A stretch of 64,000 nt of DNA, taken from assembly GCA_947165145.1 (NCBI GenBank), contig CAMUZG010000004.1:1-64000 (forward strand), in the 5' to 3' direction. The first letter of the stretch is position 1; every line of letters begins with the position of its first letter. Origin of the DNA: an uncultured Selenomonadales bacterium (GTDB taxonomy: Bacteria > Bacillota > Negativicutes > Selenomonadales > Selenomonadaceae). Positions 1-64,000 of the stretch are shown here, piece by piece. The translations under genes were made by a program, and so were the position numbers. The notes under the pieces were generated by a model. It did no database searches. It was not told where the DNA came from and was given only the letters and a program-made list of their open reading frames with translations.

Positions 1-1089
1 CAAAATTTCTTCCGCCAAATTGTCCTGCGTCGCCATAATCGTGCCGATACAGCCGCGAAGATTGCCGTCTTTGTGCAGACTGACGAAAGCTCCCGCACGA
101 CGATTAAGCAACTCGGCAGGTACATCGTCGGGCATTTCGGCGGGTTTGTGCGTCTTAACGAAAGTTTCCAGGCTGTAGCGTGCCAGCTTAACAAAAACGT
201 CTTCAGCTTCCTTGCGTTTTTTTAATTCTTCTTGCTTGAAGGAAGAGAGTTGCTCGCCGAAATTACGAGACGAATCTTCACCGCCGACGTTGAAATAGAC
301 AACGCCGTATCCGACGCCAAACGGACCTTCATAGGAAAGTTTTTCGGCAGTGACGGCTGTCTTGTCGAGTGCGCCCGCCATAATCCAAAACGAACGCAGA
401 CCGCATTCCGCCGCACGATTGCAAATTTTATCGTCCATGGTGAGCAACTTGAAAAAGTCCGCGCCGCTAAGATTTTCCATGACCTGCGAATCGAACACGG
501 GACCTTCAGCCACAAAACCGTAAGGACCGTCTTCTTTGAGTTTGTGGGATAAATCGCCGCTCGCCACGATAAATACTCTCCGTTCGAGTTCGTCAACAGC
601 CTGCGCGATTGCTTGACCGAATTTGTAATGAATCACCGCCGACATGCCCGAAAGTCCTATTCGCAAAAATTCCACGTGGTCGAGGTCGAGTCCAGCCTCT
701 TGCAAAAATCTTATAGGAATCAATGTGCCGTGGTCGAGATTTGAATTTCGTTCGCCGAGCAAGCCCGCAGGTATCCCCACGTTCAACGAGGCGTCCGCAA
801 TTTTTTGCCCCAATGCTAGGTCGTAATGTATTCTAACCGTGACTTGCGGTGCTCTGAATTGCACCATGTTGCCCGAAGCTTGAGTGCCTGGCGAAATGTG
901 GAAGTAGTCCGCGTACATCGCCGAATGAGGGCTGGTGATGATGATTGTTTCTGGTTTTAGTGCGACGATTCGGCTTGCGATTTCTTTGTAAGCGGCTGTT
1001 GTTGCGGAAATTTTTTTTTCTTCGCCGTGACCGATTTCCGGCAAAATTATCGGTGGGTGCGGCACGACCGTTGCTCCTAATATGCTCAT
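1..1089 (-). CDS. AmmeMemoRadiSam system protein B/A fusion (partial, 3' end outside window)
   Basis: The protein starts MSILGATVVPHPPIILPEIG, the typical opening of the MEMO1/class III extradiol dioxygenase-like family. It continues through a conserved TIIITSPHSAMYADYF segment. From about residue 280 it becomes an AMMECR1-like domain, with the hallmark RGCIGT motif near residue 345. This is therefore the fused B+A arrangement of the AmmeMemoRadiSam system; the radical-SAM partner is not in the window. The biochemical function is not settled; the family is linked to a radical-SAM protein by co-occurrence. The ATG at 1087-1089 is preceded by GGAGGG at a good distance. The coding frame is open to the window edge (363 codons seen), so the stop codon is missing here. 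Confidence 0.88.
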   Translation of the reverse strand, partial: MSILGATVVPHPPIILPEIGHGEEKKISATTAAYKEIASRIVALKPETIIITSPHSAMYADYFHISPGTQASGNMVQFRAPQVTVRIHYDLALGQKIADASLNVGIPAGLLGERNSNLDHGTLIPIRFLQEAGLDLDHVEFLRIGLSGMSAVIHYKFGQAIAQAVDELERRVFIVASGDLSHKLKEDGPYGFVAEGPVFDSQVMENLSGADFFKLLTMDDKICNRAAECGLRSFWIMAGALDKTAVTAEKLSYEGPFGVGYGVVYFNVGGEDSSRNFGEQLSSFKQEELKKRKEAEDVFVKLARYSLETFVKTHKPAEMPDDVPAELLNRRAGAFVSLHKDGNLRGCIGTIMATQDNLAEEIL

Positions 1090-1119
1090 GAATTAACCCT
1101 CCAAAAATTTTTTTCGGGC

Positions 1120-1150
1120 ATTATATCACGAATGCGCAAATTTTTTGCAA
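1120..1150 (-). promoter_or_regulatory. Promoter of the AmmeMemoRadiSam gene
   Basis: On the minus strand there is an extended -10, TGATATAAT (TATAAT at 1125-1120, TG just upstream). A possible -35, TTGCAA, lies at 1150-1145 with a long 19-bp spacer. The start codon is about 30 bp downstream. The extended -10 is the stronger part of the evidence. Confidence 0.55.
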
Positions 1151-1171
1151 GCCGTTGCTAAAAAAAAGTCC

Positions 1172-1200
1172 TTGCAAAATTTTTGAAGCTGTGCTAAAGT
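1172..1200 (+). promoter_or_regulatory. Promoter of tRNA-Pro
   Basis: TTGCAA (1172-1177), a 17-bp spacer ending in TGC, then TAAAGT (1195-1200). The predicted start point falls a few bases before the mature tRNA 5' end at 1211. Confidence 0.5.
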
Positions 1201-1210
1201 AACAGGCGTT

Positions 1211-1287
1211 CGGGACGTAGCTCAGTTTGGTAGAGCGCTTCCTTGGGGTGGAAGAGGTCGTGAGTTCAAGTCTCGTCGTTCCGACCA
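1211..1287 (+). tRNA. tRNA-Pro (anticodon GGG)
   Basis: A 77-nt cloverleaf. The acceptor arms CGGGACG/CGTTCCG pair along 7 bp with one G-T. The anticodon stem CTTCC/GGAAG encloses the loop TTGGGGT, giving anticodon GGG. The T arm is GTGAG-TTCAAGT-CTCGT. The 3' CCA is encoded after discriminator A. Confidence 0.96.
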
Positions 1288-1349
1288 ACATAGAAATTTT
1301 CCAGGCGGGAGTCCCCAAGCTCTCGCCTTTAACTTTACAGGAGACAATC

Positions 1350-2492
1350 ATGAAAAAATTTTTCGCGTCGATAATCGCCGTCGTCGTCTTGACGGTCAGT
1401 TCAATCGCTCAAGCCGTCACCGAACCGAAAATCACGGCAGAATCCGCAATACTCGTTGAAGCCAAGACTGGCAGAATCATTTACGAAAAAAACGCCGACA
1501 TCGAACGTGCACCCGCGTCAATGACGAAAATGTTAACGTGCCTAATCGCGCTGGAAAAACTCGATCCGCACGAAGAAATTGTCATGAGCCGCCAAGCCGT
1601 TCTAACCGAGGACAATACGCTAAGCTGGAACGAAGGCGATACCGTAAGCGCAATGGACATGATGACCGCTGTAATGCTCGTTTCGGAAAATGGTGGCGCA
1701 GTCGCTCTGGCTCAAAGCGTCGCGGGCAGTGTGACAGGTTTTTCCGCAATGATGAACGACAAGGCAAAAGCTATAGGTTGCAAGTATTCGCACTTCGCGA
1801 ATCCTCACGGTTTGCCCGACAGCAATCACTATTCGACAGCCGCGGACATGGCGCGAATTGCTGTTCACTGCATGAAAAATCCCGACTTCCGCAAACTTGT
1901 CGAGCTCAAACGCACGTCGATTCATTGGCTTAATCCGCGCGACAAATGGGCTGAGCTCAACAACACGAACGAACTTTTAGGCAAGTACAAAGGCGCGAAC
2001 GGCATTAAAACCGGTTGGACGACTGCGGCGGGCGGATGTCTTGCGGCGTCGTCAAAACGCGGCGATGTTGAGTTAATCGCTATCGTTATGCGTGCAACCG
2101 ACAAGGATACCCGTTTCGACGACGCCGAGGCTCTCTTCAACTACGGCTTTGAACGCGTCCGAATGGTCAGCGGCATTGACAAAGATCGTTCGACGAAAAA
2201 AATTTTCGTGCGCGGCGGTGAACAGGCTAGCATTCGCGTCGGCGTTGAAGAAAGTTTGAATTTCCCGCTTATGGCGAACGAAGACCCTAATCTTTTGAAA
2301 GTCACTTACGAATTGCCGAAAGTCATCGACGCTGATAACGGAATTCGTGAAGGCAAAGTTCTCGGCGAAGCTGTTCTGCGTTACGGTGACAAAGCTGTCG
2401 CGCGTGTGCCGATTGTCGCCCGTGAAAGTGTCGCTGAAGGTTTCAGCATTGGCTCGCTGTTCGTGACGATTATCGCGCCGTTCATAACTTGA
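1350..2492 (+). CDS. dacF: D-alanyl-D-alanine carboxypeptidase (DacF/DacA family, penicillin-binding protein)
   Basis: A serine peptidase of the S11 family that trims the terminal D-Ala of peptidoglycan pentapeptides. All three active-site motifs are visible: SMTK (Ser57-Lys60), SEN (112-114) and KTG (220-222, GIKTGW). An N-terminal signal peptide (MKKFFASIIAVVVLTVSSIAQA) implies export to the periplasm; the C-terminal part after residue 260 is the usual beta-rich PBP5 C-domain. The open frame extends upstream into the tRNA, but the ATG at 1350 has an AGGAG site (1339-1343) and begins the signal peptide, so it is taken as the start. The length of 380 residues is normal. A hairpin terminator follows directly. 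Confidence 0.93.
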   Translation: MKKFFASIIAVVVLTVSSIAQAVTEPKITAESAILVEAKTGRIIYEKNADIERAPASMTKMLTCLIALEKLDPHEEIVMSRQAVLTEDNTLSWNEGDTVSAMDMMTAVMLVSENGGAVALAQSVAGSVTGFSAMMNDKAKAIGCKYSHFANPHGLPDSNHYSTAADMARIAVHCMKNPDFRKLVELKRTSIHWLNPRDKWAELNNTNELLGKYKGANGIKTGWTTAAGGCLAASSKRGDVELIAIVMRATDKDTRFDDAEALFNYGFERVRMVSGIDKDRSTKKIFVRGGEQASIRVGVEESLNFPLMANEDPNLLKVTYELPKVIDADNGIREGKVLGEAVLRYGDKAVARVPIVARESVAEGFSIGSLFVTIIAPFIT

Positions 2493-2495
2493 ACG

Positions 2496-2527
2496 AAAAA
2501 TCCCTGCAGATTGCGGGGAATTTTTTT
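2496..2527 (+). terminator. Rho-independent terminator of dacF
   Basis: Stem TCCCTGCA / TGCGGGGA (8 bp, one T-G) with loop GAT, followed by a run of seven T. Confidence 0.85.
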
Positions 2528-2575
2528 GCCAACATTTAAACCGATGCGCATCGATAAAAAAATTCATTTGACGTA

Positions 2576-2604
2576 TTGACATTTTGTTTTTTTGAGTTTA
2601 TCAT
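2576..2604 (+). promoter_or_regulatory. Sigma-A type promoter of clpB
   Basis: TTGACA (2576-2581), 17-bp spacer, TATCAT (2599-2604). No CIRCE palindrome or CtsR-like heptad repeat is seen between here and clpB, so heat control by those repressors is not supported by the sequence. Confidence 0.75.
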
Positions 2605-2647
2605 TTGCCACGTCAAAGAGAATTCAACCGATTAGGAGTGATAGATT

Positions 2648-5266
2648 ATGGCAGGCGAAAAATACACTGCGAAAGCACAACAGGCATTGCAGGCGGCGCA
2701 ACAGCTCGCGGCAATGAAATATCATCAAGAATTCAATTCGATTCATCTGCTTTTGGCGTTGGCGAAGGAGCCCGAAGGTTTGCTCGCGACAATATTTCAA
2801 GAATGTCAAACCGATTTGCCAATGCTCAAAGTCAAGCTCGAAGCGGAACTGAACAAAATCCCACAAGTCAAAGGACAAGAGCGGCTGTCAATGGGCGTCG
2901 ACTTAGCTCGTGTTGTCGGCAAAGCTCGTGAATATGCTGCGGCAATGAAAGACGAATACATCAGCACGGAACATCTGCTACTTGCCTTGGCGACGGACGG
3001 CAAACGCGAAGTTCAAGACCTCGCAAAGGAATACAACCTTTTCAAAGACAACATCGACGCCGCGATTAAAAAACATCGCAAGCAGAACGTTACCAGCGAA
3101 AATCCCGAAGAAACTTATCAAAGCTTGTCGAAGTTCGGACGCGATTTGACGGCGGCGGCTCGTGCAAACAAGCTCGACCCTGTCATTGGTCGCGACGAAG
3201 AAATTCGACGCACGATTGAAATTTTATCGCGGCGCACGAAAAATAATCCCGTGCTCATCGGCGAACCGGGCGTCGGCAAAACGGCAATCGTTGAAGGTCT
3301 CGCGCGGCGTATCGTTGCGGGCGACGTTCCCGAATCGCTCAAGAACAAAACTCTTTACGCGTTGGATATGGGCTCGTTGATTGCGGGCGCAAAATTTCGC
3401 GGCGAATTCGAGGAACGTCTCAAAGCTGTCCTCAACGAAATCACCAAGTCTGACGGACAAATCCTGCTGTTTATCGACGAAGTTCACACGGTCGTTGGCG
3501 CGGGCAAAGCTGAAGGTGCAATGGACGCCGGCAACATTCTCAAGCCGATGTTGGCTCGCGGCGAATTGCGTTGTATCGGCGCGACGACGCTCAATGAATA
3601 CCGCAAATACATTGAGAAAGACACCGCCCTTGAACGACGTTTTCAACCCGTCATGGTCGGCGAACCTGGCGTTGAGGACACGATTACAATTCTGCGCGGC
3701 ATCAAGGAACGTTACGAAGTTCATCACGGCGTCAGAATTCGCGATGCGGCTTTGGTCAGCGCGGCGACACTCAGCGACCGTTACATCTCCGACAGATTTT
3801 TGCCCGACAAGGCGATTGACTTGGTCGACGAGGCGGCGGCTAAACTCCGCACGGAAATTGAATCGTTGCCTGCCCCGATTGACGAGATTCGCCGTAAAAT
3901 CATGCAACTCGAAATCGAAGAGCAGGCACTCAAAAAAGAATCGGACTCCGCGTCAAAAGAAAAGCTTAAGTCAATCGTCGAGGAAATCACACAGCTCAAA
4001 GCTCGCGAAAAAGTTCTGCGCGACAAATGGGAAGCCGAAAAGCAATCAATCCTGCGTGTTCGTGCAATTAAAAAGGAAATAGACGCCGTCAACAGCGAAA
4101 TTGAGGCTGCTCAACGCGCTTACAACCTGCAAAAGGCGTCCGAACTCAAATACGGCAAGTTGCCCCAACTCATTAACACGCTTAAAAAATTCGAGGACGA
4201 GATTGCCGCGCAGTCCGACGAAAAACTTTTGAAAGAGGAAGTCGGCGAAGAAGACATTGCCAAAGTCGTCAGCAGATGGACGGGCATTCCCCTTGCCAAA
4301 ATGTTGACGGGCGAGCGCGAAAAACTTCTGCACCTTGAAGACACTTTGCACGAACGCGTTGTCGGTCAAGACGAAGCCGTTAAAGTCGTCAGCGAGGCAA
4401 TTCTCCGCGCACGTGCAGGTATCAAAGACCCGAATCGTCCGATAGGTTCGTTCATCTTTCTCGGTCCGACAGGCGTCGGCAAAACCGAACTTGCCAAAAC
4501 TTTGGCGGAAGCTCTTTTCGACGACGAACGTAGCATTATTCGCGTCGACATGTCGGAATACATGGAGAAACACACCGTTGCACGTCTAATCGGCGCACCT
4601 CCTGGCTACGTCGGCTACGATGAAGGCGGGCAATTAACCGAGGCAGTTCGTCGGCGTCCGTACAGCGTCATTCTGCTTGACGAAATCGAAAAAGCTCACC
4701 GCGACATTTTCAACGTCCTGTTGCAAATTCTCGACGACGGCAGATTGACTGACGGCAAAGGGCGCGTCGTTAACTTCAAGAACACCGTTATCATCATGAC
4801 GAGCAATCTCGGTTCGCAGGAAATTCTTCAACGCGCGAAAATCGGATTCATCACGAACAAGGCGTTCGCCGAGGCTGAGTCAATCATCAAGGAAATGTTG
4901 AAAAATTATTTCCGCCCCGAATTCTTAAACCGTGTCGACGACATCGTTGTCTTCAAATCGTTGGCAAAAGAACAAGTCAAAGCAATCGCGGAGATTTTGC
5001 TGAAGAACTTAAGCGAGCGTCTCGAAAAACAAATCAACGTTCAGCTCACGTGGACGGCGGCGGCTGTCGACGCGCTCAGCGAACAAGGCTTTGACGCAAA
5101 CTTCGGCGCACGTCCGCTTAAAAGATTTTTGACGCACACGGTCGAGACTGAACTCAGCAAGAAAATTATCGCGGGTAACGTCAAGGAAGGCAGTACCGTT
5201 GAAATCGACTTCGACGGGAAAAATTTCGTCTTCAAAGCCGCCGCGCCCGTCAATCTCGAAAAATAA
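2648..5266 (+). CDS. clpB: ATP-dependent disaggregase ClpB
   Basis: A hexameric AAA+ chaperone that works with DnaK to pull apart protein aggregates in the cytoplasm. The order is: double Clp-N repeat (about residues 1-145), AAA1 with Walker A GEPGVGKT (205-212) and FIDEVH, a long coiled-coil middle domain (about 400-525, rich in charged heptads), AAA2 with Walker A GPTGVGKT (606-613) and LLDEIEKAH, then the ClpB D2-small C-terminal domain. The middle domain separates it from ClpC or ClpA. At 872 residues it is full length. The ATG has TAGGAGTG upstream. The gene stands alone between a good promoter and a terminator. Confidence 0.97.
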
Positions 5267-5286
5267 TCTGTCAACCGCAAAAATAA

Positions 5287-5321
5287 AATCGGCTCCGTCA
5301 TTTGGCGAAGTCGATTTTTTT
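5287..5321 (+). terminator. Terminator after clpB
   Basis: AATCGGCT pairs with AGTCGATT (8 bp, one G-T) around a 14-nt loop, followed by TTTTTTT. Confidence 0.75.
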
Positions 5322-5351
5322 GTGCCGTCAACGAGTCATTATGAAAAATTC

Positions 5352-5380
5352 TTGCGGGAAATTTTCGGCTGTAATATAAT
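5352..5380 (+). promoter_or_regulatory. Promoter of the glycan transferase operon
   Basis: TTGCGG (5352-5357), 17-bp spacer, perfect TATAAT (5375-5380). The same TTGCGG -35 is seen before the YitT gene and before hisC. Confidence 0.7.
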
Positions 5381-5418
5381 TCAATCCGCATGCCGAAGGA
5401 AAATTTTTTCAGGGAGGA

Positions 5419-7461
5419 ATGGTCGTGGCAACCGATCCGATTGTTTCCGTCGTTGTGTCTTTGCGCAATGCGGAGCCTTACATAAAAAAATGCGTTGACA
5501 GTATCTTGGAACAGACACTGCGACACTTTGAAATTATTTTGGTGGACGATGCCTCGCGTGACGGCGGCTTTGAACTTTGTCAAAAACTTTACGGCGACAA
5601 TCCCAACATCAAAATCTTGCGGCACGAAAAATTTTCGGGCACGGCTGTCGCCCGCAATACCGGCATGAAGTTCGCGTCGGGAAAATACATCTGCTTCGTC
5701 AACGGCGAGGATTTTATTTTGCCGTACGCGCTGAACAAATTTTCCACTGCCGCCGAAAAATTTAACGCCGAGATCGTTCACGTGTCGAGTTGGTTTGAAT
5801 TCAATCAAGACGCCGTCGAGCCAGTGAGCAATGAAAATTTGTGGCTTCGGTGCGATGATTATTCGCGTGACGGCTTGCTGAAAAATAATTTTCTTTACAG
5901 GATGGATAATCATTGGCGCAACAGTGCGACGAATTCAAACGCGTGGCAGTGCTTTTGCCGAAAAGATTTTCTCGAACGTTGGGGCATAAATTTTTTGGAC
6001 ATCGCGGCGGCGGACGAGCCGTTTAATTTCGCGCTTTTCTGTTTGGCGGAACGCTATTACGTGCTGAATTCGCCGTTCTACGTCAAGCGCAAGCTGAATG
6101 ATTCGCCCGAAGATGCCGCGCAGAAATTTTTTGACGGGCTCCGCTCAATGATTGTCGGTTCGGCGTACATCGAAAAGTTTCTCGCCCAAGTTCCGCGTTT
6201 CCAGAATTACGATTTGTGGCGCGAAAATATTTTGTCGACGTTCTTCCAACGAGTCGCCGCGAATTACACCGCGCCGCATTACGAAAATCTTTTGACGAAT
6301 GCGAGCATGAACGCACTTGCCGACAAGACTTTGACGCCGTTTTTCCCGCAAGCGAAAAGTTTCGTGAAATATTTTTTCAACGCCGCGCACATCTTGAATC
6401 GTCAAGCCGAAACATTGACGCGAATCAACAACAATCTTTCCGAGCAGACACTGGCGATATTCTCACGCATGGAAATTTCGCGGAAAAAAATCGTCTTCGT
6501 GAATTGCGAAGGCAAAGGTTACGGTTGCAATCCGAAATACATTGCCGAAGAAATTTTGCGTCAAAAGTTGCCGTTCGATTTGGTTTGGCTCGTCAACGAC
6601 GCGAACGCTTCCATGCCCGACAAAATCCGCAAAGTTCGCTACGGCACGTTGGATTCGATGTTCGAGCTTGCGACCGCCAAAATCGTCGTGACGAACACGA
6701 ATAAAATTTTGCCCTTCCCGAACAAAAAGGACGGTCAATTTTTTATCATGACGTGGCACAGCGGCACTGACTTTCTGCGCGGCGAACAGAACGTTTCCTG
6801 CGCGACGATTGATTTGATGATGGCGAACACTCAAGAGCAATTCGACGACTTCAAGCAAATGTTCGATTTCGACGGCGAAATTCTCAAGTGCGGTCTGCCT
6901 CGCAACGACATTTTCTTCCGCCGTGACGACAAACTTGCCGCACGTGTCAAGAAAAAATTAAACGTCCCTCGCTTCAGCAAAATCGTCCTGTACACGCCGA
7001 TTTACGACGCTAACGCTTCACTAGACGCTAAAAAACTTCTCGACGTGCTCAAAGAAAAATTCGGCGGCAAATGGACACTCGTGACACGTTGCAAACTCGA
7101 CGGGGCGAACATCATTGACGCAACCGATTATCCCGACGAACAGAAATTGATTTTGATTGCCGACGCGATTGTCAGCGACTATTCTCCCGCGATTTTCGAC
7201 GGCATTTGTGCTGGCAAAAAAATTTTTCTCTACGCCGAGGACATTGACGACCGCACGAACGACGGCAGTCTCAAGCCGCTGTATTTCGAGTTGCCGTATA
7301 AAATTAATCGGAGCAGTGACGAACTTTTTGACGCTGTAAAAAATTTCAACACGACCGAACAGCAGGTCAAGAGATTCGTCGCCAAGGTCAAGCCCTTCAA
7401 CACGGGGAACGCCGCCGCCGATGTTGTTGCGATAATCCAAACCGTCATTGACAACACATGA
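5419..7461 (+). CDS. Two-domain transferase: family 2 glycosyltransferase + CDP-glycerol glycerophosphotransferase-like
   Basis: Residues 8-110 form a GT-A glycosyltransferase domain (IVSVVVSLRNAEPYIKKCVD, then LVDDASRDGG and ARNTG). The usual DSDD-type metal motif reads NGEDF here, so catalysis by this half is uncertain. A helical linker follows, and from about residue 355 a CDP-glycerol:polyglycerophosphate glycerophosphotransferase-like domain (KKIVFVNCEGKGYGCNPKYI, MTWHSGTDFLRGEQ, SDYSPAIFDG). Such domains add glycerol-phosphate or ribitol-phosphate units to teichoic-acid-like or capsular glycans, so a role in decorating an envelope polysaccharide is inferred. There is no signal peptide. 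The ATG has GGGAGGA upstream. The next gene follows after 18 bp and has a closely related N-terminal half, so the two probably arose by duplication. Confidence 0.82.
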   Translation: MVVATDPIVSVVVSLRNAEPYIKKCVDSILEQTLRHFEIILVDDASRDGGFELCQKLYGDNPNIKILRHEKFSGTAVARNTGMKFASGKYICFVNGEDFILPYALNKFSTAAEKFNAEIVHVSSWFEFNQDAVEPVSNENLWLRCDDYSRDGLLKNNFLYRMDNHWRNSATNSNAWQCFCRKDFLERWGINFLDIAAADEPFNFALFCLAERYYVLNSPFYVKRKLNDSPEDAAQKFFDGLRSMIVGSAYIEKFLAQVPRFQNYDLWRENILSTFFQRVAANYTAPHYENLLTNASMNALADKTLTPFFPQAKSFVKYFFNAAHILNRQAETLTRINNNLSEQTLAIFSRMEISRKKIVFVNCEGKGYGCNPKYIAEEILRQKLPFDLVWLVNDANASMPDKIRKVRYGTLDSMFELATAKIVVTNTNKILPFPNKKDGQFFIMTWHSGTDFLRGEQNVSCATIDLMMANTQEQFDDFKQMFDFDGEILKCGLPRNDIFFRRDDKLAARVKKKLNVPRFSKIVLYTPIYDANASLDAKKLLDVLKEKFGGKWTLVTRCKLDGANIIDATDYPDEQKLILIADAIVSDYSPAIFDGICAGKKIFLYAEDIDDRTNDGSLKPLYFELPYKINRSSDELFDAVKNFNTTEQQVKRFVAKVKPFNTGNAAADVVAIIQTVIDNT

Positions 7462-7479
7462 AATTTTTGAGGTGATGAA

Positions 7480-10400
7480 ATGGCAAAAAATCCGAGCGTT
7501 TCAGTTATCGTGCCGATGTACAACGTCGAGAAGTACATAAAATTTTGCGTCGACAGCGTGTTGAAGCAGACGTTCAAAGATTTTGAAGTTATCTTGGTGG
7601 ATGACGCGTCGCCCGACGATTGCTTTAAGCTTTGCAAAAAAATTTACGGCGACAACAAAAAAGTTCGCATCGTGCGCCACAAAGAAAATCTCGGACTCGG
7701 TGCCGCGCGAAATACCGGCATTAAAACTTCTCGCGGCAAATATGTTTACTTTCTCGACAGCGACGATTATCTTTTGCCCGACGCTTTGGAAAAATTTTTC
7801 AACGCCGCCGAAAAAAATAATGCTGATGTCGTTCACGCGGCTGGACGTTACGAACTCGTTCAGAACGACAACGATCCTGTCGGCAAAGGCACGTTAACTT
7901 TGCGCTGGGAAGGTTATTCGCAGGAAGGCTTTTTGCGGAACGACGTGAAATATCGTCTGGACAAGCACTGGAAAACTTACGACACACGCTCCAATGCCTG
8001 GCTGTGCTTTTGCCGAAAAGATTTTCTCGAAAAGAATCAGATTGAATTCCTGCCGATAATTTCCGAGGACGAGCCGTTCAGCTTCGCGCTGTTTTGTTTT
8101 GCCAAAAAATATTACATTTTGCACGAGGCATTTTACGTTCATCTGTTGCGCCCGGGTTCGATTATGCGCTCGTTCGAGGCGAAACGTTTCAAGCAGGGCG
8201 TCGAAAGTCTCGTGCTTGTCGGCGAGTACGTTGAAAAAATTTTGGACGAAAAAGTTCCGCGCTCCGACAAAAATGATTCGTGGCGCGACTCGTTCATGAT
8301 GGTGTTGTTCAGCAGATTCACCAACAATCACACCGCGCCATACTACGGTAGCGACAAAATCAAGCTCAGCGTTAACAATGCCGTCAAGAAAATTTTACAG
8401 CCGTCCTTCGGTGCTGATGAGCCGTTCGTAAGATTTTTCTTCAACTATTTTCATTTCTATCAAAAACGCTCAAAAGCCGTGACGTTGAAAGCTCAACAGC
8501 TCGCGCAACAAAATAAACAGCTACAAACTTCCATGACAATGTTCATCGACAAGCAACCCGCGCTTTTGAAATTCATGGCGACGATAAAATCCGACGCAAA
8601 GAAAATTTTTCTCATCGGCACGCCCGAACATGGCAACCTCGGCGACCAAGCGATTGCTCTGGGCGAATTGCGCGTTCTGCGAAATTATTTCCCGACTCAT
8701 GAAATTGTCGAGATTCCACGCAGTTTTTTCTTCGGCGAATTCGGCAAAGCATTCATGAAACTCGGCTGGGAAAAATATGTTCGTCGCACGGACGCGATAT
8801 TTTTGATTGGCGGCGGCAACTTCGGCAACTTGTGGCTCAACAACGAGAAATTACGCCGTTTCATCGTGAAAAAGTTCCCCGAAAATAAAATTGTCGTCTT
8901 CCCGCAAAGCATTCACTTCACAGCCGACGACGACGGACGCGCTCAGCTCGCGACCAGTCAAAAAATTTACAACGCGCACAAAGATTTGCACATCATGACG
9001 CGCGACAAGAACAGTTTCGATTTCGCACAGAAATTTTTCCCGCAGGTTAAAAGTTATCTTCTGCCCGACACTGTGACGGTTCTGCAGGGAATCACCGACG
9101 ACGTTGACATTGACCGCAAGGGCGTACTGTTCATTCTTCGCGGCGACAAAGAAAAAGTTCGCGACGAAGAAAAAATTCAAAGCCTGCAGAAATATCTTGC
9201 CGAGAAAAAAATTCCGTTCGAGACCGCCGACACCGTCCTCAACGAGAGCATCACTCCCGACAATCGCGAAGAAAAAGTTCGCGCCATGCTGATGAAGATT
9301 CGCGCAAGTAAGCTCGTCATCACGGACAGATTTCACGGCGTAATTTTCTCGTTCATCACGCGAACGCCGGTTCTTGCGTTCAAGTCGCTCGACACGAAAA
9401 TTTCTTCGGGCATTGCGTGGTTCAAAAATCTGCCGATGATTTTTTCCGCCGAAGACCGCACATTAGCCGACATGCAAAATTTCATCGACGAAAATTATTT
9501 TGCCGCCGCCGCAGAAGTCGAGACTTCCGACGCGCTCAACGTCAAATTCGACACTGACAGCCGCGAAAAATTTACTCGTGCGCTGAACAAAATTTTCGGC
9601 ACGAACAAAAATATTTTGCCGCCCGCCGTCCGCAGAATCAAACTCGACGCGATAAACATTGACAAACGCCGAATCACTTACAAGTACAGCGTCGACGGTA
9701 GCTTAAAGAAAGTTTTCAGCGGCGCAGAATTTTACGTCAGCTACAACGCGGACATTTCCCGCACGCCGAAAGATATTGCCGTGATTCCGTTCTTGTGCAA
9801 CGTCTTGCCGATTGCGTGGGTTTTTGACGCGGAAATTGTCGTTGACGAGTTGGACAACGATTTTTACGAACATCTTGCCGAAATCAAAAAAGGTTACGTC
9901 GACATGTACCCGCGCATAAAGTTCGGCGGGAAATTGACCGTCGGCAAGCTCATCAAGCACAACTACGAAGTCAGCGACGAGACCGCGACATTTTTCAGCG
10001 GCGGTGCAGATTCTTTCGACACGCTGATTGCTCACGCGGAAGAACATCCCACACTTATCACGCTGTTCGGCGCGGACGTGAAGTTGAGTGACATTGACGG
10101 TTGCAATCTCGTCCGACAACACGCGCGAGATATTGCCGCTCAATTCCAATGCAAAAATCTGTTAATCGCCTCGACGTTCCGCCGCGTCCTCAACGAAGGG
10201 CTGCTGTCAAAATACGTCCAACCGCTTGCAAATGACGGCTGGTGGCACGGCTTTCAACACGGCATCGGCATAATCAGTCACGTCGCGCCCTACGCCTACT
10301 TGCAACGACTCAAGCAAGTTTACATGGCGTCGAGTTTCAGCCGCGAATACACAGACTACACCTGCGCCTCGAACCCGACGATTGACAATCACGTTCGCGT

Positions 10401-10776
10401 TGGAAAATGCGTGACGATTCACGACGGCTACGACTTCAATCGCCAAGAAAAAATTCGGCGAATTTGCAACTACAGGCAGCGCACGGGCAAAACGATTCCG
10501 TTGCGAGTTTGTTGGCAGTCCGAAGGCGGCAAGAACTGTTGCGCTTGCGAAAAATGTTATCGGACGATCTGCGGCATTTTGGCGGAAGGTGACAACCCCG
10601 TTGATTACGGTTTCACGACGTACACGGCGGACACGTTGGAGAAAATGCGCGCGGATTTTCAAAAGCCCGACTTCAAATATCGTTCGCTGACGTGGCAGAT
10701 TATTCAAGCGCGATTCCGTGAGCGTCCCGAAAATTTGCCGAAAGAATTAGCGTGGCTTATGGAGATTAAATTCTAA
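7480..10776 (+). CDS. Three-domain protein: family 2 glycosyltransferase + polysaccharide pyruvyl transferase + PP-loop/Cys-cluster domain
   Basis: A 1098-residue fusion. Residues 5-110 are a canonical GT-A domain (SVIVPMYNVEKYIKFCVDSV, LVDDASPDD, FLDSDDYLLPDAL). About 368-665 match polysaccharide pyruvyl transferases (FLIGTPEHGNLGDQAIALGE, then a nucleotide-binding half with VITDRFHGVIFSF), which add pyruvate ketals to sugars. The C-terminal 380 residues contain a PP-loop-like SGGADSFDTL (840-849) and a cysteine cluster (C1011, C1020, C1021, C1023, C1026), suggesting an ATP-pyrophosphatase fold with a bound metal; its substrate is unknown. There is no signal peptide. ATG 7480 has GAGGTGATG upstream. 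It probably acts with the preceding gene on one envelope glycan. Confidence 0.8.
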   Translation: MAKNPSVSVIVPMYNVEKYIKFCVDSVLKQTFKDFEVILVDDASPDDCFKLCKKIYGDNKKVRIVRHKENLGLGAARNTGIKTSRGKYVYFLDSDDYLLPDALEKFFNAAEKNNADVVHAAGRYELVQNDNDPVGKGTLTLRWEGYSQEGFLRNDVKYRLDKHWKTYDTRSNAWLCFCRKDFLEKNQIEFLPIISEDEPFSFALFCFAKKYYILHEAFYVHLLRPGSIMRSFEAKRFKQGVESLVLVGEYVEKILDEKVPRSDKNDSWRDSFMMVLFSRFTNNHTAPYYGSDKIKLSVNNAVKKILQPSFGADEPFVRFFFNYFHFYQKRSKAVTLKAQQLAQQNKQLQTSMTMFIDKQPALLKFMATIKSDAKKIFLIGTPEHGNLGDQAIALGELRVLRNYFPTHEIVEIPRSFFFGEFGKAFMKLGWEKYVRRTDAIFLIGGGNFGNLWLNNEKLRRFIVKKFPENKIVVFPQSIHFTADDDGRAQLATSQKIYNAHKDLHIMTRDKNSFDFAQKFFPQVKSYLLPDTVTVLQGITDDVDIDRKGVLFILRGDKEKVRDEEKIQSLQKYLAEKKIPFETADTVLNESITPDNREEKVRAMLMKIRASKLVITDRFHGVIFSFITRTPVLAFKSLDTKISSGIAWFKNLPMIFSAEDRTLADMQNFIDENYFAAAAEVETSDALNVKFDTDSREKFTRALNKIFGTNKNILPPAVRRIKLDAINIDKRRITYKYSVDGSLKKVFSGAEFYVSYNADISRTPKDIAVIPFLCNVLPIAWVFDAEIVVDELDNDFYEHLAEIKKGYVDMYPRIKFGGKLTVGKLIKHNYEVSDETATFFSGGADSFDTLIAHAEEHPTLITLFGADVKLSDIDGCNLVRQHARDIAAQFQCKNLLIASTFRRVLNEGLLSKYVQPLANDGWWHGFQHGIGIISHVAPYAYLQRLKQVYMASSFSREYTDYTCASNPTIDNHVRVGKCVTIHDGYDFNRQEKIRRICNYRQRTGKTIPLRVCWQSEGGKNCCACEKCYRTICGILAEGDNPVDYGFTTYTADTLEKMRADFQKPDFKYRSLTWQIIQARFRERPENLPKELAWLMEIKF

Positions 10777-10787
10777 ACAGTTCAAAC

Positions 10788-11651
10788 TCAACCTTTGAGC
10801 CTGCCGACTCGATAGCCGAAAAATTTTGCGGCGTCCCTAAAGATTGCTCCGAAGCAGTCGAGGGGATTTTTTTTTGCAAGCGCGGAAAGTTTCATCAAGA
10901 CGAATTTTTTGCCGGCACCTTCAGCCGAACCGAACGTCTCGCGAATCCACGGCTCTTGCGCGTGGAATTTTCCGATCTCCACGTAACGACGAAATTCCTG
11001 CGCGGCAGTGTAATTGTGGCTGTGGAAAACTTGAGCGTCCGCCGCATAAAAAATTTTCCGCCCGTCAAGCAACATCTTCGCCGCAACGAACATATCTTCG
11101 CTCAACGGCACGTGACTCGGAAAACCGCCGACACTTTCGAGCGCGTCAACACGATACGCAGCGAACGAATTCGACGCAAACGCCGTCTTCAGCCCAAAAA
11201 TTTTTCTGTCGTCGAAGGAGCGCAGTTGGCTTTCGGCAGGATAATTGAACGCCCGCAGAAATTTCGCCTCGTTGGTGGCGTTGACGTGCGGCAGTTGTCG
11301 ACCGTAGCTTAAACCGACCGATTTATCCGCGCCGAAAATTTTTACCAGCTTCGCGAGCGATTCGTTGTCGCGGAGCAAAACGTCCTGCGTCAAAAAAATT
11401 ATCACGTCAAGCGGCACGCGCTCAAGCAAAGTTTCCAATGCAAGCTGTCGTGTCGCGCCGTGATTGAAAGTTTTGCGCGGGATTGTCAGCACGTCGACGC
11501 CGAACTTTTCCGCGAGCCGAACGGTTTCGTCAGTTGATTCGCTGTCGACGATTAATTTTCGCGTCTGCAATGACTGCGCGGCGATTTGTTCAAGCAACGT
11601 TTGGAATTGTGCGCCCGCGTTGAGCGTCGGGATTATCAAGCCGCAGTTCAT
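10788..11651 (-). CDS. Family 2 glycosyltransferase (rhamnosyltransferase-like)
   Basis: A 287-residue GT-A enzyme. It starts MNCGLIIPTLNAGAQFQTLL and has IVDSESTDET, a DVIIFLTQDVLL metal-site region, and LSEDMFVAAKMLLDGRKIFY in the acceptor half. The arrangement is that of dTDP-rhamnosyl transferases used for O-antigen or wall polysaccharides, but the donor cannot be read from sequence. It converges on the preceding fusion gene, 11 bp from its end. Its ATG overlaps the stop codon of the 80-residue gene upstream (4-bp ATGA overlap), so translation is probably coupled. Confidence 0.85.
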   Translation of the reverse strand: MNCGLIIPTLNAGAQFQTLLEQIAAQSLQTRKLIVDSESTDETVRLAEKFGVDVLTIPRKTFNHGATRQLALETLLERVPLDVIIFLTQDVLLRDNESLAKLVKIFGADKSVGLSYGRQLPHVNATNEAKFLRAFNYPAESQLRSFDDRKIFGLKTAFASNSFAAYRVDALESVGGFPSHVPLSEDMFVAAKMLLDGRKIFYAADAQVFHSHNYTAAQEFRRYVEIGKFHAQEPWIRETFGSAEGAGKKFVLMKLSALAKKNPLDCFGAIFRDAAKFFGYRVGRLKG

Positions 11652-11890
11652 ATTTTTTTGTCGGCAAAGGGGTCGTAACCCATATCAATCGCCGCCGCCA
11701 ATGCATTGTGCGCCCACATGTCAACGATTTGCGGAACGGAGTCTTCGCCGCGCCAACTGAATCCGAGTTTTTTAAGAGCCTGCCAAAAATCCTCTTTGGT
11801 CGCGAAAGTTGCAGCAAAGTCACGCGCCTTTTGACGAGCCGCATCGCTTGTGCTTAGCGGTTTGCCCTTGGAAAAATCTTTCATCGTCAT
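11648..11890 (-). CDS. Conserved small protein of unknown function (80 aa)
   Basis: I do not recognise a family. The protein is soluble, has no signal peptide, and reads as a helical domain with aromatic residues (FWQALKKLGFSWRGEDSVPQ, then VDMWAHNALAAAIDMGYDPF). The ATG at 11890 has GGAGG 8 bp upstream. It overlaps the downstream glycosyltransferase start by 4 bp, which suggests translational coupling and perhaps a shared role. It is preceded on the same strand by a secreted protein gene 28 bp away. Confidence 0.7.
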   Translation of the reverse strand: MTMKDFSKGKPLSTSDAARQKARDFAATFATKEDFWQALKKLGFSWRGEDSVPQIVDMWAHNALAAAIDMGYDPFADKKI

Positions 11891-11918
11891 AACGATACCT
11901 CCAAAAAATTATTTGTTG

Positions 11919-12488
11919 TCAATCGGTCGCCCGTGCGGAAAAACAAATCGAATCGCCCGAAATTTTATTCCCGAAGTCGCCGAGACCGGCATTGATGCTA
12001 CAAGTGATTCCGTCGCGGCTTACTTTCGGCGAAAGATTTCCGCTGTCAAATGCCTTGAAGAGATTATTAATCGTCACGGCGGTTTCATTCCAACGCCAAA
12101 GTTCGGGGTCAGCGTCGCCATGAATCGAATATGCACCGACGCCGCACATGATTTTAAAATTCACGGCATGCGAAACAATTTCGTCGTGTAACGGCTCATG
12201 AACCGTCAAAATATTACCTGATTTGCCGAATAAAACTTCCATCGCCAAATATTTTTGACTTGTCTTGAAAGAGACACCGATTTTATCCCCGTTCATGCTC
12301 ACCGGCTCAAAGCCTTGCAGTTTAAGATTTTTGCGCAATTCGGCGTTCGGAATGCATTTGTCGAGATTGGCATTGTATCTTTGCATGAATTCTTCGGGCG
12401 TAATGCTGAAAACTTTTTCGTCAGCAGAACCGCAATTCGTCGACAAAATGGCAAAAATTATCGTCAACGCAACCAAAAACTTCCTCAT
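11919..12488 (-). CDS. Secreted or periplasmic protein of unknown function
   Basis: A 189-residue protein with an N-terminal hydrophobic export signal (MRKFLVALTIIFAILSTNCG). The cysteine at residue 19 is in a poor lipobox (STNC), so soluble periplasmic release is as likely as lipidation. The mature part shows no family I can name; it has a mixed alpha/beta look, with VNFKIMCGVGAYSIHGDADP in the middle. The ATG has GGGAGG upstream. It lies between the macro-domain gene and the 80-aa gene on the same strand. Confidence 0.7.
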   Translation of the reverse strand: MRKFLVALTIIFAILSTNCGSADEKVFSITPEEFMQRYNANLDKCIPNAELRKNLKLQGFEPVSMNGDKIGVSFKTSQKYLAMEVLFGKSGNILTVHEPLHDEIVSHAVNFKIMCGVGAYSIHGDADPELWRWNETAVTINNLFKAFDSGNLSPKVSRDGITCSINAGLGDFGNKISGDSICFSARATD

Positions 12489-12567
12489 CGGAAAATCGCC
12501 TCCCGCAAAATTTTATGGTTGCATTGTACATAAAAGCGCGAGCAATGTCTTAACTTCGCAAGTGAAT

Positions 12568-13512
12568 TTAAAATGTCGGAAGATTTTTTTCGTAAAGTTC
12601 ATCGTTCACGGCGTCAATGTCAAAAATTTTTCGCCGAATGCAAGAAATTATCGCCGCGTCCAATTCGATTGCGTCTGAAAGCGTGTAACCTGCCGCCGCC
12701 AAAAAGTTTTGCGCCTCGTCAAGCGGCAACTCAAGCGCAAGGGCAAAAGCGGTTGCAGTTTTCTTGCTCGGCTGATAATTTTCTTTCGTGCGAATGTCGG
12801 AAAAAACTTTCGCGCTGACGTTGGCGGCAGTGTACACCGCAGAATTTTTCAGCCCGCGACTTTTAATCAGTTCAAGCAGTTGCTCGCGGAAATTTTTGCC
12901 GAAATTTTTGTCGGGGATGTTCAGCTTTTGCAAGCCGCGCAGATATTTCAGACCGCCGCTGTATTCTTTGAGCTCCGCCGAAGCGACAAATTTGTCCTCG
13001 ACGACCTCAACGACGTTATGAAAAATTTTTTGGCTGAGTTCAAAAATTTTCCTGCCGAACACCGCAAGAATCACAAACATTTCATGATCGAACAGGAAAT
13101 TTTGAATCTCGTTGACGGCAATCTTCAACGCGGCGTCTTGCGGGAAATTGTTTATGCCCGTCGCCAAAATCGGGAAGGCGACACTCTTGCAACCGTTTTC
13201 AAGCGCAAGACCGAGAGATTTTTTGTAACACGAACGCAAAAGCCCGACTTCGCCCGAAGTGCCGCCGTTCCAAATCGGCGCGACTGTGTGAATGATGATC
13301 TGCGCGGGCAAGTCGAATGCGGGCGTTATCTTGGCGTCGCCGAAATTTATCACGCCGATTGCCTCGCGTGCGGCAAGCAACTTTTCTTTACCTGCGGCAA
13401 GATAAATCGCGCCTTCGGTGCCTTTGCCGATAATCGGCTTGTGGTTCGCGCTGTTGACGATTGCGTCGGCTTTGATGTTGATGATGTCGTCGCGAACGAT
13501 TTGCAGAGGCAT
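12568..13512 (-). CDS. Macro domain protein with C-terminal HTH-like domain
   Basis: Residues 1-150 are a macro domain that would bind or hydrolyse ADP-ribose or O-acetyl-ADP-ribose. It shows DDIINIKADAIVNSAN, the glycine-rich GTEGAIYLAAG, HTVAPIW, and SVAFPILATGINNFP. About residues 200-285 look like a Cro/C1-type helix-turn-helix (NVSAKVFSDIRTKENYQPSK, then ATAFALALELPLDEAQNFLA). A nucleotide-responsive regulator is possible, but DNA binding is inference. The ATG has GGAGATGAT upstream. It follows mutS2 by 18 bp, so the two are likely co-transcribed. Confidence 0.82.
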   Translation of the reverse strand: MPLQIVRDDIINIKADAIVNSANHKPIIGKGTEGAIYLAAGKEKLLAAREAIGVINFGDAKITPAFDLPAQIIIHTVAPIWNGGTSGEVGLLRSCYKKSLGLALENGCKSVAFPILATGINNFPQDAALKIAVNEIQNFLFDHEMFVILAVFGRKIFELSQKIFHNVVEVVEDKFVASAELKEYSGGLKYLRGLQKLNIPDKNFGKNFREQLLELIKSRGLKNSAVYTAANVSAKVFSDIRTKENYQPSKKTATAFALALELPLDEAQNFLAAAGYTLSDAIELDAAIISCIRRKIFDIDAVNDELYEKNLPTF

Positions 13513-13530
13513 TTTATCATCTCCAAAAAA

Positions 13531-15906
13531 TTATTTTATCGTGACGAGCGTCGCGCCGGTGCCGCCTTCGTCCAAGTCAGCGAATTGGAAGTTCGCGACA
13601 GCACCGCTTCTTCGCAAAAATTCGTGAACGCCTTGCCGCAACGCACCCGTGCCTTTGCCGTGGATAATCAGAATTTGCTTGAGTCCGGAAATTTGAGCGT
13701 CGTCGATGAATTTGCCGCAAATGTGTTCAGCCTCGTCGACGGTCATGCCGCGAATATCAATGCTCCGTGTGACGGTCGCCGCCTTCTGCAACAGTCCGAG
13801 TGTGCCGCGATTTTGATTCGTTGTCGGCGGCGGAAGTTCTTGCTGTTGATTGCGGCTGACGAATCGGCACGAAGAAGTTTTGACGGTCGTGCGCATTGCG
13901 CCGATTTGCACGCTGAGTTCGTCGCCGTCCTTTTCGATTGCAAGCACGGTGCCTTTCTGGTCGAGCGGCTTGATATAAACCGTGTCGCCGACGAAAATTT
14001 TTTTCTTGTCGATGCGCGTGCCGACGTGTTTTTCCGCAATGATTCCCGTCGCCGAATCGATTTCAGCCTCGCGGAGTTTGTCGCGCGATTGTTGAATGAC
14101 CTGTTGCCGACGTTTAATGCCTGCGTCGTCGAATTGTTCTTTAAGTGCGGCGATAATTTCTTCAGCCTCGCGTTTGGTCTCGCGAACCATTGCGGCGGAT
14201 TTTTCTTTCGCTTTGCGGATAATGTCGCCCTTCGTCTTGGCAATCTCGTCGCGCATTTCAGCAATTTTTTTCTCGTGCTTGATGACTTGCTGTTGACGCT
14301 CAAAAATTTCGGCGTTGCGTTGTTCAAAAGTCATGCGTTCCTGTTCGAGTGCAGAAATTACGCGCTCAAAATTAGCGTGGTCGGCGGTGATGAGTTGTTT
14401 TGCGCGAAGAATTACACTTTGCGGCAAGCCGAGACGTCGGCTGATTGCAAAAGCGTTGCTCGCGCCAGGAATGCCGATTAACAGCTTGTAAGTCGGTCGG
14501 AGAGTTTCCGCGTTGAATTCGACGCAAGCATTTTCGATACCGTCAGTCGAGTACGCGAAAGTTTTCAGTTCGGAATAATGCGTTGTCGCGATGGTCGCCG
14601 CGCCGATTTGCAAAAGTTTTTCGAGTATCGCCATTGCCAACGCCGCGCCTTCGTCGGGGTCAGTGCCCGCGCCGATTTCGTCGAGCAAAACTAAATCCGT
14701 TGCCGTCACGTCGTCGAGAATCGCCACGATTTTTTTCATGTGCGCCGAAAACGTCGATAAACTTTGCTCAATGGATTGTTCGTCGCCGATGTCCGCGAAA
14801 ATGTTCGTGAAGACCGCGATTCTTGAGCCGTGCGCCGCAGGAATGTACAATCCCGATTGCGTCATCAAAGCCAGCAATCCAAGCGTCTTCATGCAAACGG
14901 TTTTGCCGCCCGTGTTCGGTCCCGTGACGAGTAGCATTGAAAAATTTTCGCCGAGTTGTATATCGACCGGCACGACGATTTTTGAATCGATCAGCGGGTG
15001 CCGCGCAGATTTTAAGTCCGTAAAATTTTCGAGCAATGGCTCCGTGGCGTTGAGTTCGCGAGCAAAGCGTGCCTTCGCGAAGAGTAAATCCACTTCCGCC
15101 AAAATTTTTATGTTGTTCGTGAGCACGTCGAGATTTTTTTTAACGGCGTCGCTCAAGTTGCGCAGAATTCTCATGACTTCGTGGCGTTCGGCGGCTTCGA
15201 GTTCCTTGACGCTGTTATTCAAGTTCACGACGCTCATCGGCTCAATAAAAACGGTCGCGCCCGTCGCGGATTGGTCGTGCACGATACCTTGAAATTGCGC
15301 CTTGTATTCGAGTTTGACGGGCAAAACGTACCTGTCGCCGCGCATGGTGACAATCGCGTCCTGGAAAAATTTTTGCTTGCTGGCGTCGTGCAGAATGTCG
15401 AAAATCTCGGATTTGATTCGGCTTTGAGCATTGCGCAAGTCGCGGCGAATTTTTTGGAGTTCGGGAGTTGCCGTGTCGCGAATTGCTCCGTGTTCATCAA
15501 TCGCGTTGTCAAGCTGACGTTCCAAGTTGCCGAGAATTTCAATTTCCATGGCGCGTGATTTGAGTTGCGGCGCGTCAACGTCGGTTTCTTTGAAAAAATT
15601 TTTGACTTGGCGCATTGTGTACATCGTCGACAGCACGTCGAGAAGTTCTTCAGCGTCAGCGACACTTCCCAACGAAATTTTTTTGAACGTCTCGCGAACA
15701 TCTCGAAAGCCTCCGAGCGGCGGCGAACTCACTGCAAAAATTTTAACTGCCTCGGTCGTCAGCGATAAATTTTCGCGCACGGTCTCAAAATCGTCGTCGG
15801 GTTTGAGTTTGACAGCCAATTCCTTGCCGAAAGTGCTTGTCGCGCAATCGCGAAGCCGTGACAGAATTTTATCGAACTCCAGCGTTTTAAAAGCGTCTTT
15901 AATCAT
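13531..15906 (-). CDS. mutS2: MutS2 family ATPase/endonuclease
   Basis: A 791-residue MutS homologue lacking the mismatch-recognition domain. It has the core and lever region (1-300), an ABC-type ATPase with Walker A GPNTGGKT near residue 330 and LLDEIGAGTDPDEGAALA, a long coiled coil (about 515-625, rich in E, K and R), and a C-terminal Smr nuclease domain (IDIRGMTVDEAE, then LIIHGKGTGALRQGVHEFLR). Family members suppress homologous recombination and/or split collided ribosomes. The ATG at 15906 follows AAAGGTTGA. The gene is divergent from tRNA-Ser and heads a same-strand run of five genes. Confidence 0.95.
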   Translation of the reverse strand: MIKDAFKTLEFDKILSRLRDCATSTFGKELAVKLKPDDDFETVRENLSLTTEAVKIFAVSSPPLGGFRDVRETFKKISLGSVADAEELLDVLSTMYTMRQVKNFFKETDVDAPQLKSRAMEIEILGNLERQLDNAIDEHGAIRDTATPELQKIRRDLRNAQSRIKSEIFDILHDASKQKFFQDAIVTMRGDRYVLPVKLEYKAQFQGIVHDQSATGATVFIEPMSVVNLNNSVKELEAAERHEVMRILRNLSDAVKKNLDVLTNNIKILAEVDLLFAKARFARELNATEPLLENFTDLKSARHPLIDSKIVVPVDIQLGENFSMLLVTGPNTGGKTVCMKTLGLLALMTQSGLYIPAAHGSRIAVFTNIFADIGDEQSIEQSLSTFSAHMKKIVAILDDVTATDLVLLDEIGAGTDPDEGAALAMAILEKLLQIGAATIATTHYSELKTFAYSTDGIENACVEFNAETLRPTYKLLIGIPGASNAFAISRRLGLPQSVILRAKQLITADHANFERVISALEQERMTFEQRNAEIFERQQQVIKHEKKIAEMRDEIAKTKGDIIRKAKEKSAAMVRETKREAEEIIAALKEQFDDAGIKRRQQVIQQSRDKLREAEIDSATGIIAEKHVGTRIDKKKIFVGDTVYIKPLDQKGTVLAIEKDGDELSVQIGAMRTTVKTSSCRFVSRNQQQELPPPTTNQNRGTLGLLQKAATVTRSIDIRGMTVDEAEHICGKFIDDAQISGLKQILIIHGKGTGALRQGVHEFLRRSGAVANFQFADLDEGGTGATLVTIK

Positions 15907-15980
15907 TGAATCAACCTTTCAAAAAATTTTCGTGACGTTGCCGCCATTATAGCATTTTCCGCCCGCGCTTGAAAAACTTC

Positions 15981-16009
15981 TTGACAGCAAAGATTTTGAA
16001 TGGTAAACT
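15981..16009 (+). promoter_or_regulatory. Promoter of tRNA-Ser
   Basis: TTGACA (15981-15986), 17-bp spacer ending TGG, TAAACT (16004-16009); the mature tRNA begins 14 bp later. Confidence 0.7.
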
Positions 16010-16022
16010 GCGCAAGTGTCGC

Positions 16023-16114
16023 GGAGAGTTGTCCGAGCGGCTTAAGGAGCACGACTGGAAATCGTGTGTTACGTTGATAGCGTACCGAGGGTTCAAATCC
16101 CTCACTCTCCGCCA
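16023..16114 (+). tRNA. tRNA-Ser (anticodon GGA)
   Basis: A 92-nt class II tRNA. The acceptor arms GGAGAGT/ACTCTCC are perfect. The anticodon loop CTGGAAA gives GGA. A long variable arm follows, the T loop is TTCAAAT, and the CCA is encoded. Confidence 0.96.
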
Positions 16115-16155
16115 GGAATTGCATTCTTACTTGCGTTTCGCGCAAATTGAATATT

Positions 16156-16304
16156 GAAAGTCTCAGCTGTGAACGCAGAGACTTGGTTTCGCCGAACACT
16201 AACTGTACTGACAATCTCGCCAGGGCATACGCAGCAACGAGAGGTTATTGTAGCGCAGCTTCGGATTGAAGTCAGGTTTCTGCGTTGACAGCTGAACTTT
16301 TTTT
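16156..16304 (+). ncRNA. Candidate rod-shaped structured RNA ending in a U tract
   Basis: Between tRNA-Ser and the ABC transporter lies a nested inverted repeat. The outer arms 16163-16179 and 16279-16295 pair at 16 of 17 positions (TCAGCTGTGAACGCAGA against its complement), extended by AAAGT/ACTTT. Inner helices follow: GACTT/AAGTC, CCGAA/TTCGG, ACAAT/ATTGT and CTCG/CGAG, separated by internal loops. The 3' side ends in eight T. The shape is like 6S RNA or a long terminator. The tip has CAGG...AGCA as in SRP RNA but lacks the GNAR tetraloop. It may be read through from the tRNA promoter. The family is unknown. Confidence 0.4.
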
Positions 16305-16336
16305 AATGTGGAATTAGGAATTAGGAATGTGGAATG
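16305..16336 (+). repeat. Degenerate 7-bp tandem repeat tract 1
   Basis: About four units of the GGAATTA / GGAATGT type in tandem, running into the start codon of the ABC transporter gene and supplying its only purine-rich upstream sequence. Confidence 0.7.
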
Positions 16337-17857
16337 ATGACGCTGAAATCCGAACGAAAAATCCTAGTCGAAATTGCCGCGTGCAAACTCGTCGAAGGAT
16401 TTTTTATTTTGCTCGCCGCAAATTTTTTGGTCAGCTTCATCAACGCGCCGTCGGAAAAAATTTTGTTAGCAACGTTCGGATTTTTCGCGGGAAGATTCAT
16501 CATCGCAAGCCGCGCAGAAATATTTTTCGCCCGAATGTCCGCGAACGTTCAAACGACCTTCCGAAAATCAATTCACGAGAAAATTTTCATCAAGGCGACA
16601 CCGAGCGGCGAACTCTTGACGTTGATTTTCGACACGGTGCAATCGCTCGACGAATTTTTTTTGAAAGTCGCGCCGCAAATCGCCTCGACGATAATTTTCC
16701 TGCCGATGTTCATCATCTGCGCGGCAGTCACGGATTTATTGACGGCGGGCATTTTGCTTTTGACGTTGCCGATTGCGCCGGTGCTGTTGTGGCTGATTGG
16801 CAAGTCAACCGCCGAAAAAAATGTTCGCGCGTGGGCTGAACTGCAAAAACTCAACGGCGATTTCCGCGAATTGTTATCGGCAATCACGACGCTGAAAATG
16901 TTCAATCGGCTCGACGCGGGCGCAAAGAAAATCCGTGAGGCGTCACAAAAATCGTCCGCCGCAACGCTCGACGTGCTCAAATTGGCGTTCGTGTCGTCGT
17001 TCGCGCTGGAATTAATCATCACGCTGTCAATCGCGCTGGTCGCCGTGACGTTAGGGCTTCGACTGGTCGCGGGCGGCATCGAATTTCACGCGGCGTTATT
17101 TTTGTTGCTGATTGCTCCCGAATTTTTTTTGCCGATAAGAAAACTCGGCGTGGCGTTCCACGTGACAATTTCCGCGCGGTCGTCAATCGAACGTCTGAAA
17201 AAATTTTTGGTTGACACGGAAAAAATTTCGGGCTCAATCGGAAAAATTTTAATGCCACCGGCAATCACACTCGACAATGTGAGCTTTGCATATCCGCGAA
17301 AAAATTTGCCGACATTGGAACACGTGAGCTTGGCATTCGCGGCGGGCAAAGTCACAGCGTTAATCGGCGAATCGGGCGCGGGCAAGTCGACGTTGCTGAA
17401 ACTTTTGGCGGGACTTTTGCAACCGACTGCCGGCAAAATTTTTTGGAACGAGTTGCCGACTTCGCGGGTGGAAAAAAAATCTTTGCTGTCGAAAATTTCC
17501 TACGCGCCACAAGCTCCGCACCTGTTCGACGCGACATTGAAAGACAATTTCACGATTTTTGACGCGCTCGACGACACGGAACTGAAAAATTTTTTGTCCG
17601 AACTGAATTTGCCGCTGGATTTGAGTTCAAAACAAAAATTGAGCCGCGGACAACTGCAACGGCTCGGATTGATTCGCGCTCTGCTCAAAAATTCGCCGAT
17701 AATTTTGCTCGACGAACCGACGGCCGGTCTCGACGCTCTCACCGAACAAAAAGTTCTCGCGCTGATAAAAAAAATTTCCCTGCGCAAGACGATAATCATC
17801 GCCACGCACAGGGACGCCGTGATTCGATTCGCCGACTCGGTTGTCAACCTCGGTTAG
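16334..17857 (+). CDS. CydD-like ABC exporter, fused permease and ATPase
   Basis: A 507-residue half-transporter. An N-terminal membrane domain of about six segments (1-300) includes the CydD-like stretches LLTLPIAPVLLWLIG and PEFFLPIRKLGVAFHVTISA. The nucleotide-binding domain has Walker A GESGAGKST near residue 350, a signature reading LSRGQLQRLGL, and Walker B IILLDEPTAGLD. CydDC exports cysteine or glutathione to the periplasm and supports cytochrome bd assembly. No cydC or cydAB is next to it, so another substrate or a distant partner is possible. The start is either ATG 16334 or 16337; there is no clear ribosome site, only the heptad repeat. It overlaps the 3' end of nagA, which is convergent. 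Confidence 0.8.
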   Translation: MMTLKSERKILVEIAACKLVEGFFILLAANFLVSFINAPSEKILLATFGFFAGRFIIASRAEIFFARMSANVQTTFRKSIHEKIFIKATPSGELLTLIFDTVQSLDEFFLKVAPQIASTIIFLPMFIICAAVTDLLTAGILLLTLPIAPVLLWLIGKSTAEKNVRAWAELQKLNGDFRELLSAITTLKMFNRLDAGAKKIREASQKSSAATLDVLKLAFVSSFALELIITLSIALVAVTLGLRLVAGGIEFHAALFLLLIAPEFFLPIRKLGVAFHVTISARSSIERLKKFLVDTEKISGSIGKILMPPAITLDNVSFAYPRKNLPTLEHVSLAFAAGKVTALIGESGAGKSTLLKLLAGLLQPTAGKIFWNELPTSRVEKKSLLSKISYAPQAPHLFDATLKDNFTIFDALDDTELKNFLSELNLPLDLSSKQKLSRGQLQRLGLIRALLKNSPIILLDEPTAGLDALTEQKVLALIKKISLRKTIIIATHRDAVIRFADSVVNLG

Positions 17858-19047
17858 TTGCCGTTAATCCACGTCGCTTTGATTTTAAAATCGTCGTCGA
17901 AAATCGTGATGTCAGCCGACTTGCCGACCTCAAAACTTCCCAACGTGTCGAAAAGTCCGAGTTCGACGGCGGGATTTTTCGTGACGAGTTCGACGGTTGC
18001 GGCAACGTCAAAGCCGGTGTTTGTGCAAAATTTTTTAAGAACGTCATTCATCGGCGCGACGCTCCCCGCAAGTGTCCCGTCAGCCAAAACAGCGCGTTCG
18101 CCCGTGACGAAAACTTTTTGTCCGCCGAGTTCAGTAGTAAAATCGCAGGTGATTGATGAATTACGGCAGTTGAGCGGTTGCGGGGCAGACCCATTGGATG
18201 CAACGTCACGTTGCCCGTCACGTTGCCCGCACGCTCTGAACGAATCCGTAATCAAAATAATTTCACTGCGCGGCTTGCACTTGGCAACGAGTCTTTGCGC
18301 GGCGGGGTGAACGTGAATGTTGTCGGCAATGAGTTCGACAATCGCGTCCGAATCGAGAGCCGCTCCGACGATACCGGGTCGCCTGTGATGTAAACCTGTC
18401 TGCGCGTTGAAAAGGTGCGTGATGTGACGTGCTCCGCGATTAATCGCCGCTAAAGCCGTGTCGTAATCGGCGGCACTGTGCCCGATTGACACGACGATAT
18501 TTTTTTCGCGGCAACGGTCAATAAAGCTGAAGTCGAGCAATTCGGGCGCGACGGTGATAATTTTAATCACGTCGACAAAATCCGCAATCAGCGCGAAATC
18601 TGCGGGCAAAATATTTTCTTCAGCCTGTGCACCGTTGAATTTTTTGCTGATGAACGGACCTTCGACGTTGGCACCGAGAATTTTTGCGCCGCGAGAAAAA
18701 TTTTTCCCTGCGCGAATTCGTTCGAGTGCCCGATAAATTTTGTCGAGCGGCATTGTCATCGTCGTTGGCAGAAAACTTGTGACGCCTGTTTTCGGCAGGA
18801 ACTCAGCGAACTTTTTCAGTGCGTCAAGATCGTCGTCCATCGTGTCGAAGCCCGCCGCTCCGTGAATGTGCACGTTGATAAAGCCTGGCGCAACGAACAA
18901 ACCTTGAACGTCGATAATTTCGCTGTCGTCGGGAATTGCGCCGATTGAAATTATTTTCTCGTCGAACGTCAACGACTTGTCCGCGCAGATTTTGAAGTCG
19001 CCGTTAACGTCGGGCAGAATCAATCGCCCGTTAATCAAAGTTTTCAT
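17854..19047 (-). CDS. nagA: N-acetylglucosamine-6-phosphate deacetylase (with in-frame insert)
   Basis: Removes the acetyl group of GlcNAc-6-P, giving glucosamine-6-P for glycolysis or wall recycling. Metal and substrate motifs are present: HIH (60-62), VEGPFISKKFNGA with Glu129, H190, HLFNAQTGLHHR with H211, and TDSFRA with Asp268. After RACG the normal link to GGQKVFVTGERAVLADGTLAGS is replaced by about 28 extra residues (about 275-303) that include a copy of the window's palindromic repeat. The frame is kept, so the protein may still fold. It sits 9 bp after the HD-GYP gene. The ATG has GAGGTT upstream. A plausible physiological partner is glmS at 22.4 kb. Confidence 0.9.
   Translation of the reverse strand: MKTLINGRLILPDVNGDFKICADKSLTFDEKIISIGAIPDDSEIIDVQGLFVAPGFINVHIHGAAGFDTMDDDLDALKKFAEFLPKTGVTSFLPTTMTMPLDKIYRALERIRAGKNFSRGAKILGANVEGPFISKKFNGAQAEENILPADFALIADFVDVIKIITVAPELLDFSFIDRCREKNIVVSIGHSAADYDTALAAINRGARHITHLFNAQTGLHHRRPGIVGAALDSDAIVELIADNIHVHPAAQRLVAKCKPRSEIILITDSFRACGQRDGQRDVASNGSAPQPLNCRNSSITCDFTTELGGQKVFVTGERAVLADGTLAGSVAPMNDVLKKFCTNTGFDVAATVELVTKNPAVELGLFDTLGSFEVGKSADITIFDDDFKIKATWINGN
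18192..18226 (-). repeat. Palindromic repeat copy inside nagA
   Basis: On the minus strand this reads GCAACGTGACGTTGC followed by ATCCAATG, preceded by a second partial copy of the arm (GGCAACGTGACG). It translates in frame as GQRDGQRDVASNG within nagA. Confidence 0.8.
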
Positions 19048-19056
19048 GCGCGAACC

Positions 19057-20142
19057 TCAAACTTCGTTGGCAGTCAACAGCGCGTCAACTTTCAATTCAC
19101 TTTGGCGGTTGAGGTCAATGAAGTCGCCTTTGGACGTTTGCACGATAGGCAGAGCCGTCACGCGGGAATCGTCGATATAAACAATTTTGGCGCGTTGACC
19201 GTCGCTGAGCCCGACCCAACTGCCGTTGAGAGCCTGCAAAAGATTTCTCATGAAGACGACGCCGAAGAGAGTATCAAGCTTGCCGGCGAGAACGTCGCCG
19301 TACAAAACCTTGACGATGTCGAACGGGGAGTTGCGTTTTGCATAGGAACGATTGGTAGCCATTGCGTCGTATATGTCGAGCACAGCGATAATCTTGCCGA
19401 AGTCGCTGATTTTGGGACCTTTGAGCCCGCTTGGATAACCTGAACCGTCGCAACGTTCATGGTGATGAAGTACGCCCATTAGAACGTTGCGCAAATTTTT
19501 CAGCGGCGATTCGAGCAACATTGCGTAACCGAAGACGACATGTTTTCTGACTTCGGCAAGTTCTTCATCGTCGAGTTTGCCGGTTTTGTTGAGGATTGCT
19601 TTGGAAACTTTCATTTTACCGATTTCGCTGAGCAGACCCGCCATAACGAGTTCGCCGACCTGGTTTGATTTATAATTGAGCCAATGCGCCATAATGCCCG
19701 CAAGAATCCCGACGTTCAGCGCGTGGTGAATGACATAGTCGCCGTCGCGTTTTATGTTGTGAATTTGCGTGACGGACTTGGCACCGTCATCGCAGAGTTC
19801 AGCAATATTTTCCGCGCGAATAAGTTCAGCCAATTCGTTTTTGTCGAGCTTGCCGGTGTTCGCGAAGCCGTAGTAAAGATTTTGCGTTGCTCTGAAACAA
19901 TTTTTGTAGCACGCTAGGAACTCGACGTCGATTAAATGTTCTTGATTATTGGCGACCGGCGTGTAATCTTCGGGCGTTACGTCGATATAGACAGAGAAAA
20001 CATTTTTGCCGCGCAAACGATCAATCATTTCGCTTGTGAGAGTTACGTTGCTTTTGATAATCGTCGTGCCGTCGATGTCTTTGACAGCCCGACCGACTTT
20101 CATGCCGGCGCGCAGTTCAGTCACGTCGTAGGATTTTAACAT
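19057..20142 (-). CDS. HD-GYP domain protein with a degenerate HD motif
   Basis: A 361-residue protein. Residues 1-60 are a PilZ-like or DUF3391-like N-terminal segment (LRAGMKVGRAVKDIDGTTII). Residues 130-310 align with the HD-GYP c-di-GMP phosphodiesterase fold: H140, KHVVFGY with H201, HHHERCDGSGYP (226-237) and AVLDIYDAMATNR. The metal-binding HD pair, expected in LLHDIGK, reads LLSEIGK (Ser172-Glu173). The enzyme is therefore probably inactive or altered, and may act as a c-di-GMP effector instead. The ATG has GGAGGATATGAA upstream. It is likely co-transcribed with nagA downstream. Confidence 0.85.
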   Translation of the reverse strand: MLKSYDVTELRAGMKVGRAVKDIDGTTIIKSNVTLTSEMIDRLRGKNVFSVYIDVTPEDYTPVANNQEHLIDVEFLACYKNCFRATQNLYYGFANTGKLDKNELAELIRAENIAELCDDGAKSVTQIHNIKRDGDYVIHHALNVGILAGIMAHWLNYKSNQVGELVMAGLLSEIGKMKVSKAILNKTGKLDDEELAEVRKHVVFGYAMLLESPLKNLRNVLMGVLHHHERCDGSGYPSGLKGPKISDFGKIIAVLDIYDAMATNRSYAKRNSPFDIVKVLYGDVLAGKLDTLFGVVFMRNLLQALNGSWVGLSDGQRAKIVYIDDSRVTALPIVQTSKGDFIDLNRQSELKVDALLTANEV

Positions 20143-20191
20143 TTCATATCCTCCAAGCCGATTAATAATTGGAAATCAGGAATTACAAGAC

Positions 20192-20224
20192 AATTCCACA
20201 TTCCACATTCCTAATTCCTAATTG
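20192..20224 (-). repeat. Degenerate 7-bp tandem repeat tract 2
   Basis: On the minus strand, four to five GGAATTA/GGAATGT units in the gap between the divergent HD-GYP and YitT genes. Confidence 0.7.
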
Positions 20225-20257
20225 CTTTAAAAATTCCTGCGTTCGTGGGAAATTTCG

Positions 20258-20286
20258 TTGCGGAGTCTTGACGCGTGCTTTATAAT
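20258..20286 (+). promoter_or_regulatory. Promoter of the YitT-family gene
   Basis: TTGCGG (20258-20263), 17-bp spacer, TATAAT (20281-20286). The -10 lies downstream of the first ATG of the open frame, which shows that ATG cannot be the start codon. Confidence 0.7.
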
Positions 20287-20304
20287 CGTCGCGAGGTGAT
20301 TTGT

Positions 20305-21171
20305 TTGGCAGATAAAAAAATTCAACGTGGCGGCACTTCCGCTTACGTCAGAAAGTATCTTCAGCTGTGTATCGGCGCGGTGATTGCGGCGGCTGGTCTG
20401 GAACTTTTCCTAATCCCGAACGAAGTCATTGACGGCGGCGTTGTCGGTCTGTCGATTATGGCGCAATACGTCACGGGCTTACCGCTGGGCGTCTTCCTGA
20501 TTGCGTTCAACATTCCGTTCCTGTGGCTGGCGTACAAGCAAATCGGCAAAGATTTTGTCATCGCGACGATTGTTGCAATTTGCTTTTTGAGCGTCTGGTC
20601 GGAAGTTATAGGGCAATATCCGCAGGTCACGAACGATCCGTTCCTTGCGGCGATTTTCGGCGGAATAATTGACGGTATCGGCGTCGGATTGATTATGCGT
20701 GCGGGCGGCTCATTGGACGGCACCGAGATTGTCGCAATCATCGTCGACAAAAAAACGATTTGGTCCGTCGGCGAAGTCGTCATGTTTATCAACCTGTTCA
20801 TCTTGAGCGGCGCGGGATTGCTTTTCGGTTGGGACAAGGCAATGTATTCGCTATTCGCCTACTTCGTGATTTCAAAAATGATTGACGTTGTGATTAAGGG
20901 ACTCGACGAAATGTATGCGGTGATGATCGTCTCGAACGTTCCGTACGAGCTGACCGACGAACTCAACGCGAAACTCGGACGCGGCGTCACACTCCTGCAC
21001 GGCGAAGGCGGTTACACTCGACAGAGCAAAGAAATTTTATATTGCGTCGTCACGCGGCTTGAAGTCGATAAACTCAAGCGTATCGTTTTGGACATGGACG
21101 AGCACGCCTTCGTGACGATTTATCCTGTCAACGACATTGTCGGCGGGCGTTTCAAAAAATCTGGACACTGA
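20305..21171 (+). CDS. YitT family membrane protein
   Basis: A 288-residue integral membrane protein with about five or six hydrophobic segments (for example LQLCIGAVIAAAGLELFLIP and VVMFINLFILSGAGLLFGW) followed by a soluble DUF2179 domain (LTDELNAKLGRGVTLLHGEG, then GGYTRQSKEILYCVVTRLE). The family is widespread in Firmicutes and its transport or sensor role is unknown. The start is set at TTG 20305, which has AGGTGAT 5 bp upstream; the in-frame ATG at 20275 overlaps the -10 promoter element. A palindromic repeat follows the stop codon. Confidence 0.88.
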   Translation: MADKKIQRGGTSAYVRKYLQLCIGAVIAAAGLELFLIPNEVIDGGVVGLSIMAQYVTGLPLGVFLIAFNIPFLWLAYKQIGKDFVIATIVAICFLSVWSEVIGQYPQVTNDPFLAAIFGGIIDGIGVGLIMRAGGSLDGTEIVAIIVDKKTIWSVGEVVMFINLFILSGAGLLFGWDKAMYSLFAYFVISKMIDVVIKGLDEMYAVMIVSNVPYELTDELNAKLGRGVTLLHGEGGYTRQSKEILYCVVTRLEVDKLKRIVLDMDEHAFVTIYPVNDIVGGRFKKSGH

Positions 21172-21178
21172 TTCAAAC

Positions 21179-21200
21179 TGGATGCAACGTCACGTTGTCG
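21179..21200 (-). repeat. Palindromic repeat copy after YitT
   Basis: On the minus strand a copy of GCAACGTGACGTTGC-type palindrome (first arm imperfect) followed by ATCCA, 8 bp after the YitT stop codon. Confidence 0.65.
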
Positions 21201-21244
21201 CGTTGGATAATCATTATTTTTTCATTAAATTTTGCTCCTCCTTA

Positions 21245-21273
21245 TAGACAAAGGAAAACTTTTCGGCTACAAT
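21245..21273 (+). promoter_or_regulatory. Promoter of the 82-aa gene
   Basis: TAGACA (21245-21250), 17-bp spacer, TACAAT (21268-21273), 45 bp before the GTG start. Confidence 0.55.
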
Positions 21274-21317
21274 GACGCTGAAGAATTTTCATTAATCTTT
21301 CATAGGGGGGATAAATC

Positions 21318-21566
21318 GTGAAGAACAAAATCACCGTCAACAAGTTGAACGAGAAATTGCACTTCTATTTAATCTCCAACGGCAAGCGATATTACTTGTT
21401 CACGCAAGATTTTTCGAAGGGCGTCTACCAATTCTTCCGAAGCGGGCGATCCGAATCCGAGTTGCACAAATACAATCTCTGGCGAAAAAATCCGCGCTTG
21501 GATAAGACGATTGAAAAACTGCCGCTGTACATGAGATACGTTTTGAAAGAGGAAAATGCCGCGTGA
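21318..21566 (+). CDS. Small basic protein of unknown function (82 aa)
   Basis: I do not recognise a family. The protein is soluble, basic, and rich in Lys, Arg and Tyr (LHFYLISNGKRYYLFTQDFS, then FFRSGRSESELHKYNLWR). It could be a small nucleic-acid or protein-binding factor, but nothing in the sequence proves that. The GTG at 21318 has GGGGGG-ATAAAT upstream. It forms a one-gene transcription unit with its own promoter and a clear terminator, which supports it being real. Confidence 0.72.
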   Translation: MKNKITVNKLNEKLHFYLISNGKRYYLFTQDFSKGVYQFFRSGRSESELHKYNLWRKNPRLDKTIEKLPLYMRYVLKEENAA

Positions 21567-21591
21567 AAAAATTCAGATTAAAAGAACCACC

Positions 21592-21627
21592 GCTCCCGTC
21601 GACAAACCGGCGGGAGAATTTTTTTTT
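21592..21627 (+). terminator. Terminator after the 82-aa gene
   Basis: CTCCCGTCG pairs with CCGGCGGGAG (a strong GC stem with one wobble, loop about ACAAA), followed by at least eight T. Confidence 0.85.
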
Positions 21628-21642
21628 GCAGGCGCATTATGC

Positions 21643-21671
21643 TTGAAAAGTTCGGAGTACTGTTGTAAAAT
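21643..21671 (+). promoter_or_regulatory. Promoter of the 179-aa gene
   Basis: TTGAAA (21643-21648), 17-bp spacer, TAAAAT (21666-21671); start codon 29 bp downstream. Confidence 0.6.
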
Positions 21672-21699
21672 TTATATTTGACAGACAGGAGGGATTTTT

Positions 21700-22239
21700 A
21701 TGAAGGATTCAGCGAGTGCCGACAAAGTTGTTCCAATTACCGAAAAGCGATCGGAAGCAGAACGCGATACAACGCAGGAAGTTCGTGCGGCAGTAGAAAG
21801 TTTTTTTGAGCGCGACAACGCTAAATATTCTCCCTTCAACGAACGCAACGTAGCTCGTGCTGGTTATGGCATTGGAACAAAATTCGGGCACGTTGACGTA
21901 TTTTTTCACGCTTACAAAGATAAACTCGTTTTGCACATGATGATTCCCCTAAACGCCAGCGAAGAAGAACGCTCCAAGGTTGCTGAATTCCTTTTGCGGG
22001 CGAATTACGGCTTGAAAGTCGGCGGTTTTGATTTTGACTTCAGCGACGGGGAAATTTCTTACAGAGTTGCGATTTATTGCGGCTCGGACGAATTTTCGCC
22101 GCCCACTTACGAGCAAATTGATTTCGCAGTTGTCGTCGGGCTCATGATGATTCAAAAATATGGCAACGCGCTGATTAAGGTGATGTTCGGATTGCTTGAG
22201 CCAGAAGAGGCGATTAAAACCGTCGAGAACGATGATTAG
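21700..22239 (+). CDS. YbjN-like protein of unknown function (179 aa)
   Basis: A cytoplasmic acidic protein. After a polar N-terminus (1-25) there is a domain with alternating strands and helices: RAAVESFFERDNAKYSPFNE, FFHAYKDKLVLHMMIPLNAS and LRANYGLKVGGFDFDFSDGE, ending in EQIDFAVVVGLMMIQKYGNA. The layout resembles YbjN/CesT-type secretion-chaperone-like folds, which bind other proteins. That is a fold impression only; no target can be named. The ATG has GGAGGG upstream, and the gene has its own promoter and terminator. Confidence 0.75.
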   Translation: MKDSASADKVVPITEKRSEAERDTTQEVRAAVESFFERDNAKYSPFNERNVARAGYGIGTKFGHVDVFFHAYKDKLVLHMMIPLNASEEERSKVAEFLLRANYGLKVGGFDFDFSDGEISYRVAIYCGSDEFSPPTYEQIDFAVVVGLMMIQKYGNALIKVMFGLLEPEEAIKTVENDD

Positions 22240-22258
22240 CTTTTAGCTGATAGGTTTT

Positions 22259-22285
22259 TAATTCCTAATTCCAAATTCCAAATTG
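22259..22285 (-). repeat. Degenerate 7-bp tandem repeat tract 3
   Basis: On the minus strand, three to four GGAATTN units just after the 179-aa gene. A short AGCTGATAG-type element precedes it. Confidence 0.6.
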
Positions 22286-22293
22286 ATAGAACG

Positions 22294-22328
22294 GCATTTT
22301 TCGACGCACGGTCGGGAAGTGCTTTTTT
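22294..22328 (+). terminator. Terminator after the 179-aa gene
   Basis: GCATTTTTCGAC pairs with GTCGGGAAGTGC (12 bp, several G-T) around a 5-nt loop, then six T. Confidence 0.7.
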
Positions 22329-22370
22329 CGTGCGCAAGTTATCATCTTGAACGAATTCTTTCACTGCGGC

Positions 22371-22400
22371 TTGACGAAAATTTTATCTACGTTTTATAAT
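22371..22400 (+). promoter_or_regulatory. Promoter of glmS
   Basis: TTGACG (22371-22376), 18-bp spacer, TATAAT (22395-22400). The leader to the ATG is only about 40 nt, too short for a glmS ribozyme. Confidence 0.75.
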
Positions 22401-22447
22401 CGGCGCAATGATTCACGAAAATTTCAGCGACATTTGGAGGAAAAATT

Positions 22448-24277
22448 ATGTGCGGTATTGTCGGATACATCGGCGGAAAAAAGGCGGCTCCCATTCTTCT
22501 TGACGGGCTGACGAAATTGGAATATCGCGGCTACGATTCGGCTGGCATTGCGATTGATTGCGGCGAAAATATTTTCATTGAAAAGGCGGTTGGTCGGCTC
22601 GACGCGCTCAAAGAAAAACTCAAGAATAACATTCCCAGCGGCACGGTCGGCATTGGTCACACGCGTTGGGCGACGCACGGTCGTCCGTCTGACAGCAACG
22701 CTCACCCGCACACCGATTGCCACGGTGATTTTGTCGTCGTACACAACGGAATCATCGAAAATTATCTGCCGCTTAAAGAAAATTTAATTGCTCGCGGGCA
22801 CAAGTTCACGTCCGAGACTGATACCGAAGTTATTGCCCATTTGATTGAGGAAGCTTATCACGGCGATTTTGTTGCGGCGGTTCGTGAAGTGCTCAATAAA
22901 GTCGAAGGCTCGTATTCATTGGCGTTCATGGCGAAGTCTCACCCCGATATTTTGATTTGCGCTAAGCAGGACAATCCGCTTGTCGTCGGGCTCGGCAAAG
23001 GCGAAAATTTCATCGCGTCGGACATTCCCGCCATAATCAATCACACGCGCCAAACTTACATTCTCAACGACGGCGAACTTGCTCTTGTCAGAAAAGACAG
23101 CGTGGAAATTTTTAATCGTCGTGGCGAACGTCTCAACAAAAAAATTTATCACGTCACGTGGAACGCCGAGGCTGCTGAAAAGGGCGGCTACGAACATTTC
23201 ATGCTCAAGGAGATTAACGAGCAACCCAAAGCTGTTCGCGACACGATGAGCAAACGCATTGCCAAGGACGGCGCGTCAATCGTTCTCGACGAGCTCAACT
23301 GGGACAAAACTTTTCTCGACGGCATCGACAAAATTTACATCGTCGCTTGCGGCACGGCTTATCACGCGGGACTTGTCGGCAAATTTTACATCGAGAAACT
23401 TGCCCGCAAATTGGTTGAAGTCGACTTGGCGAGCGAATACCGTTACCGCGATCCTATCGTCGACGAAAAAACGCTTGTTATCGTCGTCAGCCAATCGGGC
23501 GAAACTTCGGACACTCTTGCCGCGCTGAAAGAATCGAAACGTCTTGGCGCGAAGACTTTAGCAATAACGAACGTCGTCGGCTCATCGATTGCCCGCGAAG
23601 CTCATCAAGTAATTCACACGTGGGCAGGACCGGAAATCGCCGTTGCGTCGACGAAAGCTTATACCACGCAGTTAATTTTGATGTTCATGCTGGCGTTGTA
23701 CATGGCGCAGATTTGCGGCACGTTGTCGCCCGAAAAAATCCGTGAGCTGATTGCCTTGCTCAAAAAAATTCCCGCGCAGATTTCGGAAACACTCAGCGAC
23801 GTTGAACCGATAAAAACTTTTGCGCGACAATACGGCTTCAACGAGGACGTTTTTTATATCGGGCGCAGTCTCGACTATGACGTTGCACTTGAAGGCGCGC
23901 TCAAGCTCAAGGAAATTTCATACATTCACGCGGAGGCTTATGCTTCCGGCGAACTCAAACACGGCACGTTAGCGTTGATTGTCGAAGGTGTCCCCGTTAT
24001 CGCGCTTGCCACTCAAAAATCTGTCTACGAAAAAACGCTGTCGAACATCAAGGAAGTCAAAGCCCGTGACGCGGTTGTTATCGGCATTGCGGCTTCGGGC
24101 GACATGGAACTTGAAAAATATCTTGACCACGTGATTTTTGTCCCCGAAACGGACGAGCTGTTGATTCCGTTGCTGACCGTCGTGCCGTTGCAACTTTTAG
24201 CCTACTACGCGGCGATAACCAGAGGTTGCGACGTCGACAAGCCGCGCAATCTCGCAAAGTCGGTGACCGTGGAGTGA
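22448..24277 (+). CDS. glmS: Glutamine--fructose-6-phosphate aminotransferase (isomerizing)
   Basis: Makes glucosamine-6-phosphate from fructose-6-phosphate and glutamine, the first step to UDP-GlcNAc for wall and outer-membrane glycans. The N-terminal nucleophile Cys follows Met (MCGIVGYIGGKKAAPILLDG). The glutaminase half (1-240) shows HTRWATHGRPSDSNAHPH. Two SIS sugar-isomerase domains follow (VVSQSGETSDTLAALKESKR and GELKHGTLALI), and the C-terminus is the conserved PRNLAKSVTVE. At 609 residues it is full length. TTGGAGG precedes the ATG. Confidence 0.98.
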   Translation: MCGIVGYIGGKKAAPILLDGLTKLEYRGYDSAGIAIDCGENIFIEKAVGRLDALKEKLKNNIPSGTVGIGHTRWATHGRPSDSNAHPHTDCHGDFVVVHNGIIENYLPLKENLIARGHKFTSETDTEVIAHLIEEAYHGDFVAAVREVLNKVEGSYSLAFMAKSHPDILICAKQDNPLVVGLGKGENFIASDIPAIINHTRQTYILNDGELALVRKDSVEIFNRRGERLNKKIYHVTWNAEAAEKGGYEHFMLKEINEQPKAVRDTMSKRIAKDGASIVLDELNWDKTFLDGIDKIYIVACGTAYHAGLVGKFYIEKLARKLVEVDLASEYRYRDPIVDEKTLVIVVSQSGETSDTLAALKESKRLGAKTLAITNVVGSSIAREAHQVIHTWAGPEIAVASTKAYTTQLILMFMLALYMAQICGTLSPEKIRELIALLKKIPAQISETLSDVEPIKTFARQYGFNEDVFYIGRSLDYDVALEGALKLKEISYIHAEAYASGELKHGTLALIVEGVPVIALATQKSVYEKTLSNIKEVKARDAVVIGIAASGDMELEKYLDHVIFVPETDELLIPLLTVVPLQLLAYYAAITRGCDVDKPRNLAKSVTVE

Positions 24278-24339
24278 ATTTACGACTTGACGAATCGCTT
24301 GCCACCAACTATAAAAATTCGACGCAAAAAATTCGAGTG

Positions 24340-24537
24340 ATGAGTGAAGTTTGGTTGTTAAACGAAACTGTTTCAGAAACCTTTGAAATTGAAGCGAATT
24401 CTGAAGAGGAAGCTGTTTCCGTGGCAATTCAAGAATATAATGCAGGTAATTTTGTCGTAAGTGCCGATAATGTTGAGTACAGACAAATTTCGGTAGTTGA
24501 TGAAAATGGAGAATTTACAGATTGGATTACGTTTTAA
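24340..24537 (+). CDS. Small protein, possibly DpnD/PcfM-like (65 aa)
   Basis: A short acidic protein starting MSEVWLLNETVSETFEIEAN, followed by SEEEAVSVAIQEYNAGNFV and a beta-rich end. The pattern (strand, EIEA-EEEA helix, strands) resembles the DpnD/PcfM C-terminal family, whose role is unknown. The open frame extends upstream into glmS sequence, but the natural unit starts at ATG 24340 (GAGTG upstream, weak). AT content is higher than its neighbours. Confidence in the family is low. Confidence 0.55.
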   Translation: MSEVWLLNETVSETFEIEANSEEEAVSVAIQEYNAGNFVVSADNVEYRQISVVDENGEFTDWITF

Positions 24538-24550
24538 TTGAAATTTTGGG

Positions 24551-24576
24551 CGGCAACGCAACGTTGCATACAATGT
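24551..24576 (+). repeat. Palindromic repeat copy before the TagA/WecG gene
   Basis: A variant copy, GGCAACGCAACGTTGC then ATACAATG, between two genes. Confidence 0.65.
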
Positions 24577-24609
24577 TATTCGGGCAAAAATTTTTTTGGA
24601 GCTTTTCTC

Positions 24610-25341
24610 ATGACTGATCGTGTAGAAATCTTAGGCGTTAAAGTCGACGCGGTGACGATGATTCAAGCTGTCGAACGTGTGGCAAATTTAATCGACGCGG
24701 GCAAACCGTCAATCGTGGCGACAGCAAACGCTGAAATGCTTTTGCGAGCAACTCACGACGACGAACTCAAAAACATCTTGAATGCGGCAAGCTTAGTTGT
24801 GCCTGACGGCGCGGGAACAGTTTGGGCAGCACGACATCTCGGCAAACATATGCCCGAACGTGTCGCGGGAGCCGATCTCGTGTTGGAGCTGATGAAAGTT
24901 GCACCCGCCAAATCGTGGAAATTTTTCCTGTTCGGCTCGGCACCAGGTATCGCTGACAAAGCAAAAGCTAAAGCCGAATCGCTTTATCACGGCATAAAAA
25001 TCGTCGGCACAAGAAACGGCTACTTCACTGCGGCAGATGAACCCGTCATTATCGAACAAATAAAATCTGCGCGACCCGACATTTTACTTGCGGCATTGGG
25101 CGTTCCGAAGCAAGAGAAATGGCTTGCCGCACATCTCGACGAATTGAACGTACCCGTATCAATCGGCGTTGGCGGAACACTCGACGTAATGGCGGGAGCC
25201 GTCAAACGTGCGCCGCTGTGGATGCAACGTGCCAGACTTGAATGGCTTTTCCGCGCAATGTTACAGCCGTCCCGCGCAGGACGATTGCTAGCCTTGCCGA
25301 AATTCGTCTTTAAAGTTCACAAGCAGAAAATCAACGGTTAA
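24610..25341 (+). CDS. WecG/TagA/CpsF family N-acetyl-mannosaminyl/GlcNAc-type glycosyltransferase
   Basis: A GT26 enzyme of 243 residues that adds the second sugar to undecaprenyl-diphosphate-linked GlcNAc during wall or capsular polymer synthesis. Key stretches are IVATANAEMLLRATHDDELK, VVPDGAGTVWAARHLGKHMP with the catalytic-base Asp, FFLFGSAPGIADKAK, LLAALGVPKQEKW and GVGGTLDVMAGAVKRAPLWM, and the end RLEWLFRAMLQPSR. The start is ATG 24610 (TTGGAG upstream); the longer frame begins inside the repeat region without a ribosome site. The psd gene follows after 23 bp. Confidence 0.9.
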   Translation: MTDRVEILGVKVDAVTMIQAVERVANLIDAGKPSIVATANAEMLLRATHDDELKNILNAASLVVPDGAGTVWAARHLGKHMPERVAGADLVLELMKVAPAKSWKFFLFGSAPGIADKAKAKAESLYHGIKIVGTRNGYFTAADEPVIIEQIKSARPDILLAALGVPKQEKWLAAHLDELNVPVSIGVGGTLDVMAGAVKRAPLWMQRARLEWLFRAMLQPSRAGRLLALPKFVFKVHKQKING

Positions 25342-25364
25342 AAATTTTTTGGAGCGTGAAAACT

Positions 25365-25991
25365 TTGAGCATTATTCGAGAAGGATATTATTTTGCGGGC
25401 GTCGCGCTCCTTATCGCGTTATTTGTCGGCGTGCTGATTCACCCCTACGCCGCGATTTTGCCCGCAGTTATCGCCTGCTACTGCATTTACTTTTTCAGAA
25501 ACCCGAAACGAATCATTCCGACTGACGAAAATTTAATCGTGTCGCCCGCCGACGGTACCGTTCAAGATGTTGTCGACGTTGACGATGACGATTTTGTCAA
25601 AGGGACGTGCCGCAAGGTTATAATTTTCCTGTCGGTGTTCGATGTCCACGTCAATCGCAGTCCGATTGCTGGCGAGATTAAAATTCAAAAATACGTCTGC
25701 GGCAGATTTCGTCCCGCTTACAAAGATTCAGCCGGCTTCGAGAACGAACGGCACCTTATCGGCATTGAAAACGACAAGTTGCGCGTGACAGTCACGCAAG
25801 TCGCCGGTATCTTGGCGCGGCGAATTGTCAGCTGGGTCACTCTCGACGACAAACTCGAAAAGGGCGAACTTTACGGCTTGATTCGTTTCGGCTCGTGCAC
25901 GGAAATTGTCGTTCCCGCCAACGTCGAAGTTCTCGTCAAGAAGGGCGACAAAGTCCGCGGCGGCGAATCGATTATCGGTCGGATAAAGTGA
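25365..25991 (+). CDS. psd: Phosphatidylserine decarboxylase
   Basis: Converts phosphatidylserine to phosphatidylethanolamine at the inner membrane. It is the short form (208 residues): two N-terminal membrane segments (GYYFAGVALLIALFVGVLIH and AAILPAVIACYCIYFF), then VSPADGTVQDV, IIFLSVFDVHVNRSPIAGEI, and the self-cleavage site at Gly176-Ser177 (RFGSCTEI) where the pyruvoyl group forms. The start is TTG 25365: GGAG lies 10 bp upstream, while the in-frame GTG at 25356 is too close to that site. It is followed immediately by pssA, so the two consecutive steps of PE synthesis form one unit. Confidence 0.93.
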   Translation: MSIIREGYYFAGVALLIALFVGVLIHPYAAILPAVIACYCIYFFRNPKRIIPTDENLIVSPADGTVQDVVDVDDDDFVKGTCRKVIIFLSVFDVHVNRSPIAGEIKIQKYVCGRFRPAYKDSAGFENERHLIGIENDKLRVTVTQVAGILARRIVSWVTLDDKLEKGELYGLIRFGSCTEIVVPANVEVLVKKGDKVRGGESIIGRIK

Positions 25992-26001
25992 GGTGGCGCA
26001 A

Positions 26002-26706
26002 ATGAAATGGTTGCTTCCGAACATGTGCACAGCGGCGAACTTGTTCTTCGGCATGTGCTCAATATTGGCGACATACGAAGGAAATTTCGTCCAAGCGTCG
26101 ATATTCATTCTGCTCGCATTGATAGCTGACGGTTTGGACGGACGAGTTGCCCGTGCACTCAACGCGTCGTCGGAGCTCGGTAAAGAAATGGATTCACTGT
26201 GCGACTTGGGCTCATTCGGCGTGGCACCTGCATTTTTGGCTTACGCGTTCTGCATGCACAATTTCGATCTCTTCGGCAAGGTTGCGGCGATAATCTTCGC
26301 ACTGTGTGGCATGTGGCGACTTGCGCGTTTTAACGTCAACACCGGCGTCGTGCACGGCTTTTTTATGGGTCTGGCGATACCTGCGGGCGGTTGTATCATC
26401 GCGACGACGACAATGCTTTTCTCGGCAATGAACGTGCACCCCGAAGAATTCGGGCTGGTCTACCCAATCACAGTCATCATCGTCGCTTATCTGATGGTCA
26501 GCCACGTTCATTATCCCGACTTCAAAGGTGACGGCGAAAAAATTTTTCTTGCGGCTAAAATCTTCGCACTGGCACTTTTCGGCGGAATAATTTTTCTGAC
26601 GCAAACGGCAATTATCCCAGGCGTGCTCACGGCGATTTTCGCAACGTACGCGGTCTTCGGTATCGTCAATTCGCTGATAACGCTAATGACGCGCGACAAA
26701 CTCTGA
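26002..26706 (+). CDS. pssA: CDP-diacylglycerol--serine O-phosphatidyltransferase
   Basis: Makes phosphatidylserine from CDP-diacylglycerol and serine, supplying Psd encoded just upstream. The CDP-alcohol phosphotransferase signature is complete: DGLDGRVAR, then GKEMDSLCD with the Asp residues at the correct spacing. Six or more hydrophobic segments run through the 234 residues. ATG 26002 has AGGTGG (25991-25996), which overlaps the psd stop codon, giving tight coupling; an in-frame GTG at 25993 lies within that ribosome site and is less likely. A terminator follows. Confidence 0.94.
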   Translation: MKWLLPNMCTAANLFFGMCSILATYEGNFVQASIFILLALIADGLDGRVARALNASSELGKEMDSLCDLGSFGVAPAFLAYAFCMHNFDLFGKVAAIIFALCGMWRLARFNVNTGVVHGFFMGLAIPAGGCIIATTTMLFSAMNVHPEEFGLVYPITVIIVAYLMVSHVHYPDFKGDGEKIFLAAKIFALALFGGIIFLTQTAIIPGVLTAIFATYAVFGIVNSLITLMTRDKL

Positions 26707-26736
26707 CAACGAAAAACTTCAATCCGAAATCACACG

Positions 26737-26764
26737 ACGCGCAAAAAATAAAGCGCGTTTTTTT
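26737..26764 (+). terminator. Terminator after psd-pssA
   Basis: ACGCGC pairs with GCGCGT around an A-rich 10-nt loop, then a run of T. Confidence 0.75.
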
Positions 26765-26765
26765 C

Positions 26766-26794
26766 TTGCGTAAATTTGTAAATGAATTTATAAT
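26766..26794 (+). promoter_or_regulatory. Promoter of proB
   Basis: TTGCGT (26766-26771), 17-bp spacer, TATAAT (26789-26794), directly after the previous terminator. Confidence 0.7.
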
Positions 26795-26818
26795 GAAAGC
26801 AAAAAGGACGTGATTAAC

Positions 26819-27622
26819 TTGAGTACTGCGCGAGAAGCTTTGACACGAGCACGACGAATCGTTATCAAAGTGGGCACGAGCACATTGGCGCACGCCGAAA
26901 GCGGCAAGCTGAATCTTTACAAAATCGAACATCTCGTTCGTGAGATAACCGACCTGCACAACGCGGGCAAAGAAATTATTTTCGTGAGCTCTGGCGCAAT
27001 CGCGGCGGGCATGAACAAACTCGGCATCAAAACCAAACCGCAGACCATTCCCGAAAATCAAGCGTTGGCGGCAATCGGTCAAGGCGTCCTCATGCACATT
27101 TACGAAAAATTTTTCGCGGAATACGGGCAGACAATCGGGCAAGTCCTTCTGACTAAAGAAAACGCCGTCGACGAACACGCTCGCGAAAATTCCCGCAACT
27201 CCTTGAACGCAATCCTCGACATGGGCGTTATCCCCGTCATCAACGAGAACGACGCTGTAGGCGTGGACGAAATCCGAATCGGCGACAACGACAATTTATC
27301 CGCAATCGTCGCGGCGATGGTCAACGCTGAAGTTCTAATCATTTTGAGCGACATTGACGGGCTGTACGACGGCAATCCCAAACTCGACAACTCTGCGCGG
27401 CTTATCGATGAAGTCACGGAGATTGACGCGGAGATTGAACGAATCGCGGGCGGCGCAGGTACAACGCTCGGCACGGGCGGCATGTTCACGAAAATTCAAG
27501 CGGCAAAGTTAGCGACTGCAAACGGCGTGACAATGCTCATCATCAACGGCGCAACTAACGGCAATCTTCGACGCGTACTGAACGGCGAAAACATCGGCAC
27601 GATTTTTCCAAGGAGGAATTAA
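26819..27622 (+). CDS. proB: Glutamate 5-kinase (short form, no PUA domain)
   Basis: First step of proline synthesis: phosphorylates glutamate to glutamyl-5-phosphate. The amino-acid kinase fold is clear: RRIVIKVGTSTLAH, IIFVSSGAIAAGMNKLG, VIPVINENDAVGVDEIRIGD, ILSDIDGLYDGNPK and GTGGMFTKIQAAKLA. At 267 residues it ends after the kinase domain, so the PUA RNA-binding-like domain of the E. coli enzyme is absent, as in many Firmicutes. The start is TTG 26819, 10 bp after AAGGA; the in-frame GTG at 26810 is too close. proA is separated from it by two unrelated genes. Confidence 0.93.
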   Translation: MSTAREALTRARRIVIKVGTSTLAHAESGKLNLYKIEHLVREITDLHNAGKEIIFVSSGAIAAGMNKLGIKTKPQTIPENQALAAIGQGVLMHIYEKFFAEYGQTIGQVLLTKENAVDEHARENSRNSLNAILDMGVIPVINENDAVGVDEIRIGDNDNLSAIVAAMVNAEVLIILSDIDGLYDGNPKLDNSARLIDEVTEIDAEIERIAGGAGTTLGTGGMFTKIQAAKLATANGVTMLIINGATNGNLRRVLNGENIGTIFPRRN

Positions 27623-27623
27623 A

Positions 27624-28976
27624 ATGTTCAAGAAATTTTCGCGAATCCTCATGAGCTCAGCGTTTGCTGTCGGATTGATGTTCACGCCGATTTATAACGC
27701 TCAATCCGTCGCTCAAGCCGCACTCGCAATCCAAGACAATCGCGCCGCCGCTGACTATTGGACAAGCAAAAATTCTTCGGGCAATGCCGTTCAAGTCGCC
27801 GCGTCCGATTTGGAAATGCTCAACCTGCAAATTCGCCAAAAAAGTTCTGGAGCAATCGTCGACCTCGCCGCGTATCCCGAAAAAGTTTATCCGCAGTGGA
27901 TTAAAGGCAAGCTTACTTCGACAATGACGCTCGGCGGTTTCGACAAGGCTGAAGTTCCCGCGCTTTTCAAAGATGCCGCGCCGCTCACGGAGTTCAGTTT
28001 CGTTCAGGCGAAAAAAAATTGCGGGCTCGACGTAGTTCCTGCCGTCTGCACAGTTCGTTACGCTTTAACGATTGACCGCACGAACATCAGACTTCTGCCC
28101 GAAGATGACGGCTGGTTCGAGAGCAAGGACGACACTTACAGCGACAAATTGCAGGCGACTGCGCTTGACCCGTGCGAACCCGTCGTTGTTCTCGTCGACA
28201 GCCAAGATAAAAAATTTGTCTTCGTCGAATCGCGCACGGCTTCAGGTTGGGTCAAGCCCGATAAGCTCGCCTTCACCGACAAAACAACTTGGCTCAAGTA
28301 CGTCGCGCCGAAAAATTATTTGACAATCCTCGCAAGCCGCAAGACAATTCCCCAAGGCAAAGCGTTCTTCCAAATGGGTGGCAAAGTTCTGCTCCGCGCC
28401 GTCGACATTCAAAAAGATAACTCGTGGGCGATTTACATGCCGTCGATTGACGCGAACGGTACAATCATTGAGCAAGGCTTGAACGTCGCGAACGATAACA
28501 ACGTCGTCAAAGGTGCGCTCCCCGTCACCGAAAATAACATCATCAAGCAAGCATTCCGTTTCCTCGGCGAAGGTAGCAACCCTGGCGGTCTGTCGAACAA
28601 CGTCGATAACGCAAGCTTCGTGCAGGACGTTTATCGCAGCGTCGGAATCGAATTGCCCAGCGACATCGCCAAGCAAGAAAAAGTTATGGCGCGTTCAATT
28701 TCTCTCAAAGGCATGAACCGTGAGCAACGTCTTGATATTTTGAAAAAGTCCAAAGCCGGCTCGTTACTGTTCGCGCCCGACCACGTGATGATTTATCTCG
28801 GCACCGACGATAAAGGCGAACCGCTTGCAATTCACGCGATAGGCAGTTACTTCACGTTCGAGGACGGCAAGACCGTTCAGCGTAACGTTCGCAAAGTTGT
28901 CGTCAGCGATTTGCATTTCATGAGCCGCGATAAAGTTGAGATGATTGACAGGATTACGAGCATCGGCAATTTTTAA
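27624..28976 (+). CDS. Exported SH3b + NlpC/P60-like protein lacking the catalytic cysteine
   Basis: A 450-residue protein with a signal peptide (about 1-33, ending AQAAL), an N-terminal stabilising domain, SH3b-like strands (about 150-285: TIDRTNIRLLPEDDGWFESK, VESRTASGWVKPDKLAFTD), and a C-terminal NlpC/P60 fold. Such proteins cleave D-Glu-diamino-acid bonds in peptidoglycan. Here the catalytic DCSGFV motif reads DNASFV (328-333), so the Cys is Asn329, while the later His is kept (PDHVMIYLG, H387). It is therefore likely a wall-binding pseudo-enzyme. The ATG has AAGGAGG upstream and lies 1 bp after proB. Confidence 0.82.
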   Translation: MFKKFSRILMSSAFAVGLMFTPIYNAQSVAQAALAIQDNRAAADYWTSKNSSGNAVQVAASDLEMLNLQIRQKSSGAIVDLAAYPEKVYPQWIKGKLTSTMTLGGFDKAEVPALFKDAAPLTEFSFVQAKKNCGLDVVPAVCTVRYALTIDRTNIRLLPEDDGWFESKDDTYSDKLQATALDPCEPVVVLVDSQDKKFVFVESRTASGWVKPDKLAFTDKTTWLKYVAPKNYLTILASRKTIPQGKAFFQMGGKVLLRAVDIQKDNSWAIYMPSIDANGTIIEQGLNVANDNNVVKGALPVTENNIIKQAFRFLGEGSNPGGLSNNVDNASFVQDVYRSVGIELPSDIAKQEKVMARSISLKGMNREQRLDILKKSKAGSLLFAPDHVMIYLGTDDKGEPLAIHAIGSYFTFEDGKTVQRNVRKVVVSDLHFMSRDKVEMIDRITSIGNF

Positions 28977-29024
28977 AGTCTGTCGTTGAATTTGGCAGTG
29001 ACGGTTTTAAGTTTACAAACACAA

Positions 29025-29054
29025 TTTAAATGGACAAACTTTAAATGGACAAAC
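29025..29054 (+). repeat. 15-bp tandem duplication across a start codon
   Basis: TTTAAATGGACAAAC occurs twice in direct succession (29025-29039, 29040-29054). The second copy holds the MATE gene ATG. The first gives an ATG followed by three codons and TAA. Confidence 0.9.
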
Positions 29055-30814
29055 AAGACAAGTTAATCGCGACACTGTTCAAGGACACCACGATAATTTT
29101 TTTCCTGTCCTTCATCGCAACGACAATCGGCAGCATAATCGACGGAATGATTACGTCGAACTTGCTCGGCACGTCGTCAATCGCGGCGTTCGGCTTGACG
29201 TTGCCCTATCAAAAATTTGCGTTCATCTTCCCCGCAATCATCGCGCTCGGTATGCAAATTCTCTGCGGTCAAAGTCTCGGCAAAGGCGATTTGCGCGAGG
29301 CGAACGGAATTTTTTCGTTGACGGTGATTGCGGGGCTCGTCGTAGCGTTTATCATGATGATTGTCACGTTCCTTTTCACCGAAGAACTTTCAATGATTCT
29401 CGGCGTTGACAGGGAACAAGCTCAACTTTTCGCGCTGACGATTGAATACATCGAACCCTCCGCGCTCAGCTTACCGGCAATAGCATTGACCAGAATTTTA
29501 ACACCGATAATGCAACTCGACAGCGACAGATCCCGCGCGGTAATTTCGGTTGTGGCGTTGAGTTTTTCCAACATCATCTTCGACTTGATAAGCGTTTACG
29601 TGTTCGACGCGGGACTTTGGGGCATCGGGCTCGCTACTACGCTGAGTTATTGGCTGTCGGCGGGAATCTTGTTCTTGCACTTTTTGAAAAAGGACGCAAG
29701 CTTTACGTTCGTCCGCGACACAATCAGCATCAAATTTATGCGCGAAATGATTTTGAACGGCTCCGTAACAACGTTCGGCATGGGCGCAAATGTGTTGAGA
29801 ATATCGGCTTTAAATCGTGTGGCGTTGGCGACGGCGGGCGAAAATGCTCTCGGTGCTTACGTCATCGTTGAAAATTTTATAAGTATGCTTCAGTCCGTGC
29901 CTAAATCTTTCAGCTCGTCAGTACAGATGATTGGCGGCATTCTTGTCGGTGAACGCGACAAAAATTCTCTGCGGCGGCTGATTGTCATCGCGCTGAAATA
30001 TTCGCTCGTTTCTATCGTGGCGGTTGCGCTGATAATTCTTTTCGGCGGTGCGGCATTAATCGCCGACATTTACACTCAAGAAGACGCCGCGCAGGTTCAG
30101 TTTATGGCGGAAGAAGGAATTATTTTCGCAACGCTGGGCTTGCCGATTTACACGATAATTTTCGTCTTTCACTACCTTTATCAAGCTTGCGGTCGATTTA
30201 AGCTCTCAAACTTTTTTGCCGTGGCGAACAATTTCCTGTTCATCGTGCCGATTGCTTTGTTCTTGGTGCCGATTTACGGAATCATGGGACTGTGGCTGTC
30301 GTTCCTGCTGAGTCGAGTTGTCGGCGTGCTTGCGATATTCGTCATAACTTGTTGGCATTGCAAACGGATAACTTTCAACGTTGAAGATTATCTGCTCTTG
30401 CCCGAAGATTTCGACGTGCCCGAAGACAGTCAGCTTGATATAACCGTCACGTCCAAAGATGAAGTCTTGGGCTTGTCGGAGCGTGCGCAAAGTTTCTGTG
30501 CGGCTCAAGGTATTGACGATAAGCGCAGCATGTTCGCGGGCATTTATATCGAAGAGATGGCTGGCAACATCGTCGATTACGGTTTCAACGACGGCAAGAA
30601 ACATTTCGTCGACGTGCGTGTCATCGTCAACGGCTCGCAGGTGATTATCAGAATTCGCGACGACTGCCGCGCCTTCGACCCAAAAAAGTGGGTACAGATT
30701 AACAACCCCGAAGACCCCTCGTCGCACATCGGTATACGGCTCGTGCGGAAGATTGCCACTGAATTCAGGTATGTTAACGTTTTAAAGCTCAACAACTTAA
30801 CCGTAAAAATTTAA
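29045..30814 (+). CDS. MATE family transporter fused to a C-terminal GHKL (RsbW-like) ATPase domain
   Basis: Residues 1-450 form the twelve-segment MATE exporter fold (for example AFIFPAIIALGMQILCGQSL and GLWGIGLATTLSYWLSAGIL). Residues about 462-589 are a histidine-kinase-type ATPase domain as in anti-sigma kinases: FAGIYIEEMAGNIVDYGFND (N box), VIIRIRDDCRAFDP (G1 box) and HIGIRLVRKIATEF (G2 box). The transported compound is unknown; the ATPase domain may couple transport to a partner protein or phosphorylate an antagonist. No clear ribosome site precedes the ATG, which lies in a 15-bp tandem duplication. proA follows after 12 bp. Confidence 0.85.
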   Translation: MDKQDKLIATLFKDTTIIFFLSFIATTIGSIIDGMITSNLLGTSSIAAFGLTLPYQKFAFIFPAIIALGMQILCGQSLGKGDLREANGIFSLTVIAGLVVAFIMMIVTFLFTEELSMILGVDREQAQLFALTIEYIEPSALSLPAIALTRILTPIMQLDSDRSRAVISVVALSFSNIIFDLISVYVFDAGLWGIGLATTLSYWLSAGILFLHFLKKDASFTFVRDTISIKFMREMILNGSVTTFGMGANVLRISALNRVALATAGENALGAYVIVENFISMLQSVPKSFSSSVQMIGGILVGERDKNSLRRLIVIALKYSLVSIVAVALIILFGGAALIADIYTQEDAAQVQFMAEEGIIFATLGLPIYTIIFVFHYLYQACGRFKLSNFFAVANNFLFIVPIALFLVPIYGIMGLWLSFLLSRVVGVLAIFVITCWHCKRITFNVEDYLLLPEDFDVPEDSQLDITVTSKDEVLGLSERAQSFCAAQGIDDKRSMFAGIYIEEMAGNIVDYGFNDGKKHFVDVRVIVNGSQVIIRIRDDCRAFDPKKWVQINNPEDPSSHIGIRLVRKIATEFRYVNVLKLNNLTVKI

Positions 30815-30826
30815 GGAGTGATTTCA

Positions 30827-32080
30827 ATGTTCATGAAGGATCATGTTACAAAACAAGCAAGACGCGCCAAAGAAGCCTCACGAAAATTGGCGTGGATTCC
30901 CGTTGAAGTTCGTAACGTCGCGTTGTCGGCAATGGCTGATGCTCTCGAAGCGCGGCAAGATGAAATTCTCGAAGCAAACGTCAAAGAAGTCGAAGCGGCT
31001 CGTGCGAAGTCCACGCGCCCGAATATGATTGACCGATTGATTTTGACGCCCAAACGTATCGCGGACATGGCGGAAGGCATTCGGCAAGTCGTCAAGCTCG
31101 ACGACCCGATAGGCAAATTTGATTTTGAAGTCACGAGACCGAACGGCTTGAAACTTCAGCGTGTACGCGTTCCCTTCGGCGTTGTCGGAATTATCTACGA
31201 AGCGCGACCGAACGTCACGGCGGACGCAATCGCTCTGTGCATAAAGTCCGGCAATGCTTGTGTCCTGCGCGGCGGCTCGGAAGCTGTTCGCACGAACAAA
31301 AAAATTGTCGACATCATGCGTGACGCGGCGGCAGCAAACGGCATTCCCGCGACGGCGATTGAATTTATCGGCATACTCGACCGCGACGCTGTTGTCGTGA
31401 TGTGCAGATTGCGCAAGCTCATCGACGTGATTATTCCTCGCGGCGGCGCAGGCTTGATTACACGCGTCATTGAGCACAGCACGGTTCCCGTCATCGAGAC
31501 AGGCACGGGCGTTTGTCACACGTTCGTCGACAAAACCGCTGACCTCGAAATGGCATTGAAAATTTGCATGAACGCCAAAACGTCGCGTCCGTCCGTCTGC
31601 AACGCAATGGAAACAATGCTGATTCACAAGGACATTGCCGAAGAATTTTTGCCGAAAGTTGCGCGTGCGATGATTGACGCAAAAGTTGAACTGCGCGGCG
31701 ACGAGGCTTGTCGAAAAATTTTCCCCGACATGAAAGTTGCTGACGAGACCGATTGGTCGACCGAGTACAACGATTTGATTCTCTCCGTGAAAATTGTTGA
31801 CGACGTGGACGCGGCGATTGACCATATCAACCAATACGGCACGGCGCATTCCGATTCAATCGTCACCCGCGACGCTAATAACGCCAAAAAGTTCACGCAA
31901 CTCGTTGATTCGGCTGATGTTTACGTCAACGCCTCGACGCGCTTCACTGATGGCTTTGAATTCGGATTCGGCGCGGAAATCGGTATCAGTACGCAGAAAA
32001 TGCACGCTCGCGGACCGATGGGGCTTGAGGCTTTGACCACGACGAAATATATCGTTGTCGGCGACGGACAAATTCGCTGA
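30827..32080 (+). CDS. proA: Gamma-glutamyl phosphate reductase
   Basis: Second step of proline synthesis: NADPH-dependent reduction of glutamyl-5-phosphate to the semialdehyde. Diagnostic stretches include PFGVVGIIYEARPNVTADAI, VLRGGSEAVRTN, IIPRGGAGLI, the catalytic-Cys region KTSRPSVCNAMETMLIH, and the end GFEFGFGAEIGISTQKMHAR. The length is 417 residues. ATG 30827 has AAGGAGTG at good spacing; upstream GTG 30818 sits in that site. Its stop codon overlaps the ATG of the next small gene (TGATG). Confidence 0.96.
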   Translation: MFMKDHVTKQARRAKEASRKLAWIPVEVRNVALSAMADALEARQDEILEANVKEVEAARAKSTRPNMIDRLILTPKRIADMAEGIRQVVKLDDPIGKFDFEVTRPNGLKLQRVRVPFGVVGIIYEARPNVTADAIALCIKSGNACVLRGGSEAVRTNKKIVDIMRDAAAANGIPATAIEFIGILDRDAVVVMCRLRKLIDVIIPRGGAGLITRVIEHSTVPVIETGTGVCHTFVDKTADLEMALKICMNAKTSRPSVCNAMETMLIHKDIAEEFLPKVARAMIDAKVELRGDEACRKIFPDMKVADETDWSTEYNDLILSVKIVDDVDAAIDHINQYGTAHSDSIVTRDANNAKKFTQLVDSADVYVNASTRFTDGFEFGFGAEIGISTQKMHARGPMGLEALTTTKYIVVGDGQIR

Positions 32081-32352
32081 TGATTCGCGCTTACTGCCGC
32101 ACGCTGAGGAACTACCTGCGCACGCCGAAAGCTCAACACGACTTAAAAGACTACGCCCGTGGCAACGTGACGTTGCATACTGTTGGTTTGTCCCGCAACG
32201 TTTCAACTGTCGATAAACTTCGCGCTTACTGCCGCACGCTGAGGAACTACCTGCGCACGCCGAAAGCTCAACACGACTTAAAAGACTACGCCCGTGCTTT
32301 GATGATAATTTTTTCCGTAACCGCAATCATAATTTTTGTCCTGCAGAGGTGA
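32080..32352 (+). CDS. Small membrane protein with an internal in-frame duplication (90 aa)
   Basis: No family recognised. The frame starts at an ATG overlapping the proA stop and ends just before nadD. A 26-residue block (RAYCRTLRNYLRTPKAQHDL plus KDYAR) is present twice, separated by 19 residues encoded by a palindromic repeat copy and flanking DNA. The C-terminal LMIIFSVTAIIIFVLQ is a membrane anchor. Removing one 135-bp unit would leave a plausible 45-residue ancestor with the same ends, so the duplication looks recent. Whether the longer form is functional is unknown. Confidence 0.6.
   Translation: MIRAYCRTLRNYLRTPKAQHDLKDYARGNVTLHTVGLSRNVSTVDKLRAYCRTLRNYLRTPKAQHDLKDYARALMIIFSVTAIIIFVLQR
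32084..32296 (+). repeat. Perfect 78-bp direct repeats flanking a palindromic repeat
   Basis: Copies at 32084-32161 and 32219-32296 are identical over 78 bp and separated by 57 bp that begin with the palindrome. The period is 135 bp, an exact multiple of three. Confidence 0.92.
32159..32186 (+). repeat. Palindromic repeat copy between the 78-bp repeats
   Basis: GGCAACGTGACGTTGC then ATACTGTTGG, a full palindromic core. Confidence 0.8.
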
Positions 32353-32357
32353 TTCGT

Positions 32358-32966
32358 TTGAAACTGGGGATAATGGGCGGAACTTTCGACCCGATTCACT
32401 TGGGACATTTGGCGACGGCTGAGGCTGTCCGCGAAATTTTCGCGCTCGACGAAATTTTATTCATACCCGCCGCACGTCCGCCGCACAAACTCCACAGAAC
32501 CGTCACCGACGAACATCACCGCTTGCAGATGACGATTTTGGCGACGCGTTCAAACAAATTCTTCCGCGTCTCCGACATGGAAATCAAACGCACGGGACCT
32601 TCATACACGATCGACACGATGAACGAACTGCACGCGACTTTTGGGCGCACAACGGAATTATTTTTCATAATCGGCGCGGATTCGTTGGCTGACCTGCAGA
32701 AGTGGCACGAAGCTCGCGAACTCGTTGCCAAATGTCATTTCATCGCCACGACGCGTCAAGGTGTCGACGTGGATTTTTCGGCTGTGGAAAAATTTTTCGG
32801 CGCGTCGGCAATCGAACACATTCATCGCGTCACAACGCCTGACTTTGAAATTTCTTCGACCGACATTCGCGAAAAAGTTCGGCTCAATCGTTCGATAAAA
32901 TATCTCGTGCCCGAAGTCGTCGAGGATTACATTGCGCGGGAGAAGCTTTATCGCGAACAGGATTGA
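32358..32966 (+). CDS. nadD: Nicotinate-nucleotide adenylyltransferase
   Basis: Joins nicotinate mononucleotide and ATP to form deamido-NAD. The nucleotidyltransferase signature is MGGTFDPIHLGHL near the start, followed by FIPAARPPHKLHR, FFIIGADSLADLQKWHEA, and the closing ISSTDIREKV. The length is 202 residues. TTG 32358 is chosen because AGAGGTGAT lies upstream and the in-frame GTG 32349 is within that site. It is followed by fic and yqeK; nadD-yqeK is a common Firmicute pair, here split by fic. Confidence 0.94.
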   Translation: MKLGIMGGTFDPIHLGHLATAEAVREIFALDEILFIPAARPPHKLHRTVTDEHHRLQMTILATRSNKFFRVSDMEIKRTGPSYTIDTMNELHATFGRTTELFFIIGADSLADLQKWHEARELVAKCHFIATTRQGVDVDFSAVEKFFGASAIEHIHRVTTPDFEISSTDIREKVRLNRSIKYLVPEVVEDYIAREKLYREQD

Positions 32967-32975
32967 GGCGACGAA

Positions 32976-33611
32976 ATGACTTTGCGGAACAAATTCAACA
33001 TTGAAAATCAAGTCGAGTTGGCGCGTGTCGAAGAACTGCTCAGCAAACAGCGGGCGATTGAGCTTTGGCAGAGTGATGAGCTGAAAAAATTTTCTGCGGG
33101 AACCTTCGCGACGTTGGCACATATTCACAAAAAACTTTTCGAGGAAATTTATTTCTTCGCCGGCAAAATTCGTGACGAAAACATCAGCAAAAGTCATTTC
33201 CGATTCGCGTCCGCGCTGTATCTTCGTGAAGCGGTTGCGTCGGTTGAAAAAATGCCGCAAAGCAATTTCGACGAGATAATCGCCAAATATGTCGAGATGA
33301 ACGTTGCGCATCCTTTTCGCGAAGGCAACGGGCGCAGCATGAGGCTTTGGCTTGACGACATTTTGAAACGCGAACTTGGCACGGTGATTGATTGGAGCCG
33401 CGTCGACAAAAACAATTATCTGCAGGCAATGGAGCGCAGTCCGATTAATGATTCCGAGATAAAAAAAATTCTCGCCGCGGCTTTGACGGAAAAAATTAAC
33501 GACCGCGAAATTTTCATGAAAGGTTTGGACGCCAGCTATTTCTACGAAAATTATTTTGCGTATCGTAGCGAAGATTTGCATTCAATGAGGACTTATAATC
33601 ATGACGATTGA
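32976..33611 (+). CDS. fic: Fic-domain protein adenylyltransferase (class III, self-inhibited type)
   Basis: Fic enzymes transfer AMP from ATP to hydroxyls of target proteins. The active-site loop HPFREGNGRSMR begins at His112. The C-terminal helix carries SYFYEN (187-192), matching the (S/T)xxxE(G/N) inhibitory motif in the class III position, so the enzyme is probably self-inhibited. The length is 211 residues and there is no export signal. ATG 32976 follows GAGGCGACGA. Its last 11 bp overlap the start of yqeK. Being placed between an NAD biosynthesis gene and a dinucleotide hydrolase is unusual. Confidence 0.9.
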   Translation: MTLRNKFNIENQVELARVEELLSKQRAIELWQSDELKKFSAGTFATLAHIHKKLFEEIYFFAGKIRDENISKSHFRFASALYLREAVASVEKMPQSNFDEIIAKYVEMNVAHPFREGNGRSMRLWLDDILKRELGTVIDWSRVDKNNYLQAMERSPINDSEIKKILAAALTEKINDREIFMKGLDASYFYENYFAYRSEDLHSMRTYNHDD

Positions 33612-34167
33612 ATATATGCGCCGTGAACTTCAACAGCGGCTCAAGAGAAACAGATTCGCGCACTCTGTTGGCGTAGCGTACACTGCGGTTAAACTCGCTG
33701 AACGTTTCGGCGTCGACGAGGAAAAAGCTTATATCGCGGGACTTCTGCACGATTGCGCGCGCGAATATGAAAACGACGAGATGCTTGACCAGGCAATTCG
33801 TTGGGGCATTGAAATTAACTACGTCGAACGGGAGATGCCGATTCTTCTGCATCCGTATATCGGCGCGAAAATGATTCGACCAATTTACGGCGTACGGGAC
33901 GCGGAAATTGAGCAGGCGATTTGGCGACACACAGTCGGCGCGATCGATATGACACCACTCGACAAAATAATTTACATCGCGGACATGATTGAGCCGAACA
34001 GAACTTATCCAGGCGTGGAAGAACTGCGCAATTTGGCGGAGACAGCTGAACTTGACGAAATTATGTTGACGGCACTGAGCGAGTCGATAATCTTCGTCGT
34101 GCGGAAAAATTCACTTGTGCACCCAAAAACCATCTCCGCCAGAAACTTCCTGCTGTTACAGAAATAA
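33601..34167 (+). CDS. yqeK: YqeK family HD hydrolase (symmetrical Ap4A hydrolase)
   Basis: An HD-domain protein of 188 residues. Motifs are RFAHSVGVAYTAVKLAERFG, AGLLHDCARE (the HD pair), PYIGAKMI, IWRHTVGAIDMTPLDKIIYI, and ADMIEPNRTYPGVEELR. Family members cleave Ap4A to two ADP. The start overlaps the end of fic by 11 bp, and the LCP gene follows after 17 bp. The segment nadD-yqeK-LCP-rsfS is a conserved Firmicute gene order, which supports each call. Confidence 0.93.
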   Translation: MTIEYMRRELQQRLKRNRFAHSVGVAYTAVKLAERFGVDEEKAYIAGLLHDCAREYENDEMLDQAIRWGIEINYVEREMPILLHPYIGAKMIRPIYGVRDAEIEQAIWRHTVGAIDMTPLDKIIYIADMIEPNRTYPGVEELRNLAETAELDEIMLTALSESIIFVVRKNSLVHPKTISARNFLLLQK

Positions 34168-34184
34168 AAGTGAGCGGAACCTTT

Positions 34185-35180
34185 ATGGCTAACACTACCA
34201 AGGATAACATTGACAAGAAACGCAAAAATATGAGCCGCAGACGCAGGGTTAAAGCCTTCCGCCTGGTTTTCACGTTGGTAATTTTGTGCCTGATCGGTTC
34301 CGCGATTTTGTTCGTCGGCTCTGCGGTGTACAATGCGGGGCTCCGAGTTTACAGCGAGTTCGCGGACATGTATCAAGGCTACAACGACCGCCGCAACGCT
34401 AGCATGGGTCAAGCCGACCCGAAGTTTGACGGCTACACAAATATTTTGGTGCTCGGCGTCGACGACAGCGAACGGCAAGAGGCTGATACGATTTTGGTTG
34501 TGAGTTTTTCAAACGAGACGGGCAAAACTCGAATCATCGCCATTCCCCGCGATACGTGGATTTCTTCGCGCGGTAATTCGGGACGTATCGGCATGATGTA
34601 CGGTTCGGGCGGCGCAAGTAAACTTGTCCGCGAAATTTCAAGGCTGTTGGGAATTTCGATTCATCAGTATATAGTAATTGACATGTCGACCTTCACGGAA
34701 CTGATTGACGTGCTCGGCGGCTTGGATATTTACGTCGAAGAGAACATGGACTACGACGACGAGGAAAGCGGCTTGTCGATTCACATTCCGCAAGGCTATC
34801 AGCATCTTTCGGGCGAAGAAGTTCAGAAGTATTTGCGTTATCGCGGCGAAAAGCTCGGTGATGTCGGGCGCGTGCAACGTCAGCAGAAATTTATCAAGGC
34901 ACTGTACGCGAAAGTTCTTCAGCTCGACACGATACCGAAATTGCCGGCAATCGCAGACCTTTTCCGCAACCGCATGGAGACCAGCGCGGAAATTTTCGAC
35001 TCGGCGCATTTGGCGAACGTCCTGCGAAAAATGAGTTCAGACCCGCCGACGACGCTGATGTTGCCCGGCTCGGAGAACGTTGACGGAGCGTGGGTACCGA
35101 ACATTGCGGAGCTTGAAGCGCGCATGAGTGAACTTTTCCCGTTGCAGGACATTGAGCAGCCGTCCGACGAAGATTCCTAA
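34185..35180 (+). CDS. LytR-CpsA-Psr (LCP) family protein
   Basis: Membrane-anchored phosphotransferase that attaches lipid-linked glycan polymers to the cell wall or a similar acceptor. It has a short basic cytoplasmic tail, one membrane segment (LVFTLVILCLIGSAILFVGS, about 33-52), then the LCP domain: TNILVLGVDDSERQEADTIL, RIIAIPRDTW, VDVLGGLDIYVEENMDY and YLRYRGEKLGDVGRVQRQQK with the conserved arginines. The length is 331 residues. ATG 34185 is preferred over GTG 34170, which lies right at the yqeK stop. A CCTAAAA heptad tract begins at its stop codon. Confidence 0.92.
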   Translation: MANTTKDNIDKKRKNMSRRRRVKAFRLVFTLVILCLIGSAILFVGSAVYNAGLRVYSEFADMYQGYNDRRNASMGQADPKFDGYTNILVLGVDDSERQEADTILVVSFSNETGKTRIIAIPRDTWISSRGNSGRIGMMYGSGGASKLVREISRLLGISIHQYIVIDMSTFTELIDVLGGLDIYVEENMDYDDEESGLSIHIPQGYQHLSGEEVQKYLRYRGEKLGDVGRVQRQQKFIKALYAKVLQLDTIPKLPAIADLFRNRMETSAEIFDSAHLANVLRKMSSDPPTTLMLPGSENVDGAWVPNIAELEARMSELFPLQDIEQPSDEDS

Positions 35181-35196
35181 AACCTAAAACCTAACC
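35176..35196 (+). repeat. CCTAAAA heptad tract
   Basis: Three units CCTAAAA, CCTAAAA, CCTAACC; the first contains the TAA stop of the LCP gene. A different motif from the GGAATTA tracts but the same 7-bp period. Confidence 0.6.
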
Positions 35197-35211
35197 AAGG
35201 AGGTATGTAAT

Positions 35212-35556
35212 TTGAAGACATTTGATTTGGCACGGAAAATTTGTAAAGCCGCCGACGACAAGAAGGCAAGCGAAGTTATCACAATGGACATGCGCAAGGT
35301 CATGTTCTCCACGGATTATTTCGTCGTGTGCAGTGCGCCGACCGCAACGCAAGTTCGCGCAATCGCCGACAACATTGAAGAGGAACTCGCCAAAGAGAAT
35401 ATCCACTTCAACCACCGCGAAGGCTATCACGAAGGCGAATGGATTTTGCTCGATTATGGTGATGTTGTTGCGCACATTTTCAAGGAAGAAAATCGGCAGT
35501 ACTACGCGCTTGAACAGCTTTGGCACGAGGCAAAGATTACGCTTTATGAAGACTGA
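35212..35556 (+). CDS. rsfS: Ribosome silencing factor RsfS
   Basis: Binds ribosomal protein uL14 and blocks joining of subunits when nutrients are short. The 114-residue protein matches the family throughout: KKASEVITMDMRKVMFSTDY, FVVCSAPTATQVRAIADNIE, GEWILLDYGDVVAHIF and ALEQLWHEAK. The TTG start at 35212 has AAGGAGGT 7 bp upstream. The downstream cvfB start overlaps the last 11 bp. Confidence 0.95.
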   Translation: MKTFDLARKICKAADDKKASEVITMDMRKVMFSTDYFVVCSAPTATQVRAIADNIEEELAKENIHFNHREGYHEGEWILLDYGDVVAHIFKEENRQYYALEQLWHEAKITLYED

Positions 35557-36421
35557 ACGCAAGCTTAAGCCCATGACGGTCGCCGAATTGAAAGTCCTGC
35601 GCCAAAACGATATGGGAGCATTTCTCGACGCGGGCACCGGCAAAACGTCCGACGATATTCTTCTGCACAAGGCGCAACAAACTGCTGAAGTCAAAGTCGG
35701 CGACATTGTCAAAGTTTTTCTCTATCTCGACCCGAAAAAAAGATTAACGGCAAGTATGCACGTCCCGAAGATGCGTGAAGGTCAAATTGCACGCCTGAAA
35801 ATTATCAACGTGACGAGTGACGGTGCGTTTGTCGATGTCGGTGCCGAACGCGGAATTTTTATGCCGTTCTCCGAAATGCGCGGTCGTCCGAAAGTCGGCG
35901 AAATTGTTTGGGCGAAACTCTACACCGACAAATCCGGTCGGCTTGCCGTGACGATGAAAGTTTCCGATGAAATTCGTCGCGCGTCGAAGCCCGCAGTCAA
36001 CGTCAAACGCGGCGACATGCTCACGGGCGCGATATTCAACATCATTGCGGCGGGCGCGTTCGTCTTCAGTGAGGAGCGGCACATAATTTTTATCCCGCAA
36101 AAAGAAATTCCGCGTCAGTTGCGTGTCGGCGAAGTCGTTGACGTTCGGATAACTTATCTGCGCGACGACGGGCGGCTTGACGGCTCACTCCGCGAAATCA
36201 AAGAAAATGCGCTTGAACGCGACGCCGAGAAAATTTTTGCGTTCATGCAGGCGGAAGGCGGCTCGATGACCTTCAACGACAATACTGCGCCCGAAAAAAT
36301 TTTTGCCGCGTTCAAAATCAGCAAGGCAGCGTTCAAACGTGCAGTCGGTCACCTTTTCCGCGAACGGCGTATCGAAAAGACTTCCGACGGTTTCAAAATC
36401 GTCGACGCTAATCAAGACTGA
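35546..36421 (+). CDS. cvfB: CvfB-like S1 RNA-binding protein
   Basis: A 291-residue protein with S1-type beta-barrel segments (KVGDIVKVFLYLDPKKRLTA, AFVDVGAERGIFMPFSEM, GDMLTGAIFNIIAAGAFVF) and a C-terminal winged helix (KIFAAFKISKAAFKRAVGHL, then ERRIEKTSDGFKIV). CvfB proteins bind RNA and affect virulence-factor expression in staphylococci; the role here is unknown. The start is ATG 35546, overlapping rsfS; a later ATG at 35573 is possible. The frame is open further upstream, but only as an overlap with rsfS. A strong terminator follows. Confidence 0.88.
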   Translation: MKTERKLKPMTVAELKVLRQNDMGAFLDAGTGKTSDDILLHKAQQTAEVKVGDIVKVFLYLDPKKRLTASMHVPKMREGQIARLKIINVTSDGAFVDVGAERGIFMPFSEMRGRPKVGEIVWAKLYTDKSGRLAVTMKVSDEIRRASKPAVNVKRGDMLTGAIFNIIAAGAFVFSEERHIIFIPQKEIPRQLRVGEVVDVRITYLRDDGRLDGSLREIKENALERDAEKIFAFMQAEGGSMTFNDNTAPEKIFAAFKISKAAFKRAVGHLFRERRIEKTSDGFKIVDANQD

Positions 36422-36440
36422 TTGACGATTCCAATCAAAA

Positions 36441-36474
36441 AATCCCCGCCGATTGTCGACGGAGATTTTTTTTT
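36441..36474 (+). terminator. Terminator after cvfB (may serve both strands)
   Basis: AATCCCCGCCG pairs with CGACGGAGATT around a short ATTGT-type loop, then nine T. The gene on the minus strand ends 20 bp further on. Confidence 0.8.
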
Positions 36475-36493
36475 AGCTCAAGCCAGCGATTTT

Positions 36494-36841
36494 TCAACTG
36501 AAGTACTGCTGATAGACAACGAAGGCGAACAAGACGATTGCCGACGCCATTGACACGTAGCCAGCGCGTTCGACCCACAGGTCTTGTACTGCCGTCAAGT
36601 TGTAATGTCGGCGTGCGTAAGTCGACGACAGCGAGATTAGCAACGCGATGTACAATGCGCGATTCGTCGCCGTGAAGTTTGACCAGCCAACCAGCAGGAA
36701 TACGATTGTCAGCGCGAGGACGCCGATTAGCAGATAATCTTTGCCGACCTTCTGCGGTGGCGATTGCTGTTGTTTATTTTCCGACTCAACCTTTTTCTTC
36801 GGCTGAATTCTCTTTGCGATCTTTTTGGATTGCCGAGCCAT
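36494..36841 (-). CDS. Small membrane protein of unknown function (115 aa)
   Basis: A basic, Lys-rich N-terminus (MARQSKKIAKRIQPKKKVES) is followed by three hydrophobic segments (YLLIGVLALTIVFLLVGW, LYIALLISLSSTYA, MASAIVLFAFVVYQQYF). No family recognised. ATG 36841 has AAAGGAG at good spacing. The frame is open upstream, but without a ribosome site. The gene is divergent from the DedA-like gene. Confidence 0.75.
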   Translation of the reverse strand: MARQSKKIAKRIQPKKKVESENKQQQSPPQKVGKDYLLIGVLALTIVFLLVGWSNFTATNRALYIALLISLSSTYARRHYNLTAVQDLWVERAGYVSMASAIVLFAFVVYQQYFS

Positions 36842-36918
36842 GCTGATTCTCCTTTGGAAAAATTTTGTTGAGTTTATCAGAGGCGGGGCAAAAATGCAAT
36901 GCGCAATCGTCTTGGACG

Positions 36919-36927
36919 TGCTATAAT
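36919..36927 (+). promoter_or_regulatory. Extended -10 promoter of the DedA-like gene
   Basis: TGCTATAAT, an extended -10 with perfect TATAAT at 36922-36927; the -35 region is poor. Start codon about 40 bp downstream. Confidence 0.65.
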
Positions 36928-36965
36928 GTCGCCGCACGAAATTTTTGTCGGAAAGGACGCCTTGC

Positions 36966-37637
36966 ATGTTAAAAGTAAAAATCGCCGTCGCAATGTTAAT
37001 CGTCGTGATGTTTGCGGCAATTCATCTCATCGCGCCCGAATTCTTGCCGGAAGTCTTCAATTTGCTCAAACGCGGCGACATTGTCGAAACGGCTGACTAC
37101 ATAAAAAGTTACGGTTCGTTGGCTATCGTGTTCAGCTTTTTGCTCACAACATTTGTCAACGCAATAGGTTTTCCGCCCGCGATAATTTTTTCCACGGCGA
37201 ACACGCTAATCTTCGGCATTGTGCCTGGAATAATTTTATCGGTCGTAGCGGAGACTGTCGGCGTGACGATAAGTTTTATTCTGCTGAGATTTTTCTTCCG
37301 ATCATCAGCGAAAAAAATCATCGCCAAAAGCAAAAGTCTGCGTTCAATCGACAAGTACAGCTCGAAGAAAGGCTTCATGGTCATGTTGATTGCGCGAATG
37401 GTGCCTTACGTGCCGAGCGGGCTTTTGAACGCGGCGGGTGCGTTGAGTGCAATTTCGCTTGTCGATTATTTTTTGGCGTCGCTGGTCGGCAAATTCCCTT
37501 CGACAGGCATTGAGGCGATTATCGGGCACGATGCGATTCTGCACGAAGAAGGCTTCTTGCGGATAATCGTCATGGTGATTTTCGCAATCGCGCTGGTTGT
37601 TTGGGCTTTGTATTACCAGAAGAAACATAACCATTGA
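36966..37637 (+). CDS. TVP38/TMEM64 (DedA-like) membrane protein
   Basis: A 223-residue integral membrane protein of the SNARE-associated/VTT family. It carries the family core: FVNAIGFPPAIIFSTANTLI, VPGIILSVVAETVGVTISFI, VMLIARMVPYVPSGLLNAAG and KFPSTGIEAIIGHDA. Relatives are proposed lipid scramblases or undecaprenyl-phosphate carriers; the substrate here is unknown. ATG 36966 has GGAAAGGA upstream. A hairpin terminator follows, shared with the convergent PHP gene. Confidence 0.87.
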   Translation: MLKVKIAVAMLIVVMFAAIHLIAPEFLPEVFNLLKRGDIVETADYIKSYGSLAIVFSFLLTTFVNAIGFPPAIIFSTANTLIFGIVPGIILSVVAETVGVTISFILLRFFFRSSAKKIIAKSKSLRSIDKYSSKKGFMVMLIARMVPYVPSGLLNAAGALSAISLVDYFLASLVGKFPSTGIEAIIGHDAILHEEGFLRIIVMVIFAIALVVWALYYQKKHNH

Positions 37638-37670
37638 ACGCAACCGCCAACAAATTTTTACCTGCAAACG

Positions 37671-37706
37671 AAAAAATCCGCCTCGTTGTTGAGACGGATT
37701 TTTTTT
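37671..37706. terminator. Bidirectional terminator between the DedA-like and PHP genes
   Basis: AAAAAATCCGCCTC pairs with GAGACGGATTTTTT (one mismatch) around GTTGTT; A-rich and T-rich flanks on both sides. Confidence 0.8.
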
Positions 37707-37713
37707 CGTGTTG

Positions 37714-38547
37714 TTAAAGATTCAAATCAGGAGGCGCGACGTAAAATTTTTCGGCAAGCGTGTCGCTGATTGTGAATTCGCCGAGCTCCTTGACGAACCT
37801 GGACGACGTTCCGTGGAAGTCACTGCCGCCCGTTATCAACAAATCGTATTTTTTCGCCAGCAGATAATAATTCTGCGTGTCTTCGGGTCTGTGGCAGGGA
37901 TAATAGACTTCCAAGCCGTCAATTTTTTTGCAAAGCTCTTCGACGAGATCATCATCACCGACGAGTTTTGGGTGAGCAAGCACGGCTTTTCCGCCCGCCT
38001 GATGAATCACGTCAATCACTTCGTCGACTTCGGGCAGATAACGCGGAACATAAGCGGGAGTGCCCTTGCCGAGCATTTTTTCAAATGCCTCGCGAACGCT
38101 TTTGAACGCGCCGAGTTTAACCAATGTTCGGGCGATATGTGCACGTCCGACTGAACGGGTTGTGCCCGCGATTTTCAAAACGTCCGCCTCGCGAATGTTG
38201 TACTTTTTAATCTGGAGAATCTTGATTATTTCGCTGAAACGTTCCCAACGCGCCTCGGTAATCTTGTCAATCATTTCCAAAAGAGCTTCGTTGTATATGT
38301 CGATGTTATAGCCGACAATGTGGATGTCTCGGTCGGGATGATTGGCACTGAGCTCGACGCCTGGGACGATATTGACGCCCCGCACCGAGTAAAGCCCGTT
38401 TTCGTAAAGGTGACGAACACCGTCGACAGTGTCATGATCGGTTATGCCAAGGTAGTGCAGACCGATTTTTTTCGCCTCTGCCACGAGCATTTCGGGCGAA
38501 TACGAGCCGTCCGAGAAGTAGGTGTGGGTGTGCAAATCGCCGGCCAT
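37714..38547 (-). CDS. PHP domain phosphoesterase (nucleoside 3',5'-bisphosphate phosphatase-like)
   Basis: A trinuclear metal phosphoesterase of 277 residues. Metal motifs are all present: DLHTHTYFSDGSYSPEML, LGITDHDTVDG, VPGVELSANHPDRDIHIVGY, KAVLAHPKLVG, and GGSDFHGTSSR. The closest functional types remove phosphate from 3',5'-bisphosphonucleotides (pAp) or 5' ends of short RNA. ATG 38547 has no strong ribosome site. It lies downstream of an unexplained 424-bp gap. Confidence 0.88.
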   Translation of the reverse strand: MAGDLHTHTYFSDGSYSPEMLVAEAKKIGLHYLGITDHDTVDGVRHLYENGLYSVRGVNIVPGVELSANHPDRDIHIVGYNIDIYNEALLEMIDKITEARWERFSEIIKILQIKKYNIREADVLKIAGTTRSVGRAHIARTLVKLGAFKSVREAFEKMLGKGTPAYVPRYLPEVDEVIDVIHQAGGKAVLAHPKLVGDDDLVEELCKKIDGLEVYYPCHRPEDTQNYYLLAKKYDLLITGGSDFHGTSSRFVKELGEFTISDTLAEKFYVAPPDLNL

Positions 38548-38971
38548 TTAGCTTTCCGTTACTGAAAACTTACGAGTTCGATTACTCTTGAGTTTTATTC
38601 CTGCTTCGACGAGTTCGCTTTTCTAAGCGTTTGCCGTAACTCTCCACAGGCTTGACTTCCCCTAAACGGGTACATATCGCAAGTATCTTTTCGGTCGACG
38701 AGCTTGCAATATCAGCAACTTTTGTCCTTTCGTCATATTCAGCAAAAAGTCTGGCAGTGCAAATCGTTCGGGCTGAATTCTTGCTTGTTTACGGATTGTT
38801 AGAGTCTTACGTTAAATTTAGCAGTGACGTTTCTTTTTCCGTCTGACGTTAAGTCTTGTCAGCCGAAAAAATTCCTCGTCACATCGCGATTCCACGTTTA
38901 TAGACTCGCTCTAGTCCGCCGCGGCTTCGGGAAAATGTTGTATGCAACGCTGACTGCCTGGGGTTTTGGAA
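38548..38971. other. Gap without a confirmed gene; startless open frame on the minus strand
   Basis: The only coding-like signal is a 68-codon open frame on the minus strand at 38582-38788. Its middle reads TARLFAEYDERTKVADIASS, then STEKILAICTRLGEVKPVES, and ends basic. It looks protein-like and HTH-like, but it has no ATG, GTG or TTG and no ribosome site, and it is bounded by stops. It may be the tail of a decayed gene. The gap also holds one copy of a 28-bp dispersed repeat (38855-38882) and a half copy of the palindromic repeat near 38938. Confidence 0.3.
38855..38882 (+). repeat. 28-bp dispersed repeat, copy A
   Basis: CTTGTCAG-C-CGAAAAAATTCC then TCGTCAC. Found again, inverted and with one mismatch, at 41917-41944. 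Confidence 0.75.
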
Positions 38972-39232
38972 TTAACGCGGCTCGACGATGAGTTTGATGG
39001 CCGTACGTTCGCTTCCGTCAATTTCAATATCCGTAAAAGCAGGAATGCAGATGAGGTCTACGCCGTGCGGTGCCACGAAGCCGCGTGCAATGGCAACCGC
39101 TTTAACCGCTTGGTTCAGCGCTCCGGCACCTATCGCCTGCATCTCGGCACTTCCGGTTTCGCGGATTACTCCTGCGAGTGCGCCGGCGACGGAATTGGGG
39201 TTAGATTTGGCTGATACCTTCAGAATTTCCAT
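38972..39232 (-). CDS. spoVS: Stage V sporulation protein S (SpoVS/Alba-like)
   Basis: An 86-residue protein matching SpoVS over its full length: MEILKVSAKSNPNSVAGALA, EMQAIGAGALNQAVKAVAIA, GVDLICIPAFTDIEIDGSER, ending KLIVEPR. SpoVS has an Alba-like fold and affects spore coat assembly in Bacillus, but the family also occurs in bacteria that do not sporulate. ATG 39232 has GGGAGGAGGAT upstream. A near-perfect sigma-H promoter lies about 90 bp upstream. Confidence 0.95.
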   Translation of the reverse strand: MEILKVSAKSNPNSVAGALAGVIRETGSAEMQAIGAGALNQAVKAVAIARGFVAPHGVDLICIPAFTDIEIDGSERTAIKLIVEPR

Positions 39233-39322
39233 AACTGATCCTCCTCCCTTGTTGCATTTTGCTGTTGTAGTGGTTTCCTACTTGCTGCGGCTCCTTCTGC
39301 GTCTAAATTGTCTTCGGTGTTA

Positions 39323-39349
39323 ATTCTTCAAACTAAAAATAAATCCTTC
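39323..39349 (-). promoter_or_regulatory. Predicted sigma-H promoter of spoVS
   Basis: On the minus strand GAAGGATTT (39349-39341), an 11-bp spacer, then GAAGAAT (39329-39323). This fits the sigma-H consensus RnAGGAWWW - 11/12 - RnnGAAT at every defined position. Confidence 0.65.
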
Positions 39350-39421
39350 ACATGCGCCGCCGATTTTGCATATCTTTTATTATGACCGGCAATAGTTTTC
39401 GCTTATGAAGGAGTTTTATCA

Positions 39422-39489
39422 ATGTGGAATGTGGAATTAGGAATTTGGAATTGTAACCTAAAAGCTGTCAGTGGTCAGCTATCAGCTGT
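39422..39489 (+). repeat. Two adjacent heptad tracts (GGAATGT/GGAATTA type, then AGCTGTC type)
   Basis: 39422-39452 holds about four GGAATNN units. After ACCTAAA it passes into AGCTGTC, AGTGGTC, AGCTATC, AGCTGTC (about 39461-39488), again with 7-bp spacing, and then a looser AGCTGGAAGCTGATAGCT stretch up to the symporter stop. Confidence 0.65.
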
Positions 39490-39530
39490 CAGGAAAACCT
39501 GCTGAAAGCTGGAAGCTGATAGCTAACAGG

Positions 39531-41057
39531 CTAGCTCCGTTGCTTAAATTTTTCGTCCCAAACGGGCAGTTGTTCGCCGAGTACTTCGGAGTTGAAATTT
39601 CCACTGCCGTCCGTGAAATGTTTATAGGATTTTCGCACTTTGCCAAAGCCCAAATACAACAACGGCAAGTTAACGCAGACCATGATTATATTTGCCAAGT
39701 CGCTGATATTCCACAACGCGCTGAGGTCGAAGCCCGCGATATTCGTCGCCATGCCGAAAATCAGCACCGACAAATTTAAAACTCGAACCGTCATGAGAAA
39801 AATTTTGCTTTGAGAAATTCCCTTTATAGATATTTCAGCGAAGGACATATAACCCAGCAACGAGGTAAATGCGAACGTGCCGAAGCAAAGGCTCATCGCG
39901 ATTGCAACAAGCTCGTAAGTCGTTCCGCCGTCAGTGAGTACGCTACACGCGGCAAGAAATTTATCCAGTCGTCCAAGCTCCATCCAAGAATCGAAAAAGC
40001 CCTCGATCAACCAAACTTTGCTCATGACAACTATAAAACCCGTCATTGTGCAGATAATCATCGTGTCAAGGAAAACGCCGATTGCTTGTATCAAGCCCTG
40101 TTCGCAAGGGTGCTTGGCGTCGGCGATAGCTGCCGGCATGGAAAGCGTACCTTGTCCGGCTTCATTGCTCATCAACCCGCGCTTTATGCCCTGTGAAATT
40201 GCTATGCCTAAAGTCCCGCCGAAAATTGAATTCAGACTGAAAGCCTCGGTCACGACGATATAGAAGAACCACGGGAATCGCTCAAGGTTCGTCACGATCA
40301 TAATCAGCACGATACCGATATAAATGACCGCCATTGCCGGAACAAGTACGTCAGTGATTTTTACGATACGCTTGAGACCGCTGAATATCGCAAAAGTTAC
40401 CAGACATGTAATCAACAGGAAGAATATCCAACTAATCGTCGTTGAAGGTTCAGTCCCTGTCACATGTTGCACAACGGCAACCATTGCGGACAGCGTGTTG
40501 AAACCCTGCGCGGGTAGGCAAAGCATTGCATAAGAAGCATAAAGCAAACTTAGAGCGACACCGGCAACAGTTGAGCCGCCGAGTAATTTTTTGCCGTAGC
40601 AGGGCAACCCGCCGAAGTATTCATCGCCTTGCCTGTCTTTGTAAATCTGCGACAACGTTGATTCAACGAAAGCCGTAGCCATACCGAAAAACGCGGATAG
40701 CCACATCCAAAACAGTGCACCGGGACCGCCCATAGACACAGCACCCGTTACGCCCAAAATATTGCCTGGACCGACGCGCATAGCTGTCGAGAGCAGAAAC
40801 GTCGCCATAGGACTGATACCGCGCTTAGAATCTTTGCTGTTTAGCAAAGTTTTTATTCCGCGCAGAAAATATCTAACCTGCACGAAACCCAGCGTGAACG
40901 TAAAATAAATTCCCGTTCCCACGAGAAAAATTATAACGAATGGAAGTTCGCCGATAATGGGGATAGAGTGATACCAATCAAAATTCGTCGGGAAAGTCCA
41001 TATCAAATCGGAAATCCGCTGAAATATACCGCAGACGTGACCGATCCATTCGTTCAT
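39531..41057 (-). CDS. Sodium:alanine/glycine symporter (AGCS family)
   Basis: A 508-residue transporter with about eleven membrane segments. Family signatures: FVQVRYFLRGIKTLL, GPGNILGVTGAVSMGGPGAL (the conserved glycine-rich pore segment), FFGMATAFVESTLSQIYKDR, SQGIKRGLMSNEAGQGTLSM and AFTSLLGYMSFAEISIKG. It imports small neutral amino acids with sodium. It appears monocistronic; the start at ATG 41057 has only a weak purine stretch upstream. The 3' flank is filled with heptad repeats. Confidence 0.92.
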   Translation of the reverse strand: MNEWIGHVCGIFQRISDLIWTFPTNFDWYHSIPIIGELPFVIIFLVGTGIYFTFTLGFVQVRYFLRGIKTLLNSKDSKRGISPMATFLLSTAMRVGPGNILGVTGAVSMGGPGALFWMWLSAFFGMATAFVESTLSQIYKDRQGDEYFGGLPCYGKKLLGGSTVAGVALSLLYASYAMLCLPAQGFNTLSAMVAVVQHVTGTEPSTTISWIFFLLITCLVTFAIFSGLKRIVKITDVLVPAMAVIYIGIVLIMIVTNLERFPWFFYIVVTEAFSLNSIFGGTLGIAISQGIKRGLMSNEAGQGTLSMPAAIADAKHPCEQGLIQAIGVFLDTMIICTMTGFIVVMSKVWLIEGFFDSWMELGRLDKFLAACSVLTDGGTTYELVAIAMSLCFGTFAFTSLLGYMSFAEISIKGISQSKIFLMTVRVLNLSVLIFGMATNIAGFDLSALWNISDLANIIMVCVNLPLLYLGFGKVRKSYKHFTDGSGNFNSEVLGEQLPVWDEKFKQRS

Positions 41058-41095
41058 ATAAACACCAACCGTTTTAACAATTTGGAATTACAAAG

Positions 41096-41872
41096 CTAAT
41101 CCTTGATTTGAATTCGTTCAATGCTGACGGCTTTGTTGGTCTTGTCGTCGATTGTAATCAGCACGGCACAATAAATCCGCGAACCTTCCGCAACTTCAAA
41201 TTTACTCGGACGACCCGTGAGAAATCGTTTAACGACAGGCTCAATCGCCATGCCCAAAACAGAATTTTCCGCAGCGACCATGCCCAAATCGCTGATGTAC
41301 GCTGTGCCTTTAGGCAAAAGTTTTTCGTCCGCCGTCTGAACGTGAGTGTGCGTACCGACAACCGCTGTAACTTGTCCGTCAAAATAATTCGCGAAGGCAA
41401 TTTTCTCGCTCGTCGCCTCGGCGTGGAAGTCAACTAAAATCACGTCGCAATTCTTTTTTATGAACTCAAAAATTTTTTCCGCCAGACGAAACGGACAATC
41501 CACAGGTGGCATAAACGTCCTGCCCGACAAATTGACGACGCCGACTTTTTTGTTGCCGACGGGGAAAATGCAAAAGCCCTTGCCAGGCGTGTCTTCGGGA
41601 TAGTTGGCGGGACGAATCAGAAACGGCTCGTTGTCGATAATCTGCAGAATGTTGCTGTTGTCCCAAATGTGATTGCCGCTCGTGACGACGTCCGCGCCGC
41701 CGCGAATCAGTTCGTCGAAAATCTGCGGGGTCAGACCTTTGCCGTGAGCCGCGTTTTCGCCGTTGACAACGACCATATCAATTTTCTTGGCAAGTTTAAG
41801 TTCGGGCGTTTGCTCCATAAAAAAATATCTGCCGGGCTTGCCGACAATATCACCAACCATTAAAATTCGCAA
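41096..41872 (-). CDS. ymdB: YmdB family metallophosphoesterase
   Basis: A calcineurin-like phosphodiesterase acting on 2',3'-cAMP; in Bacillus it interacts with RNase Y. Metal motifs: ILMVGDIVGKPGR, VVNGENAAHGKGLTP, GADVVTSGNHIWDN, DVILVDFHAEATSEKIAF, and VVGTHTHVQTADEKLLPKGT. The start is set at TTG 41872 (AAGGTGA 5 bp upstream), giving LRILMVGD like most relatives, 258 residues. The longer frame would take in an upstream palindromic repeat. rny is two genes upstream on the same strand, which fits their functional link. Confidence 0.92.
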   Translation of the reverse strand: MRILMVGDIVGKPGRYFFMEQTPELKLAKKIDMVVVNGENAAHGKGLTPQIFDELIRGGADVVTSGNHIWDNSNILQIIDNEPFLIRPANYPEDTPGKGFCIFPVGNKKVGVVNLSGRTFMPPVDCPFRLAEKIFEFIKKNCDVILVDFHAEATSEKIAFANYFDGQVTAVVGTHTHVQTADEKLLPKGTAYISDLGMVAAENSVLGMAIEPVVKRFLTGRPSKFEVAEGSRIYCAVLITIDDKTNKAVSIERIQIKD

Positions 41873-41916
41873 AACGTTCACCTTCCCAGGTTGCGCTGAT
41901 AAATTACGATTATTAC

Positions 41917-41944
41917 GTGACGAGGAATTTTTTCGACTGACAAG
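41917..41944 (-). repeat. 28-bp dispersed repeat, copy B
   Basis: Reverse complement of copy A (38855-38882) with a single C/T change; the palindromic repeat starts right at its edge. Confidence 0.75.
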
Positions 41945-41970
41945 GCGGCAACGTGACGTTGCATCCAATG
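41944..41970 (+). repeat. Palindromic repeat copy upstream of ymdB
   Basis: GGCAACGTGACGTTGC followed by ATCCAATG, the full consensus. Confidence 0.85.
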
Positions 41971-42069
41971 TGCGCGCCGCAACACTGTGACCTGTCGAAG
42001 TCAATCGCCGCGAACTAACTGTTCAAACAACGGAAAAAGAACCGTCACTGTCGGAGTTGACCATAAGCC

Positions 42070-42594
42070 CTACCGCGAATAGACAACGACGCGTTCACGT
42101 TCGCGCACACCGACGAGCCGACCTTCCACGCGCAGTTGACGCATGTTGTTGAGGCACTGCTCCAGATAATCTTCTTGCGCCATAAGATAATCTTCGTCGG
42201 GGAAAAAGTCGTCGTATTCCTCGATGAGCTTGTCACCGAAATAATTTGCCGCCAGCTCCGTCAACAGTGTCAGTTCCCGACAAGTGAGCGTTGCGACATC
42301 TCGACGAACATTCAAAAAGCACGTGCCGTAGACGCCCTCGACGTTGAGTTCAATTTTCGCACCGCTCAAGCCTTCGAGATGATGAAAAGTTTCGACGGAC
42401 TCCGCCACGTAGCTCAAAAAATTCTCGAAGTCGTTTTTGCTGAATTTCCCGTTCAGTGCAAAGGAGAATTCAAGCGTCTCGCCCTTTGACTCGTAAGTCA
42501 CTGATTGAACCGCAGGGAACACCACGAGAATCGACGCCAAAAGCCGCGTTGCGTCGGGATTGGGTTTCTTCGTTTTCTTCAGAAAATCAAACAC
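42070..42594 (-). CDS. Conserved protein of unknown function (174 aa) between rny and ymdB
   Basis: No family recognised. A cytoplasmic alpha/beta protein (SVTYESKGETLEFSFALNGK, FENFLSYVAESVETFHHLEG, ELTLLTELAANYFGDKLIEE) with a very acidic stretch (EEYDDFFPDEDYL) and a basic end (GRLVGVRERERVVVYSR). ATG 42594 follows AAAGGAGGT closely. Its place between rny and ymdB suggests a link to RNA turnover, but that is inference from position only. Confidence 0.72.
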   Translation of the reverse strand: MFDFLKKTKKPNPDATRLLASILVVFPAVQSVTYESKGETLEFSFALNGKFSKNDFENFLSYVAESVETFHHLEGLSGAKIELNVEGVYGTCFLNVRRDVATLTCRELTLLTELAANYFGDKLIEEYDDFFPDEDYLMAQEDYLEQCLNNMRQLRVEGRLVGVRERERVVVYSR

Positions 42595-42613
42595 CGCTTC
42601 AACCTCCTTTAAA

Positions 42614-42684
42614 TGAATTAGGAATTAGAAATGCGGAATGTGGAATTGATCTCGTAAACATTCCTAACTCCTAATTCCTAATTG
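42614..42684. repeat. Inverted pair of heptad tracts after rny
   Basis: A plus-sense GGAATTA/GGAATGT tract and a minus-sense tract face each other. AATTAGGAATTAG and CTAATTCCTAATT pair over 13 bp, so the transcript after rny could form a long hairpin. Confidence 0.65.
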
Positions 42685-42687
42685 AAA

Positions 42688-44232
42688 TTATTTTGCGTAG
42701 TCGACGACACGAACTTCGCGGATAATCGTCGCACGAACTTGACCAGGATAATCCAAATCTTTTTCGATTTTCTTGACGATGTCGTGAGCCAAAGTAACTG
42801 CCGCGTCGTCGTCGACTTTGTCAGGCTTGACCATGACGCGAATTTCGCGACCGGCTTGAATTGCAAAGCAACGTTCGACGCCCTCGAAGGATTCGGCAAT
42901 TTCCTCAAGCATTTTGAGACGTTTGAGATACATTTCGAGACTTTCACGACGTGCGCCAGGTCTGGCAGCGGAAACTGCATCAGCCGCCGCAACGAGAACA
43001 GCTTCAACGGAAGTAGCCTCAACGTCGCCGTGATGTGACGCGATTGCATTGACGACAACTTTGTTTTCGCGATAACGTTTCGCCAAATCTGCGCCAATCG
43101 TGACGTGAGGACCTTCGACTTCGTGATCAACCGCCTTGCCGATGTCGTGCAGGAGACCTGCGCGTTTTGCCAAGTTCACGTCAACGCCGAGTTCACTAGC
43201 CATGATTCCTGCAAGCGTCGCGACTTCGATTGAGTGATTCAAGACGTTTTGACCGTAGCTCGTGCGATATTTCAGGCGACCGAGCAGTTTAATGAGTTCG
43301 GGATGAATACCATGCACGCCGACTTTGAAAGTTGCCTGTTCGCCAGCTTCCTTCATGCGGTTTTCGACTTCGCGCTGAGCTTTCTCAACCATCTCTTCAA
43401 TACGGGCGGGGTGAATTCTTCCGTCCGAGATGAGTTTTTCGAGAGCGACGCGGGCGACTTCGCGTTTGACGGGATCGAATCCTGACAAGATTACAGCTTC
43501 GGGCGTGTCGTCGATGATTAGGTCAATGCCCGTCAAAGTTTCCAGCGTGCGAATGTTGCGACCTTCGCGACCGATGATTCGACCTTTCATATCGTCCGAA
43601 GGCAGGGCAACGACTGATACCGTTGTTTCGGTGACGTGGTCTGCGGCGCAACGTTGAATTGCCGTGCTCAAGATGTCGCGAGCTTTTTTATCGGCTTCGT
43701 CGCGGATTTGCGTTTCGTACTCCTTAATCTTGATTGCTTTGTCGTGCTTGAGATTTTCTTCAACTTCTTCCATTAAAATGGTACGCGCTTCTTCTTTGGA
43801 CAGGGCGGCAATTCGTTCGAGTTCAGCGTCCTCGCGTTCCTGCATTGCGTCGAGTTGAGCTTGTGATTCGTTCAAGCGAGCTTCCTTTTTGGTTAGAAGA
43901 AGTTCTTTTTTCTCCAGTGAATCCAGCTTCTTGTCAAGGTTCTCTTCTTTTTGCACCACGCGTCGTTCTTGGCGCGAAAGTTCGTTGCGGCGTTCTTTGG
44001 TGTCGCGGTCGAGATCCTGGCGCATTCTATGAATTTCTTCCTTAGCTTCCAGCATGGCTTCTTTTTTTTCAGCATTACTTTTTTCTCGTGCCTCGTCGAG
44101 GATGCGGCGTGCTTCGTCTTCCGCCGAGCCAATTTGAGCTTCGGCAGTACGTTTGCGTGCCGTATAACCGCCGAGTGCGCCGAGAACTATTGCGACGATG
44201 ACTGCTACGATTGTAATAGCGATAACACTCAC
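42688..44232 (-). CDS. rny: Ribonuclease Y
   Basis: Membrane-anchored endoribonuclease that starts mRNA decay in Firmicutes. Order: N-terminal membrane anchor ([20 protein letters not shown]), long coiled coil (about 30-190), KH domain ([20 protein letters not shown]), HD domain ([34 protein letters not shown]), C-terminal domain. The start is uncertain. The open frame reaches TTG 44259, but the promoter places transcription initiation there, so a start downstream is needed. GTG 44232 is offered; a site after GGGGGTGAG would demand a rare ATC. Length about 514 residues. Confidence 0.93.
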
Positions 44233-44262
44233 CCCCAAAAAAATTTTTTTGAATACCAAGGT

Positions 44263-44291
44263 ATTTTATAGATTGTGGCGTGATATGTCAA
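44263..44291 (-). promoter_or_regulatory. Promoter of rny
   Basis: On the minus strand TTGACA (44291-44286), 17-bp spacer, TAAAAT (44268-44263). Confidence 0.75.
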
Positions 44292-44313
44292 ACACTTTTG
44301 CCGCGAAAAAAGC

Positions 44314-44343
44314 TTGCGGGCGGCGGCGTGGAATTGATATAAT
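44314..44343 (+). promoter_or_regulatory. Promoter of the hisC-hisB leader
   Basis: TTGCGG (44314-44319), 18-bp spacer, TATAAT (44338-44343). It is followed by a leader of about 270 nt before hisC. Confidence 0.6.
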
Positions 44344-44405
44344 CGCGGCGGGTTTTACGGTCTTGAACGTCCGAAGTTTTTAATTTCGATTAAGTTTTGA
44401 TGATC

Positions 44406-44569
44406 AACTTTTCTTTGCTTGTCCAAAGAAAAGTTGCAAAAGAAAAGACACCTCGCAGGGGCGTTCAAGTCTTCACGACATCAACGTTGAGACTACCCGT
44501 AGCTCGTGATTGTCGCCTTCGAAAACATCCTGTTTTCTGGGCGACGGGCGGCCGTCATCCATGACGGCC
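44406..44569 (+). other. Three hairpins in the hisC leader
   Basis: H1 (44406-44435): AACTTTTCTTTG and CAAAGAAAAGTT, 12 bp perfect with a 6-nt loop. H2 (44512-44545): GTCGCC/GGCGAC outside AAAACA/TGTTTT. H3 (44550-44569): GGCCGTCAT/ATGACGGCC, 9 bp perfect with a 2-nt loop. No T-box sequence or run of His codons is visible, and none is followed by a T run, so a terminator or attenuator is not shown. Confidence 0.5.
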
Positions 44570-44619
44570 TCAAAGTTCGTCAGCTAACTTTAATCATTGA
44601 ATTGGAAGAGGTTTTGGAA

Positions 44620-45678
44620 ATGTTGTCTTATCGAAGAGGTTTGGACGCCATGCCTTCATATGACGGCGTGGAAAAAAATTATCGCATCAAGGTCAATGCC
44701 AACGAGTCCACGATGAATTTGCCGCCGCTTGTCGAGGAGCGTGTTTTGAATCGTTTGGCGTCACTGGCTTTCAATCGCTATCCCAACGAGGAATATTATT
44801 CGCTCGTTGAACAGATTGCCAAAAATTTTTCAGTCGAACCGGCGCAAATTTTGTTAGGTGGCGGCTCCAGCGAGATTATCGAAAAAGTTTTTCACGCGTT
44901 CGGCGGCGCAGGTCAACGCGTCGTCTTCCCGCAACCAAGTTTCTCCATGTACAAAATTTACGCCAAAGCTGCTGAATCCGACGGCGTACCGTTCGACTTG
45001 GACGAGAATTTTAATCTTGACGTGGACGCTTTTATCAGCAAAGTCCGCGAAGTCGGCGCAAGTCTCGCTGTCGTCTGCAATCCGAACAATCCCACGGGCA
45101 ATGCTTTGACACCCGCGCAGGTCGAAAAAATTGTCGTGTCGATTGATTGCGCGTTCCTGCTCGACGAAGCTTACGTTGAGTTCTACGGACGTTCGGCGGT
45201 CAATCTCGTCGCGAAATATCCGAACTTGCTTGTTGCCCGAACATTTTCCAAAGCTTACGGTTTGGCGGGCGCACGCGTCGGCTACATGATTGCTCAAGCC
45301 GAAGTCACGCGCATGGTCAACAAAACTTTTATGCCCTATCACATGAACAAATTGAGCTTGGCGACGGCGGACATCGTTTATCAAATGCGCGACGAATTTG
45401 TTCCACGGCTACAGTTCATCATCAACGAACGCAATCGTCTTGCCGAACTGCTGAAAAATCTGCGCGGCGTCGAAGTCTTCCCGTCCGAGACGAACTTTTT
45501 GCTGATTCGCCTTGAACGTGCGGAAGAACTCAAAAATCATCTGGAATCGCTGGACATTGGAATCCGATATTTCGCGCCGAGTGCTTTTGGCTTGAAAAAT
45601 TGTCTGCGAATTTCAATCGGCACGCAAATCGAGAACGATACGGTTTTCGCGGCGATAAAAAATTTTTTGGGAGATTGA
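44620..45678 (+). CDS. hisC: Histidinol-phosphate aminotransferase
   Basis: PLP-dependent aminotransferase of histidine synthesis, converting imidazole-acetol phosphate to histidinol phosphate. Motifs: NANESTMNLPPLVEERVLNR, LGGGSSEIIEKVFHAFGG, VVCNPNNPTGNALTPAQVEK, FLLDEAYVEFYG, and the PLP lysine in ARTFSKAYGLAGARVGYM. The length is 352 residues from ATG 44620, which has GGAAGAGG upstream; the frame is open earlier, through the hairpin leader. hisB follows after 3 bp. Confidence 0.93.
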   Translation: MLSYRRGLDAMPSYDGVEKNYRIKVNANESTMNLPPLVEERVLNRLASLAFNRYPNEEYYSLVEQIAKNFSVEPAQILLGGGSSEIIEKVFHAFGGAGQRVVFPQPSFSMYKIYAKAAESDGVPFDLDENFNLDVDAFISKVREVGASLAVVCNPNNPTGNALTPAQVEKIVVSIDCAFLLDEAYVEFYGRSAVNLVAKYPNLLVARTFSKAYGLAGARVGYMIAQAEVTRMVNKTFMPYHMNKLSLATADIVYQMRDEFVPRLQFIINERNRLAELLKNLRGVEVFPSETNFLLIRLERAEELKNHLESLDIGIRYFAPSAFGLKNCLRISIGTQIENDTVFAAIKNFLGD

Positions 45679-45681
45679 GAA

Positions 45682-46266
45682 ATGCGAATCGGCAAACTTA
45701 ATCGCACGACGAACGAGACCCGCATTGACGTTGAACTGAATTTGGACGGCACGGGCGTCACGGAAATTTCGTCGGGAATCGGATTTTTCGACCACATGCT
45801 GAATTTGTTCGCGGCTCACGGTCAATTTGATTTGAAGGTCAACTGCGCGGGCGATTTGCACGTCGACGGTCACCACAGCGTCGAAGACATCGGAATTGCT
45901 TTAGGCGCGGCGTTGAAATCGGCACTCGGCGACAAACGCGGCATCACGCGCTACGGAACTTTTTTTCTGCCTATGGACGAGACGTTGGCTTTGGTGAGTT
46001 TGGACATCAGCGGGCGACCGTTCCTTGTCTGCGAAATCGGCGAGCTTACTCCGATTATCGGCACATTCGACACCGAGCTTGTCGAAGAATTTTTGCGGGC
46101 ATTTGCCTTCAACGCCGGCTTGACATTGCACGCGAAAATTCTTTACGGCAAAAATTCTCATCACAAAGTCGAGGCGATATTCAAAGCTCTCGGTCACGCG
46201 CTCAAAACGGCTGTCACTGTCGACGACAAAATTTGCGGCGTCCCTTCAACTAAGGGTGTGCTTTAA
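45682..46266 (+). CDS. hisB: Imidazoleglycerol-phosphate dehydratase
   Basis: Dehydrates imidazole-glycerol phosphate to the acetol, the substrate of HisC encoded just upstream. This is the monofunctional 194-residue form. Metal-binding His/Glu motifs: GIGFFDHMLNLFAAHGQFDL, DLHVDGHHSVEDIGIALG, and the second half FAFNAGLTLHAKILYGKNSH followed by HKVEAIFKALGHAL. Other his genes are not in the window. The ATG has GATTGAGAA upstream. Confidence 0.96.
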   Translation: MRIGKLNRTTNETRIDVELNLDGTGVTEISSGIGFFDHMLNLFAAHGQFDLKVNCAGDLHVDGHHSVEDIGIALGAALKSALGDKRGITRYGTFFLPMDETLALVSLDISGRPFLVCEIGELTPIIGTFDTELVEEFLRAFAFNAGLTLHAKILYGKNSHHKVEAIFKALGHALKTAVTVDDKICGVPSTKGVL

Positions 46267-46284
46267 TCGAAAGGAGATTTTATC

Positions 46285-46701
46285 ATGGAAAAAACTTTGG
46301 TGCTCATCAAGCCGGACGCGTTCGGCAAAAATCATTCGGGCGACATTCTCAAGCTGTACGAAGACGCTGGCTTTAAAATCGTCGCGGCAAAAGTCATGCA
46401 GATGACCGTTGCTCTTGCCGCAAAACATTACGTCGAACATATCGGCAGACCGTATTATCCCGCGCTGGTTGAATTCATGACGAGTGCTCCGCTTATGGCT
46501 GTGGTTCTGAGCGGCGACAACGTGATTAAAAAAGTTCGCGAACTCAACGGCGCAACCAATCCCGCCGAGGCAGCTGAAGGCACAGTCCGCAAACTTTTCG
46601 CTGAGGACAAGACGCATAACGCCGTGCACGCCTCCGACAGTCCCGACAGTGCCGCGCGTGAGATTCCGATTTTCTTCAGCGCATGTGAAATTTTCGACTG
46701 A
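46285..46701 (+). CDS. ndk: Nucleoside diphosphate kinase
   Basis: Balances nucleoside triphosphate pools by phosphate transfer through an active-site His. The 138-residue protein matches the family: MEKTLVLIKPDAFGKNHSGD, the HYVEHIGRPYYPALVEFMTS substrate loop, VVLSGDNVIKKVRELNGATN, and NAVHASDSPDSAAREI with the phospho-His. AAAGGAG precedes the ATG. A heptad tract follows the stop codon. Confidence 0.97.
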   Translation: MEKTLVLIKPDAFGKNHSGDILKLYEDAGFKIVAAKVMQMTVALAAKHYVEHIGRPYYPALVEFMTSAPLMAVVLSGDNVIKKVRELNGATNPAEAAEGTVRKLFAEDKTHNAVHASDSPDSAAREIPIFFSACEIFD

Positions 46702-46709
46702 GCCAACAC

Positions 46710-46749
46710 AATTCCAAATTCCAAATTCCTAATTCCTAATTCCACATTG
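46710..46749 (-). repeat. Degenerate 7-bp tandem repeat tract 6
   Basis: On the minus strand five units GGAATGT/GGAATTA/GGAATTA/GGAATTT/GGAATTT between ndk and the chemoreceptor gene; the longest tract in the window. Confidence 0.75.
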
Positions 46750-46769
46750 TTAGAAGGGCGGCGATTTTC

Positions 46770-48467
46770 TTGAGTTCTTTAACAATCCGACAAAAGCTGA
46801 ATTTGATTTTTGCTGTGCTGATTGTGGTGTTCGTCCTGGTGAGCGTATACTCAGCTTACGCGCTGAACAAAATCAACGAAGGCGCAATGCGAATAGCCAC
46901 AACCCATTTGCTCAGCGTGCTAGTTGCCTCCGACAACGGCAAGGCAATGGAGCAATATCGCCAACTGGAATATTCAATCGTCACGGCACCCAATTTGATA
47001 AGTCGTTCCTACGCCGAAAAAAAAGCCGGTAAACTCGCCGACCAAATCGATATAACTTTTAACACGCTGGAAAGCAACATGCAGGGCAAACAAGATGACA
47101 ATTTGCACTCGTTGCGGCAAGAATGGTCGTCGTATAGAAGTCAGTTGCAAAATATCATCGTGCTGTCTAATGACAATCAATCTGCCCAAGCCGCCGCCAT
47201 ACTCGACAATTCGCTGAACAATTTTGAACACATGTCGGATTTGCTCGTCAAAGTCATTGACGCCCGCAAAGATTTCATCAACGCCGAAACTAAAGCCGCC
47301 GCCGCCGAATACGACTTGACAAGATGTATCCTCGTTGTTTCGGTAATTTTAGTCATTCTGATTTCGGTTTCAATGGCGTTCTATCTGAGCCGCTCAATTA
47401 ACACTTCGATTCGTTATCTCATGGAAATTGCTGACCACATTGCTAAAGGAAATTTGACGGCAGACGTGACGCCCAAGAGCAACGACGAATTCGGGACGCT
47501 CACCAACGCTTTCGGCGAAACGGTTAAAGAACTCAAATCGCTCATCAAAGACATAATGTCGACTGCCGACAATCTCGTTAACTTCTCTGAGCAGCTCACG
47601 TCCAACGCCGACCAATCTGCGCTGGCAACTCAACAAGTCGCAACTTCGATTGAAAACGTCGCGTTCAACATGAACAAGCAGGGCGATCAAGTCAATTCGT
47701 CCGTCGTGGAAATTAACAACATGACGGAAGACATCGCCGCCTTTGAAAAATTATCCGAGCAATCTTCCAAAGCCGCCAATGACGTTGCTGACATTGCTCA
47801 AGCCGGACGCGTCGCCGTTTCAAGCGCAGTTTCTCAAATGGAAACGATTGCCGTATCCGTCACCGAGTCTGCGGAAGTCATTCGTCAACTTGCGGAGCGT
47901 TCCGAAGAAATCAGCCAAATTTCCGACACAATCAGCGGCATTGCTGAACAGACGAATTTACTTGCGCTCAACGCCGCGATTGAAGCTGCTCGCGCCGGTG
48001 AACACGGTAAAGGTTTTGCTGTCGTCGCCAATGAAGTTCGCAAACTCGCTGAAGGTTCGGCAATGGCAGCGTCCAAAATCGCCGAATTGATTCGCATTAT
48101 CCAAGACGACACGACCAAAGCCGTCGAACGCATGGAGCAAGGTACTCAAGACGTTCAAAGCGGCAAAAGCATTGTCGACAAGGCGGGCGATTCGTTCAGC
48201 ACGATTGTTCAAGCCGTTATCGGTCTCACCAAAAACGCCGAAATTATTTTGCACGCCGCGCGCTCTTCGTCCGAGAAAATCAACAAACTCGTTTCGGTCA
48301 TGGACGAACTTAACAAAACCAGTGCCGCCGTCTCGCAGGAAGCTGAATCAGTTTCCGCCGCGACCGAACAACTTTCCGCCTCGATGGACGAAATTGCTGG
48401 AGCCAGTAAAAATATGTCGGACATGGCGCAGAAGTTGAAAGACTCAACTGCGCAATTCAAGTTGTGA
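46770..48467 (+). CDS. Methyl-accepting chemotaxis protein
   Basis: A transmembrane chemoreceptor of 565 residues. First membrane segment about 11-31 ([20 protein letters not shown] region), periplasmic four-helix-bundle sensor (about 32-190), second membrane segment ([20 protein letters not shown]), HAMP, and signalling domain with the conserved tip [20 protein letters not shown] followed by [16 protein letters not shown]. The start is TTG 46770 with AGAAGGGCGG upstream. The next gene, a sugar-binding lipoprotein, begins 10 bp after the stop, suggesting that the pair senses one ligand. Confidence 0.95.
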
Positions 48468-48477
48468 GGTGTTTGAT

Positions 48478-49500
48478 ATGCGGAAAATTTTTTTGGCAAT
48501 ATGTTTGGCGGTCTGCACACTTTTAACGGGTTGCGCAGATGATGGCGGTCAGAAAAACACCGTGCAACTTTTGTTCCCCGACCCGAACAGCGGCATTTGG
48601 AAATATATCGGCGAATTGTGCGCACAACTCCTGCGTGAAGCCAATTACGAAGTCGAACTTCATCACTGTACCAACGCCGCAACTCAAATCGAACAAATCA
48701 AAGAGGCTGTCGAGAAAAATCCCGCCGCGATAGTTATCGGTGCGCAGGATACAGGTGCTCTCGGCGAAGCGTTGGCTCTTGCTAAAGAAAACGGTATTCC
48801 CGTCATTGCTTACGACAGATTGATTATGCACACCGACGCCATTTCTTATTACGCTTCGTTCGATAACACTTCCGTCGGCGAATTTCAAGCGCGGTACGTC
48901 GAAGAGAAACTCAATCTCAAAAGCGGCGCGGGTCCGTTCACGATAGAATTTATCGCGGGCTCTGCTGACGATACAAACGCTCCGCTGTTCTTCAACGGTG
49001 CTTACGATTATTTAAAACCGTACATCGACAAAGGTCAGCTCGTCGTCGTTTCGGGTCAACAAGATTTCAGAACGGTCGCAACGGACGGTTGGAAGCCCGA
49101 AAACGCTCAGCGGCGCATGACGGAAATTTTGCAGAAATATTATTCGGGCGGCAAGTCGCTGAATGTCGTTGTCGCCGCGAATGACGATTTGGCAGGCGCA
49201 TTGATTCAAGCTCAACAAAGCGTCGGCTACAGCGGTGCACCGACAATTTTGACGGGACAAGATGCGGGCGCGAACGGTATCGCGAACATAAAATCCGGCA
49301 AACAATCCATGACGATTTACAAAGATCCCGAAGTTCTTTGCGGCAAAATTGTTCGCATGGTGAAAGCCGTCGTCGAAGGCAGTCAGCCCGCAATCAACGA
49401 CGTGACCAATATCAAAAACGACGTGATGACCGTGCCGTCGTACTTGTGCATTCCAATGATTATCGACAGCACGAACGTAAACATCGTCAAGAAATTTTAA
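48478..49500 (+). CDS. Sugar-binding periplasmic lipoprotein (RbsB/XylF-like)
   Basis: A 340-residue solute-binding protein. It has a lipoprotein signal (IFLAICLAVCTLLTGCADD, lipobox LTGC) and a type I periplasmic-binding fold: TVQLLFPDPNSGIWKYIGEL, AAIVIGAQDTGALGEALALA, GIPVIAYDRLI, NVVVAANDDLAGALIQAQQS and GAPTILTGQDAGANGIANIK. It resembles xylose or multiple-sugar binding proteins. No permease or ATPase gene is adjacent; the neighbour is a chemoreceptor, so a sensing role is plausible. ATG 48478 has GAGGTG upstream; the frame opens slightly earlier at GTG 48469. Confidence 0.9.
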   Translation: MRKIFLAICLAVCTLLTGCADDGGQKNTVQLLFPDPNSGIWKYIGELCAQLLREANYEVELHHCTNAATQIEQIKEAVEKNPAAIVIGAQDTGALGEALALAKENGIPVIAYDRLIMHTDAISYYASFDNTSVGEFQARYVEEKLNLKSGAGPFTIEFIAGSADDTNAPLFFNGAYDYLKPYIDKGQLVVVSGQQDFRTVATDGWKPENAQRRMTEILQKYYSGGKSLNVVVAANDDLAGALIQAQQSVGYSGAPTILTGQDAGANGIANIKSGKQSMTIYKDPEVLCGKIVRMVKAVVEGSQPAINDVTNIKNDVMTVPSYLCIPMIIDSTNVNIVKKF

Positions 49501-49591
49501 AACTTTTAATGCGGGATAAAATCTTTCCGATAAAGAATTTGAGAACAAATACACAAGGACGTTAAACAAATACAAAGGGGATGCATTTCAG

Positions 49592-50383
49592 ATGATGAGA
49601 TCGCTTTGGTCTGCGGCGTCGGGCATGAAGGCGCAACAGACAAATATGGACGTGGTCGCGCACAATATCGCGAACGTCAACACTTACGGCAATAAAAAAG
49701 TCCGCGCAGAGTTCCAAGACTTGCTCTATCAAACACTTCGCGACGCAGGTGGAACATCAGGCAACGGCACGCAATATCCTCAAGGCTTGCAAATCGGTTT
49801 GGGCGTCAGAGTCGCCGCAACGAACAGAGTTTTCACGCAAGGACCATTGCAGACGACAGATCGCCCCGCTGACATCGGCATTCAAGGCGAAGGCTTCTTC
49901 CAAATTCAGTTGCCCGACGGCACAACGGCTTACACGCGCGACGGCTCATTTAAACTCGATTCAAACCGCCGACTTGTCACAAGTGAAGGCTATCTGCTTA
50001 TCCCGAATATCACGCTTGACGAAAACGCCTCAATCGACACCTTAGTTATCAGCACGGACGGGCGCGTATCGGATACACCTGCGGGCGGCGAACAAACTGA
50101 AATCGGGCAGATAAATCTTGTGCGCTTCATCAATCCCGAAGGTCTTTTCTCCTACGGCAAAAATCTTTTCCTGGAGACAACGGCGTCGGGAGCACCGATT
50201 GAAAGCGAACCCGGTCAAGACGGCGCAGGCGTCCTTGCACAAAATACGTTGGAGATGTCAAGCGTGCAAATCGTCGAAGAAATGGTCAACATGATCGTCG
50301 CGCAACGTGCCTACGAATCAAACTCCAAAGCCGTCACGACCTCAGATTCAATGCTTGAGATTGCTAACCAGTTGAAACGCTAA
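49592..50383 (+). CDS. flgG: Flagellar distal rod protein FlgG
   Basis: Builds the distal rod that crosses the periplasm, inside the P and L rings. The 263-residue protein has the rod-family N-terminus (SLWSAASGMKAQQTNMDVVA, then HNIANVNTYGNKK), the FlgG-specific middle (DIGIQGEGFFQIQLPDGTTA, YTRDGSFKLD) and the C-terminal heptad helix (QRAYESNSKAVTTSDSMLEI, ending ANQLKR). ATG 49592 or 49595 could start; AAAGGGGATG lies upstream. flgA follows after 16 bp. Confidence 0.97.
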   Translation: MMRSLWSAASGMKAQQTNMDVVAHNIANVNTYGNKKVRAEFQDLLYQTLRDAGGTSGNGTQYPQGLQIGLGVRVAATNRVFTQGPLQTTDRPADIGIQGEGFFQIQLPDGTTAYTRDGSFKLDSNRRLVTSEGYLLIPNITLDENASIDTLVISTDGRVSDTPAGGEQTEIGQINLVRFINPEGLFSYGKNLFLETTASGAPIESEPGQDGAGVLAQNTLEMSSVQIVEEMVNMIVAQRAYESNSKAVTTSDSMLEIANQLKR

Positions 50384-50399
50384 GTTGATTTGATGTGAT

Positions 50400-51113
50400 A
50401 TGAAAAGAATATTTTTTGTCGCGGCACTGCTCTTGATGTTGAGCTTGATGCCGCGAACTTTTGCTTATACGGTAAGTGGCGTCCAAATTCAAACTCTCGC
50501 GATTGAGGCAGTGGAAAAAGCTTTGGCTGACCGCGGCGAATTTCGTCGACACGAAATTTTTTTCACGTCAACACCACCAGATCTCAAGCTGCCTGAAGGT
50601 ATCGTCGACGTTAAGTCGGAGATTCCCGCCGATATAAATTACGCAAGCTTGACGCCCGTGCGAACAAGCGTTTACGTCAACGGCAGACTGTACCGCACGA
50701 TAAGTTTGACGGCGAAGATTAGAGTTTATGACACGGTGCTCGTCGCCAATCACGATTTGCGAATTGAAGTTGCCGTAAGCGCGAACGACTTCCGCACAGC
50801 TGAAATTGCCGTCGACGGTCGTAACGAATACATCAAAGACGTTAAAGAAGTTGTCGGGCTCGTGCCGCACAGATTTATTCGCGCAGGTTCGCCCGTCACG
50901 CTGTCTTACTTTCAACAGCCCGTCGCCGTCAATGCGGGTCAACGCGTCAACATCGTCATAAAGTTCAACGGAATCAAGGTGATTGCTCGCGGTATCGTGA
51001 TGACGCGCGGGCGTATCGGCTCAATCGTCAAAGTCAAGAACGAGAGCTCCGAAAAAATTCTTACCGCCAAAGTCATTGACTCCCAGACAGTCGAAGTGAC
51101 TATGGCAACGTGA
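50400..51113 (+). CDS. flgA: FlgA, P-ring assembly chaperone
   Basis: Periplasmic chaperone for assembling FlgI into the P ring. The 237-residue protein has a signal peptide (MKRIFFVAALLLMLSLMPRT, then FAYT), an N-terminal beta domain, and the C-terminal SAF domain (VVGLVPHRFIRAGSPVTLSY, VAVNAGQRVNIVIKFNGIKV, GSIVKVKNESSEKILTAKVI). The last codons MAT and the TGA stop lie inside a palindromic repeat copy, so the repeat has set the C-terminus. No strong ribosome site is seen; the ATG is 17 bp after flgG. Confidence 0.92.
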   Translation: MKRIFFVAALLLMLSLMPRTFAYTVSGVQIQTLAIEAVEKALADRGEFRRHEIFFTSTPPDLKLPEGIVDVKSEIPADINYASLTPVRTSVYVNGRLYRTISLTAKIRVYDTVLVANHDLRIEVAVSANDFRTAEIAVDGRNEYIKDVKEVVGLVPHRFIRAGSPVTLSYFQQPVAVNAGQRVNIVIKFNGIKVIARGIVMTRGRIGSIVKVKNESSEKILTAKVIDSQTVEVTMAT

Positions 51114-51127
51114 CGTTGCATCTAATG
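51103..51127 (+). repeat. Palindromic repeat copy at the end of flgA
   Basis: GGCAACGTGACGTTGC followed by ATCTAATG; the TGA at its centre is the flgA stop codon. Confidence 0.85.
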
Positions 51128-51207
51128 TGAATATCTGTTCCCCCGCTTTCAAAGCTCGTTCAAGCTCACGAACAAAAAATTTCCAAACGTTCAAAGGAGG
51201 TTGCATC

Positions 51208-51789
51208 ATGATTAAAAAAATTTTCGCGGCAATCCTGGTCGCAACGTTCATTGTCGCGGGCGGCACCGTCACTGCAAAATCATTGTGGGTCGACGGCGGC
51301 ACCAAGAGTTTGTACGCTGACAAAAAAGCTCGCAACGTCGGCGACATCTTGACAATCGTCATCAACGAATCGACAACGCAGACCGCCACGAAGGCACGCT
51401 CAAATTCCAAATCCGGCTCAATCAGCGTCGGGAGCGGCACGGGCATTTTCGACTTCATCAAGGCGTTTTCGGCAAGCGGTTCCGACTCTTTCAAAGCTGA
51501 CGGTTCAGCCACAGACACCAACCGCTTTATCGGGCAAATAACCGTTACCGTCGTCGAAGTCCTGCCTAACGACAACATGATCGTCGAGGGCACGCAATCT
51601 ATCTGGCAAAATCGCGACGAACATAAAATCACTCTGCGCGGCGTCGTGCGCCGTGACGACGTGACAATGAACAATACCGTTCCTTCAACAAAAGTTGCCG
51701 ACGCCACGCTCAAATTCAACGGCAAAGGTCCGCTCAACGCCAAACAACGCCAGGGTATCTTGACGCAAATTTTCAACTTCCTGTTCTGA
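51208..51789 (+). CDS. flgH: Flagellar L-ring protein FlgH (no lipobox cysteine)
   Basis: Forms the outer-membrane L ring around the rod; its presence marks a diderm cell. The 193-residue protein has an export signal (MIKKIFAAILVATFIVAGGT, then VTAKS), and family stretches KARNVGDILTIVINESTTQT, DNMIVEGTQSIWQNRDEHKI and the conserved closing part. Most FlgH proteins are lipoproteins, but no Cys occurs near the cleavage region here. ATG 51208 has AAAGGAGG at ideal spacing; the frame is open upstream without a ribosome site. Confidence 0.93.
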   Translation: MIKKIFAAILVATFIVAGGTVTAKSLWVDGGTKSLYADKKARNVGDILTIVINESTTQTATKARSNSKSGSISVGSGTGIFDFIKAFSASGSDSFKADGSATDTNRFIGQITVTVVEVLPNDNMIVEGTQSIWQNRDEHKITLRGVVRRDDVTMNNTVPSTKVADATLKFNGKGPLNAKQRQGILTQIFNFLF

Positions 51790-51841
51790 GCGCGTCAAAA
51801 AATAATCGTTAATCAACAACCATGAACAAGGAGGTTACATC

Positions 51842-53904
51842 ATGAACACACGCTTTGAAACAATATCAAACCCCCCCAGTCAACTTGTGAGCTTACATTC
51901 GACCTGCAACGCTTCGCCGACCTCAACAGTTTGAGCAAAGACAGTAGCGGCGCATATCTCATCAGCTCCGTTGAAGACTTGAACACTTTGTCAGCTTATG
52001 TCAACGATAAGCATTACTGCGAAGGCTTAACCTTCAAGCAGACGCAGGACATATTCTTTGATGAAGTGGCTGACGGTCAGAGCAACTTCACGCCGATTGG
52101 TAACAGTTCCAACAAGTTCGCAGGCACGTACGACGGTGGTAACTTCAAAATCTACAACCTTGCGATAAATAATCCTTCATGGGGCAATCAAGGTCTGTTC
52201 GGTTGCGTCTTCCAATACGGCACAATTAAAGACGTTCATCTCGTCAACGCGAACATCAGCGGCGATGATTGGGTCGGCGGGCTTGTCGGACAAAACTGGG
52301 GCGGCACAGTCACGGAAGCTTACGCGCTCACTTTGCCCAAAGGCATCACTGCCAGCGAAGATAATGTTGTTAAGGTTTCGGGCAATATTGTTTACATTGG
52401 AACGGAGAATAGCGAAGTCACATTAACATTGTCCTCCAATGTTCTCGAACTCGCTAACATGTGTAAAATCACGGGCATCACGGACGCGACGGCGAACAAC
52501 GACGGAACCTACACTTACAACGCCACGGGCAATGCGACGCTGAAATATTTGGGCTTCCCGAAAATCACGGGACTCACATTTGTTGACGGCGACAGCGGTC
52601 AAGAATATTACAAAATCGCCACGCTCACCGACCTGCAAACTTTGGCTGATTACGTCAACAACGGCGGCGACACGACAGGCTTGACGTTCAAGATCACGGC
52701 TAACATCAGCGGCGTCGACTGCCACATTGGCACGAGCAGTAACAAGTTCAAAGGTATTCTCGACGGCTGTGGCAAGACAATCACAGTCAGCTACAATTCT
52801 ACAACCGAGAACTGCGCGTTGTTCAATTACGTTGACGGCGCGACGATTAAAAAACTCACTGTCAACGGCTCAATCACAACTTCGGCAAAATACGCGGCGG
52901 GTATTGCGGCTCACACGTACGGCACAACGAACATCACCGACTGCATCAGCTCCGTCACGATAACAAGCACAGTCAGCGGCGACGGTATTCACGGCGGCTT
53001 TGTCGGCATAGTTGACGGCGGCACAGTCAGCGGCAATGATTATGTCGGCGGGCTTGTCGGCTTCAACCAAGGCACAGTCAGCGGCAGTTCGTCAGGTGTC
53101 GAAGTCTGCGGCACAGGTGATAATGTCGGCGGGCTTGTCGGCGAAAACAGAGGCACAGTCAGCGAATCTTTGGTTGATGACGTCACCGTCACCAGCTCAA
53201 GTAATGATGTCGGCTCATTTGTCGGATTCAACAGTACCTACTGCAAAGTCAGCGGCTACTATCACAACATCACCGAATTTACAGGCGCAGGCGACGCGAC
53301 GGAAGTTTTCCTAATCAATTTGCCCGAAAATGTCACTGCGACGGGTACGCTGAATTTCGGCAAAAAATATTATGCGGCGGCGGACACAACGATAACTTTG
53401 AACGCGGCGGAAGGTTACACTCGCGGCAACATCACTGTCAACGGCACGCCCGACGATGACGGCGTCTTTACGGTAGACAGCGACACGAACATCACGGCAG
53501 ACGTCACTGCCATTGTCGAGGAAGAAGACTTGAACGAATTCAACGCGACGTTCACGGCAACGATTGTTTACGGCGATGACAACGACGTCATCGTGCTGAA
53601 CAACATCAACAAGAAACCGACCAAGACTGGAAGCTCACAGATTTACCAGAAGAATGACATTGCTGCGGCTACTCTCAAAATTTGGGACACGAGCGGCAGT
53701 AAGCAGGCAGTCCTTTCCGCCGCAAAGCTTAAAAAACTTTTCAAGGACTACGATTATTTATCAGACGAACAACAAGCTCAAGTTACGCGACTCTCAGAAC
53801 TCGTACAACCTGCTAACATAATCACGACATCGGGCGGAGAATCAACCTTCACCAATCCGTTAACGACACCGCTTGCTTTGAACAGCAACAAGCCCAAAGA
53901 TTAA
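51842..53904 (+). CDS. X1: GLUG-repeat exported protein, split by a -1 frameshift at a poly-C tract
   Basis: AAGGAGG and ATG 51842 start a frame reading MNTRFETISN, then a run of seven C, and stop at TGA 51932. From the poly-C run the -1 frame is open to 53904 and reads PPQSTCELTFDLQRFADL, then about 660 residues. Without the shift, the only start is TTG 51931, which has no ribosome site. The full product would be about 690 residues. It has GLUG/beta-helix modules (FAGTYDGGNFKIYNLAINNP, DDWVGGLVGQNWGGTV, GDNVGGLVGENRGTVSE) and the C-terminal domain shared with X2 and X3 (LKIWDTSGSKQAVLSAAKLK, tail NSNKPKD). No signal peptide. Probably surface or secreted; function unknown. Confidence 0.8.
51871..51877 (+). 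other. Poly-C tract (7 C) of X1, predicted slippage site
   Basis: Codon phase AAC CCC CCC AGT. One added C, or a -1 ribosomal slip, joins the ATG frame to the long frame. Confidence 0.85.
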
Positions 53905-53923
53905 TCCAAAGGAGATAAATCAT

Positions 53924-56900
53924 ATGGCAAATCGACAGGGAACTCTCAAAACGCCGCAGGAAGTAATCAAAAGTTTTATGGCGCGCCTAGTCAAGCACGG
54001 CTACACCAGCTCAACATATTCGTTGGGTACGGCAATGTTGGACTCGGCAATCAGAGCGTCATCGCGATACATCAACGCTCAACAAGTTATCGACGCAATG
54101 TTGGCTGACCAAATGTTGGCTGAAAAGATGGCAATTGAAGAAGTTCTCGGCGAAGAATACGCTGACAAAACTTTGGCTGAACTCCCCGAAGATATTCTCT
54201 CTGCCAATGCAAAAAATTACGACCCTCAAAATTTGAGCAACGCTTACGACATTTCTAACGACGCACGCACAACAGTCGAAGCTTTAATCGTTGAGCGCAA
54301 GGCTCAAATTTTCCTCGAAGACTTTTGCGGTATCAAGCTCAATAAAGAGTTTTACTTTGAAGCCGACGGTCTCCATGTGAGCACGCACGACGTAAGCACC
54401 GGCAACGTCGACACGGGCGCAATCACAGGCTCCGACGCAAACATCTCGCTTCCGGCTTACATTTTTGACTCTGATGAAGTGTTTCAGGCAGTCGCCGCGT
54501 CTTATGGTGACAAAGCACAAATTGTCACTGAAACGTTTGAAACCGAAGATGGTCCTGTGGAAATTGAAATACTCGTTATCGGCACGGGCAAAGAGAAGAC
54601 TTCTCAATCCGTCGTGCCCGAAACGTTAATCAACACCTACATCGCCTCGACCGACGCCGCGCAGAATATCAGCACCGGCACACGCAACTGGGTTGTTCAA
54701 GCGACAGCCGCTGACGATACAATCACTTCGGACGGCGCAGACTCAATCAATTCGGGCGCAGGCAACGATCAAATCAACCTCAACAGCAACGGCGCAACCG
54801 TCACATCAGGCGCGGGCTCCGATAAAATTAACGTTGCCGAAAACGTCAGGAACGTCATAATCAATGACCTCAGCTCCGACGACATCATGACAATCAGCGG
54901 CACCTTTGAAGTCGGCGCAGTCACCGTCGAAGACATGATGCTTGTTATCACCGACAAGACCGGCAAACGTAAAATCAGACTCGGCGACTTCGCAAACGCA
55001 ACTGCCGCAACCGTCAACGTCGACGGCAAAGATCAAAAGCTCGACGATTGGCTCACTGACGCGGGAATAAATATCAACGATTTTGCAACGGCGGACGAAA
55101 CCGAGTCTTCCGACAATCCTGCACCTTCAAATGACACGCCGCGAAATTCGGGCAACGCTGTCAATGTCAATCTCGACGATTACAAAAATCTCAAAGAAGG
55201 CGACGCTGTTAAAGTCGACAATCAAGACGTCGGCACGGTATCAAGCTCATATCCCGGTGCGACGACTTTCACGCGCAACGGTTTGACAATTCATCTGCTC
55301 GGCGTATCAAACTCAAAAGACGGCGAACCGATTGACGAAGACGGCAATTCTACTATCACGCAGAAAACTTACGACGAACTCACCACCGACCAAAAGACAA
55401 TCATCGCGGGACTGTTCAAATGGTGGGCGTCCGACTGTCTCACGCTCAACGAAGAAAGCTACGGCATCGGCTTCACCTCCAACACTGCGGGCATAAAAAA
55501 TATCGGGCTCTACTTCTTTGACGGCGACGAAAATAATAAAACTCTTGCCACGGTTTACAATTTCGGCACGAATAATTCCGTCACGGACGGCGCGGTAACT
55601 GATCTCTTCCTCAACGTCAACATGACGTATTACAAAGACATTTTGGCAACCGACGTTGACGGCACGAGCAGTTTTAAAGACGCAAGCTTACTCGACCGCA
55701 CGTTGGCTCATGAATTCACGCACGCCGTAATGTCGACCAACATCAATTACTTTGGTCTCCTGCCCGAATTCGTCAAAGAAGGTATGGCGGAACTTACTCA
55801 CGGCATCGACGACGACCGCGGCTCGGAACTTTTCCTTATCGCCTCAAATGCAGATTTGCTTGAATACGGTCTCTACCTCTACGAACCTGGTGTTCCAAAC
55901 GTCGCCTCCTATTCAAGCGGTTACATGTTCCTGCACTACTTCGCCACACATGCTGCATTGCAGACGATTGATTTGCCCGCGTTCGGCGACATCACCGTTG
56001 ACGTCGACTTCAACAATCTCAACGTGGCGGACGGCAGCGTTCTTTACATCGACACTGCGGAAGCCAATCCGACCATTCAAATCGCCGAAGACATGAACAC
56101 AGCTTTAAGCATTCCCGACCCCAACGAAACGCTCTTGATTCTCGGCACGATAGGCTCAAATAACGGCGAGTTGTATTATTCCATCGACAGCGACATGGTC
56201 AAGCAGAACATCACCACGAGCGCGAACCTTTACAAAGTTTTGGGGCTCAACGCAAATACGAAGCTTAACGGCTCCGCGCAGGACGAATACGTTGAAGTTG
56301 CCGAAGGCGCGACCAAAGTCAACACGGGCGACGGCAACGACAGCGTTCAAGTCACGGGACAACACACCAGCGTTAACACCGGCGCGGACGACGATACCGT
56401 TTACATCTACGACGGCGGGCACAATATTGTTGATCTCGGCGACGGCAACAACGAAGTCGTAATCGAAGGTTATCCCGTCAAAGGCAACGGTAATTACATT
56501 CTCGCCGCAAATTTCGCAAACACGATTATCGGCGGCGACGGCAACGACAGCTTGAACAACGGATACGGCTACGGTTTTCTTGACGCTTACGGCTACGGCA
56601 ATGCTTATCACGCTCATGAATATGCCGGTCAAGATAACTACGGTCAGTATTACGTTTACGGAAGCTATTACGACGATGGCGGCAATCTTGTCCAAGATTA
56701 TATTCCCGTCAACATGGTTCTTTCTAATCAATCCAACTCCTATTACAACGTTGACCTCGGCGACGGCGACAACCAAATCAATTTGGATTACGTCTACGAC
56801 AGTAGCTTAAAGACTGGCGCGGGTAAAGACAATATCAACCTCATATTTGCCGATCATGTCAGCATTGAAACGGGCGCAGAAAACGACTTTGTCTATATCG

Positions 56901-59326
56901 ACAGCGAAGTCGGCACAAACAACATTATCGACACGGACGACGACGCTGACACCGTTATCATTGCCTCGAACGAAAACACAATCAAAACCGGCGCGGGTGA
57001 AGATTTAATCGTCTTCGGCAAGCTGAACGACAGTATGCAGATTTCAAGTTACGCACCGCTCGAAAACAATTTAATCGATCTCGGCGACGGTGACGACGAA
57101 ATCGATTTCGCGGGAACAAACAACACGATTCGCGGCGGCAAAGGCAACGATTATATCGTACAAATCGATGGCAGCACGGGCGGCAACGTCTTCATCTGCG
57201 ATTCCGAATTCGGCAACGACAGCATAGAAGGCTTCCTTAGCAACGACACCATTCACATCGCCGAAAATTACACGCCCATTTACCAAGACAATATCTTGTA
57301 TGTCCTGAGCGGCGACGTCATCAAAGGTACGATTACTTTCGAAGGCGGAACTTTCGACCCAGATAAAAACGTTGTGGCAGATTTGAAAGACAGCGACCTT
57401 GCCTTAAAGACGGATAAAGACGGCAACTATCTCATCGAAACTGCGGACGATTTGAAGACTCTCGCCGATTACGTCAACAACGGCAACGACACGACCAATT
57501 TGACATTCAAGCAGACTGCCGACATTGATTTGAAAGACGTCAACTTCGCGCCAATCGGGTGGTATGACGACATCAACGAAGCGGATTATTTCTTCGCGGG
57601 CACGTACGACGGCGGCAACTTCACAATCAGCAACCTCACAATCAACAACGCGACTTCAGATTATCAAGCTCTCTTCGGCGAAAACGGCGGCACGATTCAA
57701 AACGTCTGCTTGGTCAACGCAAACATCACGGGCAATGATTTTGTCGGCGCACTTGTCGGATACAACAAAGGCACTGTTAAAGATTGCTTGATTGACGGCG
57801 GCTCCGTCACGGGCACCGGCAATAATGTCGGTTCCTTTGTCGGCTTCAACGATGAAGGCACGGTCAGCGGCTACTATCACAACATCAACTTTACAGGTGA
57901 CGCTTCGACGACAGCTACGGAAGTTTTCGTAATCACTCTGCCCGAAAATGTCACTGCGAGCGGCGGCACTCCCGTAACCTTCGGCGAAAAGAATTACTAC
58001 AAGAAAGATTCGACAGTCATTTTGGCTATCGACGAAGAGATTCAATCCAACGCTGTCTACGCGATTGCCGACGAAACTTACACCGTCACGAAAGACGAAG
58101 AAGTTACACCGACCCTCTACATCAGCGTCGACGGTGGCGAATACACGAACGAAGTCGCAAAAATTTCGGTTATCGGCGGCGACGACAACGAAACGATTAT
58201 CAACACGGCAGAATATGTGACGCTCGATGGCGGCGGCGGTAACGATTCACTCGTCGGCAGCGACAACGCGGACGTTTTCGTTTACAGCAGCGGCGACGAT
58301 ACCGTCAAGGGTTTCTCGGCAGTCGACGACACAATCCGTTTGGCGGACGGCATTTCAGTCGACGGCAACCCGCAAGCGGACGGCAACAACTTGACGATTA
58401 ACTTTGCGGGCAGCGGCAAACTCATCATCGAGGGCGCGGCGTCGTTGAATGCTATTGATATTTACAACGCGGACGGCTCCGGTAAGAACACCTACTCTGT
58501 CGAATATATCGGCTTCAACAACGATTCTTCTTCCAAAGCGACGAGCGTTACTGTCGAAAGTGCTTACGGCGACTTGGGCAAACAAAACGCCAACGGTAGC
58601 GAGACATACGCCAAAGTCACCACAATCACAGCTTCGCAGGATAATTCAACAATCATCGGCAACGCCAAAAACAACAAGATTATCGTCGAGGGCGGCTCCG
58701 ACAATATTCTTACGGGCGGACTCGGCAAAGACACGTACAACTTCACCGAGGGCGGCGGCATAATCACGGACTTTGGTATCGGCGCGACAAAGAGCGGTAG
58801 CGGTAAGAAATTTGCGACTTCAACGACGAACAAAAATTACGACCGCACCGACCCCGAAACTTACGCGCGCGGCACCGACGTCGTCAGAGTCAACGGCAAA
58901 GTCAGCGGAATTTACTTTGAACGTGACAGCGACACCGCACAAGACGCAACGTTCACGGCGGTCATCACTTACACGTCTAAAGACGGCGACGAACAAATTG
59001 TTGTGCTCAACGAAATTGCGAAGAAGCCGACCAAAACCAATTCCAACCCCGACAAGGTAGTTTATCAGACGAACGACGTCGCCGCGAAGTCGCTCAAGAT
59101 TTGGGATACGAGCGGCAGTAAACGTCCGCTTATTTCCTCCACGAAACTCAAGAAACTTTTCAAAGACGACGACGAATTGACGACCTGCCAAAAGGCTCAA
59201 GTTTATACTCTCACCGAGCTCATCAAGCCCGCAACCGACATCATCACAACGACAGGCGAAGGCTCAACTTTCACTAATCCGTTAACAACACCGCTTGTTT
59301 TGAACAGCAACAAGCCCAAAGATTGA
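53924..59326 (+). CDS. X2: 1800-aa RTX-like protein with a gluzincin metalloprotease motif and GLUG module
   Basis: AAAGGAG and ATG 53924. Order: a unique helical N-terminal domain (about 1-190, MANRQGTLKTPQEVIKSFMA onward, no signal peptide); RTX-like Asp/Gly repeats (about 260-340, DGADSINSGAGNDQINLNSN); a protease region with LAHEFTHAVM (zinc ligands H596, H600) and PEFVKEGMAELTHG (likely third ligand Glu); long RTX-like stretches (about 780-1130, TGDGNDSVQVTGQHTS, VDLGDGNNEVVIEG) with a Tyr/Gly-rich segment near 890; a GLUG module (about 1180-1330); more RTX repeats (VTLDGGGGNDSLVGSDNADV); and the shared C-terminal domain ending NSNKPKD. Calcium binding and type I secretion are inferred from the repeats. 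No poly-C tract. Confidence 0.85.
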   Translation: MANRQGTLKTPQEVIKSFMARLVKHGYTSSTYSLGTAMLDSAIRASSRYINAQQVIDAMLADQMLAEKMAIEEVLGEEYADKTLAELPEDILSANAKNYDPQNLSNAYDISNDARTTVEALIVERKAQIFLEDFCGIKLNKEFYFEADGLHVSTHDVSTGNVDTGAITGSDANISLPAYIFDSDEVFQAVAASYGDKAQIVTETFETEDGPVEIEILVIGTGKEKTSQSVVPETLINTYIASTDAAQNISTGTRNWVVQATAADDTITSDGADSINSGAGNDQINLNSNGATVTSGAGSDKINVAENVRNVIINDLSSDDIMTISGTFEVGAVTVEDMMLVITDKTGKRKIRLGDFANATAATVNVDGKDQKLDDWLTDAGININDFATADETESSDNPAPSNDTPRNSGNAVNVNLDDYKNLKEGDAVKVDNQDVGTVSSSYPGATTFTRNGLTIHLLGVSNSKDGEPIDEDGNSTITQKTYDELTTDQKTIIAGLFKWWASDCLTLNEESYGIGFTSNTAGIKNIGLYFFDGDENNKTLATVYNFGTNNSVTDGAVTDLFLNVNMTYYKDILATDVDGTSSFKDASLLDRTLAHEFTHAVMSTNINYFGLLPEFVKEGMAELTHGIDDDRGSELFLIASNADLLEYGLYLYEPGVPNVASYSSGYMFLHYFATHAALQTIDLPAFGDITVDVDFNNLNVADGSVLYIDTAEANPTIQIAEDMNTALSIPDPNETLLILGTIGSNNGELYYSIDSDMVKQNITTSANLYKVLGLNANTKLNGSAQDEYVEVAEGATKVNTGDGNDSVQVTGQHTSVNTGADDDTVYIYDGGHNIVDLGDGNNEVVIEGYPVKGNGNYILAANFANTIIGGDGNDSLNNGYGYGFLDAYGYGNAYHAHEYAGQDNYGQYYVYGSYYDDGGNLVQDYIPVNMVLSNQSNSYYNVDLGDGDNQINLDYVYDSSLKTGAGKDNINLIFADHVSIETGAENDFVYIDSEVGTNNIIDTDDDADTVIIASNENTIKTGAGEDLIVFGKLNDSMQISSYAPLENNLIDLGDGDDEIDFAGTNNTIRGGKGNDYIVQIDGSTGGNVFICDSEFGNDSIEGFLSNDTIHIAENYTPIYQDNILYVLSGDVIKGTITFEGGTFDPDKNVVADLKDSDLALKTDKDGNYLIETADDLKTLADYVNNGNDTTNLTFKQTADIDLKDVNFAPIGWYDDINEADYFFAGTYDGGNFTISNLTINNATSDYQALFGENGGTIQNVCLVNANITGNDFVGALVGYNKGTVKDCLIDGGSVTGTGNNVGSFVGFNDEGTVSGYYHNINFTGDASTTATEVFVITLPENVTASGGTPVTFGEKNYYKKDSTVILAIDEEIQSNAVYAIADETYTVTKDEEVTPTLYISVDGGEYTNEVAKISVIGGDDNETIINTAEYVTLDGGGGNDSLVGSDNADVFVYSSGDDTVKGFSAVDDTIRLADGISVDGNPQADGNNLTINFAGSGKLIIEGAASLNAIDIYNADGSGKNTYSVEYIGFNNDSSSKATSVTVESAYGDLGKQNANGSETYAKVTTITASQDNSTIIGNAKNNKIIVEGGSDNILTGGLGKDTYNFTEGGGIITDFGIGATKSGSGKKFATSTTNKNYDRTDPETYARGTDVVRVNGKVSGIYFERDSDTAQDATFTAVITYTSKDGDEQIVVLNEIAKKPTKTNSNPDKVVYQTNDVAAKSLKIWDTSGSKRPLISSTKLKKLFKDDDELTTCQKAQVYTLTELIKPATDIITTTGEGSTFTNPLTTPLVLNSNKPKD

Positions 59327-59342
59327 TTAGGAGGCAATCATC

Positions 59343-62300
59343 ATGAAACGCTTTGAAATAATCACAACCCCCCACAGTCAACCACAAGATTTACGTTTGA
59401 TTTGCAACGCTTCGCAGACCTCAGCAGTCTACAAACCGACGACAGCGGCGCGTATTTAATCGGCTCCGTTGACGATTTGAAGACTTTGGCAACCTACTCA
59501 TCTGAAAGCGGGCACAACTGCGACGGCTTGACGTTCAAGCTCACGGCGGACATCACGTTCAGCTACACGAGCGACACCGATAATAACTTCACAGGAATCG
59601 GCTCATCATCAAGCAACTGCCAATTCAAGGGCACGTTCGACGGACAAGGCTTTACAATCAGCGGCATTCGCATTTACAAGACAGGATCAAACTTTAACGA
59701 CAAAAATTGCGGGCTGTTTCGCTACATTGAAGGCGGCACCATCAAAAATGTCACGCTCTCGGACACCAAAATAACAGGATACAATAGTGTCGGCGGGTTT
59801 GTCGGCTACAACAGCGGAGGCACAATCGAAAATTGCACCGTCACGGACAGCGTCATTATCGGCGACGTTCAATCCAATTCCTCCAATCACGGCGGGATTA
59901 TCGGTTATGATGTCGGCGGTCAAATCAAAAACTGCGTGTCCTCCGCCACGGTCGTTGCTTCCGGAAGTTCTTGCACTGCTTACGGCGGAATTATCGGTGG
60001 TCAACTTGGCTACGTAACCAATGTGACGAACTGCCTTGTAATCAACGCCAATGTCAAAGCGACATATTCAGTCGGTGCGGTGTACGGTCAAAGGAGTTCA
60101 GGCTCTTTCACAGGTTGTTGCTCTTACAACACCACAGTCAACGGCGACGTCATGACCGACGCCGTTGTTCTCACCGTGCCCGCAGGAGTTACGGCTGTCG
60201 ACGGCGGCGTTTCTCATGACGGCAAAATCTACGCCAAAAAGAACTCGACCGTGACTATTACGTTGTCCGTCGATTCAAGCAACTATTTCATCTTCTCAGG
60301 CATTAGCGGCGCGACCAAAAATTCTGACGGCACCTACAAATACACGGTGGGCGAAACCGATGCGACGCTTATCATTGACGGCTTGCGCAAAGTTGACGGG
60401 CTGACTTACAACTCAACAGATGGTTGCTACGAAATTTCTTCTGCCGCCGCACTCAACGAACTTGCCGCTTTCGTTAACGCAGGCAACAACTGCGCGGGCT
60501 TAACGTTCAAGCTCACGGGCGATATAACTTTCAATCACACAGACGATTGGAACAATGTCAACAGCACCGAAAGCAATTTCACTGCCATCGGCGACAAAGA
60601 TCATGGGTTCTCGGGCACGTTCGACGGACAAGGCTTTACAATCAGCGGCATTCGCATTTACAAGAGCGGTAACACCAACGCCGACGGTTGGCAGGGACTG
60701 TTCGGCAATATCTACACCTATTACGTGGATGGTGTCAATTATGAAGGCACAGTCAAAAACGTCACGCTGTCCGACACGCGAATCACAGGTTGGCAAGAGG
60801 TTGGCGGCATTGTCGGCTACAACGTCGGCATCGTCGAAAATTGCCACGTCACGGACACAGTCGCCATTCACGCCGTGCAATATGGTTCCCATTATCACGG
60901 CGGCATTGCGGGCGAAAATGTTAACGCCTCCACAATCAAAGACTGCACGTCCTCCGCAACAATCACGACTTCGGCAGAATATTGCAACCAATACGGCGGC
61001 ATTGTCGGTCGCAACGAAGGCACGTTGGAAAATTGTCTCGCGCTGAATGCAAACATCACCGGCTCATCGAACGTCGGCGCGATTATCGGTATTGACAGCG
61101 GCGGCAAGAATACGAACAATCTTTACAACAACTGCATCGTCACGAACTATGACAACTCAAACGTGACAACAAATATCGGCGTCGGTGCCACCAACAACAA
61201 TTCTTCCGACAGAACGGGCGCGGAAATTGCCTGCATAATTAATTTGCCCGAAAGCGTGACGGCTGACTCGGGCATTTTGTACGGCGGCAAACTTTATGCG
61301 ACAAGCGGCGCGACTGTCCTGTTGATGCCGAAGCCCGGTTACCAAATCAACAGCGTAACGGGCAGCGATAACGTCACTGACAACAGCGACGGCACCTACT
61401 CCGTAACGGTTCAAGACGGCGTGACTGTCGACGCAGGTTTGGACAACACGGAAATAACTTATATCGGCGCAGACGGCAATGAGGTTGTCATCACGGCAAG
61501 CCAATTCATAACGGTGTGGAATAGCGGCACAAGTTGGGGATCGGGCACTTACGTTGTCAAAAGCGACGTGACGATTGGCGCGATAAGTTGCGCGGGCGAC
61601 GAAATCAATTTGATTCTCTGCGACGGCGCGGCGCTTACCGTAAACGACGGAATTAATGTCGGCACGCTGAACATCTTCGCGCAGAGCAAAGGCACAGGTA
61701 CGCTCAATGCAAACAGCACAAGCAGATATTCCATTAATTGCGACAAGCTGAATGTATGTGGCGGCAAAGCGAATTTCAACGCATTAACAACGGGTAAAAT
61801 TTGCCTTCAAATAAACGACGGTAGTGATAACGGCGTGAACATAAACGGCGGCGAAGTTTCCTTCACGAATAACCATGACTCTTATGCCACAGTTTGGTTT
61901 GAAGGCTCAAACAGCGGCTTCAACGTCAACGGCGGCAAAGTTACCGTCACAAATAACGGCTCTGGAATTGCCATTAGCGGTCACAACAACCCTGCCGCAA
62001 CGATAAATCTGAACGGCGGCACAATGTCCGTCAGCAACAACCCAATTATTTATTGCCCCATTAATCTCGGCGAAGGTTGCAAGCTTATCGACGAAGACGG
62101 CAACGTTTACGACAGCTCAACCGCAAGCGACACGCTCAAAACTGTTTTGCGCGGACACACCGTCACGACACTTGACGCGACGAATTATCTGATAACTGTC
62201 CCCGAAGGCGTCACTGTCACGGGCGACAACGTCAATCAAATCAGCGGCAAATATTTTTCGACGGCGGGCAACGTCACCTTGACAATCGGCAATAGCGCGG

Positions 62301-63664
62301 CTCTCGGCAACGTCACGGGCATTGAAAATGTTGCGGCTGATTCAAGCGGGCAAGTCACATTCAACGTTTCCTCCGACGTGACGATAACCGACGAAAATAT
62401 TTTCTATGCCGTCACGGTCAGCGGCGCGACAATCAGCGGCAACTCAATCAGCGTCGACGGCAACGACTATTACAACGGCGAAGTGACTGTCACGGCGAAG
62501 ACAGGCTACGTTGTCAACAGCCCCGTCACTGTCACGCAAGACACAACAATCACCGCGACGCTTGACACGGTGAATCATTACGTCCTTGCCAACGACACGT
62601 CAACGCTCGCCACTGTCGACAACACGACAGATTATCCCGACCTTGTGCAGGTGTATCAGCTCACTTTGCCGACGGGCGTCACTGCAACGGGCGATATTGT
62701 TGTAACTGACGATGGCAAGACTTATGCGGCGGGCAACATCACGCTCACGGCGGCGAACGGTTATACTCTCAGCAACATCACGGTTAACGGCACGCCCGAT
62801 GATGACGGTGTCTTCACGGTAGATAGCAACACGAGCATCACGGCGGACGTCACTGCCATTGTCGAGGAATTGAACGACTTCAATAACGCAAATCCTGCCC
62901 AAGCGACGAACGTAACTGTCAACAACGCGTTTGGCGATTTCGGCACGGGTCAATTTGAAAAGATGTACAAAATCTATTCCACGAAAGAAAATTCAATGCT
63001 CGTCGGCAACGCGCAAAATAACACAGTCGTCATCACGGGCGGCTCCGACAACATTTTAATCGGCGGGCTCGGCAAAGACACCTACAGTTTCAGCGACGGC
63101 GGCGGCATCGTCACGGACTACGGCATTGGCGCGACGAAAACTGGTGCAGGTAAAGCTTTGGCGACATCAACGACGGCTACAGATTTCAATCGCACAGACC
63201 CAACGAGCTACGCTGGCGAAGTCGACGTTGTCAAAGTTCAAGGCAAAGTCAATGGCATTTACTTTGAACGCGACAGCAACACAAAGAAAACGCCAACGTT
63301 CACGGCGGTCATCAGCTACACGTCCACGGACGGCGGCGACAATGAACTCATCGTGCTGAACAATATCGTCAAGAAGCCGACCAAAACTGGAAGCTCACCG
63401 ATTTATCAGACGAACGACATTGCTGCGGCTACTCTCAAGATTTGGGACACGAGTGGCAGTAAACAGGCAGTCCTCTCCGCCGCAAAACTCAAGAAACTTT
63501 TCAAGGACGACGGACTTTTGACGACCGAACAACAGGCTCAAGTTACGCGACTTTCCGATCTCGTCAAGCCCGAAAACATCATCACAACGTCTGGCGAAGA
63601 ATCAACCTTCACGAATCCGTTGACGCCGCAAATCGTCGTGAACAGCAACAAACCTAAAGATTAA
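59343..63664 (+). CDS. X3: giant GLUG-repeat protein, split by a -1 frameshift at a poly-C tract
   Basis: AGGAGG and ATG 59343 start a frame reading MKRFEIITTP that meets six C and ends at TAA 59457. The -1 frame continues from the tract to 63664 as PPQSTTRFTFDLQRFADL and then about 1420 residues; internal TTG 59402 has no ribosome site. Content: two GLUG/beta-helix modules (about residues 30-260 and 360-600 of the long frame, each with GTFDGQGFTISGIRIYK), a carbohydrate-like beta region with many short Gly/Asn repeats, a bacterial Ig-like stretch, RTX-like NILIGGLGKDTYSF, and the shared C-terminal domain ending NSNKPKD. It is 16 bp after X2. flgI follows after 76 bp. Function unknown. Confidence 0.8.
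59368..59373 (+). other. Poly-C tract (6 C) of X3, predicted slippage site
   Basis: Codon phase ACA ACC CCC CAC. As in X1, one added C or a -1 slip restores the long frame. Confidence 0.85.
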
Positions 63665-63740
63665 TTTGTCGACGCGACGGGCAGGAATTTCGCCGCACAG
63701 CTTGAAAGACAATCACATTTCAAATTGACGAGGTGACGTC

Positions 63741-64000
63741 ATGAAAAAAATTTTTACACTCGCGACGCTGATTGCTTGCCTCGCGCTCATGACAACGACG
63801 GTTTTCGCGGAGTCGTCCGTCACGCGAATCAAAGACATTGCGAAGGTGCAAGGCATGCGCAACAACCAACTCATCGGCTACGGGCTGGTCGTCGGCTTGC
63901 CAGGTACGGGCGATTCGGACAAAATTCGCCAAACGATTAACTCTACTGTTTCCATGCTGAAGAGTTTCGGAATAACGGTGGACACTTCAAACTGGAAGGC
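63741..64000 (+). CDS. flgI: Flagellar P-ring protein FlgI (partial, 5' part)
   Basis: The first 86 codons of the periplasmic P-ring subunit. A signal peptide ([20 protein letters not shown], then VFAES) is followed by the highly conserved start of the mature protein: [38 protein letters not shown] 63741 has GAGGTGACGTC upstream. The gene runs off the window. In other diderms flgI normally follows flgH directly; here nearly 12 kb separates them. Confidence 0.96.

Follow-up and report, generated by a model that had tools for sequence, protein, structure and literature searches.

A QueC/QatC-like PP-loop domain fused to a glycosyltransferase and a polysaccharide pyruvyl transferase: a candidate amidating ligase of surface glycans

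The 64,000-nucleotide stretch of an uncultured Selenomonadales bacterium analysed in this work (contig CAMUZG010000004.1 of assembly GCA_947165145.1, positions 1 to 64,000; hereafter, the window) encodes a protein in which sugar transfer and pyruvylation domains share one chain with a PP-loop/cysteine domain, and the question is what this last domain contributes. The ORF (7480..10776, + strand, 1098 aa) consists of a GT2 domain, a helical linker, a pyruvyl transferase and a QueC/QatC-like PP-loop domain. Its ATG start has a Shine-Dalgarno-like gaggtgatgaaATG in front and lies 18 nt from the preceding stop. The upstream gene (5419..7461, + strand, 680 aa), a fusion of GT2 (PF00535) with a CDP-glycerol glycerophosphotransferase-like region (PF04464, 1.7e-40), probably belongs to the same operon. 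A 1519-aa ORF of genome G210 (L118) carries a glycerophosphotransferase-like region ahead of GT2 and pyruvyl transferase in a single chain.

The GT2 domain (residues 8-144, 7501..7911, + strand) matched PF00535 at 7e-40 (137 bits vs. a cut-off of 23.3) and contains DDASPDD (residues 41-47) and the DxD-type DSDD (residues 93-96). The polysaccharide pyruvyl transferase (PPT) domain (residues 386-634, 8635..9381, + strand) matched PF04230 (PS_pyruv_trans) at 3e-29 (103 bits vs. a cut-off of 25.3), and the family motifs GNLGDQ (385-390) and DRFHG (616-620) are present. By these matches, the middle domain belongs fully to the polysaccharide pyruvyl transferases (CsaB, Pvg1, EpsO-like). The identical three-domain fusion was present in independent genomes (L002 and L003), indicating that it is not an assembly artefact. 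Purifying selection acts on the C-terminal domain (dN 0.197, dS 0.848, dN/dS approximately 0.23 against a 73%-identical relative, L002). The three-part chain described in the sequence-only reading is therefore real and well outside what chance would give: both Pfam domains and the PP-loop/cysteine domain are there and fused recurrently, and the last is conserved and under selection. The host genome, a 1.94 Mb MAG, has one copy of the C-terminal PP-loop domain and encodes a separate true QueC elsewhere.

Residues 708-1098 (approximately 380 aa), searched alone, had no match by sequence in Pfam, NCBIfam or the PDB, and the family of the C-terminal domain was resolved by profiles and folds alone. 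A Cystine-knot match (E 0.9) was dismissed as chance. Weak profile matches of the relatives were mostly to QueC, QatC or DUF6395, and the PDB profile matches had QatC and QueC on top, with the PP-loop and cysteine region collinear. In hhalign comparisons the family aligned with QueC (96.6% over 215 columns) from the PP-loop through the cysteine cluster; MnmA, LarE-size and GuaA profiles aligned around the PP-loop only (64 columns or fewer), and NASAT/WbuX over approximately 100-120 columns, stopping short of the cysteine site. Alignment A2 used in place of A1 gave no full-length QueC match, so that the profile evidence varies with alignment depth; two larger alignments did recover the full-length match. 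The AlphaFold (AF2) model of the domain had a pLDDT of 86.7 and a pTM of 0.86. Foldseek alone returned low TM-scores and, below rank 1, many unrelated Rossmann folds; VIA-align was therefore chosen for fold comparison. QatC was the best match (Z 14.5, 291 residues, rmsd 4.7 Å, model residues 9-391), followed by QueC (12.2), Cap9 (11.4) and other PP-loop families (approximately 9). A separate model of a distant family member ranked them alike (QatC 15.9, QueC 13.8, Cap9 13.4, the rest 10.6 or less). Together with the family alignments, these results place the domain at residues 720-1098 (9637..10773, + strand) and, as far as profiles and predicted folds can tell, it forms a separate branch, so far without a name, among the QueC/QatC-like PP-loop ATPases. 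Profile search and structure prediction thus gave a QueC-like profile and a QatC-like fold, and the suspected ATP pyrophosphatase has the PP-loop ATP-pyrophosphatase fold. The earlier impression that it matches no recognised family holds for the curated libraries, where it is unnamed, but profile and fold make it a divergent QueC/QatC-like family.

Conservation was counted over 36 diverse nonredundant homologues from bacteria and archaea. In the PP-loop (SGGADS, residues 840-845, 9997..10014, + strand) the Asp was kept in 36/36, the Gly in 35/36 and the Ser in 31/36; the contrary case, a non-catalytic domain lacking ATP-site residues, was not what we found. The cysteine cluster CWQSEGGKNCCACEKC (residues 1011-1026, 10510..10557, + strand) was first described as having five cysteines. 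Four of them (Cys 1011, 1020, 1023 and 1026; C-x8-C-x2-C-x2-C) form the QueC-type zinc motif and, as C-x8(9)-C-x2-C-x2-C, were present in all 36 homologues, but the second Cys of NCC is a stray residue that is not conserved. Downstream of the PP-loop, HDGYDFNRQEK (10420..10452, + strand) represents the family motif H[DH]GxxxxRxxK (Arg in 35/36, Lys in 32/36), and ASNPTIDN (10366..10389, + strand; family motif [WC][GA]SxPxxD) occupies the place of the QueC YPDC. The QueC motifs YxQxHxxE, VPxRN and YPDC, whose role in QueC, demonstrated or proposed, is to bind the deazaguanine (PMC13329287), were found in 0/36 homologues, which argues that the family is not QueC and that its substrate should differ.

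Homologues occurred in genomes of the same genus, a Clostridia MAG, Priestia, Pseudobutyrivibrio, haloarchaeal plasmids, Gemmobacter, Azospirillum, Gloeothece, Nostoc, Paracoccus and IMG/VR contigs, commonly as a stand-alone gene, and where annotated nearly all were labelled ‘hypothetical protein’. With the window domain as query (E ≤ 1e-3), 11 of the 380 genomes of the class gave matches, six of them long. In a broader phylum sample 3/398 genomes matched, and the phage collection searched contained no homologue of the C-terminal domain.

Within the window genus the domain was fused to GT2-PPT in the window, L002 and L003, while in L007 and L080 the chain was ended by the contig edge after the PPT. 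In L079 the PP-loop gene directly followed a 710-aa GT2-PPT protein, and the Clostridia MAG had the same split layout. Overall, a PPT was fused or no more than three genes away in ten lineages. Neighbouring PPT genes at that distance were seen in Priestia, Pseudobutyrivibrio (as pieces), Gemmobacter (two loci), Gloeothece (two species), Azospirillum, G245 and G084. Azospirillum PP-loop homologues were found on seven plasmids, and on plasmid p4 of Azospirillum brasilense (L090) PPT and PP-loop genes form a two-gene cassette outside any polysaccharide locus. Mapped onto the family tree, the PPT label requires 8 changes, and well-supported branches force at least 6 of these, indicating that the pairing recurs. 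Genomes of the window genus have approximately 1.9 PPT genes each, so that chance adjacency is well below 1% for a random gene and more inside polysaccharide loci, which are rich in PPT genes and thereby inflate the neighbourhood counts. The link to glycans that had been suspected from the fusion is borne out, in that fusion and neighbourhood tie the domain to pyruvylation in several phyla.

Sister species carried the same GT2-PPT chassis with a radical SAM C-terminus (L116:1131-4199 and L117:1022-4273) or with no added domain (L119 and L120), as expected for an optional tailoring module. A related-looking radical SAM protein is encoded by a separate gene immediately after the PPT-PP-loop fusion of L080 (3894-5018). 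The radical SAM neighbours in L080 and L019 were considered as QueE and rejected, the similarity being weak and partial.

No PPT or Kdo gene was seen alongside the haloarchaeal, Nostoc, G043, Paracoccus and viral-contig members, indicating that a ketal carboxylate is not the sole substrate unless the partners are located elsewhere. On the haloarchaeal plasmids (L018, L020, L096, L097 and L098), stand-alone homologues lay in glycan-type loci in which no PPT was detected, with alkaline phosphatase-like, deacetylase, Gfo/Idh/MocA, GNAT or ATP-grasp genes as neighbours.

A paralogous subfamily, mostly with SCGVDS instead of SGGxDS and named by no curated family, gave strong matches in 23 of the 66 genomes of the window genus (loci L083, L084, L086, L087, L088 and L141-L163). 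In all 23 genomes these paralogues adjoined kdsC, lpxL or both, in one to three tandem copies, and four loci had lost one flank to a contig end. The gene order was kdsB-kdsA-kdsD-kdsC-[PP-loop]-lpxL-lptC, then lptA, lptB and a lptF/G gene; the kds/lpt neighbours were assigned by NCBIfam and Pfam for one locus and for two lpt genes of a second, and elsewhere by profiles built from these loci. The Kdo linkage is limited to a single genus, where it may reflect inherited gene order; in the sister genus G245 the subfamily stands beside PPT instead of kds genes. Of two tandem paralogues in the kds operon of G186 (L084:7316-9902), one is interrupted by an in-frame TAA and the other by a frame change; they are either pseudogenes or assembly errors.

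QueC and Cap9 use ATP to activate a carboxylate and form a C-N bond (PMC13329287, PMC12424860, PMC13060819), and the nitrogen source of QueC is free ammonia (PMC13060819). By homology to these two enzymes we infer adenylation and C-N bond formation for the C-terminal domain, and amidation, one of the two chemistries first suggested, fits by analogy, as these nearest relatives activate carboxylates with amide or nitrile formation. We propose, with a probability of about one half, that the domain is an ATP-dependent adenylating ligase that amidates ketal-carbon carboxylates of a surface glycan: the pyruvate ketal in the window protein and Kdo in the paralogues. The identity of the carboxylate and the amine is our hypothesis. 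GT2 would add a sugar and PPT the acidic ketal, whose charge the PP-loop domain would then cap. The zinc-stabilised ligase would bind ATP through SGGADS, a carboxylate of the glycan or its precursor would be adenylated with release of PPi, and ammonia or an amine would attack the adenylate to give the amide, neutralising the carboxylate charge. No ammonia-producing partner was found in the loci examined. The favoured carboxylate would be the pyruvate ketal made by the fused PPT in the window protein, and the C1 carboxylate of Kdo in the paralogous subfamily.

Pyruvate ketals and Kdo both have a carboxylate on the ketal carbon. This shared feature would account for the association of a single family with both the pyruvylation and the Kdo pathways. 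More tentatively, and in our view doubtfully, QueC/QatC-like ligases of bacteria and archaea may make up a widespread family, as yet without a name, that is dedicated to capping the carboxylate of the ketal-type sugar acids (pyruvate ketals, Kdo) of surface glycans, giving neutral carboxamides or amide-linked decorations that are so far assigned to no enzyme.

The same chemistry might act on a different carboxylate, a uronic or other sugar acid of the polymer, with PPT and Kdo genes as mere co-members of acidic-glycan loci. The UDP-glucose dehydrogenase of the Priestia loci would suit this, as would the haloarchaeal loci without PPT and with oxidoreductase, epimerase, GNAT and ATP-grasp genes. 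However, the direct fusion to PPT, the isolated Azospirillum pair and the position right after kdsC make it unlikely. A protein- or glycan-conjugating ligase like QatC or Cap9, joining a small acid (e.g. a deazaguanine or an amino acid) to an amine, appears improbable: the closest fold is QatC, N-terminal extension included, and ATP-grasp and GNAT neighbours occur in several loci, but the CDG-binding motifs were missing in 36/36 homologues, the PPT, KdsC and LpxL partners whose sequences were read have no N-terminal MG motif of the QatB or CD-NTase kind, and no QatB-like or QueD/QueE-like neighbours were seen.

We rate sulfur transfer of the LarE/TtuA/MnmA kind, yielding a thiocarboxylate or thiosugar, as very unlikely. 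These enzymes share the common PP-loop fold (Z approximately 9) and four cysteines might in theory coordinate an Fe-S cluster, but the best matches belong to the zinc-containing, C-N-forming branch and the four conserved cysteines have the exact QueC spacing. Thiolation, the other chemistry first suggested, is thereby disfavoured, as the cysteines form a QueC-type zinc site and no additional Cys that could serve as a sulfur donor is conserved. Equally hard to credit is an accessory role without catalysis, in which the domain would bind nucleotide or position the glycan. In L003 (6001-7083) and L008 the PP-loop is decayed to SGDTDS, with internal deletions, while GT2 and PPT are retained with the fused PPT motif intact; this is apparently a decay of that module alone, and the domain seems dispensable there. 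Some GT2-PPT chassis that have no such domain, or a radical SAM domain instead, would also agree with an accessory role. By contrast, the ATP and metal residues are nearly invariant across archaea and bacteria and the domain is widespread as a stand-alone gene. The least probable alternative is an N-acetyl sugar amidotransferase (WbuX/WbpG/NASAT-like) converting an N-acetyl to an acetamidino group: NASATs likewise have a PP-loop and a tetracysteine zinc site and are encoded in surface-glycan loci (PMC10607449), but TIGR03573 gave no match, the hhalign alignment was partial, the cysteines are arranged differently and no HisH/HisF-like partner was seen.

The roles known for the QueC fold are nucleoside synthesis and anti-phage protein modification. 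The present family adds a further branch, one that works in the making of surface glycans and is linked to pyruvylation and the Kdo operon. If the carboxylates are amidated, charges used for S-layer anchoring, divalent-cation bridging and immune recognition could be enzymatically masked, and many ‘hypothetical protein’ genes would gain a testable function. Our literature search found the fusion of GT2, PPT and a QueC/QatC-like domain in no paper and, within its limits, none that deals with QueC-like enzymes in polysaccharides or with the amidation of pyruvate ketals or Kdo. The words polysaccharide and glyco- are absent from a 2026 survey of the PF06508 superfamily that includes the LPS enzyme WbpG.

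Compared with known systems, the C-terminal domain, which its gene context assigns to glycan synthesis, is by its defining features outside QueC, QatC and NASAT. With QueC (7-cyano-7-deazaguanine synthase, PF06508) it shares the SGGxDS PP-loop, the Rossmann-like core, the exact C(x)8CxxCxxC zinc spacing and a conserved Lys; unlike QueC, it has an N-terminal extension of approximately 120 residues, a further C-terminal extension and glycan loci, and PF06508 did not match the window domain (relatives reached at most 15.5 bits vs. a gathering cut-off of 22). With QatC of the QatABCD anti-phage system it shares a QueC core extended at both termini and a Pro-containing loop where YPDC sits. The QatC cysteine pattern, C(x)19CGxCxxRR, differs, the neighbours are mostly glycan genes rather than qatA/B/D, and the window domain had no NF041925/NCBIfam or PADLOC match; the QatC profile comparison is weak, being based on two QatC sequences. 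Cap9 of type IV CBASS has the QueC-like core (Z 11.4-13.4) and the Cys4 motif but is a 185-aa minimal protein retaining CDG-recognition motifs (PMC13329287). WbuX, WbpG and PseA (TIGR03573) are likewise PP-loop, tetracysteine zinc enzymes of surface-glycan loci, but their CxxC...[GN]xCxxC pattern (PMC10607449) is absent here, and cysteine order and profile differ. Unlike LarE and other sulfur-transfer PP-loop enzymes, the family conserves no catalytic or cluster Cys outside the QueC-type Cys4 site. DUF6395 (PF19932) shares the PP-loop, the C-x8-C-x2-C-x2-C motif, a Priestia plasmid region and a weak profile match, but is a separate Pfam family with another core sequence. The DUF6395 protein of the Priestia plasmid (L017:16129-17445) has the PP-loop SGGVDS and C-x8-C-x2-C-x2-C, and from these motifs DUF6395 is probably QueC-like as well.
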